NCBI GenBank assembly: GCA_009772935.1
Contig: WOUR01000031.1
Location: 1-64,000 of the forward strand
Direction of reading: 5' to 3'
DNA from: Rhodospirillaceae bacterium
GTDB taxonomy: Bacteria > Pseudomonadota > Alphaproteobacteria > Reyranellales > Reyranellaceae
Length of the DNA: 64,000 nucleotides
This document shows, in pieces, positions 1 to 64,000 of this stretch; position 1 is the first letter of the stretch; every line of letters begins with the position of its first letter. A model generated the notes under the pieces. The model did not search any database. It worked only from the letters and a program-made list of their open reading frames with translations, and was not told the DNA's origin. Position numbers and translations under genes: made by a program.

Positions 1-981
1 CCGAAGCCGGCCGCCGCGCCTGCGCCGGCTGCTCCGAAGCCGGTCGCGGCTCCCACGCCAGCGCCCGCCGCCGCCGCACCGGCCGGGGCCAATCTCGCCG
101 CTTCGGGTCCGGCCGCACGCAAGCTCGCCGAGGAAAAAGGCGTGGCCGCTGCCGCCATCCAGCCGACCGGGAAGGACGGCCGCGCCACCAAGGAAGACGT
201 GCTGGCCGCGATCTCGTCGATCTCCGTTGCCCCGGCGCCCGCCGCAAAGCCCGCCGTGTCGGCCGGTCCACGCCCGAAGGCCGACCGCGAGGAGCGGGTG
301 AAGATGACGCGCCTGCGGCGGACCATCGCCAACCGCCTCAAGGAGGCGCAGAACACGGCGGCCATGCTGACCACCTTCAACGAGGTGGACATGACCGCGG
401 TGATGTCGCTGCGCGAGCGGCTGAAGGACGATTTCGAGAAGAAGCACGGCGCGCGGCTGGGCTTCATGTCGTTCTTCGCCAAGGCCTGCATCGCCGGGCT
501 CAAGGAGCTTCCGGCGGTCAATGCCGAGATCGAGGGCGAGGAGATCGTCTACAAGAACTATTACGACATCGGTGTCGCCGTCGGCTCGCCGCAGGGCCTG
601 GTCGTGCCGGTGCTGCGTGACGCCGACGTGCTGGACTTCGCGGGCATCGAGAAGGGCATCGGCGATCTCGGTCGCAAGGCGCGCGACGGCAAGCTGTCGA
701 TCGCCGACCTGACGGGCGGAACCTTCACGATCTCCAACGGCGGCGTCTACGGCTCGCTGATGTCGACACCGATCCTCAATCCGCCACAGTCGGCCATCCT
801 CGGCATGCACAAGATCCAGCAGCGGCCCATGGTGGTCGGCGGCGAGATCAAGGCGCGGCCGATGATGTACTTGGCCCTGTCCTATGACCATCGAATCATC
901 GACGGCCGCGAGGCCGTGCTGTTCCTGGTCAAGGTCAAGGAATGCATCGAGGATCCCGAGCGGCTCCTGCTCGGCGTGTGA
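1..981 (+). CDS. odhB: Dihydrolipoyllysine-residue succinyltransferase (E2 of 2-oxoglutarate dehydrogenase), 3' part
   Basis: This is the E2 core enzyme, which transfers the succinyl group from lipoamide to CoA in the TCA cycle. The 5' end lies outside the window, so the N-terminal lipoyl domain is not seen. The visible 326 codons open with an Ala/Pro-rich linker, then a peripheral subunit-binding domain (about codons 31-71), then the catalytic acyltransferase domain from about codon 95. The catalytic motif HRIIDGR starts at visible codon 297. The sequence [13 protein letters not shown] at the start of the catalytic domain is typical of SucB/OdhB rather than the pyruvate dehydrogenase E2. lpd, the E3 partner, lies 92 bp downstream on the same strand, which supports the assignment. 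Confidence 0.95.
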
Positions 982-997
982 TGAGTATAGTCCCGCT

Positions 998-1054
998 GGG
1001 GGCGCGCGACTCCAGTCGCGCGTCATGATCGCGCCACTGGAGTGGCGCGCCCCC
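998..1054. repeat. REP-like palindrome, copy 1
   Basis: Two 25-nt arms (998-1022 and 1030-1054) form an inverted repeat with two mismatches and a 7-nt loop, between odhB and lpd. Each arm has a core close to GCGCGCCACTCCAGTGGCGCG and is itself nearly palindromic. Related elements occur at 2761, 23411 and 61787. This copy lies inside a codirectional operon, so it may affect mRNA stability or odhB/lpd stoichiometry; that is inference. Confidence 0.8.
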
Positions 1055-1073
1055 GGCCATGAGGGTTGATGAC

Positions 1074-2486
1074 ATGGCAAACGAATCCTTCGATCTGGTC
1101 GTGATCGGCGCCGGCCCCGGCGGCTACGTTGCCGCGATCCGCGCGTCACAGCTCGGGCTCAAGGTCGCCGTCGTCGAGAAGCGCGCGACGTTGGGCGGCA
1201 CCTGCCTCAACGTCGGCTGCATTCCCTCGAAGGCGCTGCTGCAGTCCTCGCACCTGTTCGAGGAGGCGGGCCACGATCTCGGCGCGCATGGTGTCGTCGT
1301 GGCGGCCCCGAAGCTCGACTTCGCCCAGCTCATGAAGCGCAAGAACGAGGTCGTCGAGGCCACCACCAAAGGCGTCGCCTTCCTGTTCAAGAAGAACAAG
1401 ATCGCCTCCTATACCGGAGCGGGCCGCATCGAAGCGACGGGTTCCGTCGCGGTCCTCGGCGACGACGGAGCGGTCAAGGAAACGCTCGCCGCAACGAACA
1501 TCCTGATTGCCACCGGCTCGGAAGTGACGCCGCTGCCCGGCGTCACGATCGACGAGAAGAAGATCGTCTCCTCGACCGGCGCGTTGGAACTCAAGGAAGT
1601 ACCGAAGCGCCTGGTCGTGGTTGGCGCCGGCATCATCGGGCTCGAGCTGGGCTCGGTGTGGCGCCGCCTCGGCGCCGAGGTGACGGTGGTCGAGTTCCTC
1701 GACCGCATCACCCCGGGCGTCGACGACGAGGTCACCAAGTTCCTCCAGCGCGCGCTCGCCAAACAGGGTCTCAAGTTCAAGCTCGGTGCCAAGGTCACCA
1801 AGGCCGAGGTGAGCGATGTAGGCGTCTCGCTGACGGTGGAGCCGGCCAAGGGCGGCACGGCGGAGACGCTCGAAGCCGATGTCGTGCTGGTCTCGATCGG
1901 CCGCCGTCCCTATGTCGCGGGACTCGGCCTCGACAAGGTCGGCGTGAAGATGACCGAACGCGGCCGCATCGCCGTCGACGGCCGCTTCCAGACGTCGGTG
2001 CCGGGCATCTATGCGATCGGCGACGTGATCGACGGGCCGATGCTCGCGCACAAGGCGAGCGAGGACGGTGTCGCCTGCGTCGAGACCCTCGTGGGCCAGA
2101 AGGGACACGTGAACTGGGATCTCGTGCCCTCGATCATCTACACCCAGCCCGAGGTGGCGTGGGTCGGCAGGACCGAGGAACAACTGAAAGCGGCCGGCGT
2201 TGCCTACAAGGTCGGCAAGTATCCGTTCACCGCCGACCCGCGCAGCCGCGCGAACGGCGCCACGGAGGGTTTCGTGAAGGTTCTGGCCGACAAGGCGAGC
2301 GACAAGGTGCTGGGCGTCCACATCTTCGGCGCCGAGGCCGGGACGATGATCGCGGAGGCCGCGATGGCGATGGAATTCTCCGCCTCTGCCGAGGATATCG
2401 GCCGCGTCTGCCATGCCCACCCCACGGTCAACGAGGCGCTCAAGGAAGCTGCGCTCGCCGCCTGGGACAAGCCGACCCACCTGTAG
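1074..2486 (+). CDS. lpd: Dihydrolipoyl dehydrogenase (E3)
   Basis: This flavoprotein of 470 aa reoxidises dihydrolipoamide with NAD for 2-oxo-acid dehydrogenase complexes. It has the N-terminal FAD fold (GAGPGGYVA, residues 12-20), the redox disulfide GGTCLNVGCIPSK with Cys44 and Cys49, a second NAD-binding GAGIIGLELG motif, the GDVIDGPMLAHKA FAD motif, and the C-terminal His-Glu pair in HAHPTVNEA. The ATG at 1074 is chosen because it begins the canonical N-terminus MANESFDLVVIG; an in-frame ATG at 1059 would add five residues. Its position directly after odhB fits the usual odhA-odhB-lpd order. Confidence 0.96.
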   Translation: MANESFDLVVIGAGPGGYVAAIRASQLGLKVAVVEKRATLGGTCLNVGCIPSKALLQSSHLFEEAGHDLGAHGVVVAAPKLDFAQLMKRKNEVVEATTKGVAFLFKKNKIASYTGAGRIEATGSVAVLGDDGAVKETLAATNILIATGSEVTPLPGVTIDEKKIVSSTGALELKEVPKRLVVVGAGIIGLELGSVWRRLGAEVTVVEFLDRITPGVDDEVTKFLQRALAKQGLKFKLGAKVTKAEVSDVGVSLTVEPAKGGTAETLEADVVLVSIGRRPYVAGLGLDKVGVKMTERGRIAVDGRFQTSVPGIYAIGDVIDGPMLAHKASEDGVACVETLVGQKGHVNWDLVPSIIYTQPEVAWVGRTEEQLKAAGVAYKVGKYPFTADPRSRANGATEGFVKVLADKASDKVLGVHIFGAEAGTMIAEAAMAMEFSASAEDIGRVCHAHPTVNEALKEAALAAWDKPTHL

Positions 2487-2493
2487 CCGCTCC

Positions 2494-2760
2494 ATGCGCC
2501 AGACCCTGATGGCGCTCGCGATCGCCGCCTGCCTCATGATGTCGGTGGTGGGCGGCTTCATCCCGATCCTGCAGGGCTGGATCTTCTTCGTGCTCGCGCT
2601 TTACCTGCTGGCCACCGAATTCGAGACCGGCCGCAAGTGGGTGACATCGGCACGCCGGCGCTGGCCAAAGCTCGACGAATGGATCGTGAAGGCGCGTGAC
2701 CACAAATGGGCGCCGCGTCACCTCAAGAAGTTCGAGGATCACACCGACCCGTCGAAGTAA
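2494..2760 (+). CDS. Small membrane protein of unknown function
   Basis: A protein of 88 aa starts 7 bp after the lpd stop and is probably cotranscribed with it. The first half is hydrophobic, with two closely spaced membrane segments (about residues 5-20 and 25-42) split by a Gly/Pro turn around GGFIPILQGW. The second half is basic and hydrophilic with several Trp residues. The turn resembles the short PGPGW-type membrane proteins of proteobacteria, but the motif is not intact, so no family is assigned. The role is unknown; the only contextual hint is its place at the end of the TCA operon. Confidence 0.75.
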   Translation: MRQTLMALAIAACLMMSVVGGFIPILQGWIFFVLALYLLATEFETGRKWVTSARRRWPKLDEWIVKARDHKWAPRHLKKFEDHTDPSK

Positions 2761-2819
2761 TTGGAGCGCGCCACTCCAGTGGTGCAATCATGAGCACCAC
2801 TGGAGTGGCGCGCTCCAGG
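2761..2819. repeat. REP-like palindrome, copy 2, between convergent genes
   Basis: Nearly perfect 24-25-nt arms (2761-2785 and 2794-2819) share the core GGAGCGCGCCACTCCAGTGG with the copies at 998 and 61787. The element fills the whole gap between the rightward gene ending at 2760 and the leftward gene ending at 2821. It could act as a bidirectional terminator, although there is no T-tract. Confidence 0.85.
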
Positions 2820-2820
2820 G

Positions 2821-3606
2821 CTAACTCTTCCCCTCGAAGCTGCGATAGACGGCCTCGGCGATCGGCAGCAGCTCGTCGCGGGTGGCCGTCGCGGTCACGG
2901 CGAAGCCGAATCCCTGGTCGATCCAGGCGAAGGTCGCGGCCTCGCCTTCCTTCTGGAAGCGGAAGGCCGTCTCCTTACCCTCGGTCGCACGCACGTAGAT
3001 GGTAAGCCGCCGGCCGCTCGCATCGTCGTACATGAGCTGGGCCGCCGCGCCGCTGCCGCCGGGCAGCAGGCGTCCGCCCATCAACCTATAGCCGAAGGGC
3101 GAGAGATCGGGCGCGGCCAGCTTGCGGCCGAGTCGCTTGGAGAGCCACTGCAGCAGGTGCACTTCCTGCTGGGCGCCGACCTCGACCGGATGGGCGACCT
3201 CGACGACGAAGGTCCGGTAGGCCGCGTGCGCGCCCTGCGCTACGGTTGCCGCGGGTGCCGGCGCCAGCGGAGCGGGCGCGATCGAGTTGGCAAACCAGCC
3301 GGCTGTCGCCCCGGCCACGAAGAGGGCGACCGCGGCGGCGGCGCTGGTCCAACTGCGGGTCCGGAAGTTGCGTCGCGCGGCCCGCAGGTTGGCGATGCGG
3401 AGTCTCGCGGGAACGGGCTCGGCGAACTTGGCGTCGAGGCGGCTGCGCAGGATCGCCCGCTGGCGGCGCTCGGAAGCGACACGCTCGGCGAGTTCGGGAT
3501 GGGCGGCCAGATGCGCTTCCACGGCGGCGCGGCGGTCGCCGTCCAGCCGGTCGTCGACGAATGCCTGCAGTTCGTCCTCGCCGACCGGAAAATCGTTGGC
3601 GGTCAT
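2821..3606 (-). CDS. Membrane-anchored anti-sigma factor
   Basis: A protein of 261 aa whose start codon overlaps the sigma-factor stop by 4 bp (ATGA), the usual layout of a sigma/anti-sigma pair. Residues 1-80 are a cytosolic, helical, charged domain of the anti-sigma type, followed by one hydrophobic segment at about 87-108 and a periplasmic remainder. The N-terminal helix lacks the HxxxCxxC zinc motif of ZAS-type anti-sigma factors. The inferred function is to hold the upstream ECF sigma factor inactive until an envelope signal releases it. The family is inferred mainly from arrangement and topology. Confidence 0.85.
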   Translation of the reverse strand: MTANDFPVGEDELQAFVDDRLDGDRRAAVEAHLAAHPELAERVASERRQRAILRSRLDAKFAEPVPARLRIANLRAARRNFRTRSWTSAAAAVALFVAGATAGWFANSIAPAPLAPAPAATVAQGAHAAYRTFVVEVAHPVEVGAQQEVHLLQWLSKRLGRKLAAPDLSPFGYRLMGGRLLPGGSGAAAQLMYDDASGRRLTIYVRATEGKETAFRFQKEGEAATFAWIDQGFGFAVTATATRDELLPIAEAVYRSFEGKS

Positions 3607-4109
3607 TTCACTCTCCGCAGGAGCGTGGCGCGCCCCGTTTCCAGCAACGTACGCAGCCGCTGCCGGCCGCGCGACAGGCGCGACATTACCGTGCCGATCG
3701 GCACGCCCATGACCTTCGCCGCGTCGTCGTAGGAAAGATCCTCGACGCCGACCAGAAGCAGCAGCGATTTCTGCTCCTCCGGCAATCGGTCGAGTGTCGC
3801 CAGGATGTCCTGAATCTCGATGTTGCTTTCCTGCGGGGCGGCACTCGATGGCGTCGTCGCCTCGTCGAGTTCGACATGGGCGCCGCGCCGCTGGCTTTGC
3901 CGCAGCGCCGAGACATGCAGGTTGCGCTGGATGGTGAAGAGCCAGGCCCGGAGATCCCCATCGCTCCGGCGCAGCGTCCAGCGCGACAGCGCGCGTTCCA
4001 GCGTGTCCTGCACGAGGTCGTCGGCCGCATCGTGGTCGCGCACCAGCGCGTAGGCGTAGCGGCGCAGCGCCGGGATCAGCGGTTCGAGCAGGATTTCCGC
4101 ATCGGCCAT
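3603..4109 (-). CDS. ECF-type RNA polymerase sigma factor
   Basis: A small sigma-70-family regulator of 168 aa with only regions 2 and 4. The region 2 core helix reads DDLVQDTLERALSRW near residues 30-44, followed by RAWLFTIQRNL. The region 4 helix-turn-helix is LSYDDAAKVMGVPIGTVMSR, with SRGRQRLR after it. It lies between the secreted-protein gene at 4173 (63 bp upstream) and its overlapping anti-sigma gene, so the three probably form one operon that the sigma factor may autoregulate. The ECF subgroup and target promoter were not determined. Confidence 0.92.
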   Translation of the reverse strand: MADAEILLEPLIPALRRYAYALVRDHDAADDLVQDTLERALSRWTLRRSDGDLRAWLFTIQRNLHVSALRQSQRRGAHVELDEATTPSSAAPQESNIEIQDILATLDRLPEEQKSLLLLVGVEDLSYDDAAKVMGVPIGTVMSRLSRGRQRLRTLLETGRATLLRRVK

Positions 4110-4172
4110 GGCCCGTACTCTACCGGAAGGGTGGCGCCGGCCGAACCGCGGCCGGCGCCGGGTCCATCGTCG

Positions 4173-4559
4173 TTACTTGGCGACGTGCCAGGCGCCGTTC
4201 AGGAAACCGTCGCCCGACTTGTCGCCGGCCTTGGTGTCCTTGGCGAAAGCGTAGAGCGGCTTGCCCTTGTAGGCCCACTGTTTCAATCCGTCGTCGCGGG
4301 TGATGATCGTCCAGTCGCCCGAGGCCTTGGCGCCGTCGGCAACGAGGGCCGGCGGCCAGTTCGTCGCGCAGGGGCCATTGCACGCCGACTTGCCCGGCGT
4401 GGTGTCCTTGTCGAACGTGTAGAGCGTCATGCCGCTGGCGGTGACGAACATTCCGTTCTTCATCGCGGGCGGGGTCGCCGAGGCGGGCTCGGCGGCGAAA
4501 GCAGCGCCGGCGGCGAAGACCGCCAGGGCGGCGGCGGTGGAGAGGATCGACTTCAGCAT
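4173..4559 (-). CDS. Secreted COG4315-type repeat protein
   Basis: A protein of 128 aa with a clear signal peptide (about 22 residues, cleavage near AFAAEP). The mature part carries two repeats with the Yx(F/W/Y)xxD-type signature: LYTFDKD near residue 51 and LYAFAKD near residue 101. A CNGPCATNWPP segment in between holds two Cys. These are hallmarks of the predicted periplasmic or lipoprotein family COG4315, whose biochemical role is not established. It is the first gene of the leftward ECF sigma/anti-sigma operon, so it may be a sensed or induced envelope component. Confidence 0.88.
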   Translation of the reverse strand: MLKSILSTAAALAVFAAGAAFAAEPASATPPAMKNGMFVTASGMTLYTFDKDTTPGKSACNGPCATNWPPALVADGAKASGDWTIITRDDGLKQWAYKGKPLYAFAKDTKAGDKSGDGFLNGAWHVAK

Positions 4560-4666
4560 TCTCTGACTCCCATGCAGCTGTTGGTCTGCAGGTGAGAGAC
4601 GCCGGGGACAGGCCGATTATTCCGCACGCAACTCCTTTTTCTGCGTACGGGCCGTGTCATGCGGGA

Positions 4667-4690
4667 GCATTCGAATGCACAAAGGGTGCA
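4667..4690. promoter_or_regulatory. Nested palindromes in the divergent intergenic region
   Basis: The 12-bp perfect palindrome GCATTCGAATGC (4667-4678) overlaps the inverted repeat TGCAC-N5-GTGCA (4676-4690). Both lie in the 190-bp gap between the divergently transcribed ECF operon (start 4559) and antiporter gene (start 4750). The symmetry and location suggest an operator for one or both genes. No regulator is identified. Confidence 0.4.
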
Positions 4691-4749
4691 ATTCTTCTCC
4701 TGCCTCCCTAAAATCGAGCCGTTCCCGCAACAACCGACGGACCTTGAAC

Positions 4750-6489
4750 GTGCATCACGAAGCGACGTTGATTGCCACCATCGCCATTGCCTTCGTGCTC
4801 GCGTTCGGCTTCGGCTATGTTGCGGACCGGATGCGCCTGCCGCCACTTGTGGGCTATCTCGTGGCCGGAATCCTGATCGGTCCCTATACGCCCGGTTTCG
4901 TGGCGGATGCCGGCCTGTCGTCTCAACTGGCGGAAGTCGGCGTCATCCTGCTGATGTTCGGCGTCGGCCTGCATTTCTCCGCCTCCGATCTCCTTGCCGT
5001 CAAAGGCATCGCCATACCGGGCGCCATCGGCCAGATCGTGCTGGCAACGCTGCTCGGCATCGGCATGTGCTCGCTGTGGGGCTGGAGCTTCGGCACCGGC
5101 CTCGTGGTCGGTCTCAGCCTGTCGGTCGCCAGTACGGTCGTGCTCCTGAAGGCGCTTGAAGAGCGCAACTTGGTCGACAGTCCCAACGGTCGTGTCGCCG
5201 TAGGATGGCTGATCGTCGAGGATCTCGCGATGGTGCTGGCGTTGGTGCTGCTGCCGGCCTTCGCCGAGGTGCTGGGCGGCAAGCCGATCCAGGGCCATGC
5301 CCCGTCCGACATGCCGATCGCGCTGGAGCTGGCCGTGACCTTGTCCAAGGTCGCGGCTTTCGCCGTCATCGCCATCCTGATCGGCCCGAAGGTGGTGCCG
5401 TGGATGCTGGCCCGGGTTGCCCGCACCGGCTCGCGGGAACTGTTCACGCTCTCCGTCCTCGCGGTGGCGCTGGGCATCGCCTACGGCTCGGCGCACATCT
5501 TCGGCGTCTCCTTCGCGCTGGGCGCCTTCTTCGCGGGCGTGGTGCTGAGCGAATCGTCGTTCAGCCACAAGGCGGCCGCCGACTCCCTGCCGTTGCAGGA
5601 CGCCTTCTCGGTGCTGTTCTTCGTCTCGGTCGGCATGCTGTTCGATCCGACGATCCTCTACCGCTCGCCGGGCGCGGTCCTGTCCGTGCTGGTGCTGATC
5701 ATCATCGGCAAGTCGCTGATCGCCTTCGCCATCATCATGCTGCTGCGCTACCCGGTCGGTACCGGCCTCATGGTCTCGGCGAGCCTCGCGCAGATCGGTG
5801 AGTTCTCCTTCATCCTGATCGCGCTCGGCATCTCGGCCGGCCTCGTGCCGAACGAGGGCCGCGACCTGGTGGTCGGCGGCGCGCTCTTCTCGATCATGCT
5901 CAACCCGCTGGTCTTCCACGGCGTCGGGCTGCTGCAGAAGCGCATCGCGCAACCGGCTGGCGCGGCCTTCTACGGCCAGCGTCACTACGAGGCGCTGGGT
6001 CGCCAGCTCGCCATCATCAAGGCCCGTCAGGAAGAGCGCTCGAAGGCCCACGACCTGAAGCTGAACAGCCTGCTCGAGCTCTTCCCGATGCTTCAGCTGG
6101 TCGAGCGGCAGGACCAGGAATCGCTCCTGCTGATGTTCCGCCCAAAATCGGCCTCGCCCGGCGACCGCGTGATCCGCGCCGGCGATCGCGCCGACGGCAT
6201 GTACTTCATCTCGTCAGGCGCCGTCGAAGTCCACGTCGCCGAGCGGGTCATCCGTCTGGAGGCCGGCGCCTATTTCGGCGAGATGGCGCTGCTGACCGGC
6301 GAGCGGCGCACCGCCGACGTGATCGCCGTCGACTTCTGCCAGTTCCTGGTGCTCGACCGGCGCGACTTCAACCAGTTCATGGCGCGCCATCCCGGGGTCC
6401 GCGCTGCCGTCGCCAGTATTGCCGAGGAGCGCCAGGCCATGAACCTCGCGCCGCCGCGAGGCGAGCCGCCGGACGAGGTTCGGACCTGA
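4750..6489 (+). CDS. CPA2-family cation:proton antiporter with C-terminal cyclic-nucleotide-binding domain
   Basis: A membrane antiporter of 579 aa. Residues 1-390 form the Na/H-exchanger fold with many membrane segments, including the conserved GVILLMFGVGLHFS and ALGAFFAGVVLSES stretches. The C-terminal 120 residues form a cNMP-binding domain with the phosphate-cassette signature GEMALLTGERRTA. No RCK/TrkA-N domain is present, unlike the paralogue at 53358. A GTG start at 4750 is preferred because VHHEATLIATIA aligns with the paralogue's MPEHQTPLIATIA; an ATG at 4654 would add a polar extension. The likely role is K+ or Na+/H+ exchange gated by a nucleotide; ion and ligand are inference. Confidence 0.9.
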   Translation: MHHEATLIATIAIAFVLAFGFGYVADRMRLPPLVGYLVAGILIGPYTPGFVADAGLSSQLAEVGVILLMFGVGLHFSASDLLAVKGIAIPGAIGQIVLATLLGIGMCSLWGWSFGTGLVVGLSLSVASTVVLLKALEERNLVDSPNGRVAVGWLIVEDLAMVLALVLLPAFAEVLGGKPIQGHAPSDMPIALELAVTLSKVAAFAVIAILIGPKVVPWMLARVARTGSRELFTLSVLAVALGIAYGSAHIFGVSFALGAFFAGVVLSESSFSHKAAADSLPLQDAFSVLFFVSVGMLFDPTILYRSPGAVLSVLVLIIIGKSLIAFAIIMLLRYPVGTGLMVSASLAQIGEFSFILIALGISAGLVPNEGRDLVVGGALFSIMLNPLVFHGVGLLQKRIAQPAGAAFYGQRHYEALGRQLAIIKARQEERSKAHDLKLNSLLELFPMLQLVERQDQESLLLMFRPKSASPGDRVIRAGDRADGMYFISSGAVEVHVAERVIRLEAGAYFGEMALLTGERRTADVIAVDFCQFLVLDRRDFNQFMARHPGVRAAVASIAEERQAMNLAPPRGEPPDEVRT

Positions 6490-6499
6490 CGCGTCGCGG

Positions 6500-7180
6500 T
6501 CAGCCATTGCCGGTCGCGCGGATCACCAGGTCGACCAGCCAGCCGACGGGTTCGCTGAGGACCCAGCCGATGACGTTGAGGTCGATGCCGACCTGATTGC
6601 CGATCAGCGGCAGGAGAAAGATCAGCCCGAGCAGGATCGGCATGCCATAGGGTTCGAGCCGGGCGAGCGGGAGCGCCAGGCTGTCGGGCAGCAGGCCGAC
6701 GGCGACGCGCCCACCGTCCAGCGGCGGCAGCGGGATCATGTTGAAGACCGCGAGCAGGACATTGATCAGGATCGCATTCTCGATGTTCTGGATCGACCAG
6801 CGCGCGGCGTCTGGCGGCAGGAGGATGGCGAGATGCGCCAGCAGGCCCGCCGCCAGGGCCATCAGGACGTTCGTGGCGGGGCCTGCGGCGGCGACCCACA
6901 CCATGTCGCGCTTGGGATTGTTCAGTGCCCGGAAATTCACCGGCACAGGCTTGGCGTAACCGAACAGGAACGGCGCGCGCAGGAAGATCAGCAGGCCCGG
7001 CAGCAGGATCGTGCCCACCGGATCGATGTGCTTGAACGGGTTGAGGGTGACGCGACCCTGCTGCCATGCGGTGCGGTCGCCGAAGCGCAGGGCGACGAAG
7101 CCATGCGCGGCCTCGTGCAGCGTGATCGCGAGGAGGGCCGGGATCACCCAGGTGGAGATGGTGTAGATCGTGTCGCTCAC
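6500..7180 (-). CDS. Site-2 protease family (M50) membrane metalloprotease
   Basis: A protein of 226 aa. The zinc-binding HEAAHG (HExxH) motif lies in the first membrane helix near residue 20. The second metal-ligand region, with AGPATNVLMAL, follows in a later helix, which is the compact rhomboid-like topology of bacterial M50 proteases without a PDZ domain. A GTG start at 7180 is chosen because AGGTGG precedes it and the protein then begins directly before the first membrane helix. The gene is divergent from the hydrolase at 7230, with only 49 bp between. The substrate is unknown. Confidence 0.9.
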   Translation of the reverse strand: MSDTIYTISTWVIPALLAITLHEAAHGFVALRFGDRTAWQQGRVTLNPFKHIDPVGTILLPGLLIFLRAPFLFGYAKPVPVNFRALNNPKRDMVWVAAAGPATNVLMALAAGLLAHLAILLPPDAARWSIQNIENAILINVLLAVFNMIPLPPLDGGRVAVGLLPDSLALPLARLEPYGMPILLGLIFLLPLIGNQVGIDLNVIGWVLSEPVGWLVDLVIRATGNG

Positions 7181-7229
7181 GGGCAATCCACCTGTTGTCT
7201 CCGCTCTTGCCTGGGTTACGGTCCGGTCG

Positions 7230-8066
7230 ATGATCGCAAGGCTGATGATCCTGCTGGCCTTACTGGGCGCTACCCCTGCGTTGGCCCAGCAGAATGTGCG
7301 CGTTCCCGTAGAGCAAGGGGGGCGCACGGTCCAGCTGTCGGCGCAACTCTTCAGGCCGGCCAAGGCAACGGTGGCGGTTCCCGCGGTCGCGCTGTTCCAT
7401 GGCTGCGGCGGGCCGGGGCAGAACACGGCCCGCATGGCGGGGCTGCTCGCTTCATGGGGCTATGCGGCGCTGGTGGTCGACAGTTTCTCGGCGCGCGGCC
7501 TCAAGGATGTCTGTGGGCGCAACTGGCCGACCGAGGCCGCCGCCGGGGCGCGGGCCGGCGACATCGATGCGACGCTCGGCTGGCTCGCGAAGCAGCCGGG
7601 CATCGATCCGCAGCGGCTGGCCTACATGGGCTATTCCTACGGCGGCGGGGTCGCAATGCTGCGCGCGCTGTCGGGCAAACCGGAAGACCGGACGCCCTCT
7701 GCGGCACGTGCCGTCGTGCTGGTCTACCCCGACTGCGCGCTGGCCGATGCGCTGGGGCCACGCCTCGCGGTGCGCCAGCCCACCTTCTTCGCCATGGGCG
7801 CGCTCGACGACTGGACGCCGGTCTCGCAGTGCCGGGCGGTGCTGGAGCGCGTCGTGCGCGGCAACGATCTCCTTGAAACGAAAGTTTACGAAAACGCTCA
7901 TCACAGCTTCGATGCGCTGGGCCTGCCGGTGCGCTATCTCGACGGGGTTGGCAACCGCAGCAAGCCCGGCGGTTGCTGCGGCGCGCATTACGGTGCCCAT
8001 GAACCCGCCTGGAGGCAGTTCGTGGTCGACGTGAAGGCGTTCCTGGGCAAGGCGTTGAAGCCGTAG
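7230..8066 (+). CDS. Secreted dienelactone-hydrolase-like alpha/beta hydrolase
   Basis: A protein of 278 aa. The ATG at 7230 gives a clean signal peptide ending at ALAQ, so the enzyme is probably periplasmic. The nucleophile elbow is GYSYGGG, a serine where classical dienelactone hydrolases use cysteine, and the catalytic His is in NAHHSFD near the C-terminus. FHGCGGPG provides the oxyanion-hole region. The reaction is ester or lactone hydrolysis; the substrate cannot be told from sequence. It lies 21 bp upstream of the OprB-like porin gene on the same strand. Confidence 0.85.
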   Translation: MIARLMILLALLGATPALAQQNVRVPVEQGGRTVQLSAQLFRPAKATVAVPAVALFHGCGGPGQNTARMAGLLASWGYAALVVDSFSARGLKDVCGRNWPTEAAAGARAGDIDATLGWLAKQPGIDPQRLAYMGYSYGGGVAMLRALSGKPEDRTPSAARAVVLVYPDCALADALGPRLAVRQPTFFAMGALDDWTPVSQCRAVLERVVRGNDLLETKVYENAHHSFDALGLPVRYLDGVGNRSKPGGCCGAHYGAHEPAWRQFVVDVKAFLGKALKP

Positions 8067-8087
8067 GCGCGGGCCGGCAGGAGCGGC

Positions 8088-9344
8088 ATGCGTTCGACCT
8101 TTTGGATTGGTGGTCTGGTCGCCCTGGTCCTGCCGTTTGCGGCAGCCCATGCCCAGCAGGCCGCCGACGACGATGACGACGACGGCGTGCGCCACGTCGG
8201 CAAGATCCACAACCGGCTGCGCGCGGCCGAGGCGCGCGAACAGTATTTCCTCGAACAGCCCTTCGACGACGCCGCCCGGCGCTATGCCAAGGCGAAGCAG
8301 CAGATCCAGGACAAGACCGGCATCTTCTATTCGATGACCTCGTCGGTTCTGAGCCAGTGGGGCGCACCGGGCAGCAACTACGGCGCGGTGCAGGCCCAGT
8401 TCTCGCCGGCGGTGAACTGGAAGGCGTTCGACGATCCCAGTATCGGCGCCGGTTCCTTCCAGTTCGCCTACCTCGCGACGCAGTACTGGTCGGGTCAAAC
8501 GGGCACCACGCTGCAGAACCGGCTGAACCTCAACAGCCAGGTCAACGACTATCCCGACAACCAGCTCACCTTTGCGCAGGTAAGCTATACGCATGATTTT
8601 CCCGGTGATCTCGTGTCGGTGACGGTGGGCCAGTATCCCTTCTCGAATTTCGACAGCAATGCCTATTCCAACAACGAGCAGGTCAACTTCATCGGCTACT
8701 CGCTGGCCCAGAATGGCAGCCAGAACTACTCACAGGGCAGTCTCGGCGCCTACCTCCAGATCAACCCGACGGAGGAGCTGACCTTTGCCGTGGGCTTCCA
8801 GGACGCCAACAACGTCCTGGCCTCCAACTACATCCAGTTCAACACGGTGGGGCAGGGCCAGTATTCGTGGTTTCTCTACGGCGCCTGGTCACCGACCGTC
8901 GGCAAGCTCGGCCAGGGCAGCTACTCGCTGCTCTACTACAATCTCCCCGGTGTCGAGATGCAGCCTCTGGCCAGCTCGGGCCTCTCGTTCAGCGCCTCGC
9001 AGCCGCTCGGCGAGCAGTGGGGCGTGTTCCTGCGCGCCAACACCGTCTGGAATTCCAGCCAGTACATCCAGTCGTCGATCGCGGGCGGTGCGGTCTACAA
9101 CAACCCGCTGGGCCGCGCGCCGCTCGACCAGATCGGCCTGGGGATCGCATGGAACAGGGTCAACCAGGCCCTCTATGTCGACACCTATGTGAACCCCAGC
9201 GAGACCATGGTGGAACTCTACTGGTCCTGGTCGTTTCGGCACCTCTTGATCACACCCGACGTGCAGCTCTATTTCCAGCCGGCGCTGGCGCCGACGCAGT
9301 CGATGGCAGCGGTCTTCTCGCTGCGCCTGACGGTGCTGTTCTAG
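8088..9344 (+). CDS. OprB-like outer-membrane porin
   Basis: A protein of 418 aa with a signal peptide (cleavage near AHAQQ), then an unusual run of six Asp residues, a short charged helical stretch, and a long region of alternating polar/aromatic strands typical of a beta-barrel. The protein ends in Phe (RLTVLF), the C-terminal signature for outer-membrane assembly. Length, Trp/Tyr-rich strands and the C-terminal LGIAWNRVNQAL-like segment resemble carbohydrate-selective porins of the OprB family. A CAGGAG ribosome site lies 5 bp before the ATG. Carbohydrate uptake is inferred from family resemblance only. Confidence 0.75.
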   Translation: MRSTFWIGGLVALVLPFAAAHAQQAADDDDDDGVRHVGKIHNRLRAAEAREQYFLEQPFDDAARRYAKAKQQIQDKTGIFYSMTSSVLSQWGAPGSNYGAVQAQFSPAVNWKAFDDPSIGAGSFQFAYLATQYWSGQTGTTLQNRLNLNSQVNDYPDNQLTFAQVSYTHDFPGDLVSVTVGQYPFSNFDSNAYSNNEQVNFIGYSLAQNGSQNYSQGSLGAYLQINPTEELTFAVGFQDANNVLASNYIQFNTVGQGQYSWFLYGAWSPTVGKLGQGSYSLLYYNLPGVEMQPLASSGLSFSASQPLGEQWGVFLRANTVWNSSQYIQSSIAGGAVYNNPLGRAPLDQIGLGIAWNRVNQALYVDTYVNPSETMVELYWSWSFRHLLITPDVQLYFQPALAPTQSMAAVFSLRLTVLF

Positions 9345-9360
9345 CCTTGGGATCGGGTAG

Positions 9361-9885
9361 ATGGGAAAGACGATCTGGCACTGTCATGTTGCGATGTCGC
9401 TCGACGGCAAGATCGCGCGCGCCGATGGCTCCTTCGACTGGCTGGAGAGTTTCCCGCCGCAGGACTTCGGTTTCGATGCGCTGATGGCGGGCATCGATGC
9501 GATCCTGATGGGGCGCGACACCTACGAGGTCCTGCGCGGCTTCGGCGAGTGGCCCTATGGCGGCAAGTCCACGATCGTGATGACCCATCGCCCACTGGTC
9601 GATCCGCCGCCCGCCGTTGAGACGCGTTCGGGCGACCTTGCCGTCGTGGCCGCCGAGCTGGAAGCGCGCGGTTATCGGAGGGTCTGGGTCGAGGGCGGTG
9701 CGCAGGTGATCCGCGGCATGATCGCGGCCGGCAAGCTGGACGTGCTGGAGATGGCCATCGTGCCGATCGTGCTGGGCGACGGCATCCCGCTCATTGCGCC
9801 CGGCGTGCCGGAACTCAAGCTCACCTTGAAGTCCTGCGAGCCGCGCAGCGGCGGCGCATTGCATGTCGTCTACGAAGCGGCCTGA
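9361..9885 (+). CDS. Dihydrofolate reductase-like (RibD C-terminal family) protein
   Basis: A protein of 174 aa with the RibD-C/DHFR fold. The N-terminus has MSLDGKIARADGSFDWL, the typical start of the family. The middle has ILMGRDTYEVLRGF (substrate loop), and VWVEGGAQVIRGMI is the NADPH-binding glycine-rich segment. It lacks the deaminase domain of full RibD. Family members reduce diverse substrates, so a role in riboflavin or folate synthesis should not be assumed. It follows the porin gene by 16 bp and may be cotranscribed. Confidence 0.88.
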   Translation: MGKTIWHCHVAMSLDGKIARADGSFDWLESFPPQDFGFDALMAGIDAILMGRDTYEVLRGFGEWPYGGKSTIVMTHRPLVDPPPAVETRSGDLAVVAAELEARGYRRVWVEGGAQVIRGMIAAGKLDVLEMAIVPIVLGDGIPLIAPGVPELKLTLKSCEPRSGGALHVVYEAA

Positions 9886-9911
9886 TAAAACCTTCTCCTG
9901 ACTGCAGGACG

Positions 9912-9994
9912 GAACGAATGCCGGCGATTGTGCCGGCGCCGTTCGTGTGTTCAAATTCCGCTCAGTTCGCCGCTTCGACTGTGTAACGAAGCGG
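9912..9994. other. Two hairpins upstream of the radical SAM gene
   Basis: The 172-bp gap between 9885 and 10058 holds an imperfect hairpin (9912-9946; GAACG plus GCCGGC stems) and a perfect 8-bp stem CCGCTTCG/CGAAGCGG with a 9-nt loop (9970-9994). Neither is followed by a T-run, so termination is uncertain. They could be a terminator for the reductase gene or part of the leader of the radical SAM gene. Confidence 0.4.
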
Positions 9995-10057
9995 ACAGAG
10001 TCCCATTCGATCGACGATTGCTGATGCTTTTCCCTGATCCCAGGTGAAGGAGCGGCC

Positions 10058-11662
10058 GTGACGACACCGAATGTTCTCATGATTTTCCCGCGCTTCAATC
10101 CGAACTCGTTCTGGAGTCTGCAGGCGGCGTGTGACCTCCACGGGGTGCGGTGTCCGGCGCCGCCGCTGGGTCTCATTACGCTGGCCGCGCTGCTGCCGCG
10201 CGACTGGAACATCAGGCTCGTGAACCGCAATGCCGAGGCGCTCGATCCGGCCGATCTCGTCTGGGCCGACATGGTCATGACCGGCGGGATGCTGCCGCAG
10301 CGCCTCGACTCGCTCGAGGTCATCCGGATGGCCCAGGCCCTGGGCAAGCCGGTGGTCGTCGGAGGGCCGGACGCCATGTCCAGTCCCGAGCTCTTCGAGC
10401 ATGCCGACTTCCTCGTCGTTGGCGAGGCCGAGGGCGTGATCGGACAGTTCGTCGAGGCGTGGGAGTCGGGCGCCCGGACCGGGCGCTTCGAGGCGGAGAA
10501 GTTCAAGGCCGACATCACGAAAAGTCCGATCCCGCGCTTCGACCTGATCGATTTCAACCACTATCTCTTCGTGGGCGTGCAGTTCTCGCGCGGTTGTCCC
10601 TTCAATTGCGAGTTCTGCGACATCATCGAGCTGTTCGGCCGCGTGCCGCGCTCCAAGACGGTGCCGCAGATGCTGGCCGAGTTGCAGGCGCTGCACGATG
10701 CCGGCTATCGCGGCCATGTCGACTTCGTCGACGACAATCTCATCGGCAACAAGAAGGCACTGAAGCAGTTCCTTCCCGCGCTCGAGGCCTGGCAGAAGAG
10801 CACCGGCTACCCCTTCATGTTCTCGACCGAAGCGTCGATCAACCTGGCCGACGACGTCGAGCTCCTCGACATGCTGAAGCGGGCCAACTTCTTCGCCATC
10901 TTCGTCGGCATTGAGAGTCCCGATACCGCCACGCTCGTCTCGACGCGCAAGAAACAGAACACGCGCCGCAGCCTGGCCGAGAGCGTGCACAAGATCCATG
11001 CGGCGGGGATGATGGTGATCGCCGGCTTCATCGTGGGCTTCGACACCGAGGAACTTCGCGTGGCCGAGGCGATGATCGAGTGCATCGAGGCCACTGACAT
11101 TCCGGTCTGCATGGTCGGCCTGCTGACGGCCTTGCCGACCACGCAGCTGACCCGCCGGCTGGAGAAGGAGGGCCGTCTGCTGCCCTTCGCGGATCAAGGG
11201 CTTGGCGATCAATGCACTGCAGGGCTCAATTTCGTCACCCGCCGACCGCGCGTAGATATCCTGCGCGACTACAAGGCGATTCTCGAAGCGGTCTACCGGC
11301 CGGGCGCCTATTTCGAGCGCGTCCGCCGATCGGGGCTCAACCTGCGACGGCCCAGCCATCCGGTGACGGCCCGGCCGGTCGTTTCGCCGCGCGACCGCAA
11401 TACGCTTCTGCGCCTGATGTGGCGCATGACGGTCGTCCGGCCCTTGCTCGCCCGACACTTCTGGCGGACGTTCGTCGACATCGCCCGGCACAATCCCGCC
11501 GCCCTCGAGGTCGTGGTGATCCAGCTCATGCTCTACCTGCACCTTGGACCGTTCTCGAAGACGGTCGTGGCGGAGATCGACCGGCAGATCTCCGTGCTCG
11601 AGCACGAATCGCCATCTCCGCCGCAGGAGCGCGCCGCTAGAGTTCTGCAACGGGCCGTGTAA
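10058..11662 (+). CDS. B12-binding-domain radical SAM protein (DUF4070 type)
   Basis: A protein of 534 aa. Residues 1-150 form a cobalamin-binding-like Rossmann domain. The radical SAM [4Fe-4S] motif CxxxCxxC is at Cys180, Cys184 and Cys187 in RGCPFNCEFCDI, followed by the conserved FVDDNLIGNKKA segment. The C-terminal region from about 400 matches the DUF4070 extension. The GTG start has GAAGGAG 5 bp before it. The core resembles HpnP-type hopanoid methylases, so a C-methylation reaction is plausible, but substrate and product are unknown and no hopanoid genes are adjacent. Confidence 0.88.
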   Translation: MTTPNVLMIFPRFNPNSFWSLQAACDLHGVRCPAPPLGLITLAALLPRDWNIRLVNRNAEALDPADLVWADMVMTGGMLPQRLDSLEVIRMAQALGKPVVVGGPDAMSSPELFEHADFLVVGEAEGVIGQFVEAWESGARTGRFEAEKFKADITKSPIPRFDLIDFNHYLFVGVQFSRGCPFNCEFCDIIELFGRVPRSKTVPQMLAELQALHDAGYRGHVDFVDDNLIGNKKALKQFLPALEAWQKSTGYPFMFSTEASINLADDVELLDMLKRANFFAIFVGIESPDTATLVSTRKKQNTRRSLAESVHKIHAAGMMVIAGFIVGFDTEELRVAEAMIECIEATDIPVCMVGLLTALPTTQLTRRLEKEGRLLPFADQGLGDQCTAGLNFVTRRPRVDILRDYKAILEAVYRPGAYFERVRRSGLNLRRPSHPVTARPVVSPRDRNTLLRLMWRMTVVRPLLARHFWRTFVDIARHNPAALEVVVIQLMLYLHLGPFSKTVVAEIDRQISVLEHESPSPPQERAARVLQRAV

Positions 11663-11694
11663 GGTCGCGCCTTTCCGCGATTCACGGGGTCTTC

Positions 11695-12111
11695 ATGATT
11701 CGTAAAGCGACCAGCGCCGACCGTCCCCGAATCTCGGAAGTGCGCCTCGCCGTCCGCGAGAATCAGCTCAGTGCGGCTTCCGTGAGCAAGGTCGAGACGA
11801 CCGCCAACTGGATTTTCGAGAACGCGACCTTCTGGGTCTGGGAGGAGGCGGGCGCGGTGCAGGGCTTCTCCGTTGCCGATCCGCGCGACGGCACGATCTT
11901 CGGACTGTTTGTCCATCCGGACTGGGAGGGCCGAGGTCTCGGTCGCGCGCTACTGCCGCTGGCCTGCGAGGATCTGCGGGCGGCGGGATTCGCCGTGGCG
12001 ACGCTGACCACGGGCCCTGGCACGCGGGCCGAGCGCTTCTACCGGGAGAACGGCTGGGAGGAGACAGGCCGCCAGGACGACGGAGAGATCATTTTCCGGA
12101 AGCCCCTGTAA
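11695..12111 (+). CDS. GNAT family N-acetyltransferase
   Basis: A protein of 138 aa with a complete small GNAT domain. The acetyl-CoA pyrophosphate-binding motif A reads VHPDWEGRGLGRALL (about residues 72-86). The C-terminal motif B has the common RAERFYRENGWEETG ending. The substrate is not predictable. It is convergent with the racemase gene and overlaps its 3' end by 23 bp. Confidence 0.93.
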   Translation: MIRKATSADRPRISEVRLAVRENQLSAASVSKVETTANWIFENATFWVWEEAGAVQGFSVADPRDGTIFGLFVHPDWEGRGLGRALLPLACEDLRAAGFAVATLTTGPGTRAERFYRENGWEETGRQDDGEIIFRKPL

Positions 12112-12795
12112 CGGCGCGTCGCAGCGCTGCGCGCGCCAGTAGCCGCGTCGAGTCCAGCGTCGGCAGAGGCGAGTTGCCGTCGTTCATGATCAGCGGAATT
12201 TCCGTGCAGCCCAGCACGACGGCATCGCAGCCCTCCGCCTTCATGCGGTGCATCACGCGCTGGAAGGTGGCGATGGCTTGCGGTGTGAAGCGGCTTTGCA
12301 CCAGCTCGTCCATGATGATCCGGTTGATGGCGTCGCGTTCGACCTCGGTCGGCCGCAGCCACGCAAGCCCTTGCGCTTCGATCTTCTCCGGATAGACCTC
12401 GCTGTCGACCAGCCAGCGTGTGCCGGTGATGCCGAGCTGGCTGTAGCCGCGCGACGCCGCTTCGGCCGCCACGACCTCGGCGATGTGCAGCCAGGGAAGG
12501 GGCGAGTGCGGCAGCACGAATGGCAGGGCCTGGTGAATGGTGTTGTCGGGACAGATCAGAAAATCCGCGCCTGCGCGCGCGAGCTTGTGCGCGGATGACA
12601 GCATCAGCTGGGCCACGCCGGCGCGGTCGCCTCGATCGAGGCGCTCGACATAGTCGGCCAGCGAATGCGTGTGCAGCGAGACTTCGGGATGGCCGTGCGG
12701 GCCGAGAATGGCGGTGCCCTCGACGCAGATGGTCTTGTAGCAGAGCGCGGCGCCTTCTGCGGAGCAGGCGACGATTCCGACGTGCTGCGTCACGG

Positions 12796-12799
<4 letters not shown>
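12089..12799 (-). CDS. Aspartate/glutamate racemase family protein
   Basis: A protein of 236 aa with the two-domain Asp/Glu racemase fold. The first catalytic Cys region is GIVACSAEGAALCY near residues 8-20, and the second is VLGCTEIPLIM near residue 200, the classical GCTE motif of PLP-independent amino-acid racemases. The start overlaps the xerC stop by 4 bp (ATGA), implying translational coupling. The substrate could be aspartate or another amino acid. Its coupling to a recombinase gene is unusual, and no function linking them is known. Confidence 0.88.
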
Positions 12800-13728
<929 letters not shown>

Positions 13729-13735
13729 GGCGATG

Positions 13736-14467
13736 CTACTCGGGCAGGTCGAGCCAGGCGCGAATCGTGTTCTCCAGCACCTTCGACAGGAAGAACAACA
13801 GCTCGGTCGCCATCTCCGGCCCGAACGCCTCGGGATCGCGGGCGCCGAAGCACATGACGCCGTCTGGCGAACCCGACGAGACCTGCAGGCGCATCAGCAC
13901 GTCGGACTTCACGAAGCGCGCGACATCGCCGAAGAACGCCTCTTCGCCCACGATGCTGGAGCGCAGACGGGCATGCTTGTCCGGCCCGATCGCGGCATCG
14001 ATGGCGCCCGGCGCCAGCACATAGACGCCGCGCACCGGCACGCGCTTGGGAGCGTCGGCATTCGCCTCGATCGCGAGCGTGATGAAGTCGACGTCGAGCA
14101 GCTCGGGCAGCTCGTGCGTCACGACATGGATCATCTTTTCGAAGGTCGTCGCCTGGATGATGCTGATGACCGCCGCCTGGATGCGGTTCTGGACGATCTG
14201 GTTCTGCTTGGAGTTGGCGATGATCTCGGTGCGCTCGACCTTGAGCTTCTCGATCTCGCCGCGCAGGCGCTTCAGGATCGCCTGCTGCATGTCGATGACG
14301 CCCGGGCCCTGGACGCGGGGCGTCACGCCCATCTCGGCGGCCAGCTCGCCATTCTTGTCGAAGAAGTCGGGATGGGCCTTTAGATAGGCCACGACGTCGT
14401 CGGCGGTGATCAGTTTCACCTGCCGGCCGGAGCCGTCGGGCGCCGGAATCGTCCCGTCATTGGCCAT
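13736..14467 (-). CDS. DUF484 family protein
   Basis: A protein of 243 aa. The N-terminus has VVAYLKAHPDFFDKNGELAA, the hallmark of DUF484, then a coiled-coil-like charged helix (about residues 60-90) and a GAF-like C-terminal domain. The gene lies 7 bp upstream of xerC, the usual genomic partner. Function is not established; a sensory or regulatory role through the GAF-like fold is possible. Confidence 0.92.
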   Translation of the reverse strand: MANDGTIPAPDGSGRQVKLITADDVVAYLKAHPDFFDKNGELAAEMGVTPRVQGPGVIDMQQAILKRLRGEIEKLKVERTEIIANSKQNQIVQNRIQAAVISIIQATTFEKMIHVVTHELPELLDVDFITLAIEANADAPKRVPVRGVYVLAPGAIDAAIGPDKHARLRSSIVGEEAFFGDVARFVKSDVLMRLQVSSGSPDGVMCFGARDPEAFGPEMATELLFFLSKVLENTIRAWLDLPE

Positions 14468-14482
14468 GCGCCCGTCTCCGGG

Positions 14483-15139
14483 TCAGAGGATCGACTGGCC
14501 GGTCTTGGCCCAGTCGTCGAGGAAGGCCTTGAGGCCGTTGTCGGTCAACGTGTGCTTGAAGAGCTGACGCAGCACGTTCGGCGGCAGGGTGCCGACATGG
14601 GCGCCGAGCTTGGCGGCCGCGATCACGTGCTGGGTGTGACGGATCGAGGCCACGAGGACCTCCGTCTTGAAGTGCGGATACTGGCGATAGATCGTCATGA
14701 TCTCGCCGATCAGATGCATGCCGTCCTGGCCGATATCGTCGAGGCGGCCGACGAAGGGCGAGACGAAGGTGGCGCCGGCCTTGGCGGCGAGCAGGGCCTG
14801 CGCCGCCGAGAAGCACAGGGTGACGTTCACCATCGTGCCCTCGGAAGTCAGCGCCTTGCAGGTCTTGAGACCGTCCGGCGTCAGCGGGACCTTCACGGTG
14901 ACGTTCTTGGCCAGCTTGGCGAGCTTGCGGCCTTCCTCGAGCATCGTCTTGTGGTCGGTCGCGACGGTTTCGGCGCTGACCGGGCCCGGGACGATGGCGC
15001 AGATCTCCTTGATGACGTCGAGCATCTGGCGGCCCGACTTGGCGATCAGCGAGGGGTTGGTCGTCACGCCGTCGAGCAGGCCGGAGGCCGCGAGATCCGT
15101 GATATCGGCGACATCGGCGGTATCGACGAAGAACTTCAT
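14483..15139 (-). CDS. fsa: Fructose-6-phosphate aldolase / transaldolase-like protein
   Basis: A TIM-barrel class I aldolase of 218 aa. The start [13 protein letters not shown] and the [13 protein letters not shown] motif are typical of the small transaldolase/FSA family. The Schiff-base lysine is Lys83 in [13 protein letters not shown] and short transaldolases share these features, so either reversible fructose-6-phosphate cleavage or true transaldolase activity in the pentose-phosphate pathway is possible. A GGGGT ribosome site precedes the ATG at 15139. The gene is divergent from priA. Confidence 0.9.
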
Positions 15140-15248
15140 ATAAACTACCCCAATGGCCAGTGGTTCGGACTCGCCTGTTGCCACAATTTCTAGCGATTCC
15201 CCTTCGGAGCCACAAGCCAAGGGGACGGCATCGTCGCGTCTCGAACCG

Positions 15249-17420
<2,172 letters not shown>

Positions 17421-17607
17421 GACCCCCGCGCCGAAAAACCGCTGTAGAACAGTGCTTTGCCGACGTTGCGCCGGGAAATGCAGCATGGTAGCAACGCGCG
17501 CTTTTCCGGGGTGGGGCGGCAAGCGACGCGGGGCGTTCTGCTAGTGAAAAGTGTGTAATTTCAATGGCTTGCCGGCCGCGTTCCGCGGCAGGGGAGAGGC
17601 TCTCGAC

Positions 17608-18161
17608 GTGACCACCGCAACCACCGGCGTTGCCGGACGCTACGCCAGCGCCCTTTTTGAGCTCGCGGACGGCTCCAAGTCCCTCGATCAGGTCGCGCAG
17701 GACCTCGCCACCTTTCGCAAGATGGTCGCGGAGAGCGCGGACCTGGCGCGGCTGATCGCCAGTCCGGTCATTCCGCGCGCCCTGCAGGGCAAGGCGCTGC
17801 TCGCCGTGCTCGACGCCGCCGGCATTTCGGGTCTGACACGCAATTTCGTCGGCACCGTGGCCGCCAACGGCCGCGCCCGCGACCTGCCGGCGATGGCCTC
17901 GGCGTTCCTGGCCGAACTCGCCGCCCGCCGCGGCGAGACCACCGCGACCGTCACTTCGGCCGTTCCGCTTTCGCCCGCCCAGTTGCAGCAGCTCAGCGAC
18001 GCGCTGCGCTCGGTGCTGGGCAGTAACAAGGTTTCCATCGACGCACGCGTCGAACCCGACATTCTCGGCGGTCTCGTCGTGAAGGTCGGTTCGCGCCTGT
18101 TCGATTCATCCGTCCGCAGCAAGCTGCAGCGCTTGCAGCTTGCCATGAAGGGAGTTGCCTA

Positions 18162-18162
<1 letters not shown>
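17608..18162 (+). CDS. atpH: ATP synthase F1 subunit delta
   Basis: The stalk subunit that links F1 to the Fo b subunits, 184 aa. It begins [20 protein letters not shown], the usual start, with a GTG at 17608 and GGGGAGAGG about 8 bp upstream. The C-terminus [19 protein letters not shown] is the conserved OSCP/delta signature. It is the first gene of atpHAGDC; the 187 bp after priA should hold the operon promoter, but no convincing -35/-10 pair was found. Its stop overlaps the atpA start by one base (TAATG). Confidence 0.95.
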
Positions 18163-19688
<1,526 letters not shown>

Positions 19689-19705
19689 GGCGCCCGCAGG
19701 TTTAG

Positions 19706-20590
19706 ATGCCCAGTCTCAAGACCTACCGGCTGCGGATCCGAAGCGTCCAGTCGACGCAGAAGATCACGAAGGCCATGAAGATGGTGGCCGCCGCCAAGCT
19801 GCGGCGCGCCCAGGAGCAGGCCACGGCGGCCCGTCCCTATGCGCAGGCCATGGACAAGATCCTGGCCTCGCTGGGCGCGAGCTTCCAGGGCGCAACGGGC
19901 GGTCCCCGCCTGTTGGCGGGCACCGGTTCGGATCAGGTCCATCTGGTCATCGTCGCCACCGGCGACCGCGGCCTCTGCGGCGGCTTCAACAGCACCATCG
20001 TCCGCGAGGCTCGCCGCCAGATCCGCGCCCTTCTGAACGAAGGCAAGACGGTCAAGATCTTCTGCGTCGGCCGCAAGGGCCGCGACCAGCTGCGTCGCGA
20101 CTTCGGTTCGCTGATCGTCGAGACGATCACCGATCTCGGGCGCCCGCGCCTGTCCTTCGCTGACGCCCGGAAGGTCGCCGCGCGCGTCATGGAGATGTAT
20201 GACGCCGGCGAGTTCGACGTCGCGAAGGTCATCTTCAACCAGTTCAAGTCGGCGATGACGCAGGTCGTCACCGTCCAGCAGCTGATCCCGCCGCCGATGC
20301 CGGAAGCTTCGGCCGCACCGGCCGCCGCCGGCGGCGCGATCTACGAGTTCGAGCCGGACGAGGGCGAGATTCTCGCCGACCTGCTGCCGCGCAACCTTAC
20401 CGTCCAGATCTTCCGTGTCCTGCTGGAGAATGCGGCGAGCTTCTACGGCTCGCAGATGACGGCGATGGACAATGCCTCGCGCAACGCGGGCGACGTGATC
20501 AAGAAGCTGACGCTGCAGATGAACCGCTCGCGCCAGGCGTCGATCACCAAGGAACTCATCGAGATCATCTCGGGCGCCGAGGCCATCTAG
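19706..20590 (+). CDS. atpG: ATP synthase F1 subunit gamma
   Basis: The central rotor shaft, 294 aa. The N-terminal helix has the signature [20 protein letters not shown], and the C-terminal helix has [20 protein letters not shown]. Between them lies the usual Rossmann-like domain with [10 protein letters not shown]. It sits 17 bp after atpA and 36 bp before atpD. Confidence 0.97.
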
Positions 20591-22051
<1,461 letters not shown>

Positions 22052-22055
22052 GCCC

Positions 22056-22469
22056 ATGGCCAAGGTCTCCTTCCGTCTGGTGATGCCCGAGCGCGAACTG
22101 CTCGCGACCGAGGCCGACATGGTGGTCGTCCCGGGCAGCGAAGGCGACTTCGGCGTCCTGCCGGGCCACGCCCCGCTGGTCTCGACCGTTCGGCCGGGCG
22201 TGCTCGAGGTCTATCAGGGCAGTAAGGTCGAGCGGCGCTTCCTGGTGGCCGGCGGCTTCGCCGAGGTCACGCCGGAGCGCTGCACCGTGCTGGCCGACGA
22301 GGCGGTACCCTTCGAACAGGTCACCGTCGCGCAACTCGACGACCGCGAGCGCTCGGCCCGCAGCGACATCACTGACGCCTCTACGCCCGCCGAGAAGGCC
22401 GCCGCCGAGAAGAATCTGGGGATCGCCCAGGATCTGAAGCGCGCGCAGGCCTTCTACGCCAGCCGCTGA
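22056..22469 (+). CDS. atpC: ATP synthase F1 subunit epsilon
   Basis: The regulatory subunit, 137 aa. It has the N-terminal beta-sandwich (MVVVPGSEGDFGVLPGHAPL) and a C-terminal helical hairpin ending KRAQAFYASR. It lies 4 bp after atpD and closes the F1 operon. Fo genes (atpI, B, E, F) are absent here, as expected in alphaproteobacteria, where they lie elsewhere. Confidence 0.95.
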   Translation: MAKVSFRLVMPERELLATEADMVVVPGSEGDFGVLPGHAPLVSTVRPGVLEVYQGSKVERRFLVAGGFAEVTPERCTVLADEAVPFEQVTVAQLDDRERSARSDITDASTPAEKAAAEKNLGIAQDLKRAQAFYASR

Positions 22470-22474
22470 CTTCA

Positions 22475-22492
22475 GCGCTACTGCGCATTTTT
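22475..22492 (+). terminator. Weak hairpin after atpC
   Basis: A short GCGC-TACT-GCGC hairpin followed by ATTTTT lies 5 bp after the atpC stop. The four-base stem is too short for a firm call, but position and T-run fit an operon terminator. Confidence 0.3.
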
Positions 22493-22582
22493 CAGTCGAA
22501 AAGTACTCCGGTCTGCCATTGAAAGGCGGGCCGGAGGTGGCTTTATTACGCTGGTGAGACAACGCGCCGGGGGGGCTCGTTC

Positions 22583-23401
22583 ATGGCTAGCTGGACACTC
22601 GAGACGATCGCCTGGGATCGCTTCGATGCCTCGAAGGTGGATCCGGAGATTCTCCGCAACATCAAGGCCGCGGCCCTGGTGGAGCGGAACGGCGGCGACT
22701 ACGGCATCTATCTCGGCCGGGTCTTCGCCGACGATGCCGCGTTCATGGACGACGTGCAGAACTGGGTGGTCGAGGAGGTCCAGCACGGCATGGCGCTGGG
22801 CCGCTGGGCCCAGCTTGCCGACCCGTCATGGGATTTCGACGCGGCTTTCGAACGGTTCCGGACAGGCTACAAGCTGCCGCTTGATGTCAGCGAGTCGGTG
22901 CGCGGCAGCCAGGCCGGTGAAATGATCGCCCGCTGCATCGTCGAGACCGGCACCAGTTCCTATTACAGCGCCCTCAAGGACGCGACCGAGGAGCCGGTGC
23001 TGAAGCAGGTCTGCCAGAAGATCGCGGCCGACGAGTTTCGCCACTACAAGCTCTTCTATGAGCACCTCAATCGCTGCTTGAAGCGCGACCGCCTGAATCG
23101 CTGGTCCCGGCTGCGCATCGGCTGGGGGCGCCTCGCCGAGAGTGAGGACGACGAACTGGCCTATGCCTACTTCGCCGCCAACGAGCCGGCCGGAGCGGTG
23201 TACGACCGCAAGCGCAACATGCAGGCCTACGCCAGGCGTGCCTATCCGCTCTACCGCCAGACCCACGTCCAGCGCGCCATGGCCATGGTGCTGAAGTCGG
23301 TCGGGCTGGAGCCGCAGGGCCGGCTCAACACCCTGATGACTCGCGCGGGCCTCTGGTTCCTGCGCCGCAACGCCGCCAAGCTGGCCGCGCAGGGAGCTTG
23401 A
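22583..23401 (+). CDS. Ferritin-like diiron protein
   Basis: A helical protein of 272 aa with a complete carboxylate-bridged diiron site: Glu34, Glu65-xx-His68, Glu121 and Glu151-xx-His154, the E...ExxH...E...ExxH spacing of ferritin-like oxidases, rubrerythrin-type domains and acyl-ACP desaturases. No rubredoxin domain or signal peptide is present. Sequence alone does not show whether it is an oxygenase, peroxidase or aldehyde/acyl-modifying enzyme. It stands between the ATP synthase operon and a REP-like palindrome and appears monocistronic. Confidence 0.85.
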   Translation: MASWTLETIAWDRFDASKVDPEILRNIKAAALVERNGGDYGIYLGRVFADDAAFMDDVQNWVVEEVQHGMALGRWAQLADPSWDFDAAFERFRTGYKLPLDVSESVRGSQAGEMIARCIVETGTSSYYSALKDATEEPVLKQVCQKIAADEFRHYKLFYEHLNRCLKRDRLNRWSRLRIGWGRLAESEDDELAYAYFAANEPAGAVYDRKRNMQAYARRAYPLYRQTHVQRAMAMVLKSVGLEPQGRLNTLMTRAGLWFLRRNAAKLAAQGA

Positions 23402-23410
23402 AGCGTCTCA

Positions 23411-23442
23411 TTGGAGCGCACCCCTGGAGTGGGCGCGCTCCG
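23411..23442. repeat. REP-like palindrome, copy 3 (single short hairpin)
   Basis: This shorter member of the family has the outer sequence TTGGAGCGC...GCGCGCTCC and a single CCCCTGGAGTGGG core, forming an 11-bp stem with one wobble pair. It lies between the convergent diiron-protein and rppH genes. Confidence 0.7.
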
Positions 23443-23458
23443 ATGATCGGTCCAGTAC

Positions 23459-23929
23459 TCAGGAAATCAGGTCGGCGAATTCCTCGAACACCGCGTCGTA
23501 GACGGCGCGCTTGAAGGGCACGATCAGCGTCGACAGTTCGGTCGGGGCGATCCAGCGCCAGGCAGCGAATTCCCGGTCGTGCGCGTCGATGTCGATGTCG
23601 GCATCCGTGCCCGTGAAGGCCAGCGCGAACCACTTCTGGGCTTGGCCGCGCCAACGGCCTTTCCAGTGGGCGGGCCGCCGCTCCTCTGGCACCTCGTAGG
23701 AGATCCAGCTGGCGCTCTCGCGCAGCAGCAGCGCCTTGGTCGTGCCGACCTCCTCGTGCAGTTCGCGGCAGGCGGCCTCCACCGGCGTTTCGCCCTTGTC
23801 GATGCCGCCCTGCGGCATCTGCCAGGCATCGGGCTGATTGACGCGGCAGCCGACGAAGACGCGGCGGTCCGCGCCGATCAGCATCAGGCCGACGTTCCGT
23901 CGATACTCGGGTGTGACGGGGGTGGTCAT
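23459..23929 (-). CDS. rppH: RNA pyrophosphohydrolase RppH
   Basis: A Nudix hydrolase of 156 aa that removes pyrophosphate from the 5' end of mRNA to start decay. The start YRRNVGLMLIGADRRVFVG and the WQMPQGGIDKGE segment are diagnostic of RppH. The Nudix box GGIDKGETPVEAACRELHEEVG fits Gx5Ex7REUxEExGU exactly. It is the last gene of the leftward series, 5 bp after the polysaccharide deacetylase-like gene. Confidence 0.95.
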   Translation of the reverse strand: MTTPVTPEYRRNVGLMLIGADRRVFVGCRVNQPDAWQMPQGGIDKGETPVEAACRELHEEVGTTKALLLRESASWISYEVPEERRPAHWKGRWRGQAQKWFALAFTGTDADIDIDAHDREFAAWRWIAPTELSTLIVPFKRAVYDAVFEEFADLIS

Positions 23930-23934
23930 GAACC

Positions 23935-25092
23935 TCAGGGGCGGAGCTGCGCAGGGTGGGCCCGCAAGCGGGTCATGCAGGCGTCGCGGCATTCGAAATG
24001 CCCGATGATCGGCACGAAAGATAGCGCGGTCTTGCCCTCCTGGCCTCTGTACCAGGCGGCGATGGCGGTAATCGCCTCGTCTTCCGGCTGCATCACGCCG
24101 AACGCGTGGCGCGGTGCCCGGCCACGAGCGGTCTCGCTCACCCACGCACCGAGCCGGTCGAGATTGCCGGCCACGCCGTCGCCTGCGAGTTTGTAGTCCA
24201 GCACATCGGTGCTGCGGGCATAGCCTACCCCCAGCTCCTCGGTCAGGCGCTGGATCGGGGTCGCCCCCGGCGCCGGATTGACCTCGATCAGCGCGAGACC
24301 CCGCTCGGCGATTTCCATGACCAGCGGCCGCATCACCGCCTCCGATTGCGCCGCGCGGCCGGGCGGGGAGACGACGAGGCCGACATAGCCTTCGCCGCGC
24401 GCCAGGGTGGCGCGCAGCCGGCGCAGGTTCTCCGGTCCGTCGGCGGTGGCTTCGATCGGCCGGACACCGCGCCCGGCGACGGCGAGATCGTCCATGGGCA
24501 GCATCAGGTAGCTCTCGTGGCCGAACGCGCGGGCCTGGAGCAGCCAGCGCGGCAGGTCGGGCGTGCCGGGCAGGAAGGCCAGGCTGACCTCGGGCGGGAG
24601 GTCCTCTATGGCCCGACGCATCGTGGCCTCGTTGAGTCCGACATTGATCACGAGCAGGCCGAGGCGCGCCGACGGACCCGCCGGATCGAAGCGCCTCGCA
24701 TGGGCGATCCACGGCATCCAGCCTGAAGGCGCAACGCGCGGGAGGCGAAGCCCGTCGGCGGTCGTCTCGACCAGCGCGGCAAGGTCTTCGGCGGGCAGGC
24801 CGCGGAACCCCGATGGCTTTGGCGGGCGCCGCGGCAGCGGCAGGGACTGGATTTCCGCCGGCGCGGGGGCCGTCGTGGCGGCATCTTCGGCAGCGGGCAG
24901 CGGAGCCGAGGCCGCCACGGCGCTGTCGACGATCTGCGGCGTCTTGCCGTCGATATCGCCGAAGGCGATGCCGGCAAAGGCCGCAATCAGGCCGAAGACC
25001 AAAAGGTAAGCCGCGACCAGGCCGCGAGGGTCTGGCCGCTTCTTTGCGACGATCGCGACGCGCCGGCTGGTCCTGGCGGCGGACATGGTCAC
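23935..25092 (-). CDS. Divergent polysaccharide deacetylase family protein
   Basis: A protein of 385 aa with one N-terminal membrane anchor (about residues 25-45), a Pro/Ala-rich periplasmic linker to about 100, and a C-terminal domain of the divergent polysaccharide deacetylase family. LGLLVINVGLNEATMRRAIE opens the domain and HESYLMLPMDD is a conserved inner strand. The family commonly follows ctpA, as here (22 bp). Its enzymatic activity is unproved; a role in periplasmic cell-wall turnover with the CtpA protease is inferred from context. Confidence 0.88.
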   Translation of the reverse strand: MTMSAARTSRRVAIVAKKRPDPRGLVAAYLLVFGLIAAFAGIAFGDIDGKTPQIVDSAVAASAPLPAAEDAATTAPAPAEIQSLPLPRRPPKPSGFRGLPAEDLAALVETTADGLRLPRVAPSGWMPWIAHARRFDPAGPSARLGLLVINVGLNEATMRRAIEDLPPEVSLAFLPGTPDLPRWLLQARAFGHESYLMLPMDDLAVAGRGVRPIEATADGPENLRRLRATLARGEGYVGLVVSPPGRAAQSEAVMRPLVMEIAERGLALIEVNPAPGATPIQRLTEELGVGYARSTDVLDYKLAGDGVAGNLDRLGAWVSETARGRAPRHAFGVMQPEDEAITAIAAWYRGQEGKTALSFVPIIGHFECRDACMTRLRAHPAQLRP

Positions 25093-25114
25093 GCCGTCAT
25101 TCTCCGAAGGCCGG

Positions 25115-26515
25115 TCAGTTGGCCTTGCTGCTGTAGAGCGAGATGCCGCGGATCAGGTCGGCGGCGCGCAGCAGCTGGTAGTCGGCAGCCTGCTCCTTCG
25201 GCGGCTCGTCCGGGTCGCCGGACGGCGTTGCCTGCGGCGCGGTCTGGCCGGCCGCCTTGTCGTCGGGCTTGTCACCCGGCTTGGCGGCTTCCGGCTTGGC
25301 ATCGCCCGGCTTGGCCTGCGGCGGCGCCACCGGCTTTTCGTTCGGGTTGGTGATCGAGCGGCGCAGGTTTTCCTCGCGGAAGTTCGAACGCTGCTGGATG
25401 TTCTCGATCTTCGCGGGCTCGACCTCGATGTCCGGCTTGATGCCTTCCTTCTGGATCGAGCGGCCCGACGGCGTGAAGTAGAGCGCCGTGGTCAGGCGGA
25501 TCGCACCGCCACCGGTCACCTGCATGATGGTCTGGACCGAGCCCTTGCCGAACGAGCGGGTACCGAGAACGATGGCCCGGCGGTGATCCTGCAGCGCGCC
25601 GGCCACGATCTCCGACGCCGAGGCCGAGCCGCCGTTCATCAGCACCACGATCGGCAGGCCGCCCGCGACATCGCCCGGCTTGGCGTTCCAGCGCTGGACC
25701 TCGTCGTTCTTGCGCGCCTTGACCGAGACGATCTCGCCCTTGTCGAGGAAAGCGTCCGACATGGCGATCGCCTGGTCGAGCAGGCCGCCCGGGTTGTTGC
25801 GCAGGTCAATGATGTAGCCCTTGAGCTTGTTGCCGGCTTCCTTCTTGAGCTTCTCGACGGCGTCGAGCACGCCCGGCGTGGTCTGCTCGGTGAAGGAGGT
25901 GACGCGAATGTAGCCGATGTCGCCACCTTCGAGGCGGAACTTGACCGGCTTCACCTTGATGGTCTCGCGGGTCAGCGAGACGTCGAACGGATCCTTGGTG
26001 CCGCGGCGGATCGAGACCTTGATCGGCGTGCCGACCTTGCCGCGCATCCTCTCGACAGCTTCCTGGAGGGTGAGGCCCTGCACCGGCTCGCCATCCAGCG
26101 CGAAGATCAGGTCGCCCGGCTGGATTCCGGCCCGGGAGGCCGGCGTGTCATCGATCGGCGACACGACCTTGATGACACCGTTGTCCATCGTGACCTCGAT
26201 GCCGAGGCCGCCGAATTCACCCTTCGTCTGGACCTGCATGTCCTTGTAGGACTTGGGGTTCATGTAGCTCGAATGCGGATCGAGCGCGCTCAGCATGCCG
26301 TTGATGGCATTCTCGATGAGCTGCTTCTCCTCGACCGGCTCGACATAGTCGCGGCGGATGCGCTCCAGTACGTCACCGAACAGGTTGAGCTGCTGATAGA
26401 GCTCACTCTTGTCGCCGCCGGTGGCCTTCGGGTCGGCGGCCTTGGTCTGCGCGAGGGCGGGAGCAGCGAGGAAGGCCACGGCCGTGGCGAGGGAGGCGAA
26501 GCGCAGAAAGGTCAT
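25115..26515 (-). CDS. ctpA: Carboxyl-terminal processing protease (S41)
   Basis: A periplasmic serine protease of 466 aa with a signal peptide ending ALAQ. It has an N-terminal helical region, a PDZ domain (about 100-170, with GGLGIEVTM and AGIQPGDLI), and the S41 catalytic core: Ser299 in NGGSASASE and Lys324 in FGKGSVQ, 25 residues apart as in known Ctp enzymes. The last 90 residues are a Pro/Lys/Ala-rich low-complexity tail. Substrates are likely envelope proteins or hydrolases. Confidence 0.95.
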   Translation of the reverse strand: MTFLRFASLATAVAFLAAPALAQTKAADPKATGGDKSELYQQLNLFGDVLERIRRDYVEPVEEKQLIENAINGMLSALDPHSSYMNPKSYKDMQVQTKGEFGGLGIEVTMDNGVIKVVSPIDDTPASRAGIQPGDLIFALDGEPVQGLTLQEAVERMRGKVGTPIKVSIRRGTKDPFDVSLTRETIKVKPVKFRLEGGDIGYIRVTSFTEQTTPGVLDAVEKLKKEAGNKLKGYIIDLRNNPGGLLDQAIAMSDAFLDKGEIVSVKARKNDEVQRWNAKPGDVAGGLPIVVLMNGGSASASEIVAGALQDHRRAIVLGTRSFGKGSVQTIMQVTGGGAIRLTTALYFTPSGRSIQKEGIKPDIEVEPAKIENIQQRSNFREENLRRSITNPNEKPVAPPQAKPGDAKPEAAKPGDKPDDKAAGQTAPQATPSGDPDEPPKEQAADYQLLRAADLIRGISLYSSKAN

Positions 26516-26644
26516 TGGGGTGCCTTCAGGAGGGAGTCGCCAGGGGCCTTGAGGGCCCGGCGATCCGGTGTTTCAGCGTGGTTGGAAGATACAGGGGCGT
26601 CTTTGGCAGGATCAAGGCGCCAGGGCCCGGCGCCGCTTCACAAA

Positions 26645-28237
26645 TCAGGCAGAGGCGGCGGCCGCTGGGCGCGGTGCCGCCAGGACGGTCGGTCGGGAGG
26701 CGGTCGAGAGCATCGATCTGCCGGTCATTTCCGCAGGCTGCGGAACGCCCATCAGGGCCAGCATCGTGGGGGCGACATCGGCCAGTTTTCCGTCCGACAA
26801 GGAATGCACCGAGGCGGGGCCGTTGAACAGCAGCGCGGGAACGCGGTTCAACGTGTGCTGGGTGTGCTTCTGGTGCGACTGGTCGTCGTACATCTGCTCG
26901 GCGTTGCCATGGTCGGCGGTGACGAACATGACGCCGCCGGCCGCCTGGATGGCCTGCATCAGCCGTCCGAGACAGCCATCGACGGCTTCGACGGCCTTGG
27001 TGGCCGCGCCGAGGTCACCGGTATGGCCGACCATGTCGGTGTTGGCGTAGTTGACCACGATCAGGTCGAACCTGCCCGAGCCGATCGCCTCGACGAGCTT
27101 GTCGGTCACTTCCGGCGCGCTCATCTCCGGCTTCATGTCGTAGGTCTTGACCTTGGGCGACGGCACGAGGATGCGTTCCTCGCCCTCGAACACACGCTCC
27201 TCGCCGCCGTTGAAGAAGAACGTGACGTGGGCGTACTTCTCGGTCTCGGCGATGCGCAGCTGCTTCAGGCCCGCGCGCGACACCGTCTCGCCGAGGCCCA
27301 TCTTGATGATCTCGGGCGGGAACAGCGTCGTCAGGAACGGGTTGAGGGCGGCTGAATACTCGACCATGCCGACCGCCGCGCCGAAGGCGACGACCCGGTT
27401 GCGGTTGAAGCCGTCGAACCGAGGATCGAGCAGCGCTGTCAGGATCTCCCGCGCGCGATCGGAGCGGTAGTTGAACATCAGCAGGGCGTCGGCGTCCTTC
27501 ATGCCGGCATAACCGTCGATCACCGTCGGCAGGACGAACTCGTCATCGAGCTTGGCGGCATAGGCTTTCTCGACGGCCTCCCTGGGCGTCGTTGCGCTCT
27601 CGCCCCTTGCGTCGACCATCGTGTCGTAGGCCAGGTTCACGCGTTCCCAACGCTTGTCGCGGTCCATGGCGTAGAAGCGGCCGGTCGCGGTGGCGAAGCG
27701 GATCGGCAGGCCGGGTTGCAGCCCTGCCTGGATATGGTCGAGGCATTCCAGCGCGCTACGGGGCGGCATGTCCCGCCCGTCGAGGAACGCATGGATCCAG
27801 ACCGGCACGCCCTGGCCCGCGATCAGGTTGGCGAGGAAGACCAGATGGTCCTGGTGGGCGTGCACGCCGCCCGGCGAAGCGAGGCCCATCAGATGCAGCG
27901 CCGCGCCGCTCTGCTTCAGCCGCGCGATCGTCCCGGCGAGGATGGGGTTCCGCGCCAGCGAGCCGTCCTCGATGGCATTGTCGATGCGCGGCAGGTCGGG
28001 CACGGCGACCCGGCCGGCGCCAAGATTCATGTGTCCCACCTCGGAATTGCCCATCTGGCCCTTGGGCAGGCCGACGAAGCTCTCGGAGGCGTCGATCAGC
28101 CCCTGCGGGCAGCTCGCGACCAGCCGGTCGAAGTTCGGCGTGCGGGCGCCCAGGATCGCATTGTTCGAGGGATCGGTGCGATGACCCCAGCCGTCGAGGA
28201 TACAGAGCAGGACGGGGCGCGGAGCATTGGCAGCCAT
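26645..28237 (-). CDS. gpmI: 2,3-bisphosphoglycerate-independent phosphoglycerate mutase
   Basis: A glycolytic enzyme of 530 aa that interconverts 3- and 2-phosphoglycerate using two metal ions. LCILDGWGHR (metal-binding Asp15) and QMGNSEVGHMNLGAGR (phosphoserine Ser65) are diagnostic, and the C-terminal metal site FVTADHGNAEQM is present. The start overlaps the stop of the upstream secreted-protein gene by one base (TGATG). The 129 bp to ctpA is the largest gap in this part of the series. Confidence 0.96.
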   Translation of the reverse strand: MAANAPRPVLLCILDGWGHRTDPSNNAILGARTPNFDRLVASCPQGLIDASESFVGLPKGQMGNSEVGHMNLGAGRVAVPDLPRIDNAIEDGSLARNPILAGTIARLKQSGAALHLMGLASPGGVHAHQDHLVFLANLIAGQGVPVWIHAFLDGRDMPPRSALECLDHIQAGLQPGLPIRFATATGRFYAMDRDKRWERVNLAYDTMVDARGESATTPREAVEKAYAAKLDDEFVLPTVIDGYAGMKDADALLMFNYRSDRAREILTALLDPRFDGFNRNRVVAFGAAVGMVEYSAALNPFLTTLFPPEIIKMGLGETVSRAGLKQLRIAETEKYAHVTFFFNGGEERVFEGEERILVPSPKVKTYDMKPEMSAPEVTDKLVEAIGSGRFDLIVVNYANTDMVGHTGDLGAATKAVEAVDGCLGRLMQAIQAAGGVMFVTADHGNAEQMYDDQSHQKHTQHTLNRVPALLFNGPASVHSLSDGKLADVAPTMLALMGVPQPAEMTGRSMLSTASRPTVLAAPRPAAAASA

Positions 28238-28836
28238 CACGAGGCCTTCCGGATCTGGGGCTGGGCGCGTTCGACGGCGTTGAACTTGTTGGGGCAGCTC
28301 AGCTCGCGCGGATCGGTGTTGGGATTCTGGTCCGGCACTTCGATGGCGCAGAACACGAACTCGCCGCGTGGCTCGCCGTCGATGCTGACATCGTAGGTGT
28401 AGGTGCCGGGCGGATCGCCGGGGATGATGCACCAGGAGCGCTGCAGCACGCCGTCCTGCACCGTCTCCAGCATCCGCGTCGTGGCCTTGGTCTTGTCGGC
28501 GCTGACTTCGGTTTCCGGGCCTGCGATCACCTGCTCGGCCGGCTGCGAGGTCGTGAGGACCTCCTTCAGCGACACGACCCGGTTGGGGCCGCCGAGATAC
28601 ATGCGCCAGCCGAAGCAGGCGCGGTGGAACAGCAGCGGAATGGCGTTGGTCTCGTAGTGGCGCTGCTTGCCGTCTTCGCCTGTGATCGAGACATAGGGGA
28701 TGCTGCGGACGGGTTTCGCGGCCGGCTTCTGGACGGGCGTCGTCGGCGTCGTCGACTGGGCCAGTGCGGCGCTCGAAGCGGCTGCCAGGAGAAGGGCGGA
28801 CGAGGTGGCCACGAGCCACCGGGGGAGGGGGTGCAT
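28237..28836 (-). CDS. Secreted protein of unknown function
   Basis: A protein of 199 aa with a signal peptide (cleavage near AALAQS), a Thr/Pro-rich stretch and a soluble domain with three Cys. No family is recognised. Features are the ITGEDGKQRHYETNAIPLLF segment and SWCIIPGDPPGTYTYDV, which suggest a small beta-rich periplasmic domain. It is translationally coupled to gpmI through a one-base TGATG overlap, though a glycolytic link is not implied by its localisation. Confidence 0.8.
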   Translation of the reverse strand: MHPLPRWLVATSSALLLAAASSAALAQSTTPTTPVQKPAAKPVRSIPYVSITGEDGKQRHYETNAIPLLFHRACFGWRMYLGGPNRVVSLKEVLTTSQPAEQVIAGPETEVSADKTKATTRMLETVQDGVLQRSWCIIPGDPPGTYTYDVSIDGEPRGEFVFCAIEVPDQNPNTDPRELSCPNKFNAVERAQPQIRKAS

Positions 28837-28900
28837 GGCGCCAATGTAGCCCCGGTTTTTCGTCAGAACAGAGGCAAAATCGCCTTTTCGGGCAGGATCG

Positions 28901-29359
28901 TCAGGCGCGGTGATAGGGATGGCCGGCGAGAAGTTGCTGGGCGCGGTAGATCTGCTCGGCCAGCATCCCGCGGGCCAGCAGGTGGGGCCAGGTCATGGCG
29001 CCAAATGACAGGACCAGAGTGGCTCTTTTCAGCATCGCCTCGGTGTGGCCGTCGGCGCCGCCGATCAGGAAGGCCACGTCCGAGACCGACGTGTCGCGCC
29101 AGCCCCCGAGGCGGGCCGCGAAGCCTTCGCTGTCCAGCACCCTGCCGCGGCGGTCCAGCATCACCAGCGTCGCCCCGGCCGGCGCCGCGTCGAGCAGCAG
29201 CTCGCCTTCGCGCTGCATCAGCTGGGGTGCGGGCAGCTTCCGCTTCTCCTCGAGCTCGCGCAGCACGAGCGGCCAGCGGATGCGGCCGGCATAGTGGTCG
29301 TAAAGGTCCCGCTCCGGCCCGCGCGACGCACGGCCGATGGCGGCGATCGTGATCTTCAA
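28901..29359 (-). CDS. rlmH: 23S rRNA (pseudouridine1915-N3)-methyltransferase RlmH
   Basis: A SPOUT-family methyltransferase of 152 aa that modifies pseudouridine 1915 in helix 69 of 23S rRNA. The SAM-binding trefoil knot is seen in VMLDRRG, FLIGGADGHTEA and the C-terminal LLARGMLAEQIYRAQQLLAG. Length and the YHRA C-terminus match the family. It follows the rsfS reading frame by 22 bp, the usual order in proteobacteria. Confidence 0.96.
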   Translation of the reverse strand: MKITIAAIGRASRGPERDLYDHYAGRIRWPLVLRELEEKRKLPAPQLMQREGELLLDAAPAGATLVMLDRRGRVLDSEGFAARLGGWRDTSVSDVAFLIGGADGHTEAMLKRATLVLSFGAMTWPHLLARGMLAEQIYRAQQLLAGHPYHRA

Positions 29360-29381
29360 CCGAAGCTCACGTCGCCCGAAC

Positions 29382-29840
29382 TCACGACGCGCGCTTGCGG
29401 CGGGCTGCGGGCCTGGCGGCCGCCTTCTTGACGACGGCTTTCTTGACGGCGGCCTTCTTGACCGGCTTGGCGGCGGCCTCGTCCTCGAGCGCCCACATCT
29501 TCTCGAGCGCGTAGAAGGAGCGCGCCTCGGGGCGGAAGACGTGGACGATCACGTCGCCGGCGTCGACCAGCACCCAGTCGCCGGTCTGCTTGCCTTCGAC
29601 GGGAATATAGCCGCGGCCGGACTGCTTGAGCTTGTCGGCGAGATTCTCGGCGATGGCCACCACCTGGCGGGTCGAGCGGCCGGAGGCGATCACCATGTAA
29701 TCGGCGAAGGCCGACTTGCCCTTGAGGTCGATGACGACGATGTCCTCGGCCTTGTTGTCGTCCAGCGACTGGCGCACCAGCTCGAGGAGCGCGTCGGAGT
29801 CTTTGCTTCGATCGGGAAGCGTGCGGGTCTGGTCGGGGAT
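29382..29840 (-). CDS. rsfS: Ribosomal silencing factor RsfS, possible separate product with atypical start
   Basis: The RsfS domain (SLDDNKAEDIVVIDLKGKSA, then ADYMVIASGRSTRQV and GDVIVHVFRPEARSFY) binds ribosomal protein uL14 and blocks subunit joining in starved cells. A good ribosome site, AAAGGAAAG, is followed after three bases by ATC at 29840, exactly where an ATG would give a normal 152-aa protein. No ATG, GTG or TTG occurs before a GTG at 29777, which would remove the first helix. Either ATC serves as a weak start, the GTG is used, or RsfS is made only as a fusion with NadD. Confidence 0.7.
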   Translation of the reverse strand: MPDQTRTLPDRSKDSDALLELVRQSLDDNKAEDIVVIDLKGKSAFADYMVIASGRSTRQVVAIAENLADKLKQSGRGYIPVEGKQTGDWVLVDAGDVIVHVFRPEARSFYALEKMWALEDEAAAKPVKKAAVKKAVVKKAAARPAARRKRAS

Positions 29841-30470
29841 GGTCTTTCCTTTCGATCTGGTCCGTCGGGGCCGCTCGGCGCGGATGGCCGTCGCGGAATG
29901 GCTGTCCAACCTGCTCGGGATAAAGCACCAGGCCGGCGGCTCGCAAGTGGCCAGCCGGCGGGCCTCGGCGGCCTGCAGCTGGAAACGCTCGAAGGTGCGC
30001 GGTGCCGGTGCGGCCAGCGCGGTGTATCCCCACCCGGGGCGCGCGAAGGCGGCGATGGGCACGGTGGCGAACAGATCGCGCCAACCCGCCCAGTCGACGA
30101 GCTGGGGCAGGATGTCGGCGCCCATCAGCCAGACGAACCTGGCATGAGGATAGACGCGTTTCAGCGCCCGCACCGTGTCGAGCGTATAGCGCGTGCCGAG
30201 CAGGAGTTCGGGCGCCTCGACGCGGATGCGCGGATGGCGGGCGACCTGGCGGGCGCGCGCCACGCGCGTGGGCAGCGGCTCCATGCCGTCGCCGCTCTTC
30301 AGCGGGTTCTGCGGCGAGACCAGCCACCACACTTCGTCGAGGCCGAGGCGCTTCAGCGCCTCCAGGCTGATATGCCGGTGGCCGGCATGCGCGGGATTGA
30401 ACGAGCCGCCCAGCAGGCCGATGCGCCGCGCCGTGGCGCGCGGCACGCCCGGCATCGGATGCAGGCTCAT
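29382..30470 (-). CDS. nadD: NadD and RsfS encoded in one continuous reading frame
   Basis: The first ~205 residues are nicotinate-nucleotide adenylyltransferase (NAD synthesis): the HxGH nucleotidyl-transferase motif GGSFNPAHAGH is at 21-31, and the closing SHSATAIR motif is at about 192-199. No stop codon follows. The frame runs through a short basic linker (RPRRTRSKGKT) directly into a complete ribosomal silencing factor, giving 362 aa ending in a Lys/Ala-rich tail. The two genes are normally separate neighbours. This may be a true fusion, or rsfS may still start internally (see the separate entry). A hidden sequence error at the junction cannot be excluded. Confidence 0.85.
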   Translation of the reverse strand: MSLHPMPGVPRATARRIGLLGGSFNPAHAGHRHISLEALKRLGLDEVWWLVSPQNPLKSGDGMEPLPTRVARARQVARHPRIRVEAPELLLGTRYTLDTVRALKRVYPHARFVWLMGADILPQLVDWAGWRDLFATVPIAAFARPGWGYTALAAPAPRTFERFQLQAAEARRLATCEPPAWCFIPSRLDSHSATAIRAERPRRTRSKGKTIPDQTRTLPDRSKDSDALLELVRQSLDDNKAEDIVVIDLKGKSAFADYMVIASGRSTRQVVAIAENLADKLKQSGRGYIPVEGKQTGDWVLVDAGDVIVHVFRPEARSFYALEKMWALEDEAAAKPVKKAAVKKAVVKKAAARPAARRKRAS

Positions 30471-30480
30471 CAGATGGCGC

Positions 30481-31764
30481 TCACGGGCGGAGCGTGCCCT
30501 TGCCGCGCACGATGTTCTTGTAGGTCGTCAGTTCGACCAGCCCGACCGGACCGCGCGCATGCATGCGGTTGGTCGAGATGCCGATCTCGGCGCCCAGGCC
30601 GAACTCGCCGCCGTCGGCGAACTGCGTGCTGGCATTGTGCATCACGATGGCGCTGTCGACCTCGCCCAGGAAGCGCTGCGCCGTCGCCTCGTTGTCTGTG
30701 ACGATCGACTCGGTGTGCTGGCTGCCGTAGCGCGCGATGTGATCGATGGCACCAGCGACGCCGTCGACCGTGGCGACCGAGATGATCGGTTCGAGATATT
30801 CCGTGCGCCAGTCCTTCTCTGTGGCGGCAATCACATGGGGGTCGCGCTTGCGGACCTCGGCATCGCCGCGCACCTCGCAGCCCAGCTCGTGCAGCCTGTC
30901 GAGCACCGGCTTCAGGTGCGTGTCGAGCGCGGCGCGGTCGATCAGCAGCGTCTCGGCGGCGCCGCAGACGCTGACCCGGCGCATCTTGGCGTTGGCCACG
31001 AGATCGCGCGCCATCGCGACGTCGGCGTCGCGGTCGACATATACGTGGCAGATGCCGTCATAGTGGCGCAGCACGGGCACGCGGCTCTCCTGCGTCACGC
31101 GATCGATCAGCGAGCGTCCGCCGCGCGGCACGATCAGGTCGAGCCAGTCCATGGCGCGCAGCATTTCGCCCACCGCCGCGCGGTCGGTCGTCGGCACCAG
31201 CGCCACGCAATCCTCGGGCAGGCCGGCGCCCGCCAGCGCGCGGCGCAGCAGCTCGACGATGGTGCGGGAAGAATGGAAACTGTCGGAGCCGCCGCGCAGC
31301 ACCACGACGTTGCCCGACTTGATGCACAGCGCGCCGGCATCGGCCGTCACGTTGGGCCGCGCCTCGTAGATCACACCGATGATGCCGATGGGCACGCGCA
31401 CGCGGCTGAGCGCCAGCCCGTTGGGCCGCCGCCATTCCTCGATGACGGCGCCGACCGGATCGGGCAGGGCGGCGATGTCGTCGAGGCCCCGGGCCATCGC
31501 CTCGATGCGGGCCTCGTTCAGCAGCAGACGGTCCTGCAGCGCAGCCGTCATGCCGGCGGACTTGGCCGCTTCGATGTCGCGCGCGTTGGCGGCCAGGATC
31601 GAACTCTTTTCGGCGCGAATGAGACGTGCGGCCTCCAGCAGTGCCGCGTTCTTGGCCGTGGTCGGGGCGGTGCGCAGCGCGGCGGCGGCGGCCTTGGCGC
31701 GGCGGCCGAGCTCGGCGACGATGGCCACGACGTCTTCGGCGGCGGGCTTGGTCTGGACGTTCAT
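30481..31764 (-). CDS. proA: Glutamate-5-semialdehyde dehydrogenase
   Basis: The second enzyme of proline synthesis, 427 aa, reducing glutamyl-5-phosphate with NADPH. It has the ALDH fold with IGIIGVIYEARPNVT, the catalytic Cys in RRVSVCGAAETLLID and the C-terminal signature FGLGAEIGISTNRMHARGP. It follows proB by 16 bp. The ATG at 31764 gives the expected N-terminus. Confidence 0.97.
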   Translation of the reverse strand: MNVQTKPAAEDVVAIVAELGRRAKAAAAALRTAPTTAKNAALLEAARLIRAEKSSILAANARDIEAAKSAGMTAALQDRLLLNEARIEAMARGLDDIAALPDPVGAVIEEWRRPNGLALSRVRVPIGIIGVIYEARPNVTADAGALCIKSGNVVVLRGGSDSFHSSRTIVELLRRALAGAGLPEDCVALVPTTDRAAVGEMLRAMDWLDLIVPRGGRSLIDRVTQESRVPVLRHYDGICHVYVDRDADVAMARDLVANAKMRRVSVCGAAETLLIDRAALDTHLKPVLDRLHELGCEVRGDAEVRKRDPHVIAATEKDWRTEYLEPIISVATVDGVAGAIDHIARYGSQHTESIVTDNEATAQRFLGEVDSAIVMHNASTQFADGGEFGLGAEIGISTNRMHARGPVGLVELTTYKNIVRGKGTLRP

Positions 31765-31780
31765 GCGTCGCTCCGTCTGT

Positions 31781-32896
31781 TCACTCGACCACGAGATCGT
31801 CGCGATGGACGATCTCGTCGCGGCCGCGGAACCCCAGCAGCCGTTCGATCTCGACGCTCTTGCGGCCGGCGATGCGGCGCGCGTCCTCGGCGGCATAGGC
31901 GACCAGGCCGCGCGCCAGCACGCGGCCGCCGCGATCCTTCACGTCGACCACGTCGCCGCGCCGGAACTCGCCCGCCACCGCGGTCACGCCGGCCGGCAGC
32001 AGGCTCTTGCCGGTCGACAGCGCGCGCACCGCGCCATCGTCGACGACGAGCGTGCCGGCCGTCTTGAGCGAGCCCTTGATCCACTTCTTGCGCGCCGACA
32101 AAGGCGAGCCCTCGGGCAGGAACCAGCTGCAGCGCGCGGTGCCGTCGATCAGTGCGCCCAGCGCGCCGACGCTGCGGCCGTCGGCGATCGCCATGCGACA
32201 GCCCGCGGCCATGGCGATGCGGCCGGCCATCAGCTTGGTCACCATGCCGCCGTTCGACATCTCGGACGCCGCGACGCCGGCCATCGCCTCGATCTCGGGG
32301 GTGATCTCGCGGACCTCTGGGATGAAGGTCGCCGAGGCGTCGCTGCGCGGGTCGCCGGTATAGAGACCATCGATGTCGGACAGCAGGACCAGCGTGTCGG
32401 CCGAGATCATCTCGGCGACGCGGGCGCCCAGGCGATCGTTGTCGCCGAAGCGGATCTCGTCGGTCGCGACCGTGTCGTTCTCGTTGATGACCGGGATGGC
32501 GCCCAGTCCCAGCAGCGTCGCCATGGTCTGGCGCGCGTTGAGGTAGCGGCGACGCTCCTCCGAATCGTTCAGCGTCAGCAGGATCTGCGCCACGGTGATG
32601 CCGTGCCGCGCCAGCGCCTCCTGGTAGGCCTGGGCGAGGCGGATTTGCCCCGTGGCCGCCGCCGCCTGGCTCTCCTCGAGACGCAGCGGGCCAGCGGCGA
32701 GCTTCAGATGCGTGCGGCCGAGGCGAATGGCGCCGGACGAGACCAGTACGACCTCGCAGCCACCTTTGTGCAGGCGGGCGACGTCGTTGGTCAGGGCCTC
32801 GAGCCAGTCGCGCCGGACCTCGCCCTTCGTCTCGTCGACCAGGATCGAGGAGCCGATCTTGACGACCAGCCGCCGCGCGCCGGCGAGCGGAGTCAT
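31781..32896 (-). CDS. proB: Glutamate 5-kinase
   Basis: The first, usually proline-inhibited, step of proline synthesis, 371 aa. The amino-acid kinase domain has [13 protein letters not shown] at the start, VSSGAIRLG, and GTGGMVTKL-like [18 protein letters not shown] around residue 215. A C-terminal PUA domain (about 280-360) is present, as in the long bacterial forms. The start overlaps obgE by 4 bp (ATGA), suggesting coupled translation. Confidence 0.97.
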
Positions 32897-33918
32897 GCTG
32901 CGTCCCGGGAGGGCGCGCGCTGCTTGTCGACCAGCTTCATCAGCTCGTGCAGCAGCGGCTGGACGCCCTGGCGGGAGACCGCGGAGATGACGTGCACGGT
33001 CTTGCGGCTGGCCTTGGCGAGCTGGGCGCGCTTGGTCTCGATGTCCTCGGTAGTCATGGCGTCGGTCTTGTTGAGCGCCACGATTTCCTTCTTGCGCGCC
33101 AGGTTGCCGCCATAGGCTTTGAGCTCGCGGCGCACCGTACGATAGGCGTCGGCCACGTCGTCCTGCGTGCCGTCGACCAGATGCAGGAGCGCGCGGCAGC
33201 GCTCGACATGACCGAGGAAGCGCGTGCCGAGGCCGGCGCCTTCATGGGCGCCCTCGATCAGGCCGGGGATGTCGGCCATCACGAACTCGCGCGCGTCGGA
33301 GCCGTCGCCCACCTTCACCACGCCGAGCCCGGGATGCAGCGTCGTGAACGGATAATCGGCGATCTTGGGCTTCGCGTTTGTGTTGATCGACAGGAACGTC
33401 GACTTGCCGGCATTGGGCAGCCCGACCAGGCCGATGTCGGCGATCAGCTTCAGCCGCAGCCACAGCGCGAGCTCCTCGCCGGGCCAGCCCGCGTCGGCGC
33501 GGCGCGGCGCGCGGTTTGTCGAGGTCTTGTAGTGCAGGTTGCCGTAGCCACCGTCGCCGCCCTTGGCGATGACCACTTTCTGGCCGATCTCGGTCATGTC
33601 GGCCAGCAGGGTCTCGTTGTCCTCGGCGAAGACCTGGGTGCCGCGCGGGAGACGCAGCACGACGTCCTTGCCCTTGCCGCCGGTGCGCTGACTGCCCATC
33701 CCGTGATGGCCGGTCTCGGCCTTGAAGTGCTGGGCATAGCGGTAGTCGATCAGCGTGTTGAGTCCGTCGACGCATTCGAGGATGACGTCGCCACCGCGGC
33801 CGCCGTCGCCGCCGTCCGGACCGCCGAACTCGATGAACTTCTCACGGCGAAAGCCCGCGCATCCCGCGCCGCCGTTGCCGGAGCGGACGTAGATCTTGGC
33901 CTGGTCGAGGAACTTCAT
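32893..33918 (-). CDS. obgE: GTPase ObgE/CgtA
   Basis: An essential ribosome-associated GTPase of 341 aa. The glycine-rich Obg fold covers residues 1-158 ([20 protein letters not shown]). The G domain has G1 GLPNAGKS at 166-173, G3 DIPGLIEGA and G4 NKTD. The C-terminal OCT domain found in some family members is absent, as in most alphaproteobacteria. It follows rpmA with a hairpin between them. Confidence 0.97.
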
Positions 33919-33932
33919 GCGCTGGGGTCCAG

Positions 33933-33967
33933 AAACGAAAAGGGGGAACGGCGAGCCGCTCCCCCTT
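33933..33967 (-). terminator. Hairpin plus T-run between rpmA and obgE
   Basis: Read on the minus strand, AGGGGGAGCGGC-TC-GCCGTTCCCCCT forms a strong stem with an internal mismatch, followed by TTTTCGTTT. It resembles an intrinsic terminator and could attenuate read-through from the ribosomal protein genes into obgE-proBA. Confidence 0.6.
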
Positions 33968-33991
33968 CACAATCCAATGGGATGAACGGCG

Positions 33992-34264
33992 TTATTCGGC
34001 GGCGAGCGCCGGCGCCGGAAGAACGTTCACTTCGACCTTGCCGCCTGCGCGGGTGCGGAACGACACGACGCCGTCGGCGGTGGCGAATAGCGTGTGGTCG
34101 CGGCCGAGGCCGACATTCTCGCCCGGGTTCATCTTGGTGCCGCGCTGGCGGACCAGGATGTTGCCCGAGATGACCTTCTGGCCGCCGAAGCGCTTCACGC
34201 CCAGGCGCTTGCCGTCCGAGTCGCGGCCGTTACGCGAAGAGCCGCCTGCCTTTTTATGTGCCAT
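33992..34264 (-). CDS. rpmA: 50S ribosomal protein L27 (bL27)
   Basis: A protein of 90 aa. The N-terminus [20 protein letters not shown] and the [15 protein letters not shown] segment are diagnostic. It sits near the peptidyl-transferase centre. It follows rplU by 22 bp, the universal order. Confidence 0.98.
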
Positions 34265-34286
34265 CGTACTACTCCGGTCGCTCTGC

Positions 34287-34586
34287 TCAGGCGACGATCT
34301 GTTCGATCTTGACCACCGTCAGGTCCTGACGGTGACCGTTCTTGCGCCGCGAGTTCTGGCGACGGCGCTTCTTGAAGATGATCACGTGCTCGCCGCGGGC
34401 CTGCTTGACGATCGAGCCCACGACCTTGGCGCCCTCGACGACCGGCGCGCCGATCTTGTCGCCGACCATCAGCACGTCGGTGAATTCGACCTTGGTCCCG
34501 GCCTCGCCGTCGATCTTCTCGACCGTCAGCTGGTCGTCGGCGGCGACCGTGTATTGCTTACCACCCGTGCGGATAACGGCGATCAT
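34287..34586 (-). CDS. rplU: 50S ribosomal protein L21 (bL21)
   Basis: A protein of 99 aa. It begins [20 protein letters not shown] and contains the [17 protein letters not shown] rRNA-binding loop. It is the first gene of the leftward rplU-rpmA-obgE series and has a strong promoter and leader hairpin upstream. Confidence 0.98.
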
Positions 34587-34643
34587 GATGACACCCGGCT
34601 TGAGGTTCCCCGGCGCGAAATGCCGAAAAACACGAAAGAACGC

Positions 34644-34664
34644 GGCGGACCCGCAGGGCCCGCC
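34644..34664 (-). other. Leader hairpin of rplU
   Basis: GGCGGGCCC and GGGTCCGCC (minus strand) form a 9-bp stem with one G-U pair and a 3-nt loop, between the promoter and rplU. It is followed by a T-rich stretch (GTTCTTTCGTGTTTTT). It may be an attenuator or an L21 autoregulatory leader; this is inference. Confidence 0.5.
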
Positions 34665-34676
34665 GAAGAAGCGCGG

Positions 34677-34704
34677 AATATACGCACGCCGGCTCTTGAG
34701 TCAA
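34677..34704 (-). promoter_or_regulatory. Sigma-70-type promoter for the rplU operon
   Basis: TTGACT and TATATT are separated by 16 bp on the minus strand, a near-consensus housekeeping promoter. The start site would fall about 34670, giving a leader of about 85 nt before rplU. Confidence 0.75.
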
Positions 34705-34795
34705 TGTCGGAGACGGGAGGGCCGAGCCGCCGGCAGCGGCACGACCGGGAGGCCGAAAATCCAGTCGTTTCAAGGCGATGGACCCGGCCTGTCTT

Positions 34796-34834
34796 GCCCC
34801 GGCGTTGCCAGGGACGCGATTCGGGGCCTTTTTT
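34796..34834 (+). terminator. Possible terminator-like hairpin between rplU and tRNA-Ser
   Basis: GCCCCG (34796-34801) and CGGGGC (34822-34827) could pair across a 20-nt loop, followed by C and six T. No rightward gene precedes it, so its role is unclear. Confidence 0.25.
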
Positions 34835-34866
34835 CCCTCACCCGCGCTGTTCCCCACGGGAAGCTG

Positions 34867-34895
34867 TTGCTCCTCCAAAGACGCCCGCCTATAAA
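34867..34895 (+). promoter_or_regulatory. Sigma-70-type promoter for tRNA-Ser
   Basis: TTGCTC and TATAAA are separated by exactly 17 bp. The predicted start lies a few bases before the tRNA 5' end at 34907. The 320 bp between rplU and the tRNA thus holds two outward-facing promoters, a leader hairpin and little else. Confidence 0.75.
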
Positions 34896-34906
34896 CCCGC
34901 GCGCCC

Positions 34907-34996
34907 GGAGGGGTGCTAGAGTGGTCGATTAGGACAGTCTCGAAAACTGTTGTGCGTGCAAGCGTACCGTGGGTTCGAATCCCACCCCCTCCGCCA
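34907..34996 (+). tRNA. tRNA-Ser(CGA)
   Basis: A class II tRNA of 90 nt. The acceptor stem GGAGGGG pairs with CCCCTCC. The anticodon stem-loop is ACAGT-CTCGAAA-ACTGT with anticodon CGA (reads UCG). A long variable arm and the T arm GTGGG-TTCGAAT-CCCAC follow. Discriminator G and an encoded CCA complete it. Confidence 0.97.
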
Positions 34997-35145
34997 GAAC
35001 CCGATGAAAAGTGCCAGTTCGCCGGCCTTTTCCTGCCTAGAAGTTTATGGGCCAATCTCACCCCGCATTCACTCCGTCGTGTGACTGGCCGTCTCTTGCG
35101 TCTCCTCCCGGCCGATTTGGAAGCGCGGGTCTATCGGGGCGGCAA

Positions 35146-35550
35146 TCAGCCTGGGGCCAGACGGCCTCTAAGGACCCCCGCGATATCGGTACGCGTGAAA
35201 TCCTCACCGACGTAGAGCAAGGGGCATCCATGCTCCTTCGCGACTTCGTAGGCGAAGCAGTCCCCGAAATTGAGCGCCGCCGGATGCACGCCCTTGCTCC
35301 AGCTCTCGTGGGCCTGCGCGATGCGCCGCGCCGATGCAGGTGTCACGCCGATGATCTCGAAGCCGAGCCCTTCGATGAGGCGCTCCATCTCCTCGCCAAC
35401 ATTGCGTCGAGCGGCGACAATCAACGCCTCTGCCACTGTGCCGGCCGAGATCAGGAGATCGGCATCGGCCTCCAGTGCTGCGGCACAGGCATCCGCGTCC
35501 GCCTCATTGAGCAGGATCGCCATCAGGGCCGACGTATCGACCGCCATCAT
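35146..35550 (-). CDS. vapC: VapC-type PIN-domain toxin
   Basis: A PIN-domain ribonuclease of 134 aa. The N-terminal acidic residue is Asp5 in MMAVDTSALMAIL. Later acidic positions are in GTVAEALIVA, NFGDCFAYEVA and YVGEDFTRTDI, as in VapC endonucleases. Its start overlaps the antitoxin stop by 4 bp. VapC toxins cleave tRNA or rRNA when the antitoxin is degraded; the target here is unknown. It lies 149 bp after tRNA-Ser and points toward it. Confidence 0.92.
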   Translation of the reverse strand: MMAVDTSALMAILLNEADADACAAALEADADLLISAGTVAEALIVAARRNVGEEMERLIEGLGFEIIGVTPASARRIAQAHESWSKGVHPAALNFGDCFAYEVAKEHGCPLLYVGEDFTRTDIAGVLRGRLAPG

Positions 35551-35804
35551 TCGGGCAGGCCGTCGTCGCCATAGAGGAAGTCCTGGCTCCGCGCCGCGCT
35601 TGGCCCGGTTGCGGCCTTGGCGGCAGCCGATGTCCGTACAGCCTCGAGAAGCGTCCGACGGGACTTCCGGTCCGTCGCCGCCTTGATCGGGACGAGCCGG
35701 ACGGCGGCGTGGCCATGCCGCGTCAGGATGACCTCATCGCCCGCCTCGGCTCGCCGAACCAGTTCGGTCAACTGCCCCTTAGCGTCTGTCACAGACACTT
35801 GCAT
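35547..35804 (-). CDS. vapB: Antitoxin of the VapBC pair (Phd/YefM type)
   Basis: A protein of 85 aa. The N-terminus MQVSVTDAKGQLTELVRRAE and the GDEVILTRHGHAAVRLVP strand are the DNA-binding prevent-host-death fold. The C-terminal tail (about residues 50-85, ending FLYGDDGLPE) would wrap the toxin. The ATG at 35804 is chosen because TAGGAG lies 5 bp upstream. It probably represses its own operon through the inverted repeats just upstream. Confidence 0.9.
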   Translation of the reverse strand: MQVSVTDAKGQLTELVRRAEAGDEVILTRHGHAAVRLVPIKAATDRKSRRTLLEAVRTSAAAKAATGPSAARSQDFLYGDDGLPE

Positions 35805-35818
35805 GCGTGCTCCTACGC

Positions 35819-35871
35819 GGACCATGTCGAGGTCCAATTTCTCTAATTTTTAGACTATTCTATGGTCCATA
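35819..35871 (-). promoter_or_regulatory. Putative vapBC operator repeats
   Basis: GGACC-N7-GGTCC (35819-35835) and the palindrome TATGG-T-CCATA (35861-35871) share GGTCC/GGACC half-sites upstream of vapB, in a locally AT-rich segment that also contains likely -10 sequences. This spacing of repeated half-sites suits cooperative autorepression. The rest of the gap to 36054 is AT-rich with no gene seen. Confidence 0.5.
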
Positions 35872-36054
35872 ATAACGACATGCTTGATGACTATCAGCAT
35901 TCTATCCCAGCGGAACGTCGGCTTCCTAAATACTCCCTCCAAATCCGTCGCGGCGAGGGGGCGGCATGACACGATCAGACGGCTATAATCGCAATAAAAG
36001 TAATGAACGAAACAACTGAAACGAAAAGACCCACCCCGGATTCAGGCGTCGACA

Positions 36055-36758
36055 TCAACCCTTAGTGTCGTAGGCGCAGCGAAACCCTATATAGAGGGCA
36101 TAGAAGCGGGCGACCTTCCACTGGGCACCGTCGGCACGGGCTTGGGCCGGGCCGTACCACCAGGATCCGCCTGCGGTGAGGGCGTCGTCCCCGCGCCGGT
36201 CCGCCATCCACTCCCAGACATTGGCGCCCATGTCGTAGAGCCCGTTGACGCCGCGTTTGGTGGTCGCGACGGCGACATGCGCCCGACGGTTGTTGTTCAT
36301 GCCGGCGGGGTCGTCGCCCACCGGATATTGATAGGTCTGTCCCCGCACGTAGCCGTCGGTCGGTCGGTCAGCTGCTCGGTGTAGGCGGCGCTTCGCCACT
36401 CGGCGAGGGTCGGCAGCCGGCCGCCGACATGCCGGCAGAAGGCATCGGCCTCCGCCCACGTCACGTGCACGGCGGGCTCGGAGTCCTGGCCGGGCTCGCC
36501 TTGTGGACGCTCGTAGGTCCAGCCTTGCCGCCGCGTCCATCCGCCAGTGTATTCGAAGCCACCGCCCTCGCGCTCGGCCGCCGTTCGCAACGACGTGGCG
36601 CGGGCGAAGGCCCGGAACTCGCCGATCGTCACTTCGGTCGCGTCGATGCCAATCCCACCGATGCGCACAGGCTCCGGCCGTTGTGCAAAGCACGGAACGG
36701 CATTGGCGATAGCGGCAGCGAGCGATGCGGTAACGATCGTAAGGCGCGAATGGATCAT
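36055..36758 (-). pseudogene. Formylglycine-generating-enzyme-like (SUMF1) gene, frameshifted at a 4-bp repeat
   Basis: The 5' half reads a signal peptide (MIHSRLTIVTASLAAAIANA), then IDATEVTIGEFRAFA and VTWAEADAFCRHVGGRLPT, typical of SUMF1/FGE-sulfatase-modifying domains. After TEQLTDRPT the frame is lost; the adjoining frame continues with DGYVRGQTYQYPVGDDPAG, GLYDMGANVWEWM and FYALYIGFRCAYD. The break lies at three tandem CGGT units (36357-36368). Adding one more 4-bp unit restores a 235-aa protein without any other change. So this is a repeat-length frameshift: phase variation, a decayed allele or a sequence error. Confidence 0.88.
36357..36368. repeat. CGGT tetranucleotide repeat in the SUMF1-like gene
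   Basis: Three full CGGT units, with a partial unit before them, lie exactly at the frame break. A fourth unit would restore the reading frame. Confidence 0.85.
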
Positions 36759-36816
36759 GGGTGTCGTGTTCGTGCGTTTGGAGGGCTGCGGGGCCTGCCC
36801 TTGCCGGAACGTAGGT

Positions 36817-36838
36817 CTTGCCGCACGCAGGCGGCAAG
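36817..36838. other. Perfect 8-bp hairpin in the divergent gap
   Basis: CTTGCCGC and GCGGCAAG with a 6-nt loop lie between the SUMF1-like gene start (36758, leftward) and the small membrane protein at 36918 (rightward). A second imperfect G/C-rich palindrome follows at 36840-36873. Their role is unknown. Confidence 0.35.
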
Positions 36839-36917
36839 CCTTCCGCCCCGTCCCGGGGAGGGGGAAAGGAGGCTTTAACGGGGATGCAGCCTCGGCCGTC
36901 CGCGGTCGTTGACGCTC

Positions 36918-37175
36918 ATGGACGAACCCCGCCCGCCTCCCGTGACAGAAACCGCGACACCCAGGCCGCAGGAGCGCGTGCAGAAGCTGCGGCTGGGGGT
37001 GCGGCTCGTGTGGTGGAGCGCCATGGTCCTCGCCGTCGTCTTTGCGGGCCTCGCCCTGTGGCTGGCGCTCGTGAGGAACGACCTGTTTGCGCTGTTCTAC
37101 CTCGCGCTGGCGCTGTGCTGCGCACTCGCGGGCTACGGCACGCTCCTGGCTGTCCGGCGCCCGTCGGCATCCTGA
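36918..37175 (+). CDS. Small two-helix membrane protein of unknown function
   Basis: A protein of 85 aa with a polar N-terminus rich in Pro, Glu and Arg, then two membrane segments (about residues 30-50 and 57-78) joined by RNDLFALFY. A TTG at 36909 would add three residues; the ATG is preferred. Its last 43 bp overlap the 3' end of the convergent membrane gene. No family is recognised. Confidence 0.6.
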   Translation: MDEPRPPPVTETATPRPQERVQKLRLGVRLVWWSAMVLAVVFAGLALWLALVRNDLFALFYLALALCCALAGYGTLLAVRRPSAS

Positions 37176-37828
37176 CGGAGGCTGGTGACCAGGAGGTAGA
37201 CGCTGATCAGGAGGGCCCAAAGCGGGAAGACGATGAAGCTCCAGTCGACCCAGGGGCTGGCAAACAGCAGGAAAAGGCCCATCGCGAAACCGGGCACCGC
37301 CAGCCAGCGCGCGACGAAGGCGGTGCGCAGCGCGATCGTCGAAGTGACGAACATGAAGATGCCCGCCATCCGGATCGCGTAGACGTTGACTAGCGTGTAG
37401 GCGAAGGCCCGAGCAAAGGCGAAGGCGGGCGAGTCGCGCAGCGCTTCCGGCTGGCCGGCATGGACGATGACGATGGCGCCGAACACTGCGGTGGCCACGA
37501 ACATCAGGACGAGGAACAGGAGTCCGCTGCCCAGGAAGACCGTCGCGAACAACCGATCCTCCGCCTCTGCCAGTCGGTCGCGCACCACGCCGATGAACCA
37601 CAGGAAGGCGACGCCGGCAAACGGCATCAGGTTGATCGCGAGCACGACTCGGTCGAGGCCGGTGACCAGCCACGTCCCGTGCTCGCGCGAATCGCGCGGA
37701 ACGGCTGACAGGAACAGCAGAAACGCGGCGATCAGCAGGCCGGAGAACAGGATGCCAGCGACCGCCGCCGCCCGCGGCGTGCGCAGCCTGCCGCGCGTCA
37801 GGGGCGTGGGCGGGGTCATCGGCGTCAT
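37133..37828 (-). CDS. Multi-pass membrane protein of unknown function
   Basis: A protein of 231 aa with six predicted membrane segments and short loops, starting after a Thr/Pro/Arg-rich cytosolic tail. Its start overlaps the stop of the DUF4239-like remnant by 4 bp (ATGA), so it was probably translated with it. No motif or family is recognised. The third and fourth segments contain FVATAVFGAIVIVHAG and FAYTLVNVYAIRMAGIFMF. Confidence 0.75.
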   Translation of the reverse strand: MTPMTPPTPLTRGRLRTPRAAAVAGILFSGLLIAAFLLFLSAVPRDSREHGTWLVTGLDRVVLAINLMPFAGVAFLWFIGVVRDRLAEAEDRLFATVFLGSGLLFLVLMFVATAVFGAIVIVHAGQPEALRDSPAFAFARAFAYTLVNVYAIRMAGIFMFVTSTIALRTAFVARWLAVPGFAMGLFLLFASPWVDWSFIVFPLWALLISVYLLVTSLRQDADGRRTARSVP

Positions 37829-38165
37829 GGCGGGCTGGTGAAGGCGTCGATCGTGGCCGCCGCGTTGACGAGCGGCTGCTGGCTCACCGTGATGAAACCG
37901 CTGCCCGGCCGATCGATGTCCTGGATCAGCAGCACGATCGTCGCCACGAGCAGGCCGGTGATGTGGACGGGCAGCCGCGTCCGCTTTGGTTCGACCCCGC
38001 TGCCGTAGCCGGCGAAGCCGATGGCCATGAGGGAAATGCCATGGAAGGCGGCTGCCGGGCAGCCCGCTCCCCGAGCCAATGGCCCGCTTCGTCGGTGGCG
38101 AGGCTCAGCACCAGGCTGATCAGGAAGATGACCAGCAGGGAGTGATTGCCGATGTCGAACGTCAT
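37825..38165 (-). pseudogene. DUF4239 (bestrophin-like) gene remnant with internal deletion
   Basis: The first 38 codons read MTFDIGNHSLLVIFLISLVL and ATDEAGHWLGERAARQ, a normal N-terminus for DUF4239 membrane proteins. The frame then fails, and in the next frame the typical C-terminus appears: GISLMAIGFAGYGSG, then LLIQDIDRPGSGFITVSQQP. The central ~130-150 residues usually found between these parts are missing. This is best read as a large deletion joined out of frame. The upstream and downstream reading frames remain intact. Confidence 0.75.
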
Positions 38166-38179
38166 CGCGTGCTCTCTTG

Positions 38180-39601
38180 CTACCGGTCCTCCTCGACATG
38201 AACCTTGATCCGGCCGGCGGCGACCGCCGCCTTCAGCAATCCGTGGTCGCGCTCGGTCTGGTCGGCATAGGCCACCGCGAACTTCACCATGGCCTCGTCG
38301 AACGCCTCGCTCCGCCCGAGATAACCCGCGATCAGCCACGGATGGCTGGCCCGCCCGTGCGCCCGCGCCAGCGCCCAGCCGCAGGCCTTGCCGAACAGCA
38401 CCAGCATCTTGCGGTCGAAGGTCTCGACCAGCGGCTTGATCTTCGCGTCGCGCAGCTGCCGGACGTAGAGGTCGTTGCCGCGCACGCCGGTCGCCCAGCC
38501 CAGGAAGATGTCGGACGACGACTGCATCAGGCGCTGGCCCTGCACCACGCGCTGTCCGGCATGGCCGTAGCCGCTCTTGCCGGCATAGGGCTCCAGCACC
38601 GAGGGCACGGCCTCCTTGAACTGGAGGAACAGCGGCTGGTTCGACGACGACATCAGCAGGCCGATCGAGCAGTAGCGGCCGACGCTGCCGATGCCGACCA
38701 CCTTCATGGCGACGTCGACCAGGCGATAGCGGTCGAGCAGCGCCTTGCGATCGTCCGGCAGCGTGTCGCGATAGCTGGCGAAGGCCTTGTCCACCGCCTC
38801 CCGGAAGCCTTCGGCGCGCGCGAATTCCGGATGGAAGATCAGCGGCGGCTGGTCCTTGATCTGGACCTGGCCGCCGACCATCTCCGCCAGCTTGGGAAAA
38901 TCGATATCGGCAGAGCGCTCTTCCTGCGCCGCCTCGATCCGGCGCTGCATGCGTTTCCGGATCTGTGGGTCGTCGGTCAGGCTGAACAGTTCCTCCGGAC
39001 CGATTTTCGTGTACCAGGCCTCCAGCGGGCTCATCTCGGCGACCTCGCGCAGGTGCTCGCGGTAGCTCCCGGCCGTGGCCTGGGCTGCGTCGCGCCCCGC
39101 CGCTTCCGACAGGCCGTTCGACCGCGCCGCCAGCACGAACGAGGCGACCAGGCGCTTCAGGTCCCATTCCCAAGGCGCGGGCAGCGTCTCGTCGAAGTCG
39201 TTGATGTCGAAGTTGATGCTGCGTTCGGGCGTGGCAAAGCCGCCGAAGTTCAGCAGGTGGCAGTCGCCGCAGGCCTGCACGTGAAGGCCCGTCGCCGGCG
39301 TGCCCGCAAGGTCGGCGGCCATCACGGCGGCCGACCCGCGATAGAAGGTGAAGGGCGATTGCAGCATGCGGCCGTAGCGAATCGGCAGGAGATCGATCTG
39401 GCGCCCCTCGTCGGACGCCTGGAGGATCTCCAGCGGATCACGGCGGTCCTTCGGGCGCTTCCAGGCGCCCTGGCTCGCGCGCGGAACGGTGTCGCGTAGG
39501 CGCTTGCCGGCGGCGACCAAGTCATCGGCGGGCACCGAGTGCACGGGGCGTTCCAGTTCGGGAACGGTCGGCTTGGCGTGCAGCTTGGTTACGTTGGTCA
39601 T
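38180..39601 (-). CDS. DUF2252 domain-containing protein
   Basis: A protein of 473 aa. The kinase-like fold of DUF2252 is shown by FYRGSAAVMAADLA, the CGDCHLLNFGGFATPE motif and the FDINDFDETLPAPWEWDLKR motif, followed by DVAMKVVGIGSVGRYC. The ATG at 39601 has AAGGA upstream; an ATG at 39610 lies too close to it. The family has no proven function, although the motifs resemble aminoglycoside-phosphotransferase-like catalytic loops. Confidence 0.93.
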   Translation of the reverse strand: MTNVTKLHAKPTVPELERPVHSVPADDLVAAGKRLRDTVPRASQGAWKRPKDRRDPLEILQASDEGRQIDLLPIRYGRMLQSPFTFYRGSAAVMAADLAGTPATGLHVQACGDCHLLNFGGFATPERSINFDINDFDETLPAPWEWDLKRLVASFVLAARSNGLSEAAGRDAAQATAGSYREHLREVAEMSPLEAWYTKIGPEELFSLTDDPQIRKRMQRRIEAAQEERSADIDFPKLAEMVGGQVQIKDQPPLIFHPEFARAEGFREAVDKAFASYRDTLPDDRKALLDRYRLVDVAMKVVGIGSVGRYCSIGLLMSSSNQPLFLQFKEAVPSVLEPYAGKSGYGHAGQRVVQGQRLMQSSSDIFLGWATGVRGNDLYVRQLRDAKIKPLVETFDRKMLVLFGKACGWALARAHGRASHPWLIAGYLGRSEAFDEAMVKFAVAYADQTERDHGLLKAAVAAGRIKVHVEEDR

Positions 39602-39754
39602 CGAGGGCATCCTTCCACGCGAAGAGGATAGGGGTGCCCAGCCGCGCCGTACTTGAGTTAAGTCAAGCGCTCCGGGGCGTCGCCTCCTGCTGCATCCGCC
39701 GGCGGGGTCAGCGCGTTCACCGGGCCTGAACCCTTCATGCCGACGGAGATTCAC

Positions 39755-40030
39755 ATGGCCTGCACGCCCCAGAAGCCCGACCCGAACGAGGTCTCGGCCA
39801 GTTACAGCGGCACCGGACAGGCCAAGGACGCGCGCCGTGAGGAGAAGCGCGAGAAGGGCGTCTATGGCGCCGACGCGGAAGAGGGGCCGGGCTATCAGCG
39901 CGAGGACCAGGAGACGGGCGGCCGCTACGGTCTGGAGCCCACGGTCGAGCGTCCGGACGACGAGGGCAGTTCGGAAGCTGCAGTGCCCCCGGCCGGCCGG
40001 AAAGGCGGTAAGGTGCAGGTCCGAAAGTGA
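39755..40030 (+). CDS. Small hydrophilic protein of unknown function
   Basis: A protein of 91 aa (or 97 from an ATG at 39737) that is highly charged, rich in Glu, Arg, Gly and Pro, and predicted disordered. CGGAG precedes the ATG at 39755. It lacks membrane segments and recognised motifs. It lies 24 bp before another small basic protein gene, so the two may be cotranscribed. The 150 bp before it contain the palindrome CTTGA-N6-TCAAG near 39652. Confidence 0.5.
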   Translation: MACTPQKPDPNEVSASYSGTGQAKDARREEKREKGVYGADAEEGPGYQREDQETGGRYGLEPTVERPDDEGSSEAAVPPAGRKGGKVQVRK

Positions 40031-40054
40031 TGCCGGTTTCCGGCAGGAGAGTTC

Positions 40055-40276
40055 ATGGGCCAGCCGATTTCCGAAGCCAAGAAGGCGATTTTCCTGCAGC
40101 GGGCCGAGGCTCGGCTGAATTTTGCCCGCAACCTGCCGGCGGAGGCTCCCAACCGGGAGGCCAAGATCCGGGAGGCGGAGAAGGCGCTGCAGACCGCGCT
40201 CGCCTCCAAGACAGGTCCCGTCAGGACCGGCTCCGGGCGCAAGGCCGGCAAGGCGGGGAAGAAGCGTGCCCGATGA
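40055..40276 (+). CDS. Small basic protein of unknown function
   Basis: A protein of 73 aa with a helical first half (EAKKAIFLQRAEARLNFARN) and a Lys/Arg/Gly-rich tail (GSGRKAGKAGKKRAR) that could contact nucleic acid. The ATG has CAGGAGAG about 6 bp upstream. No family is recognised. Confidence 0.55.
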   Translation: MGQPISEAKKAIFLQRAEARLNFARNLPAEAPNREAKIREAEKALQTALASKTGPVRTGSGRKAGKAGKKRAR

Positions 40277-40378
40277 AAGGGCGGGTGCCTTCAAAACGGC
40301 GCGATTTAGACATCGAATCTGGCTACAATCCACACAGAGATTGCGTGTTCGTTGCCACCTTCCGGTGAGGGAATGTCG

Positions 40379-40744
40379 ATGTTGAAAAAGTTTGCCGTGG
40401 CCGCCCTGGTCGCCTTTCTTCCTGCCGCGCCTGCCTTGGCAGAGCCGGCCGTGTGGACTTGGACGGGCTACGGGCTGAACGTCCCGGGCAGCGGTAAGTG
40501 CCCGACCTACAAGATGCAGATCAAGGTGACGGTCGTCGGGACCGACGTGGATGGCTGGTTCCAGCAGGAAGGCCGTCCCGAGCGCGGATTCAAGGCGAAG
40601 CTGGGTCCCGACATGAAGTTCAAGACGACCACCATCGTGGGCGGCGGCAACAAGATGGACGTGGTGGGCTCGGTCAAGCCCGGCGCCGCGACCATCATGC
40701 TCGACGGCTACTGCCTGTTCGAGGGCCCGCTCAAGCCGCAGTGA
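40379..40744 (+). CDS. Secreted small protein of unknown function
   Basis: A protein of 121 aa with a signal peptide (cleavage near ALAEPA) and a small beta-rich domain containing two Cys (in GKCPTYK and DGYCLFEG) that may form a disulfide. The second ATG at 40379 is chosen because GAGGGA lies 8 bp upstream; the ATG at 40373 is too close to it. No family is recognised. Confidence 0.65.
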   Translation: MLKKFAVAALVAFLPAAPALAEPAVWTWTGYGLNVPGSGKCPTYKMQIKVTVVGTDVDGWFQQEGRPERGFKAKLGPDMKFKTTTIVGGGNKMDVVGSVKPGAATIMLDGYCLFEGPLKPQ

Positions 40745-40783
40745 CGGCCCCTCGATGGGTCTCTCCGACCGGCCGCTGGATCG

Positions 40784-42685
40784 CTAGCTGGCGATCCAGA
40801 ACGTGTCGGGTTCGTAGAGGCCGATGTATCCGCCCGGATCCCACGCCCAGTAGCCCTTCTCGGGCACGTTGCGCACCTTCTTGCCCACCGTGACCGGCTG
40901 GCGCACCTCGTTCACGGTGCCGATCGAGAAGACCTGGTCGGCATTGACCGTCAGGATCTCCTCCCACGCCTTGCGTTTTTCAGCGGCGTCGGCTGACTTC
41001 TCCCACTTCTGCAACAGCCCGAGCAGCTCCTTGCCGACCTCCATGTCGCAGGGCTCGCCCTGCTTGCCTTTCGATTCGACGTAGAGGCCCCACTTCGGCC
41101 ATTGCAGCCCGCCCTGCATCACCGGCGTGAACTCGCGCGGGCTGGTGTCGACGGTCGGTGCGGCGGTCGTGACGCCGGCATAGGCGGTCATGATCGCCTC
41201 CCCCGATGTGGTGCGCAGGCGGAAATTGTCGGTGGTCTGCGGCTTCAGCAGCGCCTTGATGCCGATTTTTTTCCACTGATCGACGACCAGGGTCATGGTG
41301 TCGACCTCGTCGGCCTTCTCGCTCGAATGCTCGATCACGAACATGGCCGGCTGGCCGTTGGGCAGAAGGCGGATGCCGTCGCTGCCTTTCTTGGTGAGGC
41401 CGATCTCGTCGAGCAGCTTGTTGGCCGCCTTCACGTCGTGGATCGCCCATTTCTTCGCGTATTCCGGTTTGAACAGGGGCGAGCGCGGCATGATCGTGTT
41501 GGCGGAGGGCTTGGCCAGCCCGTTGTAGACGACGTCGCTCAACTCGTCCCGATTGATGGCCAGGGACAGGGCGCGGCGGAAGCGGACGTCGCGGTTGAGC
41601 TTGCGCCAGGTCTCGTCGTTGGCGTTCATGTTCGGATAGAAGGCAACCTCCGAGCCCGAGCCCTTCTCCCACAGGAGCGCCTTGATGCCGGACGTCTTGG
41701 CGGCGTCGCGCAGGAAGGTGTAGTCGCGCAGGCCGAGATAGCGCGGCTGCAGGTCCGATTCACCCAGCCCTGCCTTGGCCGGGATCAGGTTGGCCGCCAC
41801 CACCGTCAAGATCACGTCGTTGATGTAGGGCAGCTGCTGGCCCTTGCTGTCGATGCGGTGGAAGTAGGGGTTGCGCACGAAGACGAAGCGCTGGGCCGGC
41901 GGCACCGTGGTGAGGACCCACGGGTTGAGCGTCGGCAGGTCGACGTTGCTGTTGCCGTACATCGCGTCCTGGCGCTTGTAGACGTTGGCCCAGCGGCTGC
42001 CCTTGAAGCGCTTGAGGATCTCCTCCTCGTCCGTGTACTTGCCGTGCAGCGTCTTCATGTAGTGGGCCGGGCGGAACAGGAACAACGGCGCGGCGCGTGC
42101 CTGGCTCTCGATGAAGTCGGGGTTGGGCTTGTCCCAGCTGTAGCGGATCGTCACCTCGTCGAGAATCTCGACCTTCGGCGGCTTGCCGTCGACCAGCAGC
42201 TCGACGGAGGGACCGTTCGGCGACAGGTCCTTGTTGTTGGCGACATCCTCCCAGAAGAAGCGGAAGTCCTCGGTGGTGAAGGGATGGCCGTCCGACCATT
42301 TGTGGCCGGCGCGCAGCTTGAAGGTGAACTCGCGGCCGTCCTTGACCTCGTAGCTCTCGAGGATGTCGGGGTGCAGCTTGAACTTGTCGTCGTAGACGAT
42401 CAGTCGGGTGTAGCTGTAGACGGTCATCAGGCGGGTATCGCGCGTGGCCGCGACCAGCATGTTGAGCTGGCCGCCCTGCCGGCCGATGCCGTCCGCGCCC
42501 GAAAAGCTCTCTATCACCCGCGGCTGCTTCGGCAGGCGCTCGGTCACTGGTGGCAGGGCGCCCGACTTCACCTTCTCGCGCAGGCTCCGCGTCTCCTGCA
42601 GGGTGGGCACATCCGCGGCAAAGGCCGGAACGCTGCGCGCCACCAGCCCCATCAAAAGCGCCTGCGTCAGAACACGTCTTTTCAT
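40784..42685 (-). CDS. ABC transporter substrate-binding protein, family 5 (peptide/nickel type)
   Basis: A periplasmic receptor of 633 aa with an N-terminal export signal (MKRRVLTQALLMGLVARSVP). The family 5 signature lies in LHPDILESYEVKDGREFTFK, HKWSDGHPFTTEDFRFFWED and FRRALSLAINRDELSDVVYN. The substrate could be an oligopeptide or another polar compound. No permease or ATPase genes are adjacent, so it is an orphan receptor or works with a distant transporter. Confidence 0.92.
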   Translation of the reverse strand: MKRRVLTQALLMGLVARSVPAFAADVPTLQETRSLREKVKSGALPPVTERLPKQPRVIESFSGADGIGRQGGQLNMLVAATRDTRLMTVYSYTRLIVYDDKFKLHPDILESYEVKDGREFTFKLRAGHKWSDGHPFTTEDFRFFWEDVANNKDLSPNGPSVELLVDGKPPKVEILDEVTIRYSWDKPNPDFIESQARAAPLFLFRPAHYMKTLHGKYTDEEEILKRFKGSRWANVYKRQDAMYGNSNVDLPTLNPWVLTTVPPAQRFVFVRNPYFHRIDSKGQQLPYINDVILTVVAANLIPAKAGLGESDLQPRYLGLRDYTFLRDAAKTSGIKALLWEKGSGSEVAFYPNMNANDETWRKLNRDVRFRRALSLAINRDELSDVVYNGLAKPSANTIMPRSPLFKPEYAKKWAIHDVKAANKLLDEIGLTKKGSDGIRLLPNGQPAMFVIEHSSEKADEVDTMTLVVDQWKKIGIKALLKPQTTDNFRLRTTSGEAIMTAYAGVTTAAPTVDTSPREFTPVMQGGLQWPKWGLYVESKGKQGEPCDMEVGKELLGLLQKWEKSADAAEKRKAWEEILTVNADQVFSIGTVNEVRQPVTVGKKVRNVPEKGYWAWDPGGYIGLYEPDTFWIAS

Positions 42686-42817
42686 CGCCCGCCTCCCGGC
42701 TATTGCCCCGAACTCCGAGTTTGCGGGAATTATGATGCAGAACTAAGGCAGAAATCGTCGATTTTCTGAGGGTCGGGCCGGGAATAATAGACGCAGCCGC
42801 CACAGAGACGGAGTCTC

Positions 42818-43249
42818 ATGATGTCGAACGAGAGCTGGCAAACCGCGATGATCGAGCTGCAGGCGGCCCAGGAGGCCTTCGCGACCGGCGACGCCGGCCC
42901 ACTGCAGGCGCTCTTCTCCCATGCCGACGACGTGACGGTGATGGGTGGCTTCGGCGGCGTCGAGCGCGGCTGGGCCGAGGTCGGGCCACGGCTCGCCTGG
43001 GCGGCCTCGCACTTCCACGGCGGTGCCTACAGCCAACAGCTAGTCGGTGTAACCGTGGGGCAGGACGTGGCCTGCCTGGTCAGCCTGGAACGTTGGGCGC
43101 GGCAGGCGCCAGACGGTAAGCCCCTGCCGGTCCTCGACCTGCGCGTGACCCAGACGTTTCGCCTCGAAGGCGGGCGCTGGCGCCTGGTCCACCGGCATGC
43201 CGACGCGCTCGTGCAGAAGCAGGAACCGCTGTCTTCACGCACGTCGTGA
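42818..43249 (+). CDS. NTF2-like/SnoaL-type protein
   Basis: A protein of 143 aa with the cone-shaped NTF2-like fold, seen in the pattern AQEAFATGDAGPLQALFSHADDVTVMGGFG with VTQTFRLEGGRWRLVHRHAD at the end. Such proteins act as small enzymes or binding modules. Polyketide cyclase or isomerase activity is possible but unproved. It is divergent from the substrate-binding protein gene. Confidence 0.85.
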   Translation: MMSNESWQTAMIELQAAQEAFATGDAGPLQALFSHADDVTVMGGFGGVERGWAEVGPRLAWAASHFHGGAYSQQLVGVTVGQDVACLVSLERWARQAPDGKPLPVLDLRVTQTFRLEGGRWRLVHRHADALVQKQEPLSSRTS

Positions 43250-43361
43250 GGGACCGTCGCGTCACATATGATAGCCCGCAGTCCTGTTCGGTGGGACATT
43301 GCGAGGCAGGCCGGTCGTGGCCGCACCGAAATGCAATCTGGAGACTTGGACACCCCCACCG

Positions 43362-43934
43362 ATGACGACCAACAAGAAGGGCCCCTGGACCATCCTCTCC
43401 CAGAACGAGGTGTACGAGAACCCGTGGATCCGGCTGACCCACCACGAGGTTCTGACGCCGGCTCAGACGCCGGGCATCTACGGGCTGATCCACTACAAGA
43501 ACCTGGCCATCGGGGTCGTGCCGGTCGATGCGGAGGGGCACACCTATCTGGTGGGTCAGTACCGCTTCCCGCTCGATGCCTATAGCTGGGAAATCCCCGA
43601 GGGCGGCGGGGCGCACGGTATCGATCCGCTCGACTCGGCGGCACGCGAGCTGCGCGAGGAGACGGGGTTCGTGGCGCGCCGCTGGCGGAAGATTCTGGAA
43701 GCCGATCTCTCGAACTCCGTCTCCGACGAGCGCGCCGTCGCCTATCTCGCCTGGGGCCTGACACCGGGCGAGTCGGAGCCGGAAGCCACGGAGGAACTCG
43801 CGGTGAAGCGCGTTCCGCTGGCGGAAGCCTTCCGGATGGTCGAGGCCGGCGAGATCCGCGATGCGCTGAGCGTCTTGTCGCTGCAGGCCGTCCGCCTCCT
43901 GCAGCTGGAAGGAAAGCTCGACCTGCGGGACTGA
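43362..43934 (+). CDS. Nudix hydrolase
   Basis: A protein of 190 aa of the ADP-ribose/sugar-nucleotide pyrophosphatase type. WEIPEGGG precedes the Nudix box, whose RELREETGF half is intact. The Glu of the Gx5E half is replaced by Ile or Asp (GIDP), a variation also seen in relatives. The ATG at 43362 is chosen from homology; no strong ribosome site is close. Confidence 0.88.
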   Translation: MTTNKKGPWTILSQNEVYENPWIRLTHHEVLTPAQTPGIYGLIHYKNLAIGVVPVDAEGHTYLVGQYRFPLDAYSWEIPEGGGAHGIDPLDSAARELREETGFVARRWRKILEADLSNSVSDERAVAYLAWGLTPGESEPEATEELAVKRVPLAEAFRMVEAGEIRDALSVLSLQAVRLLQLEGKLDLRD

Positions 43935-44010
43935 GGCGCTGCCCGGGCTGGTCCGCTAACTGCAAATCGTAAAGACTGCGATCCGACGGCATTCCGGAGG
44001 TTCGCGCGCC

Positions 44011-44877
44011 ATGCCCCAGCTTCGTTACGAACAACTCCATCCCGAGTTAGGCGTCCGCATCCGCGGTATCGATGTGGGCAAGCCGCTCGCGCCCGACCTC
44101 GTCGCGGAGATCAACGCGGCGGTCGACCGCTATTCGTTCGTCTGCTTCCCCGACCAGACGATGGACGACGATCGCCAGCTTGCGCTCACGCGGCAGCTCG
44201 GCCGGCCCGAGCCCAGCCACACCAGCCTCGGCAAGATCGAGTATTTCGGCACCATCGGCAACGTGCAGCCGGACGGCACGGCCCTGGGCAACGCGCACAA
44301 GAAGACGATCTTCCTGACCGGCAACAACATGTGGCACTCCGATGCCTCGTTCAAACCGGTGCCGGCCTTCCTCTCGGTCATGTGCGCCTACGAGACTCCG
44401 TCCGTGGGCGGCATCACGATGTTCGTCTCCCTGCGCACCGCCTACGGGCGCCTGTCGCCCCAGCGAAAGGCCGAACTGGAACCGCTGATTGCAATCCACG
44501 ACTACGTCCATTCGCGCTCCAAGGTCGCGCCCGATGCCGTGTCGCCGGAGCTGGCCGCCTCGCTGCCGCCGGTGCGCCAGCGTCTCGTCCGCACCAACCC
44601 GGCGACGGGAGCGAAGAACCTGTTCCTCGGCAGCCACGTGCGCGAGATCGAGGGCATGGACCCGGCGGCGGGCCGCGCCCTGATCGACGCGCTGACCGAA
44701 GAGGCGACGCGGCCCGAGCACGTCTATCATCACGCCTGGCAGCCGGGCGACGTCGTGCTCTGGGACAATCGCTGCCTGCTGCATGCCGGCGGCGGTTACG
44801 ACGCCGACCGCCACCGCCGCTACATGCGCCAGACCCGCGTCAGCGGCGCCTGCTCGTCGCTGGAGGAGGTTGGCTAG
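44011..44877 (+). CDS. TauD/TfdA family Fe(II)/2-oxoglutarate dioxygenase
   Basis: A protein of 288 aa. The iron facial triad is His109-x-Asp111 (NNMWHSDASF) and His258 (NRCLLHAGG), with the 2-oxoglutarate-binding Arg near 269-273 (RRYMRQTRVSG). The family hydroxylates taurine, 2,4-D and related substrates. Which one is used here cannot be said. It follows the Nudix gene by 76 bp, but a shared role is not evident. Confidence 0.93.
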   Translation: MPQLRYEQLHPELGVRIRGIDVGKPLAPDLVAEINAAVDRYSFVCFPDQTMDDDRQLALTRQLGRPEPSHTSLGKIEYFGTIGNVQPDGTALGNAHKKTIFLTGNNMWHSDASFKPVPAFLSVMCAYETPSVGGITMFVSLRTAYGRLSPQRKAELEPLIAIHDYVHSRSKVAPDAVSPELAASLPPVRQRLVRTNPATGAKNLFLGSHVREIEGMDPAAGRALIDALTEEATRPEHVYHHAWQPGDVVLWDNRCLLHAGGGYDADRHRRYMRQTRVSGACSSLEEVG

Positions 44878-45014
44878 CCAAACCGCTTGCGACACGGGCT
44901 GGGCAAGCGCAGTCACGATGCCATACGGGCGGCCTGAGATACACCGCGTGACGTGCTTTCCCGACACAACGCACCCTGATACTGGTTGCTGGTGGGGGAT
45001 GATCCGACCGTTCC

Positions 45015-46124
45015 ATGACTTCGCAATCGCGTCGCTTCCTGACGCTCGACGCAACGCGCGGCGCCGCGGCGATTTGCGTCATGCTGTATCACTTCACGAC
45101 GAGCGGACTGTCGTCGGCTACGCTTTTTCCAAACGCCGCCGTGGCCGTCGACTACTTCTTCTGCCTGAGCGGGTTCATCCTCTCCTTCACCTACGAGCAG
45201 CGTCTGCGTGACGGCATGACGACCGGCGCCTTCATGACGCGCCGGCTGGTGCGTCTCTATCCACTGTATCTGCTGTGCATCCTGCTCGGGGTCGCGGCCG
45301 AACTCGTCGCGCCGAGCCTGCCACGGGAATGGGGCAAGTTCGTCACGGCGGGTGTCATGGCGCTGCTCTTTCTGCCGGCGTTTGTGCCCATCCCGGTGCG
45401 CATCGGAACGCAGACCATCGACGACTTCCTGTTTCCCCTCAACCCGCCGTCGTGGTCGCTGTTCTACGAGTTGGTCGTCAACTGGATATACGGCGTTGCG
45501 CGCCCCTCGACCCTGGCCATCCTGATCACAATGGCCATCTCGTTCGCTTGCTACGTGCAGAGCGTGCACTACCACTTCGTCCCGCCAGGATTCAGTCTCG
45601 GCACGTTCGGGGGCGGCCTGGCACGCTCGATCTTCTTCTTTCTGGGCGGCGTCCTGGTGTTTCGCATCTGGCAACGGGTTCCGCCGCGCCTGCCGGCGTT
45701 CTGGCCGATCCTGTCGTGCGTGGTGCTGGTCGCGATCTGCGCCCTGCCGTACGGGAAATTCACTTACCTCGCCACGGCGCTGCTGATTCCGATCCTGGTC
45801 TGGTCGGCGACCGTCGAACCGGCCACCCGCGCGGAACAAGTCACTTATTCCTGGCTCGGCGAACTGTCGTATCCGATTTACGTCATCCACGCCCCGCTCG
45901 TCATCGTCTTGCAGCCCGCAATCATCTCCCCGGGCACGCCCGCTTTCTCTTTCCCCATCGTGTTTACCCTCGCCGGAGCTGTCGTCCTGGCGGCGTTCGT
46001 GCTGTCGCGGACCTGGGATATTCCGGTGCGCCGCGCCCTTGCCCGGCCGGCCGAACGGCTACAGTTATGGCTGGCCGGTCTTGCGTCGAAGCCATGGCCG
46101 GGCAGGCCGACGGTCAAGAACTGA
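45015..46124 (+). CDS. Acyltransferase family 3 (OafA/YrhL type) membrane protein
   Basis: An integral membrane acyltransferase of 369 aa with about ten membrane segments. The catalytic His is His26 in AAAICVMLYHF, with Arg15 nearby (LDATRG); SGFILSFTYEQR and the ELSYPIYVIHAPLV segment are conserved. Such proteins O-acylate sugars of LPS, peptidoglycan or exopolysaccharide. The C-terminal SGNH domain found in many relatives is absent, but a separate SGNH protein follows 21 bp downstream. Confidence 0.92.
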   Translation: MTSQSRRFLTLDATRGAAAICVMLYHFTTSGLSSATLFPNAAVAVDYFFCLSGFILSFTYEQRLRDGMTTGAFMTRRLVRLYPLYLLCILLGVAAELVAPSLPREWGKFVTAGVMALLFLPAFVPIPVRIGTQTIDDFLFPLNPPSWSLFYELVVNWIYGVARPSTLAILITMAISFACYVQSVHYHFVPPGFSLGTFGGGLARSIFFFLGGVLVFRIWQRVPPRLPAFWPILSCVVLVAICALPYGKFTYLATALLIPILVWSATVEPATRAEQVTYSWLGELSYPIYVIHAPLVIVLQPAIISPGTPAFSFPIVFTLAGAVVLAAFVLSRTWDIPVRRALARPAERLQLWLAGLASKPWPGRPTVKN

Positions 46125-46145
46125 CGACGGAACCTCAGGAACGCG

Positions 46146-47276
46146 ATGCGACCAGCCTCCGGCAAACGTCCATTGTCGCCCGCCGCCGAATGGCTGGGAC
46201 GAATCTTCCTGATAGCCTTCTCGGTCGTCATCGGCTTGGGCGGTCTGGAGATTGCGAGCCGTCTCAATCGCGGAACGGAGTGGCTCACGCGCTGGCCGAA
46301 CTTCGTGCTGAACCAACAGGCGCGCTTCGAAGGCGAGTTGCAGGGACAGTTCGCCTTCGATCCGCAGCTGGGCTTCGTCTCGCGCCCCGACTTCCGCTCG
46401 GCAGAGGCCAATCACGACTCGCACGGCTTCCGAGTCGTGCAGGGCGGACAGGAGCCACCGGCAGGTACGCCGATCCTGGCAACCGGCGATTCCTTCACCT
46501 ATGGCGCCGAGGTCGCAGACGGCGAGACCTGGCCCGCGCTGCTGCAGGCCGACCTCAAGCGCAGGGTGCTGAACGCGGGCGTCGTGGGCTACGGCCTCGA
46601 CCAGATCGTGCTCTACACCGAACGGCTGGTGGCCCAGGAGAAGCCCGGGCTCGTCGTCGTGGGCTTCATCGCCGACGACCTGCAGCGCAGCGAGTATCGC
46701 CGCCTGTGGGGCAAGGAGAGGCCTTACTTCGAGCTTGGCGTAGGCAAGCCCGACGGCAAACTTGCCCTGCGCAACGTGCCGGTCCCACAGAGCGCGCCGA
46801 TCCCCTGGCACCTGCGCGTGCTGCGTGACGTCTTCGGCTGGTCCGCGCTGCTCGAGACGATCATGCGCCGCGCGGGCGACCCCTACGAATGGCAGGCCGC
46901 GGGTGTGCGCATCCTGCCGCGTGGCTCGGGCGAGGCGCTCGCCTGTCCGTTGATGCAGAAGCTGTCAGGTCTTGGCGTTCCAACTCTTGTCGTTGGACTC
47001 TACGCGCCGCCGGTGTGGCGAATGGAGCCGCGTCCGCCGTGGATCGTCGAGGAGATCCGCCAGACCCGCGCTGTCCTCGCCTGTGCGACCAAGGCGGGGC
47101 TTGGAACACTCGATACCTACGAGACGATCGATCGCGGGATGAAAGAGCTCGGCAAAGACGAGTTCTTCTTCAACTTCCACGTCTCGGCCGAGGGCAACCG
47201 GCGCATCGCCGCCGCCATCGCCGGCGCCCTCACCAGCGGCGCGGCCGTCTCGCCGGCGAAGCGCGTCGGCGAGTAG
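46146..47276 (+). CDS. SGNH/GDSL hydrolase-like protein with N-terminal membrane anchor
   Basis: A protein of 376 aa with one N-terminal membrane segment (residues 18-35) and a periplasmic SGNH domain. The block I nucleophile is Ser116 in ATGDSFTYG. Block II Gly is in GVVGYGLDQ, and the terminal His is in FHVSAEGNRRIA. Block III appears as GFIADD rather than GxND. It lies 21 bp after the acyltransferase gene and likely works with it as a split version of the OafA-SGNH fusion, adding or removing acyl groups. Confidence 0.9.
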   Translation: MRPASGKRPLSPAAEWLGRIFLIAFSVVIGLGGLEIASRLNRGTEWLTRWPNFVLNQQARFEGELQGQFAFDPQLGFVSRPDFRSAEANHDSHGFRVVQGGQEPPAGTPILATGDSFTYGAEVADGETWPALLQADLKRRVLNAGVVGYGLDQIVLYTERLVAQEKPGLVVVGFIADDLQRSEYRRLWGKERPYFELGVGKPDGKLALRNVPVPQSAPIPWHLRVLRDVFGWSALLETIMRRAGDPYEWQAAGVRILPRGSGEALACPLMQKLSGLGVPTLVVGLYAPPVWRMEPRPPWIVEEIRQTRAVLACATKAGLGTLDTYETIDRGMKELGKDEFFFNFHVSAEGNRRIAAAIAGALTSGAAVSPAKRVGE

Positions 47277-47290
47277 GCATCACCGTCCCG

Positions 47291-47959
47291 TTATCTCCGC
47301 CAGCGCGACACGAGTATCTGCCCGCCGACCGCCAAGGCTCCATAAGCGGCAATACAGAGGACCAGCAGTATGATGCCGCCGAGGGAAGGAGCCTGCAGGA
47401 AGGCCATGGCGCGGTCGCCCATCAGGGACACGACGACGAGGCCCGGCATCATGCCTATCAACGTCCCCAAGACGAAATCCGGGAAGCGGATCCCGCCCGC
47501 GCCGAGGGCCAGATTGGTGAGCGTCCCCGGAGCGGCCGGCACGATCCGGAAGCCAACGACCACCAGCACGCCACGTTCCTTCGCCAACCGAAGAACGGGC
47601 TGTATCCTCGGACCGAAGTTACGGGCGACCGCGTCCTTGCCCAGCCGGGCGCCGATGAAATAGGGGATCCAGCCGCTGAAGAAAACGCCGACGGCGGAGT
47701 AAGCAAAACCGGTCCAGCCGCCGAACACGGCCGCCGTTGCAAGAATGACCCCGTGTATGGGGAAGACGACGACTCCTGCGAGCAGGAACGCTCCCACCAC
47801 GACGGCGGGCGCCCACGGATGGCCGCGTGTCGCTGCCAGCCACTCTCCGATCTTCTCGGGCGTCACGATTCCGAGCGATCCAACGGCCCACCAGGCAACG
47901 GCAGTTCCCGTAACGACGACCAGCAGCGCGACAGTGACGAGAACAGAGTGAAGTCGCAT
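47291..47959 (-). CDS. TVP38/TMEM64 (DedA-related VTT) family membrane protein
   Basis: A protein of 222 aa with about six membrane segments. The VTT signature is seen in GGWTGFAYSAVGVFFSGWIPYF with FRIVPAAPGTLTNLALGAGG. Family members are lipid scramblase- or flippase-like proteins, some moving undecaprenyl phosphate, which would fit the glycan genes around. It lies 3 bp after gtrA. The function here is inference. Confidence 0.9.
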   Translation of the reverse strand: MRLHSVLVTVALLVVVTGTAVAWWAVGSLGIVTPEKIGEWLAATRGHPWAPAVVVGAFLLAGVVVFPIHGVILATAAVFGGWTGFAYSAVGVFFSGWIPYFIGARLGKDAVARNFGPRIQPVLRLAKERGVLVVVGFRIVPAAPGTLTNLALGAGGIRFPDFVLGTLIGMMPGLVVVSLMGDRAMAFLQAPSLGGIILLVLCIAAYGALAVGGQILVSRWRR

Positions 47960-47962
47960 GGG

Positions 47963-48358
47963 CTACGCTTGGGAGGCGAAGACGAAGCGCTTGTCGAGCT
48001 GGTACTTCACCCAGTAGCCGATGGCCAAGCCGATCACGCCGCCGAGGTATCGCATGCCCGTCGAGTGGAATGTGTACCAGAAGCCCAGTTCGACGGCCCA
48101 GAATATCGCCGTCGTTGCCAGCCCCATCGCGGCGTACAGCAGGAAGGTGAGGAGGTCGTGGGCCCGTGACGCCGGTCGGTAGGCAAAGATCAAGCGCTTG
48201 TCCCAGACATACTTGACCAACAGGCCGACACCCGTGCCGGCAATCATGGAATAGTAGAGGCCGGTGCTGCCGAGCAGGCGCCAAACCAGCTCCTGGCTTG
48301 CAACGTTTGCCAGCGTTGCGACCAGCGCTCCCGCCAAATATATGACAACCAGATTCAT
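47963..48358 (-). CDS. GtrA family membrane protein
   Basis: A protein of 131 aa with four membrane segments. The paired motifs KYVWDKRLIF and KYQLDKRFVF are the GtrA hallmark. GtrA-type proteins are thought to flip polyprenyl-linked sugars across the inner membrane for LPS or wall glycan modification. The ATG at 48358 gives the usual length. It is divergent from the membrane glycosyltransferase gene, with 109 bp between. Confidence 0.92.
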   Translation of the reverse strand: MNLVVIYLAGALVATLANVASQELVWRLLGSTGLYYSMIAGTGVGLLVKYVWDKRLIFAYRPASRAHDLLTFLLYAAMGLATTAIFWAVELGFWYTFHSTGMRYLGGVIGLAIGYWVKYQLDKRFVFASQA

Positions 48359-48379
48359 TGATGGCGACAATATATACTG

Positions 48380-48394
48380 TTCTCGTGACGAGAA
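48380..48394. promoter_or_regulatory. Inverted repeat in the gtrA/glycosyltransferase divergent gap
   Basis: TTCTCG-TGA-CGAGAA is a perfect 6-bp inverted repeat with a 3-nt spacer, next to an AT-rich run (AATATATACT). It is a candidate operator for the divergent pair. No regulator gene is adjacent. Confidence 0.4.
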
Positions 48395-48467
48395 GAGGGA
48401 ATTGCGTAGGGTTGTATTCGCAGTATCCGGCGCTCGTCTCCGGACAGTATGGCAGGCGATACAGGCG

Positions 48468-50021
48468 ATGAAAAAGATTCTCCCCGTCCTTCTCCTCGCG
48501 TTGATCGGCGCGTGCCTTGCGTTCAAAGGCGCCGAAAGCGTCAATCGACTGATGTCGTCCGACCTGGTCGCCGTTGCATTCGCCGAGGGCGGCGACGATG
48601 CCTACTACTATTTGACCATCGCCCGTAACGCCGCCCGCGGGTTCGGTATCACCATCGACGGGGTGGAGTGGACGTCGGGCATCCAGCCTCTCTGGGGCCT
48701 CGTCTGCGCCATCGCCTACCTGGCGGGCTCCGATCGCGCCGCATTCTCGCTCCTCTACTTGACGAGCTACGTGCTTTGGATCGCTGGCGCTTTTCTGCTT
48801 GTCGTGTTCGCCCAACGCGCGACCCGGTTGCCCCTTCCCGTACTCGCGATACCGCTGATCGCGGGCTTGTTTTTCTGGGATCGCCAGCTCAACGACCTTT
48901 ACATGAACGGGATGGAGAGCGGGCTTTACATCTCGGCCCTCCTGCTCTTCCTGCTGGTCGGCCAACGCAGCGCCGGAACCAAGGTTCGGACGCCCAGCGT
49001 CCGGCGTGCCGTGGTATTCGGCCTGTCGGCAGGGTTCCTCATGCTCGCGCGCAACGACGGCGTCTTCGTCTGCGCGTTCGTCATGATCGCCTTGCTGATC
49101 GGGGATCGTTCGATTGCGCGGCTGTACGAACTGATGGTCGCCGGTGTGATCGCCTGCGCTCTGGTGCTGCCCTGGATCGCTTACTGCTACTGGGTGGCCG
49201 GGCTGCTCGTGCCCCAGAGCGGGGTCGCAACATCGGCTGCACTGCGACCTTTCAGTCATCCGCTCGATACGATCCGCGCCTTCATCGTCTCCTTCATTCC
49301 GATCCTGTTCGTCCGCGTGAGGATGTTGCTGACTGAAACTCCGTTGGTCGGCGGGCTGATTGCCGGGCTTCTGACGATCGGGCTGACGTTTGCCGTATTC
49401 CGGCCGCGGTCCCCGTTGGCAGACAGGGCGACGCGTCTTGTCTTGCTGGCATTTGCCGCGTCGAACGTCGTGCTGCTTGCCTACTATCCCCTGGTCAGCT
49501 CTGCGGTCCAATTCTACGAGCGCTATTTCGGGCCCGTGAAACTTCTGGTCATCATCATGACTTCGCTGGTGATTGTCGGCGCCGCAAGGCGATTCGAAGC
49601 GTCGAAGGTGTTCGCGAGCGTGGCATCCCTTGCCGTCGTGGCCGCCGTTCTGTCCAATGTCTACTGGATCGCCGAGCCTTGGGGCGTTCCGTACCGGGGC
49701 TATTTCGGCTCATCGGCCTACGCCCTGGCCCGGTCGCCATTCATGTCGGACGGGTCGCGCATCGGCATGATGGAGTCGGGGCGTTTCGGTTTCATGCTGC
49801 CCGATCGTGTCGTGAACCTGGACGGAAAGATGCGGGTGCCGGCATTGCGAGCCCTTCAGCAGGGCAAGCTCGACGAGGAAATCCGGCGCGGCAATTTCGA
49901 CTACATCCTTCTGAATGTGTTCGATGAGGCTTTCTTCGACGAACGCGCGCCGGCGTGGCGCCGCCGCTACAGTAAGGTCGGCCAGCTCGGCACGCTCGCC
50001 GTGTTCGAGCGCACGCAGTGA
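48468..50021 (+). CDS. Multi-pass membrane glycosyltransferase (GT-C-like)
   Basis: A protein of 517 aa with about ten membrane segments. The first periplasmic loop carries EGGDDAYYYLTIARN with a DD motif, followed by GIQPLWG, which is typical of polyprenyl-phosphate-sugar-dependent GT-C enzymes. The C-terminal ~100 residues are soluble (LPDRVVNLDGKMRVPALRAL). It probably transfers a sugar from a lipid carrier supplied by GtrA. The next 164 bp to 50185 contain no recognisable gene. Confidence 0.8.
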   Translation: MKKILPVLLLALIGACLAFKGAESVNRLMSSDLVAVAFAEGGDDAYYYLTIARNAARGFGITIDGVEWTSGIQPLWGLVCAIAYLAGSDRAAFSLLYLTSYVLWIAGAFLLVVFAQRATRLPLPVLAIPLIAGLFFWDRQLNDLYMNGMESGLYISALLLFLLVGQRSAGTKVRTPSVRRAVVFGLSAGFLMLARNDGVFVCAFVMIALLIGDRSIARLYELMVAGVIACALVLPWIAYCYWVAGLLVPQSGVATSAALRPFSHPLDTIRAFIVSFIPILFVRVRMLLTETPLVGGLIAGLLTIGLTFAVFRPRSPLADRATRLVLLAFAASNVVLLAYYPLVSSAVQFYERYFGPVKLLVIIMTSLVIVGAARRFEASKVFASVASLAVVAAVLSNVYWIAEPWGVPYRGYFGSSAYALARSPFMSDGSRIGMMESGRFGFMLPDRVVNLDGKMRVPALRALQQGKLDEEIRRGNFDYILLNVFDEAFFDERAPAWRRRYSKVGQLGTLAVFERTQ

Positions 50022-50185
50022 CGAAACGTTGCTCGGCCGGGCACTGGCCGGGGCCGTGAGACACAAGGTCGTGCTGGCGGCCAAGTCGGCGGACGAGGTT
50101 GGCGCAGCTCTCTTCGCACCGCCGCGCGCCGCCGCGGGCACTCGCTATCTCGAAGCGCAGATGACGGTCGTTTACGTTCAGATTG

Positions 50186-50839
50186 CTACTGCGGCCAGCC
50201 AAGTTCGATCTCGATGACGACCGGCCTGGTCTGGCGCACGGCGGGGTCGGTCGACAGGAATTCGACGTCGCCGTTCACCTTGTCGAGAGCATCGCCGGGG
50301 GCATCGCTTGCCGGGTCGAAGCGCACCGAGAGGTTGCAGCCGCCGACCGGCCTTTCGAGGCGGCCGCCGTCCCAGCCGTTCGCGTAGCCGCCGAGATCCC
50401 AGCCGAACCCCGTCAGGCTGAAGGGCTTGCCGTTCATGGCCTCGATCTCTGCCAGGGTGGCACCGTTCGCGACCGGCTTGTCGAGGCCGGCCACGGCCAC
50501 CGGCCAGCTCGACCCGTTACGGATGATGACGACATTGGGGCGGGCGTAGGAATCGTGCCAGAGGATGTCGATGCGCTTGGCCGGATCCCGGGCGAAGATG
50601 ACGGTTCCCGGCTCCGTATTGCCCTCGCCGACGGGAATCTCGGCGCGTTCGACGTTGGCGGCACCGAAGACTTGGGCCAGCCTGCGCTCGTCGGCGTCAC
50701 GGGCGAAGGGGCCGGTGCAGTCGAGCACGGTAGGGGCCGGGGCCTGGGCGAGCGCCGGCGTCGCAAGGGTGACGCAGAACAGGCACGCAAGGCGGCGCAG
50801 GGACAATGACACCTCGCTTTCGAACCGCTCTGGCGGCAT
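50186..50839 (-). CDS. Secreted protein of unknown function
   Basis: A protein of 217 aa (208 from a GTG at 50812) with a signal peptide ending ALAQAP. The mature part holds DCTGPFARDADERRLAQVFG, IDILWHDSYARPNV and FGWDLGGYANGW. It resembles uncharacterised periplasmic proteins but is not assigned to a family. It is divergent from the adenylate cyclase gene. Confidence 0.75.
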   Translation of the reverse strand: MPPERFESEVSLSLRRLACLFCVTLATPALAQAPAPTVLDCTGPFARDADERRLAQVFGAANVERAEIPVGEGNTEPGTVIFARDPAKRIDILWHDSYARPNVVIIRNGSSWPVAVAGLDKPVANGATLAEIEAMNGKPFSLTGFGWDLGGYANGWDGGRLERPVGGCNLSVRFDPASDAPGDALDKVNGDVEFLSTDPAVRQTRPVVIEIELGWPQ

Positions 50840-50934
50840 ACACCGTCGGAGCGCCATATTGTAGCCGCTGCAAGGGAGCAGCAGCATGACCGAAGAGCTC
50901 TGCTTTTATCACAACTGACGCTGACGCGAGACCG

Positions 50935-52815
50935 ATGACGTCCCCGACCACCAATCGCCGGCTGGCGACCATGCTGTTCGCCGACGTTTCCGGCTACAGC
51001 CGAATGATGCGCGCCGACGAGGAACGCACCCTCGTCGATCTGCGCGCGCATCTGGCCGAGCTGGTGGCGCCGGTGATCGGACGGTTCGGCGGCCGCATCG
51101 TGAAGACGGTGGGCGACGGCGTGATGGTCGAGTTCGGCAGCGCGGTCGAGGCGGTGCGGTCCGCCGTCGAACTGCAGCGCGGCATGGTGGAGCGCAACGA
51201 GGGCGTGCCGGCCGAGCGGCGCCAGACCTTCCGCATCGGCCTGCATCTGGGCGACGTGATCGCCTCTGACGACGATGTGTTCGGCGACACGGTCAACGTC
51301 GCCGCCCGCCTGCAGGGTGTGGCCGAGCCCGGCGCCATCGTGCTGTCGGTCGCGGTCTACGAGCAGGTGCGCGACAAGCTCGCTCTGCCGTTCCGCGACC
51401 TCGGCAACCGCGCGGTGAAGAACATCGACCGGCCGGTCCGTGTCTATACGCTCGACCCGGCGGCGCTGGCCGACGGCGCGGTCGCGGCACACCGGCCGCT
51501 GCGACGCAAGCCGACGGTGCGGCTCGCCGTCGCGTCCGTTGCGGCCATCATTCTGGCAGGCGCCGGGATCCTTGCCTATTCCTCCGGCAGTTTCCGGCCG
51601 GCAGAGGAGGCGGTGGCGGCCGCGCCGGCGCCGGTCGAGACGGGCCTGTCGGTGGCAGTGCTGGTCTTCGCCAATCAGAGCGGGGATGCCGGCCAGGATT
51701 ACTTCTCGGACGGGCTGACCGAGGACATCACGCGGGCGCTCGGGCGCTTCAAGCAGCTCACCGTGCTGTCCTACGGCGCGGTGCTGCCGTATCGCGGGAA
51801 GAATCTGCCGCCGCAGGAGATCGGACGCGCGCTCCGGGCGCGCTACATCGTGGGCGGCACAGTGCGCCGCATGGGGACGCGCGTGCGCGTCACCGTGCAG
51901 TTGAGCGACGCGATGACCGGCACGCAGCTCTGGTCCGAACACTACGACGACGACCTTGGCGACATCTTCGCGGTGCAGGACCGCATCGCACGCCGGATCG
52001 CCGGCACGCTGGCGACCAACCTGCAGCAGCTCGCCGTGCAGCAGTCGCTGCGCAAGCCGACCGACAATCTCGATGCCTACGACATGCTCCTGCGCGGCCG
52101 CACCCGGGCGGCAGAGACGACACCGTCGGGCAACCGGGCGGCGCGCGAGATGCTGGAGAAAGCCATGGTGATGGCGCCGAACTATGCCGACGCCTATGCC
52201 GAGCTGGCGGGCGTCCATTTCGAACGCGCCACCTTCGGCTGGTCGGAATTCCCCCAGCAGGATATCGACACCGCGATCCGCTACGCGCAGAAGGCGATTG
52301 ATCTCGACGAGGAGAACGTGCTGGCGCATGGCGTGCTCGCCCGCGCCTATGCCGCGACCCGCAAGTACGACCTCGCGATGGCCGAATCGGAGCGCGCGCT
52401 CGAGATCAACCCCAGCGACGCCGAGGTGCTGCGGGCGCGGGCCGCGGTGCTGCTGTGGACCGGGCGCGTCGAGGAAGCGATAGCGACCTCGGAGATCGCA
52501 AACCGCCTCAATCCCAACATCGGTCCGGAGGCGGCGCTCAATCTCGGCATCGCCTATCTGCTGAGCGGGCGTTACGCCGATGCTGTGCGCCTGCTCGAGA
52601 CGGTGCGGGCCCGCTTCCCGGCCTATCCGCTGCTCGACCTGCCGCTGGCCGGCGCCTATGCCGAAATGGGCCGCGCGGCCGACGCGAAGGAGGCGATAGA
52701 CGAGGGCAGGCGCAAGAATCCGCATCTCGACGCCGCCAGCTTCGGGACGCGCTTCCAGGATCCGGCGCTGCAGCAGAGGGTCGCGGCCAGCCTGCGCAAG
52801 GCCGGGCTGGAGTGA
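50935..52815 (+). CDS. Class III adenylate/guanylate cyclase with TPR domain
   Basis: A protein of 626 aa. Residues 1-175 are the catalytic domain: metal-binding Asp17 (LFADVSGYSRMM) and Asp61 (VGDGVMVEF), plus DTVNVAARLQ. A membrane segment lies at about 195-215, then a TolB-N/CadC-like domain (FANQSGDAGQDYFSDGLTED), then TPR repeats from about 390 to 590. The product is likely cAMP, which could act on the antiporter at 4750 with its cNMP domain; that link is inference. Such fusions are frequent in rhizobia-like lineages. Confidence 0.93.
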   Translation: MTSPTTNRRLATMLFADVSGYSRMMRADEERTLVDLRAHLAELVAPVIGRFGGRIVKTVGDGVMVEFGSAVEAVRSAVELQRGMVERNEGVPAERRQTFRIGLHLGDVIASDDDVFGDTVNVAARLQGVAEPGAIVLSVAVYEQVRDKLALPFRDLGNRAVKNIDRPVRVYTLDPAALADGAVAAHRPLRRKPTVRLAVASVAAIILAGAGILAYSSGSFRPAEEAVAAAPAPVETGLSVAVLVFANQSGDAGQDYFSDGLTEDITRALGRFKQLTVLSYGAVLPYRGKNLPPQEIGRALRARYIVGGTVRRMGTRVRVTVQLSDAMTGTQLWSEHYDDDLGDIFAVQDRIARRIAGTLATNLQQLAVQQSLRKPTDNLDAYDMLLRGRTRAAETTPSGNRAAREMLEKAMVMAPNYADAYAELAGVHFERATFGWSEFPQQDIDTAIRYAQKAIDLDEENVLAHGVLARAYAATRKYDLAMAESERALEINPSDAEVLRARAAVLLWTGRVEEAIATSEIANRLNPNIGPEAALNLGIAYLLSGRYADAVRLLETVRARFPAYPLLDLPLAGAYAEMGRAADAKEAIDEGRRKNPHLDAASFGTRFQDPALQQRVAASLRKAGLE

Positions 52816-52830
52816 GGCGAGGACGCTTTC

Positions 52831-53301
52831 CTACTGGCTCGGCGTGTTCTTAAGCGTCTGCCAGTTGGTCGCGGCGCGTGCCGCGTTGGCCGCAGCTTCC
52901 AGGCGAAAGCGATCTGACCCGGCTGAGCTGGCGAAGACGTAGAGGCGGCCGTCGGAGATCACCCAGATGGTCGGATCGGACTCGCGAACGTTGCCGTTCG
53001 CCATGTTCATGGCGCACTGGCCGCCGAACTGCGGCAAATACCTGTCGGGATCGGCCCTGAACATGTCGCGGTGCCGGGCACTGGCGAAGCGATAGCGCAC
53101 GCCGTCCCACAAGAATTCGTAGGCCGCGACGCCCGGTGTCGCCATGCCCAGGGTGAAGTAGGCGACCGGATCGTAGCCCTTGAGGCCCAGGCGCTCGGCG
53201 GAGACCGGGCGCGTCTGCGCGAAGGCGGGAGGCGCTCCGGCCATGCCGTCCGCGATGGCGACAGAAGCCATTGCCCACAGGAACGCACGGCGCGTCGACA
53301 T
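52831..53301 (-). CDS. YHS domain-containing secreted protein
   Basis: A protein of 156 aa with a twin-arginine-like or Sec signal (MSTRRAFLWAMASVAI; cleavage near AFAQT). The YHS core is GLKGYDPVAYFTLG with YRFASARHRDMF. The ATG at 53301 is preceded by GGAGAG. YHS proteins are thought to bind metals, often copper. It is convergent with the cyclase gene. Confidence 0.9.
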   Translation of the reverse strand: MSTRRAFLWAMASVAIADGMAGAPPAFAQTRPVSAERLGLKGYDPVAYFTLGMATPGVAAYEFLWDGVRYRFASARHRDMFRADPDRYLPQFGGQCAMNMANGNVRESDPTIWVISDGRLYVFASSAGSDRFRLEAAANAARAATNWQTLKNTPSQ

Positions 53302-53357
53302 TTCACTCTCCAGTTGTGCCGGCAATCGAGCCGGCTCCCCAGCGAGATGGGCCTCAA

Positions 53358-55076
53358 TTAGGGCGCGATGGGGGCATCCTGTAAACCGTCATTCAACCCG
53401 GATCGGGCCGCCGTCCGGGTGTCGCCGCGTCCGTGCTCCAGCATGCGATGGGCGATTTCCGTCTCGCCCAGCACGATGAGGTTAGCGCCCAGCTTCTCCA
53501 AATGCTCCACCGTCGCGCTTGAATGCGCTCGCGCCAGAATGTCGAGAGTGGGATTGGCCGCGCGGGCTTGCTGGACGATCTGGCCGGCCTCGAACGCTTC
53601 CGGAATCGTCACATAGAGGCGCCGTGCGCCTGCGAGATTCAGCGCCGCGATGATCGCCGGTTCGGCGGCGTTGCCGGTGAATACGTCGGCGCCGTCGCTG
53701 CGTGCCCGGTCGACTCCGGCGTCGCTCGCCTCGACGACGACCATCTTGGCGCCCTCCTGCCTCAGGCCGGCGCCGACCAGCGAGCCGACGCGACCGTAGC
53801 CCACCACGATGTCATGGCCTGTCAGGGTCGTCGGGGTGAGATCGGTCTCGGGTTCGGCGTCGGGCTTGTATTTGGGAGGGACCTCTCTGTCGGCACCCAG
53901 GCGCTCGAGCAGGGTGAAGACGAACGGGTTCACCATGATCGACACGATGGCCCCGGCCAGAACGAGGTCGCGCGACTCCTTCGGCACCATGTCCAGGCCG
54001 ATGCCAATGCCGATCAGGATGAAGGAGAATTCGCCGATCTGCGCGAGGCTTGCCGAGACGGTGAAGGCGGTCGACCGGTTGTAGCCGAAGGCGCGGACGA
54101 TCAGGTAGGCGGCGGCCGACTTGCCGACGATGATGATGGCGATGGTTGCGATGACGGCCAGCGGCGCCTCCACGAACACCATCGGGTTCAGCAGCATGCC
54201 GACCGAGACGAAGAACAGCACCGCGAAGGCGTCGCGCAGCGGGATGGCTTCTTCGGCCGCTCGCTGGCTGAGGTCGCTCTCGCCCAGCACCATGCCGGCG
54301 AAGAAGGCGCCGAGCGCGAAGGAGACGTCGAAGAAGTAGTGAGCGCCATAGGCGACGCCGAGTGCAACGGCATATACGGCGAGCCGGAACAGCTCCCGGG
54401 ACCCGGTATGCGCGGTGTAGTGCATCAGCCAGGGGATGACGCGCCGACCGACGATCAGCATGATCGCGACGAACATCGAGACCTTGGCCAGGGTGGCGAG
54501 AAGGCTGAGCAGAAGCTGGCTGGAGGGTATGCCCTTGCCCTCGGTCGCCACCGCCACCGCCAGCGCCGGCAACAGGACCAGTGCCAGCACCATCACGAGA
54601 TCCTCGACCACCAGCCAGCCGACGGCGATCCGGCCGCGATGCGTCTCGAGGATGTGACGGTCCTGCAGGGCACGGATGAGCACGACGGTACTGGCCACCG
54701 AGAGGGCGAGACCGAAGACGAAGCCGGCCAGCGGCGGCCAGCCGAGCGCCCAGGAGAGGCCGGCGCCCATCAATGTCGCGACGGCGATCTGCCCGATGGC
54801 GCCGGGGATGGCGATGCGTCCGACCGAAAGCAGATCCTTCAGAGAGAAATGCAGGCCCACGCCGAACATGAGGAGGATGACGCCGATCTCTGCGAGCTCC
54901 GTCGCGAGGGCGGGGTCGGCGGTGAAGCCCGGCGTATAGGGCCCGACCATGACGCCAGCCAGCAGGTAGCCGACCAGGGGCTGCACCCGGAGCCGCTGGG
55001 CGATCAGGCCGAGCACGAAGGCGAGCATCAACCCCGCAGCAATCGTCGCAATGAGCGGGGTTTGATGCTCCGGCAT
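53358..55076 (-). CDS. CPA2-family cation:proton antiporter with TrkA-N (RCK) domain
   Basis: A Kef/YbaL-type antiporter of 572 aa. Residues 1-390 form the membrane exchanger, close to the paralogue at 4750 (GVILLMFGVGLHFS, ALGAFFAGMVLGES). Residues 420-540 are a TrkA-N domain with the dinucleotide motif GYGRVGS, which usually senses NAD(H) or glutathione state. It is likely a K+/H+ exchanger for pH or electrophile stress. It is divergent from the Bug receptor gene. Confidence 0.93.
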   Translation of the reverse strand: MPEHQTPLIATIAAGLMLAFVLGLIAQRLRVQPLVGYLLAGVMVGPYTPGFTADPALATELAEIGVILLMFGVGLHFSLKDLLSVGRIAIPGAIGQIAVATLMGAGLSWALGWPPLAGFVFGLALSVASTVVLIRALQDRHILETHRGRIAVGWLVVEDLVMVLALVLLPALAVAVATEGKGIPSSQLLLSLLATLAKVSMFVAIMLIVGRRVIPWLMHYTAHTGSRELFRLAVYAVALGVAYGAHYFFDVSFALGAFFAGMVLGESDLSQRAAEEAIPLRDAFAVLFFVSVGMLLNPMVFVEAPLAVIATIAIIIVGKSAAAYLIVRAFGYNRSTAFTVSASLAQIGEFSFILIGIGIGLDMVPKESRDLVLAGAIVSIMVNPFVFTLLERLGADREVPPKYKPDAEPETDLTPTTLTGHDIVVGYGRVGSLVGAGLRQEGAKMVVVEASDAGVDRARSDGADVFTGNAAEPAIIAALNLAGARRLYVTIPEAFEAGQIVQQARAANPTLDILARAHSSATVEHLEKLGANLIVLGETEIAHRMLEHGRGDTRTAARSGLNDGLQDAPIAP

Positions 55077-55168
55077 CCGGTTTCTCTCAGCGATTGAACG
55101 GGTGCTTCCGGTGTGGCGCGCATCTATGGAAATTGCAATCAGTCTGAACGGAACTTGGGAGGTTCGAG

Positions 55169-56146
55169 ATGACGATATCGCGACGCAATCTGCTGGGCAG
55201 CGCGCTGGCTTTGTCGACGGTTGGTTCGGCCGCCGCTCCGGCCTGGGCGCAGGTCTATCCCAGCAAGCCGATCCGCTGGATCGCGCCCTTCGCGGCCGGC
55301 GGCAACTACGACCTGACGTCGAGGCTGGTCGGCGAGGGCATGTCGCGCACCCTCGGCCAGACGGTAATCGTCGACAACCGGCCGGGTGGAGGCGGGCTTG
55401 TCGGTGCGGAAGCGGCGGCCAATGCGCCGGCTGACGGATACACCGTCGTCATGGGGAGTTTCAGCGTTCTGTATGTCTCGCCCTACCTCGCGGGCAAGCC
55501 GTCGCTGGTGCCGATGTTCGCGCCGATCAGCCTGCTTTCGACCGTGCCGATGATCCTCGTCGGCAAGGCGGATGGGCGTTTCGCCGACATCCGCGCTGCC
55601 CTCGCCGAAGCCAAGAGCAAACCCGGCACCGTCACCATCGGCCATGCCGGCAACGGCACGACCAACCACATCGCCATTCTGCGCCTCGAGGTGAACGAGG
55701 GCGTGAAGTTCAATATCATCCCCTACAAGGGATCGGGCCCCGGCCTCACCGACCTGATGGCGGGCCAGATCGATCTCTACATGGACCAGCTCACCACGTC
55801 GCTGCCGCACATCAAGTCGGGCAAGCTGAAGGGCATGCTGGCGATGAGTCCCGACCGCGTCGCGCAGGTGCCCGACATGCCGTCGCTCACCGACATCGGC
55901 AGCAAGCCGTTCGACGGCGGTACGACGGCCGGCGTGCTGGCGCGTGTCGAGACGCCAAAGCCGATCCTCGACACGCTGAATGGCGCCGTCGTGAAGGCGC
56001 TCAAGGATCCTGCCATTGCCGCCAAGCTCGCGGAGCTCGGCGCCGTACCGCGTCCCTCGACGATGGAGGAGTTCGCAGCTTACATGAAGGATCAGGAAGT
56101 GGGCGTTAGCGCACTTGTGAAGTCTGGTTTGTTGAAACCGTCCTGA
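55169..56146 (+). CDS. Bug family tripartite tricarboxylate transporter receptor
   Basis: A periplasmic solute receptor of 325 aa. The signal peptide ends near AWAQVY. The family signature YPSKPIRWIAPFAAGG is followed by VIVDNRPGGGGLVGAE and later INIGHAGNGTTNH-like VTIGHAGNGTTNH. Bug proteins bind carboxylates such as citrate or amino acids. No TctAB membrane genes are adjacent, which is normal for this expanded family. The nearby tartrate-type genes make an organic acid ligand plausible. Confidence 0.94.
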   Translation: MTISRRNLLGSALALSTVGSAAAPAWAQVYPSKPIRWIAPFAAGGNYDLTSRLVGEGMSRTLGQTVIVDNRPGGGGLVGAEAAANAPADGYTVVMGSFSVLYVSPYLAGKPSLVPMFAPISLLSTVPMILVGKADGRFADIRAALAEAKSKPGTVTIGHAGNGTTNHIAILRLEVNEGVKFNIIPYKGSGPGLTDLMAGQIDLYMDQLTTSLPHIKSGKLKGMLAMSPDRVAQVPDMPSLTDIGSKPFDGGTTAGVLARVETPKPILDTLNGAVVKALKDPAIAAKLAELGAVPRPSTMEEFAAYMKDQEVGVSALVKSGLLKPS

Positions 56147-56166
56147 CCGGGTGTCATGTCGTCGGC

Positions 56167-56310
56167 ATGACAACGCTCTTCAGGACGATAACGCTGGTAT
56201 TGGTCTTCGCCGTGGCTGGCGCTTTGGCGGGGTGCGCGAAGTCGGGCATCCCGCAGGACGACCGGTATCAACCGCACGGCAACGCCAGCTGGGAAAACTG
56301 GCGCGGCTGA
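56167..56310 (+). CDS. Very small lipoprotein
   Basis: A 47-aa protein, easily missed. It has a signal peptide with the lipobox LAGC (Cys at about residue 22), then a short polar tail rich in Asp, Gln and Trp (ending SWENWRG). It starts 20 bp after the Bug gene stop and may be cotranscribed. It resembles small entericidin-like or orphan lipoproteins in size only. No function is known. Confidence 0.65.
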   Translation: MTTLFRTITLVLVFAVAGALAGCAKSGIPQDDRYQPHGNASWENWRG

Positions 56311-56330
56311 CGGAGAGGAACGGGTCGCCT

Positions 56331-57491
56331 TCAGGCGATCTCCTTCATCACCGCCCACAGGTCGGCCTTGCGTTCGAAGCCGATGCCCGGCGAGTCGGGC
56401 AGCGATACGCGGCCGTCGACCACGGCGCAGTCGTCGGCGAAGCCGCCGAACGGCGCGAAGACCTGCGGATAGGATTCGTTGCCGCCGCATTGCAGGCCGA
56501 CGGCGATGTTCAGCGCGAACTGATGGCCGCCGTGCGGCACGCAGCGCCTGGGCGACCAGCCGTGCACCTTGAGCATCTCGATCGTGCGCAGGTACTCGAC
56601 CAGGCCGTAGGAGAGGGCAGGGTCGTACTGAAGGATGTCACGGTCGGGCCTCAGGCCGCCGTGGCGGATCAGGTTCCGCGCATCCTGCATCGAGAATAGG
56701 TTCTCACCGGTGGCCAGCGGCGGGGCATATTCGGTGGCCAGCGCGGCGTGCGCCAGATAGTCGAGCGGGTCGAGCGGCTCCTCGTACCAGCGCAGGCCGA
56801 AGCCCTCTATGGCGCGGCCGAACGCGATCGCGGTGGTGAGGTCGAACTTGCCGTTGACGTCGACGGCCAGCCTTTCGCCCGCTCCGACGATCTCCAGCAC
56901 TGCTTCGATGCGCTTCAGATCCTCGGCCAGCGGCACGCCGCCCACCTTCATCTTCACGCAGGAATAACCAAGGCCGAGATAATGCTTCATCTCGTCCCTG
57001 AGCCCGTCCAGCCCCTTGCCGGGATAGTAGTAGCCGCCGGCGGCATAGACCCACGCCTTCTCGTCGGCCTGGCCGCCATTGTAGCGGTCGGCCAGCAGCT
57101 TCCACAGCGGCACCCTCTTGGCCTTGGCGACGGCATCCCAGATCGCCATGTCGAGCACACCGACGGCGACCGAGCGCTCGCCGTGACCGCCGGGCTTCTC
57201 GTTGGCCATCATCGCGGCCCAGCATTTCGCCGGATCGAGCAGCCCTTCGGCATCGAGTAGCGAGTCGGGGCTGGCCTGGCTGAGCCGCGGGATGAAGCGC
57301 TCGCCGAGCAGCCCGTGCTGTGCATAGCGGCCGTTGGAATTGAAGCCGAACCCGACCACCGGCTTGCCGTCGACCATCACGTCGGTGACGACGGCCACGA
57401 CCGAGGCGGTCATCTGGCTGAAGTCGATGTAGGCGTTGGCGATGTTGGAGCGGATGGGCGAGACGATGTCGCGGATGGCGACGATGCGCAT
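56331..57491 (-). CDS. tarD: D(-)-tartrate dehydratase-like enolase-superfamily enzyme
   Basis: A protein of 386 aa that matches TarD of Bradyrhizobium japonicum along its length by recall. The catalytic residues fall at the expected positions: Lys182 (VKMKVGG), Asp211, Glu237 and Glu263 (metal ligands), and His320 (CVPHGGH). The NEKPGGHGERSVAVG segment is also typical. It would dehydrate D-tartrate to oxaloacetate. It is followed upstream by the MFS transporter and SMP-30 genes on the same strand, 11 bp away. An alternative sugar-acid substrate remains possible. Confidence 0.85.
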   Translation of the reverse strand: MRIVAIRDIVSPIRSNIANAYIDFSQMTASVVAVVTDVMVDGKPVVGFGFNSNGRYAQHGLLGERFIPRLSQASPDSLLDAEGLLDPAKCWAAMMANEKPGGHGERSVAVGVLDMAIWDAVAKAKRVPLWKLLADRYNGGQADEKAWVYAAGGYYYPGKGLDGLRDEMKHYLGLGYSCVKMKVGGVPLAEDLKRIEAVLEIVGAGERLAVDVNGKFDLTTAIAFGRAIEGFGLRWYEEPLDPLDYLAHAALATEYAPPLATGENLFSMQDARNLIRHGGLRPDRDILQYDPALSYGLVEYLRTIEMLKVHGWSPRRCVPHGGHQFALNIAVGLQCGGNESYPQVFAPFGGFADDCAVVDGRVSLPDSPGIGFERKADLWAVMKEIA

Positions 57492-57502
57492 GATCGTGTC
57501 CC

Positions 57503-58714
57503 TCAGGCGTAGACGTTGCGGCGATTCTGGCGGAAGAGGAGCCACCACGCGACCGCGCCGTTCAGCAGGTTCCAGGCGATGCCGTTGATGAAGGCCGCCC
57601 GGTAAGAGCCGGTCATGTCGAACAGCACGCCGCCCATCCATCCACCCAGCGCCATGCCGATCAGGGTCGAGGAGATGGCGAGCCCGACCCGGAAGCCGGC
57701 TTCCTTGGGCGGAAAATACTCGCGCACGATGATGGCATAGGATGGCACGATGCCTCCCTGAAACAGGCCGAACATCGCCGAGGCGAGGTACAGCGAGGTC
57801 ACGGAGTCGTCGATGAGATAGAAGACCAGTGCCACGCATTGCAGGGTCGAGCCCAGCAGCAGCGTCTTCACGCCGCCGACCCGGTCGGCGATCCAGCCCG
57901 AGGCGATGCGGCTCACGATACCGAAGCCCAGCATCAGCGACAGCATCTCTGCGCCGCGCGCCACGCCGTAGCCCAGGTCGGCGCAGTAGGCCACGATATG
58001 CACCTGCGGCATCGACATGGCGACGCAGCAGCCGATGCCGGCCACGATCAACACCGCCTGCAGCGCGTTGGGCGAGAGGCCGAGCGAGCGTGGCGTATGG
58101 GCGGCGGCGCCGGCCGTCCCCGGCGCACCCGTCATTTGCTCCGGGGGCGGCTTGCGGCGCAGGGTCAGCGCCAGCGGGATCATCGCCGCGAAGCACAGGG
58201 TGCCGGCGGCCCAGTAGGTGACCCGCCAGCCGTGATCGTGGATCAGCGTCTGGATGATCGTGGGCCAGATCGCGCCGGCGAGATAGTTGCCGGAGGCGGC
58301 GATGGCCACCGCGATGCCGCGCCGCCGGTCGAACCAGTGCGAGATGTCGGCGACCAGGGGCGCGAAGGTCGCGGCCGAGCTGAAGCCGATCAGCACCTGG
58401 ACCGCGGCGAACATCGGCAGCGCGGTCGAGAGCGGCGCCAGCGCGAAGCCCAGCGCCAGGCCGGTCGCGCTCAGGACGGCCGTCAAGACGATGCCGCGCT
58501 TGTCGACCATTTTGCCCCAGGTGACGCCGCCGGCGAAGAAGCCCAGCGTGTTCATCGTGTAGGCGAAGGAAATGTCGGCGCGGGTGATGCCGAGATCCTG
58601 CTGGATCGACGGCAGCGCCACGACGAGGCACCACATGCCGATCCCGCCGACCGTGCTCAGGGTCACGCTGGCGGCGAGGCGCCACCAGGCATAGCTCGAC
58701 TCGACTCCGGACAT
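57503..58714 (-). CDS. MFS transporter, probably for an organic acid
   Basis: A protein of 403 aa with twelve membrane segments. The loop 2-3 motif is GKMVDKRGI, and the second half has GWIADRVGG. It resembles the anion:cation/oxalate-formate-type MFS group. It lies between tarD and the SMP-30-like gene, so tartrate or a sugar acid is the likely cargo (inference). The ATG at 58714 is 2 bp after the stop of the intact SMP-30 frame. Confidence 0.92.
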   Translation of the reverse strand: MSGVESSYAWWRLAASVTLSTVGGIGMWCLVVALPSIQQDLGITRADISFAYTMNTLGFFAGGVTWGKMVDKRGIVLTAVLSATGLALGFALAPLSTALPMFAAVQVLIGFSSAATFAPLVADISHWFDRRRGIAVAIAASGNYLAGAIWPTIIQTLIHDHGWRVTYWAAGTLCFAAMIPLALTLRRKPPPEQMTGAPGTAGAAAHTPRSLGLSPNALQAVLIVAGIGCCVAMSMPQVHIVAYCADLGYGVARGAEMLSLMLGFGIVSRIASGWIADRVGGVKTLLLGSTLQCVALVFYLIDDSVTSLYLASAMFGLFQGGIVPSYAIIVREYFPPKEAGFRVGLAISSTLIGMALGGWMGGVLFDMTGSYRAAFINGIAWNLLNGAVAWWLLFRQNRRNVYA

Positions 58715-58716
58715 GA

Positions 58717-59668
58717 TCAGCCGCCGAGCGCGCCCTGCGTGTTGACATAGAGGGCGTAGAGCGAGTGGCTCGCCGCCATGAACAGGCGGTTGGCGGTTGC
58801 GGTAGCGGCCGCCGAAGCAGACGTTGGCGCAACGCTCCGGCAGGTCGATGTGGCCGATCGGCTTGCCCGCCGGATTGAAGATGCGCACGCCGTCGAGTTC
58901 GGCCGAGCCCATGCCCCAGCCGCACCACAGATTGCCGTCAACATCGACGCGAAAGCCGTCGGGCGAGCCCCCGGGACCGGCGTCGATCAGCACCGAGCCC
59001 TTGCCCAGCGTCGTGCCGTCGGTCGACACGTCGTAGGACAGGATCGTGCGGTGCGGCTCGGCGCGCGAGGCCACGACGTAGAGCTTCTTCTCGTCAGGCG
59101 AGAAGGCGAGGCCGTTGGGGCCGGGCACGTCGTCGGCCATCACGGCGAGCTTGCCGGTCGTCGGGTCGAGCCGATAGACCGCGGGCCTGTTTTCGCTCTC
59201 TTCCTTGTGTCCTTCGTAGTAGCCGAGGATGCCGAAGGTCGGATCGGTGAACCAGATCGAGCCGTCGGATTTCACCACCACGTCGTTGGGCGAATTTAGA
59301 GGCTTGCCGTCATGGGAATCGGCCAGCACCGTGATGGCGCCGTCATACTCGAAGCGGACGACGCGGCGGGTATCGTGCTCGCAGGCGATCAGCCGGCCGC
59401 GCCGGTCGCGCGTATGGCCGTTGGCGTTGTTCGAGGGCTTGCGAAAGATCGAGACGTTGCCGGTCTCCTCGTCCCAGCGCAGGACGCGGTTGTTGGGAAT
59501 GTCGCTCCACAGGAGATAACGGCCGTCACCGAACCAGACCGGTCCTTCCGACCAGCGGCAACCCGTGTAGAGCCGCTCGACCGAGGCCAGCACCAGCCGG
59601 TACTGGTTGAACGACGGGTCGAGCACGCGCACGGCCGGGTCGGGGTAGCGCTCGCTGGGCTGCCACAT
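58717..59668 (-). pseudogene. SMP-30/gluconolactonase/LRE family gene, frameshifted by a 7-bp duplication
   Basis: The first ~290 codons read a normal six-bladed propeller lactonase: WSEGPVWFGDGRYLLWSDIP, NSPNDVVVKSDGSIWFTDP, VPGPNGLAFSPDEKKLYV and DGFRVDVDGNLWCGWG. At RYRNR the frame is lost. The expected end NRLFMAASHSLYALYVNTQG with a stop at 58717 is in another frame. The break is an exact tandem duplication of GCGGTTG (58786-58799); removing one unit gives a complete 314-aa protein. Without that, the frame reads on into the MFS gene. The start at 59668 follows GAGGA; an ATG at 59686 is possible. Confidence 0.88.
58786..58799. repeat. 7-bp tandem duplication in the SMP-30-like gene
   Basis: GCGGTTG occurs twice in direct tandem at the point where the reading frame is lost. 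Deleting seven bases restores both the conserved C-terminus and the normal stop. Confidence 0.9.
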
Positions 59669-59911
59669 CTTGGTTTCCTCGTTCATTGCTTTGGCGCAAG
59701 GCGTGGCGCCGAACTTCGCGCGAGCATGCCTGCCCGGCGCTCGGGAGCCAAGCGTCGAACGTGTCCCCTCGGCGTTCCGGAGGGCGGCTTTATGTAGGCC
59801 AAACCCTTGAAGAAATCGTGGGAATGGCCCGGCGGGGCTGTGATATACCGCCAGACCCGCTCGCTCCTCCGGGGCCAGCCAATGCTTGCAAGTCCTAAAG
59901 GGATGGTTGTG
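59669..59911. promoter_or_regulatory. Divergent intergenic region between SMP-30-like and IlvD/Edd genes
   Basis: This 243-bp gap should hold both promoters of the divergent catabolic genes. A TTGAAG near 59807 and a TGATATACC near 59840 are possible elements, but spacing is not convincing. No clear operator or riboswitch was found. Confidence 0.35.
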
Positions 59912-61777
59912 ATGAAGCCGAAGTTTGTGACGATTGACCGCCACCCTGGACGCTCGGCCCAGACCATCGGTGTCGCCCATGCGCTCGGCACCGATCCGGA
60001 TCTCATTCACGAGCCGTCGGTCGGCGTCGTCGGCACAAAGGGCGACAGCCAGTGCTACCTCGGCGTCATGTCGAAGGTCGAGGCGATCCACGCCCAGCTC
60101 AAGGCCCGCATCGGCACCGGCCCCAACCAGCTCAAGATGCGTCTGGTCCAGCCCGAATACACGATCGCAACCTCGGATGGCATCCGCAACGGCACGCGCG
60201 AGATGCGCTATTCGCTGATCGGCCGCGAAGTGACGCAGGACGCGCTGTGCGAGCATCTGAGCGCCACCGGCCTGGCCGGCACGATCGCCGTGGTCGCCTG
60301 CGACAAGCCGCCGGTCGGCACGCTCTCCGCGCTGCTCGAGCACAACCTGCCCTCGCTCATCATGTCGGACGGTCCGATCCACCCCGGCAAGGAGCCGAAC
60401 ACCGGCGAGCCGCTCGACATCGTGAGCGCCTATCAGGTCGCCGGCCATCCCGACGCGGAATACCGGCACCTCATCGCCTGCCACGCCTGCCCCGGCATCG
60501 GCAGCTGCGGCGGCATGTTCACCTACAACACGATGCAGACCTTCATCGGTGTGGTCGGCATGCAGCCGCTGCACATGGTGGCGCCGCCGTCCGACGATCC
60601 GCGCCGCACCGGCGAGTTCGCTGCCGAGCTGGTCGATCTGCTGGCCAACCTGATCGCGAAGGACCTGAAGCCGCGCGACATCGTCGTGCGCGATTCGATT
60701 CGCAACGCGGTGATCGTGTCGATGGCCATCGGCGGCTCGACCAACGTCGTGCTGCACGCCCCGGAAATCGCGCGGGCCGCCGGCTTCGCCGACTTCTGGA
60801 AGGACGTCATGACGCCGGAGGAGTTCAACTACCTCTCGCAGCATGTCGTGCCGGTGCTCACCGACGCGCGGCCCTACGGCAAGTATTCGATGGTCGACAT
60901 CGACGAAGTCGGCGGCGTGCAGGTGATCGTGCGCGAGTTGCTCGAGGCGGGCCTGCTGAACGGCGATGTGCTGACCTGCACCGGCGAGACGCTGGCCCAG
61001 CAGGTCGAGCGGCTGGGTGCAAAGAAGGCCGACGGCCGCGTCATCTATCCGGTCGAGAAGCCCTACAAGCCGACTGGCGGCCTGCGCATGCTGGGCGGCA
61101 ACCTGTCGCCGGACTTCTCGGCGATCCTGAAGCTCGCAGGCGTCGAGGGCGGCCTCGAGGACAACCTGTTCCGCGGTCGCGCCCGCGTGTTCGAGGGCGA
61201 GCAGGGCCTGCTCAAGGCGCTCGACGAGACGCCGGACAGCTTCCAGAACCACGACATGATCATCGTGCGTTACGAGGGGCCGAGCGGCGCGCCCGGCATG
61301 CCGGAGATGCTCGATCCGACCTCGCGCATCACGACGCTGTGCCGCGAGCGCAACATCGTCGTAGCGCTGATGACCGATGCACGCTTCTCGGGCGGTTCGG
61401 TCGGCCTCGTGATCGGGCATGTCGGACCCGAGGCGGCGATCGGCGGCCCGATCGGACTGGTCGAGGAGGGCGACGAGATCGTGGCCGACCTCAACATCAA
61501 CGAGCTGAACTGCACCCAGCTCCAGGATCCCGCCATCTACGCCAAGCGCAAGGCGGCCTGGGACAAGGTCGTCGCCGACAATGGCGGCATCCATCCCAAT
61601 TGCGGCATCGCCGATACGCGCCTGCTCCATCGCGCCCGCACCAGCGCGGTGCCGGCGACGCGCGGCGGCGGCCTGCATCCCAATCGCGAGGTCTGGGTGC
61701 GCGCCCCGCGCACGGCCGAGCGGCAGGACTTCAAGCTGCGCAACAAGCACCGCCCGGCGTTCGACAAGAGCTTCTGA
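59912..61777 (+). CDS. IlvD/Edd family dehydratase, probably a sugar-acid dehydratase
   Basis: An Fe-S dehydratase of 621 aa. Three Cys of the cluster appear in order: Cys48 (GDSQCYLG), Cys130 (VVACDKPPVG) and Cys199 (GSCGGMFTYNTM). The C-terminal signature MTDARFSGGSVGLVIGHVGPEA is present. The family includes dihydroxy-acid dehydratase and several aldonic-acid dehydratases; the divergence and neighbours (lactonase, TarD-like) favour a sugar acid. The ATG at 59912 has AAAGGG at a good distance; an ATG at 59903 is also in frame. Confidence 0.9.
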   Translation: MKPKFVTIDRHPGRSAQTIGVAHALGTDPDLIHEPSVGVVGTKGDSQCYLGVMSKVEAIHAQLKARIGTGPNQLKMRLVQPEYTIATSDGIRNGTREMRYSLIGREVTQDALCEHLSATGLAGTIAVVACDKPPVGTLSALLEHNLPSLIMSDGPIHPGKEPNTGEPLDIVSAYQVAGHPDAEYRHLIACHACPGIGSCGGMFTYNTMQTFIGVVGMQPLHMVAPPSDDPRRTGEFAAELVDLLANLIAKDLKPRDIVVRDSIRNAVIVSMAIGGSTNVVLHAPEIARAAGFADFWKDVMTPEEFNYLSQHVVPVLTDARPYGKYSMVDIDEVGGVQVIVRELLEAGLLNGDVLTCTGETLAQQVERLGAKKADGRVIYPVEKPYKPTGGLRMLGGNLSPDFSAILKLAGVEGGLEDNLFRGRARVFEGEQGLLKALDETPDSFQNHDMIIVRYEGPSGAPGMPEMLDPTSRITTLCRERNIVVALMTDARFSGGSVGLVIGHVGPEAAIGGPIGLVEEGDEIVADLNINELNCTQLQDPAIYAKRKAAWDKVVADNGGIHPNCGIADTRLLHRARTSAVPATRGGGLHPNREVWVRAPRTAERQDFKLRNKHRPAFDKSF

Positions 61778-61786
61778 CGGGACCTC

Positions 61787-61852
61787 ATTGGAGCGCGCCA
61801 CTCCCGTGGCGCTCTTCCATTTCTGAGCGCCACGGGAGTGGCGCGCTCCAAT
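61787..61852. repeat. REP-like palindrome, copy 4
   Basis: A perfect 27-bp inverted repeat (61787-61813 and 61826-61852) with a 12-nt loop lies between the convergent IlvD/Edd and hyuB genes. The core GGAGCGCGCCACTCC is shared with the other copies, but the centre is CGTGG instead of AGTGG. The perfect symmetry suggests recent or conserved function. Confidence 0.9.
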
Positions 61853-61855
61853 TGA

Positions 61856-63529
61856 TCAGTCGCCTTCGAGGCCGTAAGCCGCCCTCGCGGCGTCCCTGCT
61901 GACAAGCCCCAGCCGTACGTCGCGTTTGACCGCCTCGGGATCGCGCCTGGACGGATCGCCGTAGCCGCCACCACCCGGCATCTCGACCACCAGCCGCTCG
62001 CCCGCAGGGACGGTCTGGAAGCCCTTGGCCTTCAGCTCCTGGCCTGAGGCGAGCGACAGGCGGCCGTTGGCGCCGGGCTTGCCGCCGTCGCGGCCGCGCG
62101 CCGGGTACTTGACCCGTTCGAAGGTGGCGAAGATGCCAAACGGAGCGCCTTCGCGATGCTCGACTTCCATCACCTGGCCGAGGCCGCCGCGCTGCGCGCC
62201 GGCTCCGCCGGAATCCTGGCGATACTCCTTCTTCCAGACGACGACGGGCGCGATGGTCTCTGTGATCTCGACCGGCACGTTGCGGACGCCGGACGGGAAG
62301 GGCGTCGCCGAAAGCCCATCCAGTGTCGGGCGTGCGCCGGCGCCGCCGGAATGAAAGGTCGTCACCATGAAGGGACGGCTGTTGCCAATCGTTCCCGTCA
62401 TGCCGTGGCCGGCGCCGAGCTTCAGGTTCCACAGGTTGGACGTGCCTTCGGCGGGCACCTGCCCCGGGATCACCTGATGCAGCGCGTCGAAGCAGACGTC
62501 GGGCAGCATGTGGCCGATCGTGCTGCGCGCGTTCACCGCGGCGGGGTGGAGCGCATTGACGATGGTGTTCTCGGGCGCCGTGACCAGGATCGAATCGAGC
62601 GTGCCGGCATTGTTCGGGATGGTCGGCGCCACGATGCACTTGATGCCGAAGGCGGTATAGGCCTCGGTGTAGCACATCGGCGAATTGATGCCGTAGATCG
62701 AGGAGCCCGAGGTACCGGCATAGTCGACCGAGATGTGGTCGGCATGGATCGTGACGGCGGCGTGCAGGTCGATCGGCGCGTCGTAACCGTCGATCCGCAT
62801 GTGGCCCTTCCAGGTGCCGCGCGGCAGCTTGGAGATGGCCGCGATCATGCCGGCGCGGCTCTTCTCGATGATGTGCGCGCCGAGTTCGTCGAGCGAGGCG
62901 ATGCCGTGCTCGGCCATCATGTCGGACAGCCGCTTCTCGCCGATGCCGTTGCAGCCGATCAGCGCGTGGATGTCGCCCTCGACCTGCACCGGCTCGCGCA
63001 CGTTGGCACGCACGATGCGCATCACGCTCTCGTCGATCACGCCCTCGCGCATCAAAGGCAGCAGCGGCAGGAAGAGGCCCTCATGGAAGACCTGCCGGCC
63101 GTCGGGCGACTGGCCGAGGCCGCCGATGTCGACCACGTGCGTGGTGCAGGAGAACAGCGCCACCAGCTTGCCGTTGTGGAAGGCGGGCGAGGTCACGACG
63201 ATGTCGTAGAGATGGCCGGTGCCCTTCCACGGATCGTTGGTGACGTAGGCATCGCCCGGCTTCATCGTCTCGACCGGGAACTCGCGGATGAAGTGGATGA
63301 CGCTGCGCGCCATCGAGTTCACGTGGCCCGGCGTGCCGGTGACGGCCTGCGCCAGCATGCGGCCCTCGAGGTCGAAGACGCCGGCCGAGATGTCGCCGGC
63401 CTCGCGCGCGCTGGTCGAGAAGGCGGTGCGCACCAGCGCGCGCGCCTGCTCCTCGACGACGGAGAGAAGGCGGTTCCACATGACCTGCAGGCGGATGTCG
63501 CCCAATGGCGACTTGGGAGAGGTGCTCAT
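61856..63529 (-). CDS. hyuB: Hydantoinase B/oxoprolinase family protein
   Basis: The B subunit of an ATP-dependent N-methylhydantoinase or 5-oxoprolinase, 557 aa. Family marks are VMWNRLLSVVEEQARALVRT, the DAYVTNDPWKGTGHLYDIVV region and MPGGGGYGDPSRRDPEAV at the C-terminus. The start overlaps the stop of hyuA by 4 bp. Substrate choice between hydantoin-type amides, oxoproline and acetophenone-like ketones cannot be made from sequence alone. Confidence 0.94.
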   Translation of the reverse strand: MSTSPKSPLGDIRLQVMWNRLLSVVEEQARALVRTAFSTSAREAGDISAGVFDLEGRMLAQAVTGTPGHVNSMARSVIHFIREFPVETMKPGDAYVTNDPWKGTGHLYDIVVTSPAFHNGKLVALFSCTTHVVDIGGLGQSPDGRQVFHEGLFLPLLPLMREGVIDESVMRIVRANVREPVQVEGDIHALIGCNGIGEKRLSDMMAEHGIASLDELGAHIIEKSRAGMIAAISKLPRGTWKGHMRIDGYDAPIDLHAAVTIHADHISVDYAGTSGSSIYGINSPMCYTEAYTAFGIKCIVAPTIPNNAGTLDSILVTAPENTIVNALHPAAVNARSTIGHMLPDVCFDALHQVIPGQVPAEGTSNLWNLKLGAGHGMTGTIGNSRPFMVTTFHSGGAGARPTLDGLSATPFPSGVRNVPVEITETIAPVVVWKKEYRQDSGGAGAQRGGLGQVMEVEHREGAPFGIFATFERVKYPARGRDGGKPGANGRLSLASGQELKAKGFQTVPAGERLVVEMPGGGGYGDPSRRDPEAVKRDVRLGLVSRDAARAAYGLEGD

Positions 63530-64000
63530 GCGCGGTCCTCCAGGACGATCTGACCCACTTCGTTGATGCGGGCGACGAAGCCGGCGGGAACGACGGTGGT
63601 GGTACCGTCCTCGACGATCAGCGCCGGTCCGTCGAACGACATGCCGGGCGTCAGCGCCCTGCGCTCGTGGAGGGCTGCCCGTTCCAGGAGGCCGCTCGCG
63701 GGATCGAACACTTCGCGATGGCCCGACGGCGCGGGCGCGGCGATCTTCGTCACGGGCCTGGCGGGCGGCGGCAGCGGCCGGTCGGTGCCGATCGACAGGG
63801 TCCAGGTCAGGGCCTCGACTTCGAGCTTGGGAATGGCGCGGCCGAACACCTGCTCGTAGGTCGCCTCGAAGCGGCGGCGCAGGTCGCCTGCGGCATCCGC
63901 GGCGAACGGCTCGTTGGGCAGCGGCACGGCGATCTCATGGCCCTGGCCGCGATAGCGCATGAAGGCCTGGCGCGATTCGACCAGCGCCTCGTCCGGCGCT
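63526..64000 (-). CDS. hyuA: Hydantoinase A/oxoprolinase, C-terminal part
   Basis: Only the last 157 codons lie in the window; the 5' part is beyond 64000. The segment reads QAFMRYRGQGHEIAVPLP, FEATYEQVFGRAIP and the closing GPALIVEDGTTTVVPAGF, the typical C-terminal end of HyuA. It forms the heteromeric enzyme with HyuB, whose gene overlaps by 4 bp. Confidence 0.93.
   Translation of the reverse strand, partial: APDEALVESRQAFMRYRGQGHEIAVPLPNEPFAADAAGDLRRRFEATYEQVFGRAIPKLEVEALTWTLSIGTDRPLPPPARPVTKIAAPAPSGHREVFDPASGLLERAALHERRALTPGMSFDGPALIVEDGTTTVVPAGFVARINEVGQIVLEDRA

Follow-up and report, generated by a model that had tools for sequence, protein, structure and literature searches.

A joined nadD-rsfS reading frame with a conserved internal ribosome-binding site and a candidate AUC start for free RsfS

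The window analysed here is a 64,000-nucleotide stretch of contig WOUR01000031.1 from a Rhodospirillaceae bacterium, in which the nicotinate-nucleotide adenylyltransferase gene nadD runs into the ribosome-silencing gene rsfS within one open frame, and ATC occupies the position at which an rsfS start codon would be expected. This raises the question of what is made from the locus: a NadD-RsfS fusion protein, a free RsfS begun at a rare start codon, or both.

Organization of the nadD-rsfS frame

The nadD-rsfS frame is on the minus strand between two genes that are context only, a downstream neighbour directly after rsfS (28901..29359, minus strand; TTG start in the open reading frame list) and an upstream neighbour (30481..31896, minus strand); these are presumably rlmH and proA respectively, names that we assign from sequence and gene order rather than from family profiles. 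It is a single frame of 362 codons (30470..29382; 29382..30470 in ascending order) with an ATG start and no internal stops in the window. The order NadD then RsfS in one frame, as read in the initial annotation, is borne out by family profiles, since the 362 aa product scores above the curated cut-offs for both. The NadD part (residues 13–209; 29844..30434, minus strand; also Pfam PF01467) gives 269.8 bits with NCBIfam NF000843 (cut-off 240), and the RsfS/Iojap domain (residues 229–326; 29493..29786, minus strand) gives 124.2 bits with TIGR00090 (cut-off 56.9) and 118.6 bits with PF02410 (cut-off 21.6). The motifs GGSFNPAH and SATAIR can be read directly from the translation of the NadD part, and we take them to have their usual roles, including that of nucleotide-binding motif of NadD. 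According to the available sections of PMC3400551, RsfS binds L14 and impairs subunit joining, with W77, D81 and R95 as contact residues of the E. coli protein; alignment places W299, D303 and R317 of the fused frame at the equivalent positions. The RsfS part also has a basic, Lys/Ala/Arg-rich C-terminal tail of 36 residues (29382–29492, minus strand), which varies in relatives and is absent from E. coli RsfS.

Between the two parts is a linker (residues 188–220; 29811..29909, minus strand) that is likely to be flexible and holds the putative internal start. The AlphaFold2 prediction, made from 14 sequences (mean pLDDT 74, pTM 0.54), has two folded parts separated by this low-confidence stretch (pLDDT below 50), with ATC inside it; residues 319–362 are of low confidence too. 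The junction DNA reads AAAGGA-AAGACC-ATC (AAAGGAAAGACCATC at 29852..29838, minus strand), so that the Shine-Dalgarno motif AAAGGA, which supplies Lys and Gly codons of the fusion (29847..29852, minus strand), is six bases ahead of ATC. This triplet, the last three bases of AAAGGAAAGACCATC (29840..29838; feature 29838..29840, minus strand), encodes Ile211 of the fusion and is the proposed start codon of a free RsfS of 152 aa (29382..29840, minus strand), as judged from conservation and from relatives. Searches of the source genome (98% complete) with the fused protein and with the RsfS family each give a single match, and thus no separate rsfS copy was found in it. The exact pattern AAAGGANNNACCATY occurs once in this genome, at the nadD-rsfS junction.

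The junction across the genus

A total of 65 genomes of the genus of the source genome, apparently Reyranella, were searched; 62 have a match and 60, each a different species in the collection, are readable through the junction, the five unread genomes comprising three without a match and two with contig-end pieces only. All 71 loci examined (the 60 genus genomes and 11 titled records, L048–L058) contain nadD-rsfS as one open reading frame, although the titled records partly duplicate the same organisms, and the junction of one (L057) is identical to that of G405, a genome of another genus. No stop in the nadD-rsfS join was found in any of the 60 readable genus genomes, which agrees with the likely fusion proposed from the window sequence.

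The ribosome site before ATC at 29840, already noted in the initial annotation, is kept throughout the genus. All 60 readable genomes have A(A/G)AGGA followed at Shine-Dalgarno spacing by ATC (54) or ATT (6), with a spacer of 6 nt in 59 and 9 nt in one, and with ACC or GCC immediately before the ATC or ATT. An exact search with AAAGGANNNACCATY finds it at the junction in 44 of the 51 genus genomes searched; of the other seven, four have GCC or AGAGGA and three are without a complete junction. Away from the junction there are 12 matches to AAAGGANNNACCATY in 61 genomes, compared with 9 for a reversed control pattern, and these look like chance occurrences, although a few could still be AUC or AUU starts.

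Conventional starts are scarce in the same region. Aside from the start of the fusion itself, 56 of the 60 genus genomes have no ATG, GTG or TTG between 24 and 3 codons before the RsfS domain. The use of a downstream GTG, offered earlier as an alternative to ATC, is not plausible in view of this scarcity and is rejected, since the GTG of 'CTG GTG CGC' is not conserved and is GCC in, for example, L008, L013 and L014.

Conservation of the ribosome site and of the reading frame

The pattern at the nadD-rsfS junction is beyond chance. Codon use was compared among 60 distinct fused open reading frames, with the rest of the same gene as background. The Gly codon of AAAGGA is GGA in 60/60, whereas outside this site 2.9% of the Gly codons of the gene are GGA. 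The Lys codon is AAA in 59/60 (12.7% of Lys codons elsewhere in the gene); the single change is to Arg (L146), with the codon AGA, yielding AGAGGA. The third positions of the AAA and GGA codons have no changes on the tree, compared with a mean of 7.9 over 177 conserved columns, but 10 of those 177 columns also have no change, such that the AAA-GGA pair is unusual rather than unique.

The linker around AAAGGA is variable in both sequence and length among the genus loci. In 70 loci the NadD motif and ATC are separated by 30, 36, 39, 42, 45, 51 or 54 nt, always a multiple of three, and this spacing has changed at least eight times on the tree. If one third of insertions and deletions keep the frame, eight of eight doing so would occur by chance about once in 6,500 cases, a figure that is an estimate and not a test. 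Silent-site conservation of AAAGGA together with linker lengths in threes suggests that the internal ribosome site and the fusion frame are both under selection. The codon at the proposed start is less informative; AUC and AUU also code for Ile, and the 54:6 ratio of ATC to ATT is near the background usage of these codons (0.897 and 0.082), so codon choice alone is no proof of a start.

The rsfS start in other genera of the family

Ten genomes from genera of the family other than that of the source were compared. G405 is fused and has the same AAAGGAAAGACCATC and ATC; the other nine are unfused, with ATT behind a ribosome site in eight and TTG, as read, in one (G404). An ATG at the site or a stop between the genes, which would have counted against the initial reading, is seen in none of the 60 genus genomes; stops are present in these other genera, but the codon that follows is ATT (8/9) or TTG (1/9) and not ATG.

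Two of the unfused genomes (G407 and G409) have the nadD TGA in the rsfS frame, and ATG, GTG, TTG and CTG are all absent from the 19 codons that separate this stop from the RsfS domain. In four others (G406, G408, G410 and G412) the rsfS frame differs from that of nadD, ATT is behind GGAGATCGCC, and the open rsfS frame of 31 codons is without ATG, GTG or TTG. Six of the eight ATT genomes therefore lack ATG, GTG and TTG throughout the open rsfS frame ahead of the domain, leaving ATT as the only reasonable start there. No canonical start able to serve instead is found in these six or, in the stretch before the domain and leaving aside the start of the fusion, in 56 of the 60 genus genomes. The remaining two have an in-frame GTG (G221) or CTG codons (G411) upstream of ATT. 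The presence of ATT starts in unfused genera makes the rare rsfS start look older than the fusion and independent of it.

Start codons of rsfS across the Alphaproteobacteria

The wider survey included 97 rsfS loci from outside the genus, representing 84 families and drawn from among the best-scoring matches listed (273 of 289 genomes matched), of which 96 passed a profile-coverage filter. A second set of 74 rsfS loci combines loci picked by similarity to the window protein with seven further ones. Ranking of positions without regard to codon is noisy (the best-placed codon is AUA, AUC or AUU in 24, CTG in 10 and ATG in 2 of 97, with the rest scattered or weak), so codon enrichment at well-placed positions and a uniform start call were used. 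The uniform call considers in-frame ATG, GTG, TTG, CTG, ATT, ATC and ATA up to 60 codons upstream and picks the one with the best properly spaced Shine-Dalgarno sequence, scored against what we take to be the anti-Shine-Dalgarno letters; weak cases are called as none. Starts are grouped as canonical (ATG, GTG or TTG), CUG, or AUH (AUA, AUC or AUU).

AUH codons are the largest group for rsfS in both sets. The class set (n = 96, among the matches listed) gives 47 AUH, 21 CUG, 8 canonical and 20 none, and the second set (n = 74) gives 38, 10, 14 and 12 respectively. The positive control infC (n = 30) has 28 AUH and 2 none, whereas the other controls have few AUH calls: proA (n = 61) has 3 AUH, 6 CUG, 37 canonical and 15 none; rlmH (n = 68) has 5, 3, 22 and 38; and nadD (n = 76) has 6, 18, 16 and 36. 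The nadD CUG calls come largely from a repeated AGGTGCG stretch upstream, taken to be the end of ProA, and this spurious count of 18/76 makes the rsfS CUG calls less safe than the AUH calls. In other classes of the phylum (n = 22), rsfS has 3 AUH, 11 canonical and 8 none, and the rsfS gene of E. coli K-12 is annotated with a TTG start.

Among the matches listed in the class set, 31 of the 47 AUH calls are 11–13 codons before the RsfS domain, and 28 of 96 loci have no ATG, GTG or TTG within 60 codons, compared with 15/74 in the second set and with 5/76 for nadD, 4/68 for rlmH and 1/61 for proA. Codon enrichment at good positions places ATA, CTG, ATC and ATT at the top for the class rsfS loci (among the matches listed); in the second set the leading codons are ATA, TTG, CCT and ATC, with ATT in eighth place. 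For the rlmH and proA controls ATG ranks first, and for nadD it is CTG, not ATG.

In several families rsfS seems to be started at CTG behind a strong Shine-Dalgarno sequence (e.g. CAAGGAGGGCAGACTT-CTG), with candidates including L152, L160, L161, L191, L194, L202 and L210. A joined nadD-rsfS frame is also present at further loci of the class, among them L060, L066, L074, L096, L111 and L203; some joined loci have an ATC inside the frame that is preceded by a ribosome site (L106, L112 and L208), and others have an internal ATG (L061, L065 and L185).

ATC had originally been described as a lost or rare start. Its conservation in the genus, and the use of rare starts for rsfS elsewhere in the family and class, indicate a rare start and not a lost one. 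If this use is general in the class, many genome annotations probably give rsfS the wrong start, as start prediction leans on ATG, GTG and TTG.

A model for expression of the fused locus

We consider it probable, from the patterns of sequence conservation, that two products come from the one frame: a NadD-RsfS fusion and a free RsfS that begins at AUC and whose synthesis IF3 probably limits. Ribosomes starting at nadD would read on without interruption to the rsfS stop, so that NadD would be made as NadD-RsfS with a flexible linker, and we infer that this protein is made and stable. Ribosomes loading at the internal AAAGGA would start at AUC (or AUU in some relatives) and make a free RsfS of ~152 residues; conservation points to this start, as do the relatives that have no start but AUU available. 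AUC and AUU are codons rejected by IF3, and free RsfS would accordingly be expected to be scarce, and to become more abundant when there is too little IF3 for the 30S subunits present. IF3 keeps ribosomal subunits apart, as does RsfS, so the rare start would tie the levels of the two factors together. The same rare start in many other Alphaproteobacteria suggests that it came first; the fusion would have arisen later through loss of the nadD stop, in the source genus and one neighbouring genus. Tethering to NadD could make RsfS subject to control by NAD metabolism, or may simply be tolerated.

Some features of the junction would also be expected if the fusion were the sole product, with the internal site dead and KGxTI a conserved linker motif; the frame is open in 60/60 genomes, and the linker Ile and Thr are conserved as amino acids too. 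We regard this as unlikely. The conservation is at silent positions, in codons (AAA and GGA) that are rare in the gene and lie within a variable linker, the one Lys to Arg change uses AGA and so gives AGAGGA, and where the genes are separate in the family rsfS requires a start at this place, which in 8/9 is ATT. Slightly less likely still is the converse, that only the free proteins matter in effect, the fusion being trimmed or unstable and the joined frame a tolerated accident, with RsfS made from AUC and NadD released by cleavage in the linker. The apparently intact internal start and the low-confidence prediction for the linker, which resembles that of disordered stretches, fit such a reading, and in-frame joins at several other alphaproteobacterial loci indicate that loss of the stop may be easily tolerated; yet at least eight length changes before ATC have all kept the frame (the estimate of about 1 in 6,500 given above), and NadD would need an unknown protease.

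Two further explanations can be set against the model. Internal Shine-Dalgarno sequences can pause ribosomes, and AAAGGA, rather than being a start site, might act between the domains to pause elongation or to shift the frame. This is very improbable, as the spacing to ATC or ATT is 6 nt in 59/60 and the same place in unfused relatives is occupied by ATT behind a ribosome site. A frameshift signal is rejected: a stop within 20 codons after AAAGGA occurs in 1/60 genomes in the +1 frame and in 6/60 in the +2 frame, which gives no sign of a short frameshifted product kept across the genus. That faulty sequencing or assembly masks a stop or turns ATG into ATC is scarcely credible; nothing was found in favour of such an error, and it is refuted by the agreement of the junction in 60/60 readable genomes of different species. 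The two-product model, a fusion together with a free RsfS, is the one retained here.

Extended to the Alphaproteobacteria, the model would hold that the rsfS start is rejected by IF3 as a rule, such that a second anti-association factor for the subunits, one on the 50S side, has its level set by IF3, and that the source genus and its neighbour add a NadD-RsfS form, one form of RsfS following NAD synthesis and the other IF3. This extension is more tentative than the model for the locus itself, with in our judgement not quite an even chance of being correct. If true, one feedback would set two proteins that keep the ribosome halves apart, and silencing would be matched to initiation capacity by simple means. 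The fused locus would be a natural case of a rare start seemingly used inside a longer frame.

Comparison with known systems

Internal starts, and rare starts controlled by IF3, are both familiar; among the published open-licence papers listed, none points to a NadD-RsfS fusion or to a rare start for rsfS, within such a fusion or otherwise. A close likeness is to infC, encoding IF3, which has an AUH start (AUU, AUC or AUA) behind a ribosome site and a product that keeps the subunits apart; infC of the source genome (L255) has an ATA start behind AGAGGAGAAGGAAGCC. The rsfS site differs in being inside a longer frame, and its control by IF3 is putative. As RsfS is not IF3, such control would act in trans, unlike the autocontrol of infC. 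In-frame internal starts give long and short products, as with the IF2 forms of infB, and nadD-rsfS similarly has one frame with two starts and, probably, two products; it differs from infB in that its parts are unrelated proteins and its inner start is AUC or AUU.

The available sections of PMC5472188 present IF3 autocontrol through a rare start as a classic case with few characterised parallels, and report that Streptomyces sigR has a GTC start and is repressed by IF3, as shown experimentally. Like rsfS in the present model, sigR is a gene other than infC whose expression is restrained by IF3 and a noncanonical start, and its start is misplaced in annotated genomes; gene, codon and phylum differ, and the sigR case is experimental whereas that of rsfS is inferred. 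Staphylococcus aureus cvfC1 and ccpN have conserved AUU or AUA starts, which were measured (PMC13009471, available sections). They resemble rsfS in combining a conserved weak start with a strong Shine-Dalgarno sequence, but encode a transcription regulator and a small protein and not a ribosome factor, and their starts do not depend on prediction as that of rsfS does. The main text of PMC3400551, on RsfS/RsfA (YbeB) of the E. coli type, contains neither 'nadD' nor 'start codon'. The protein predicted here shares with the one described in the available sections of that source the full domain and the L14-contact residues, and differs in being joined to NadD and in apparently using a rare start.
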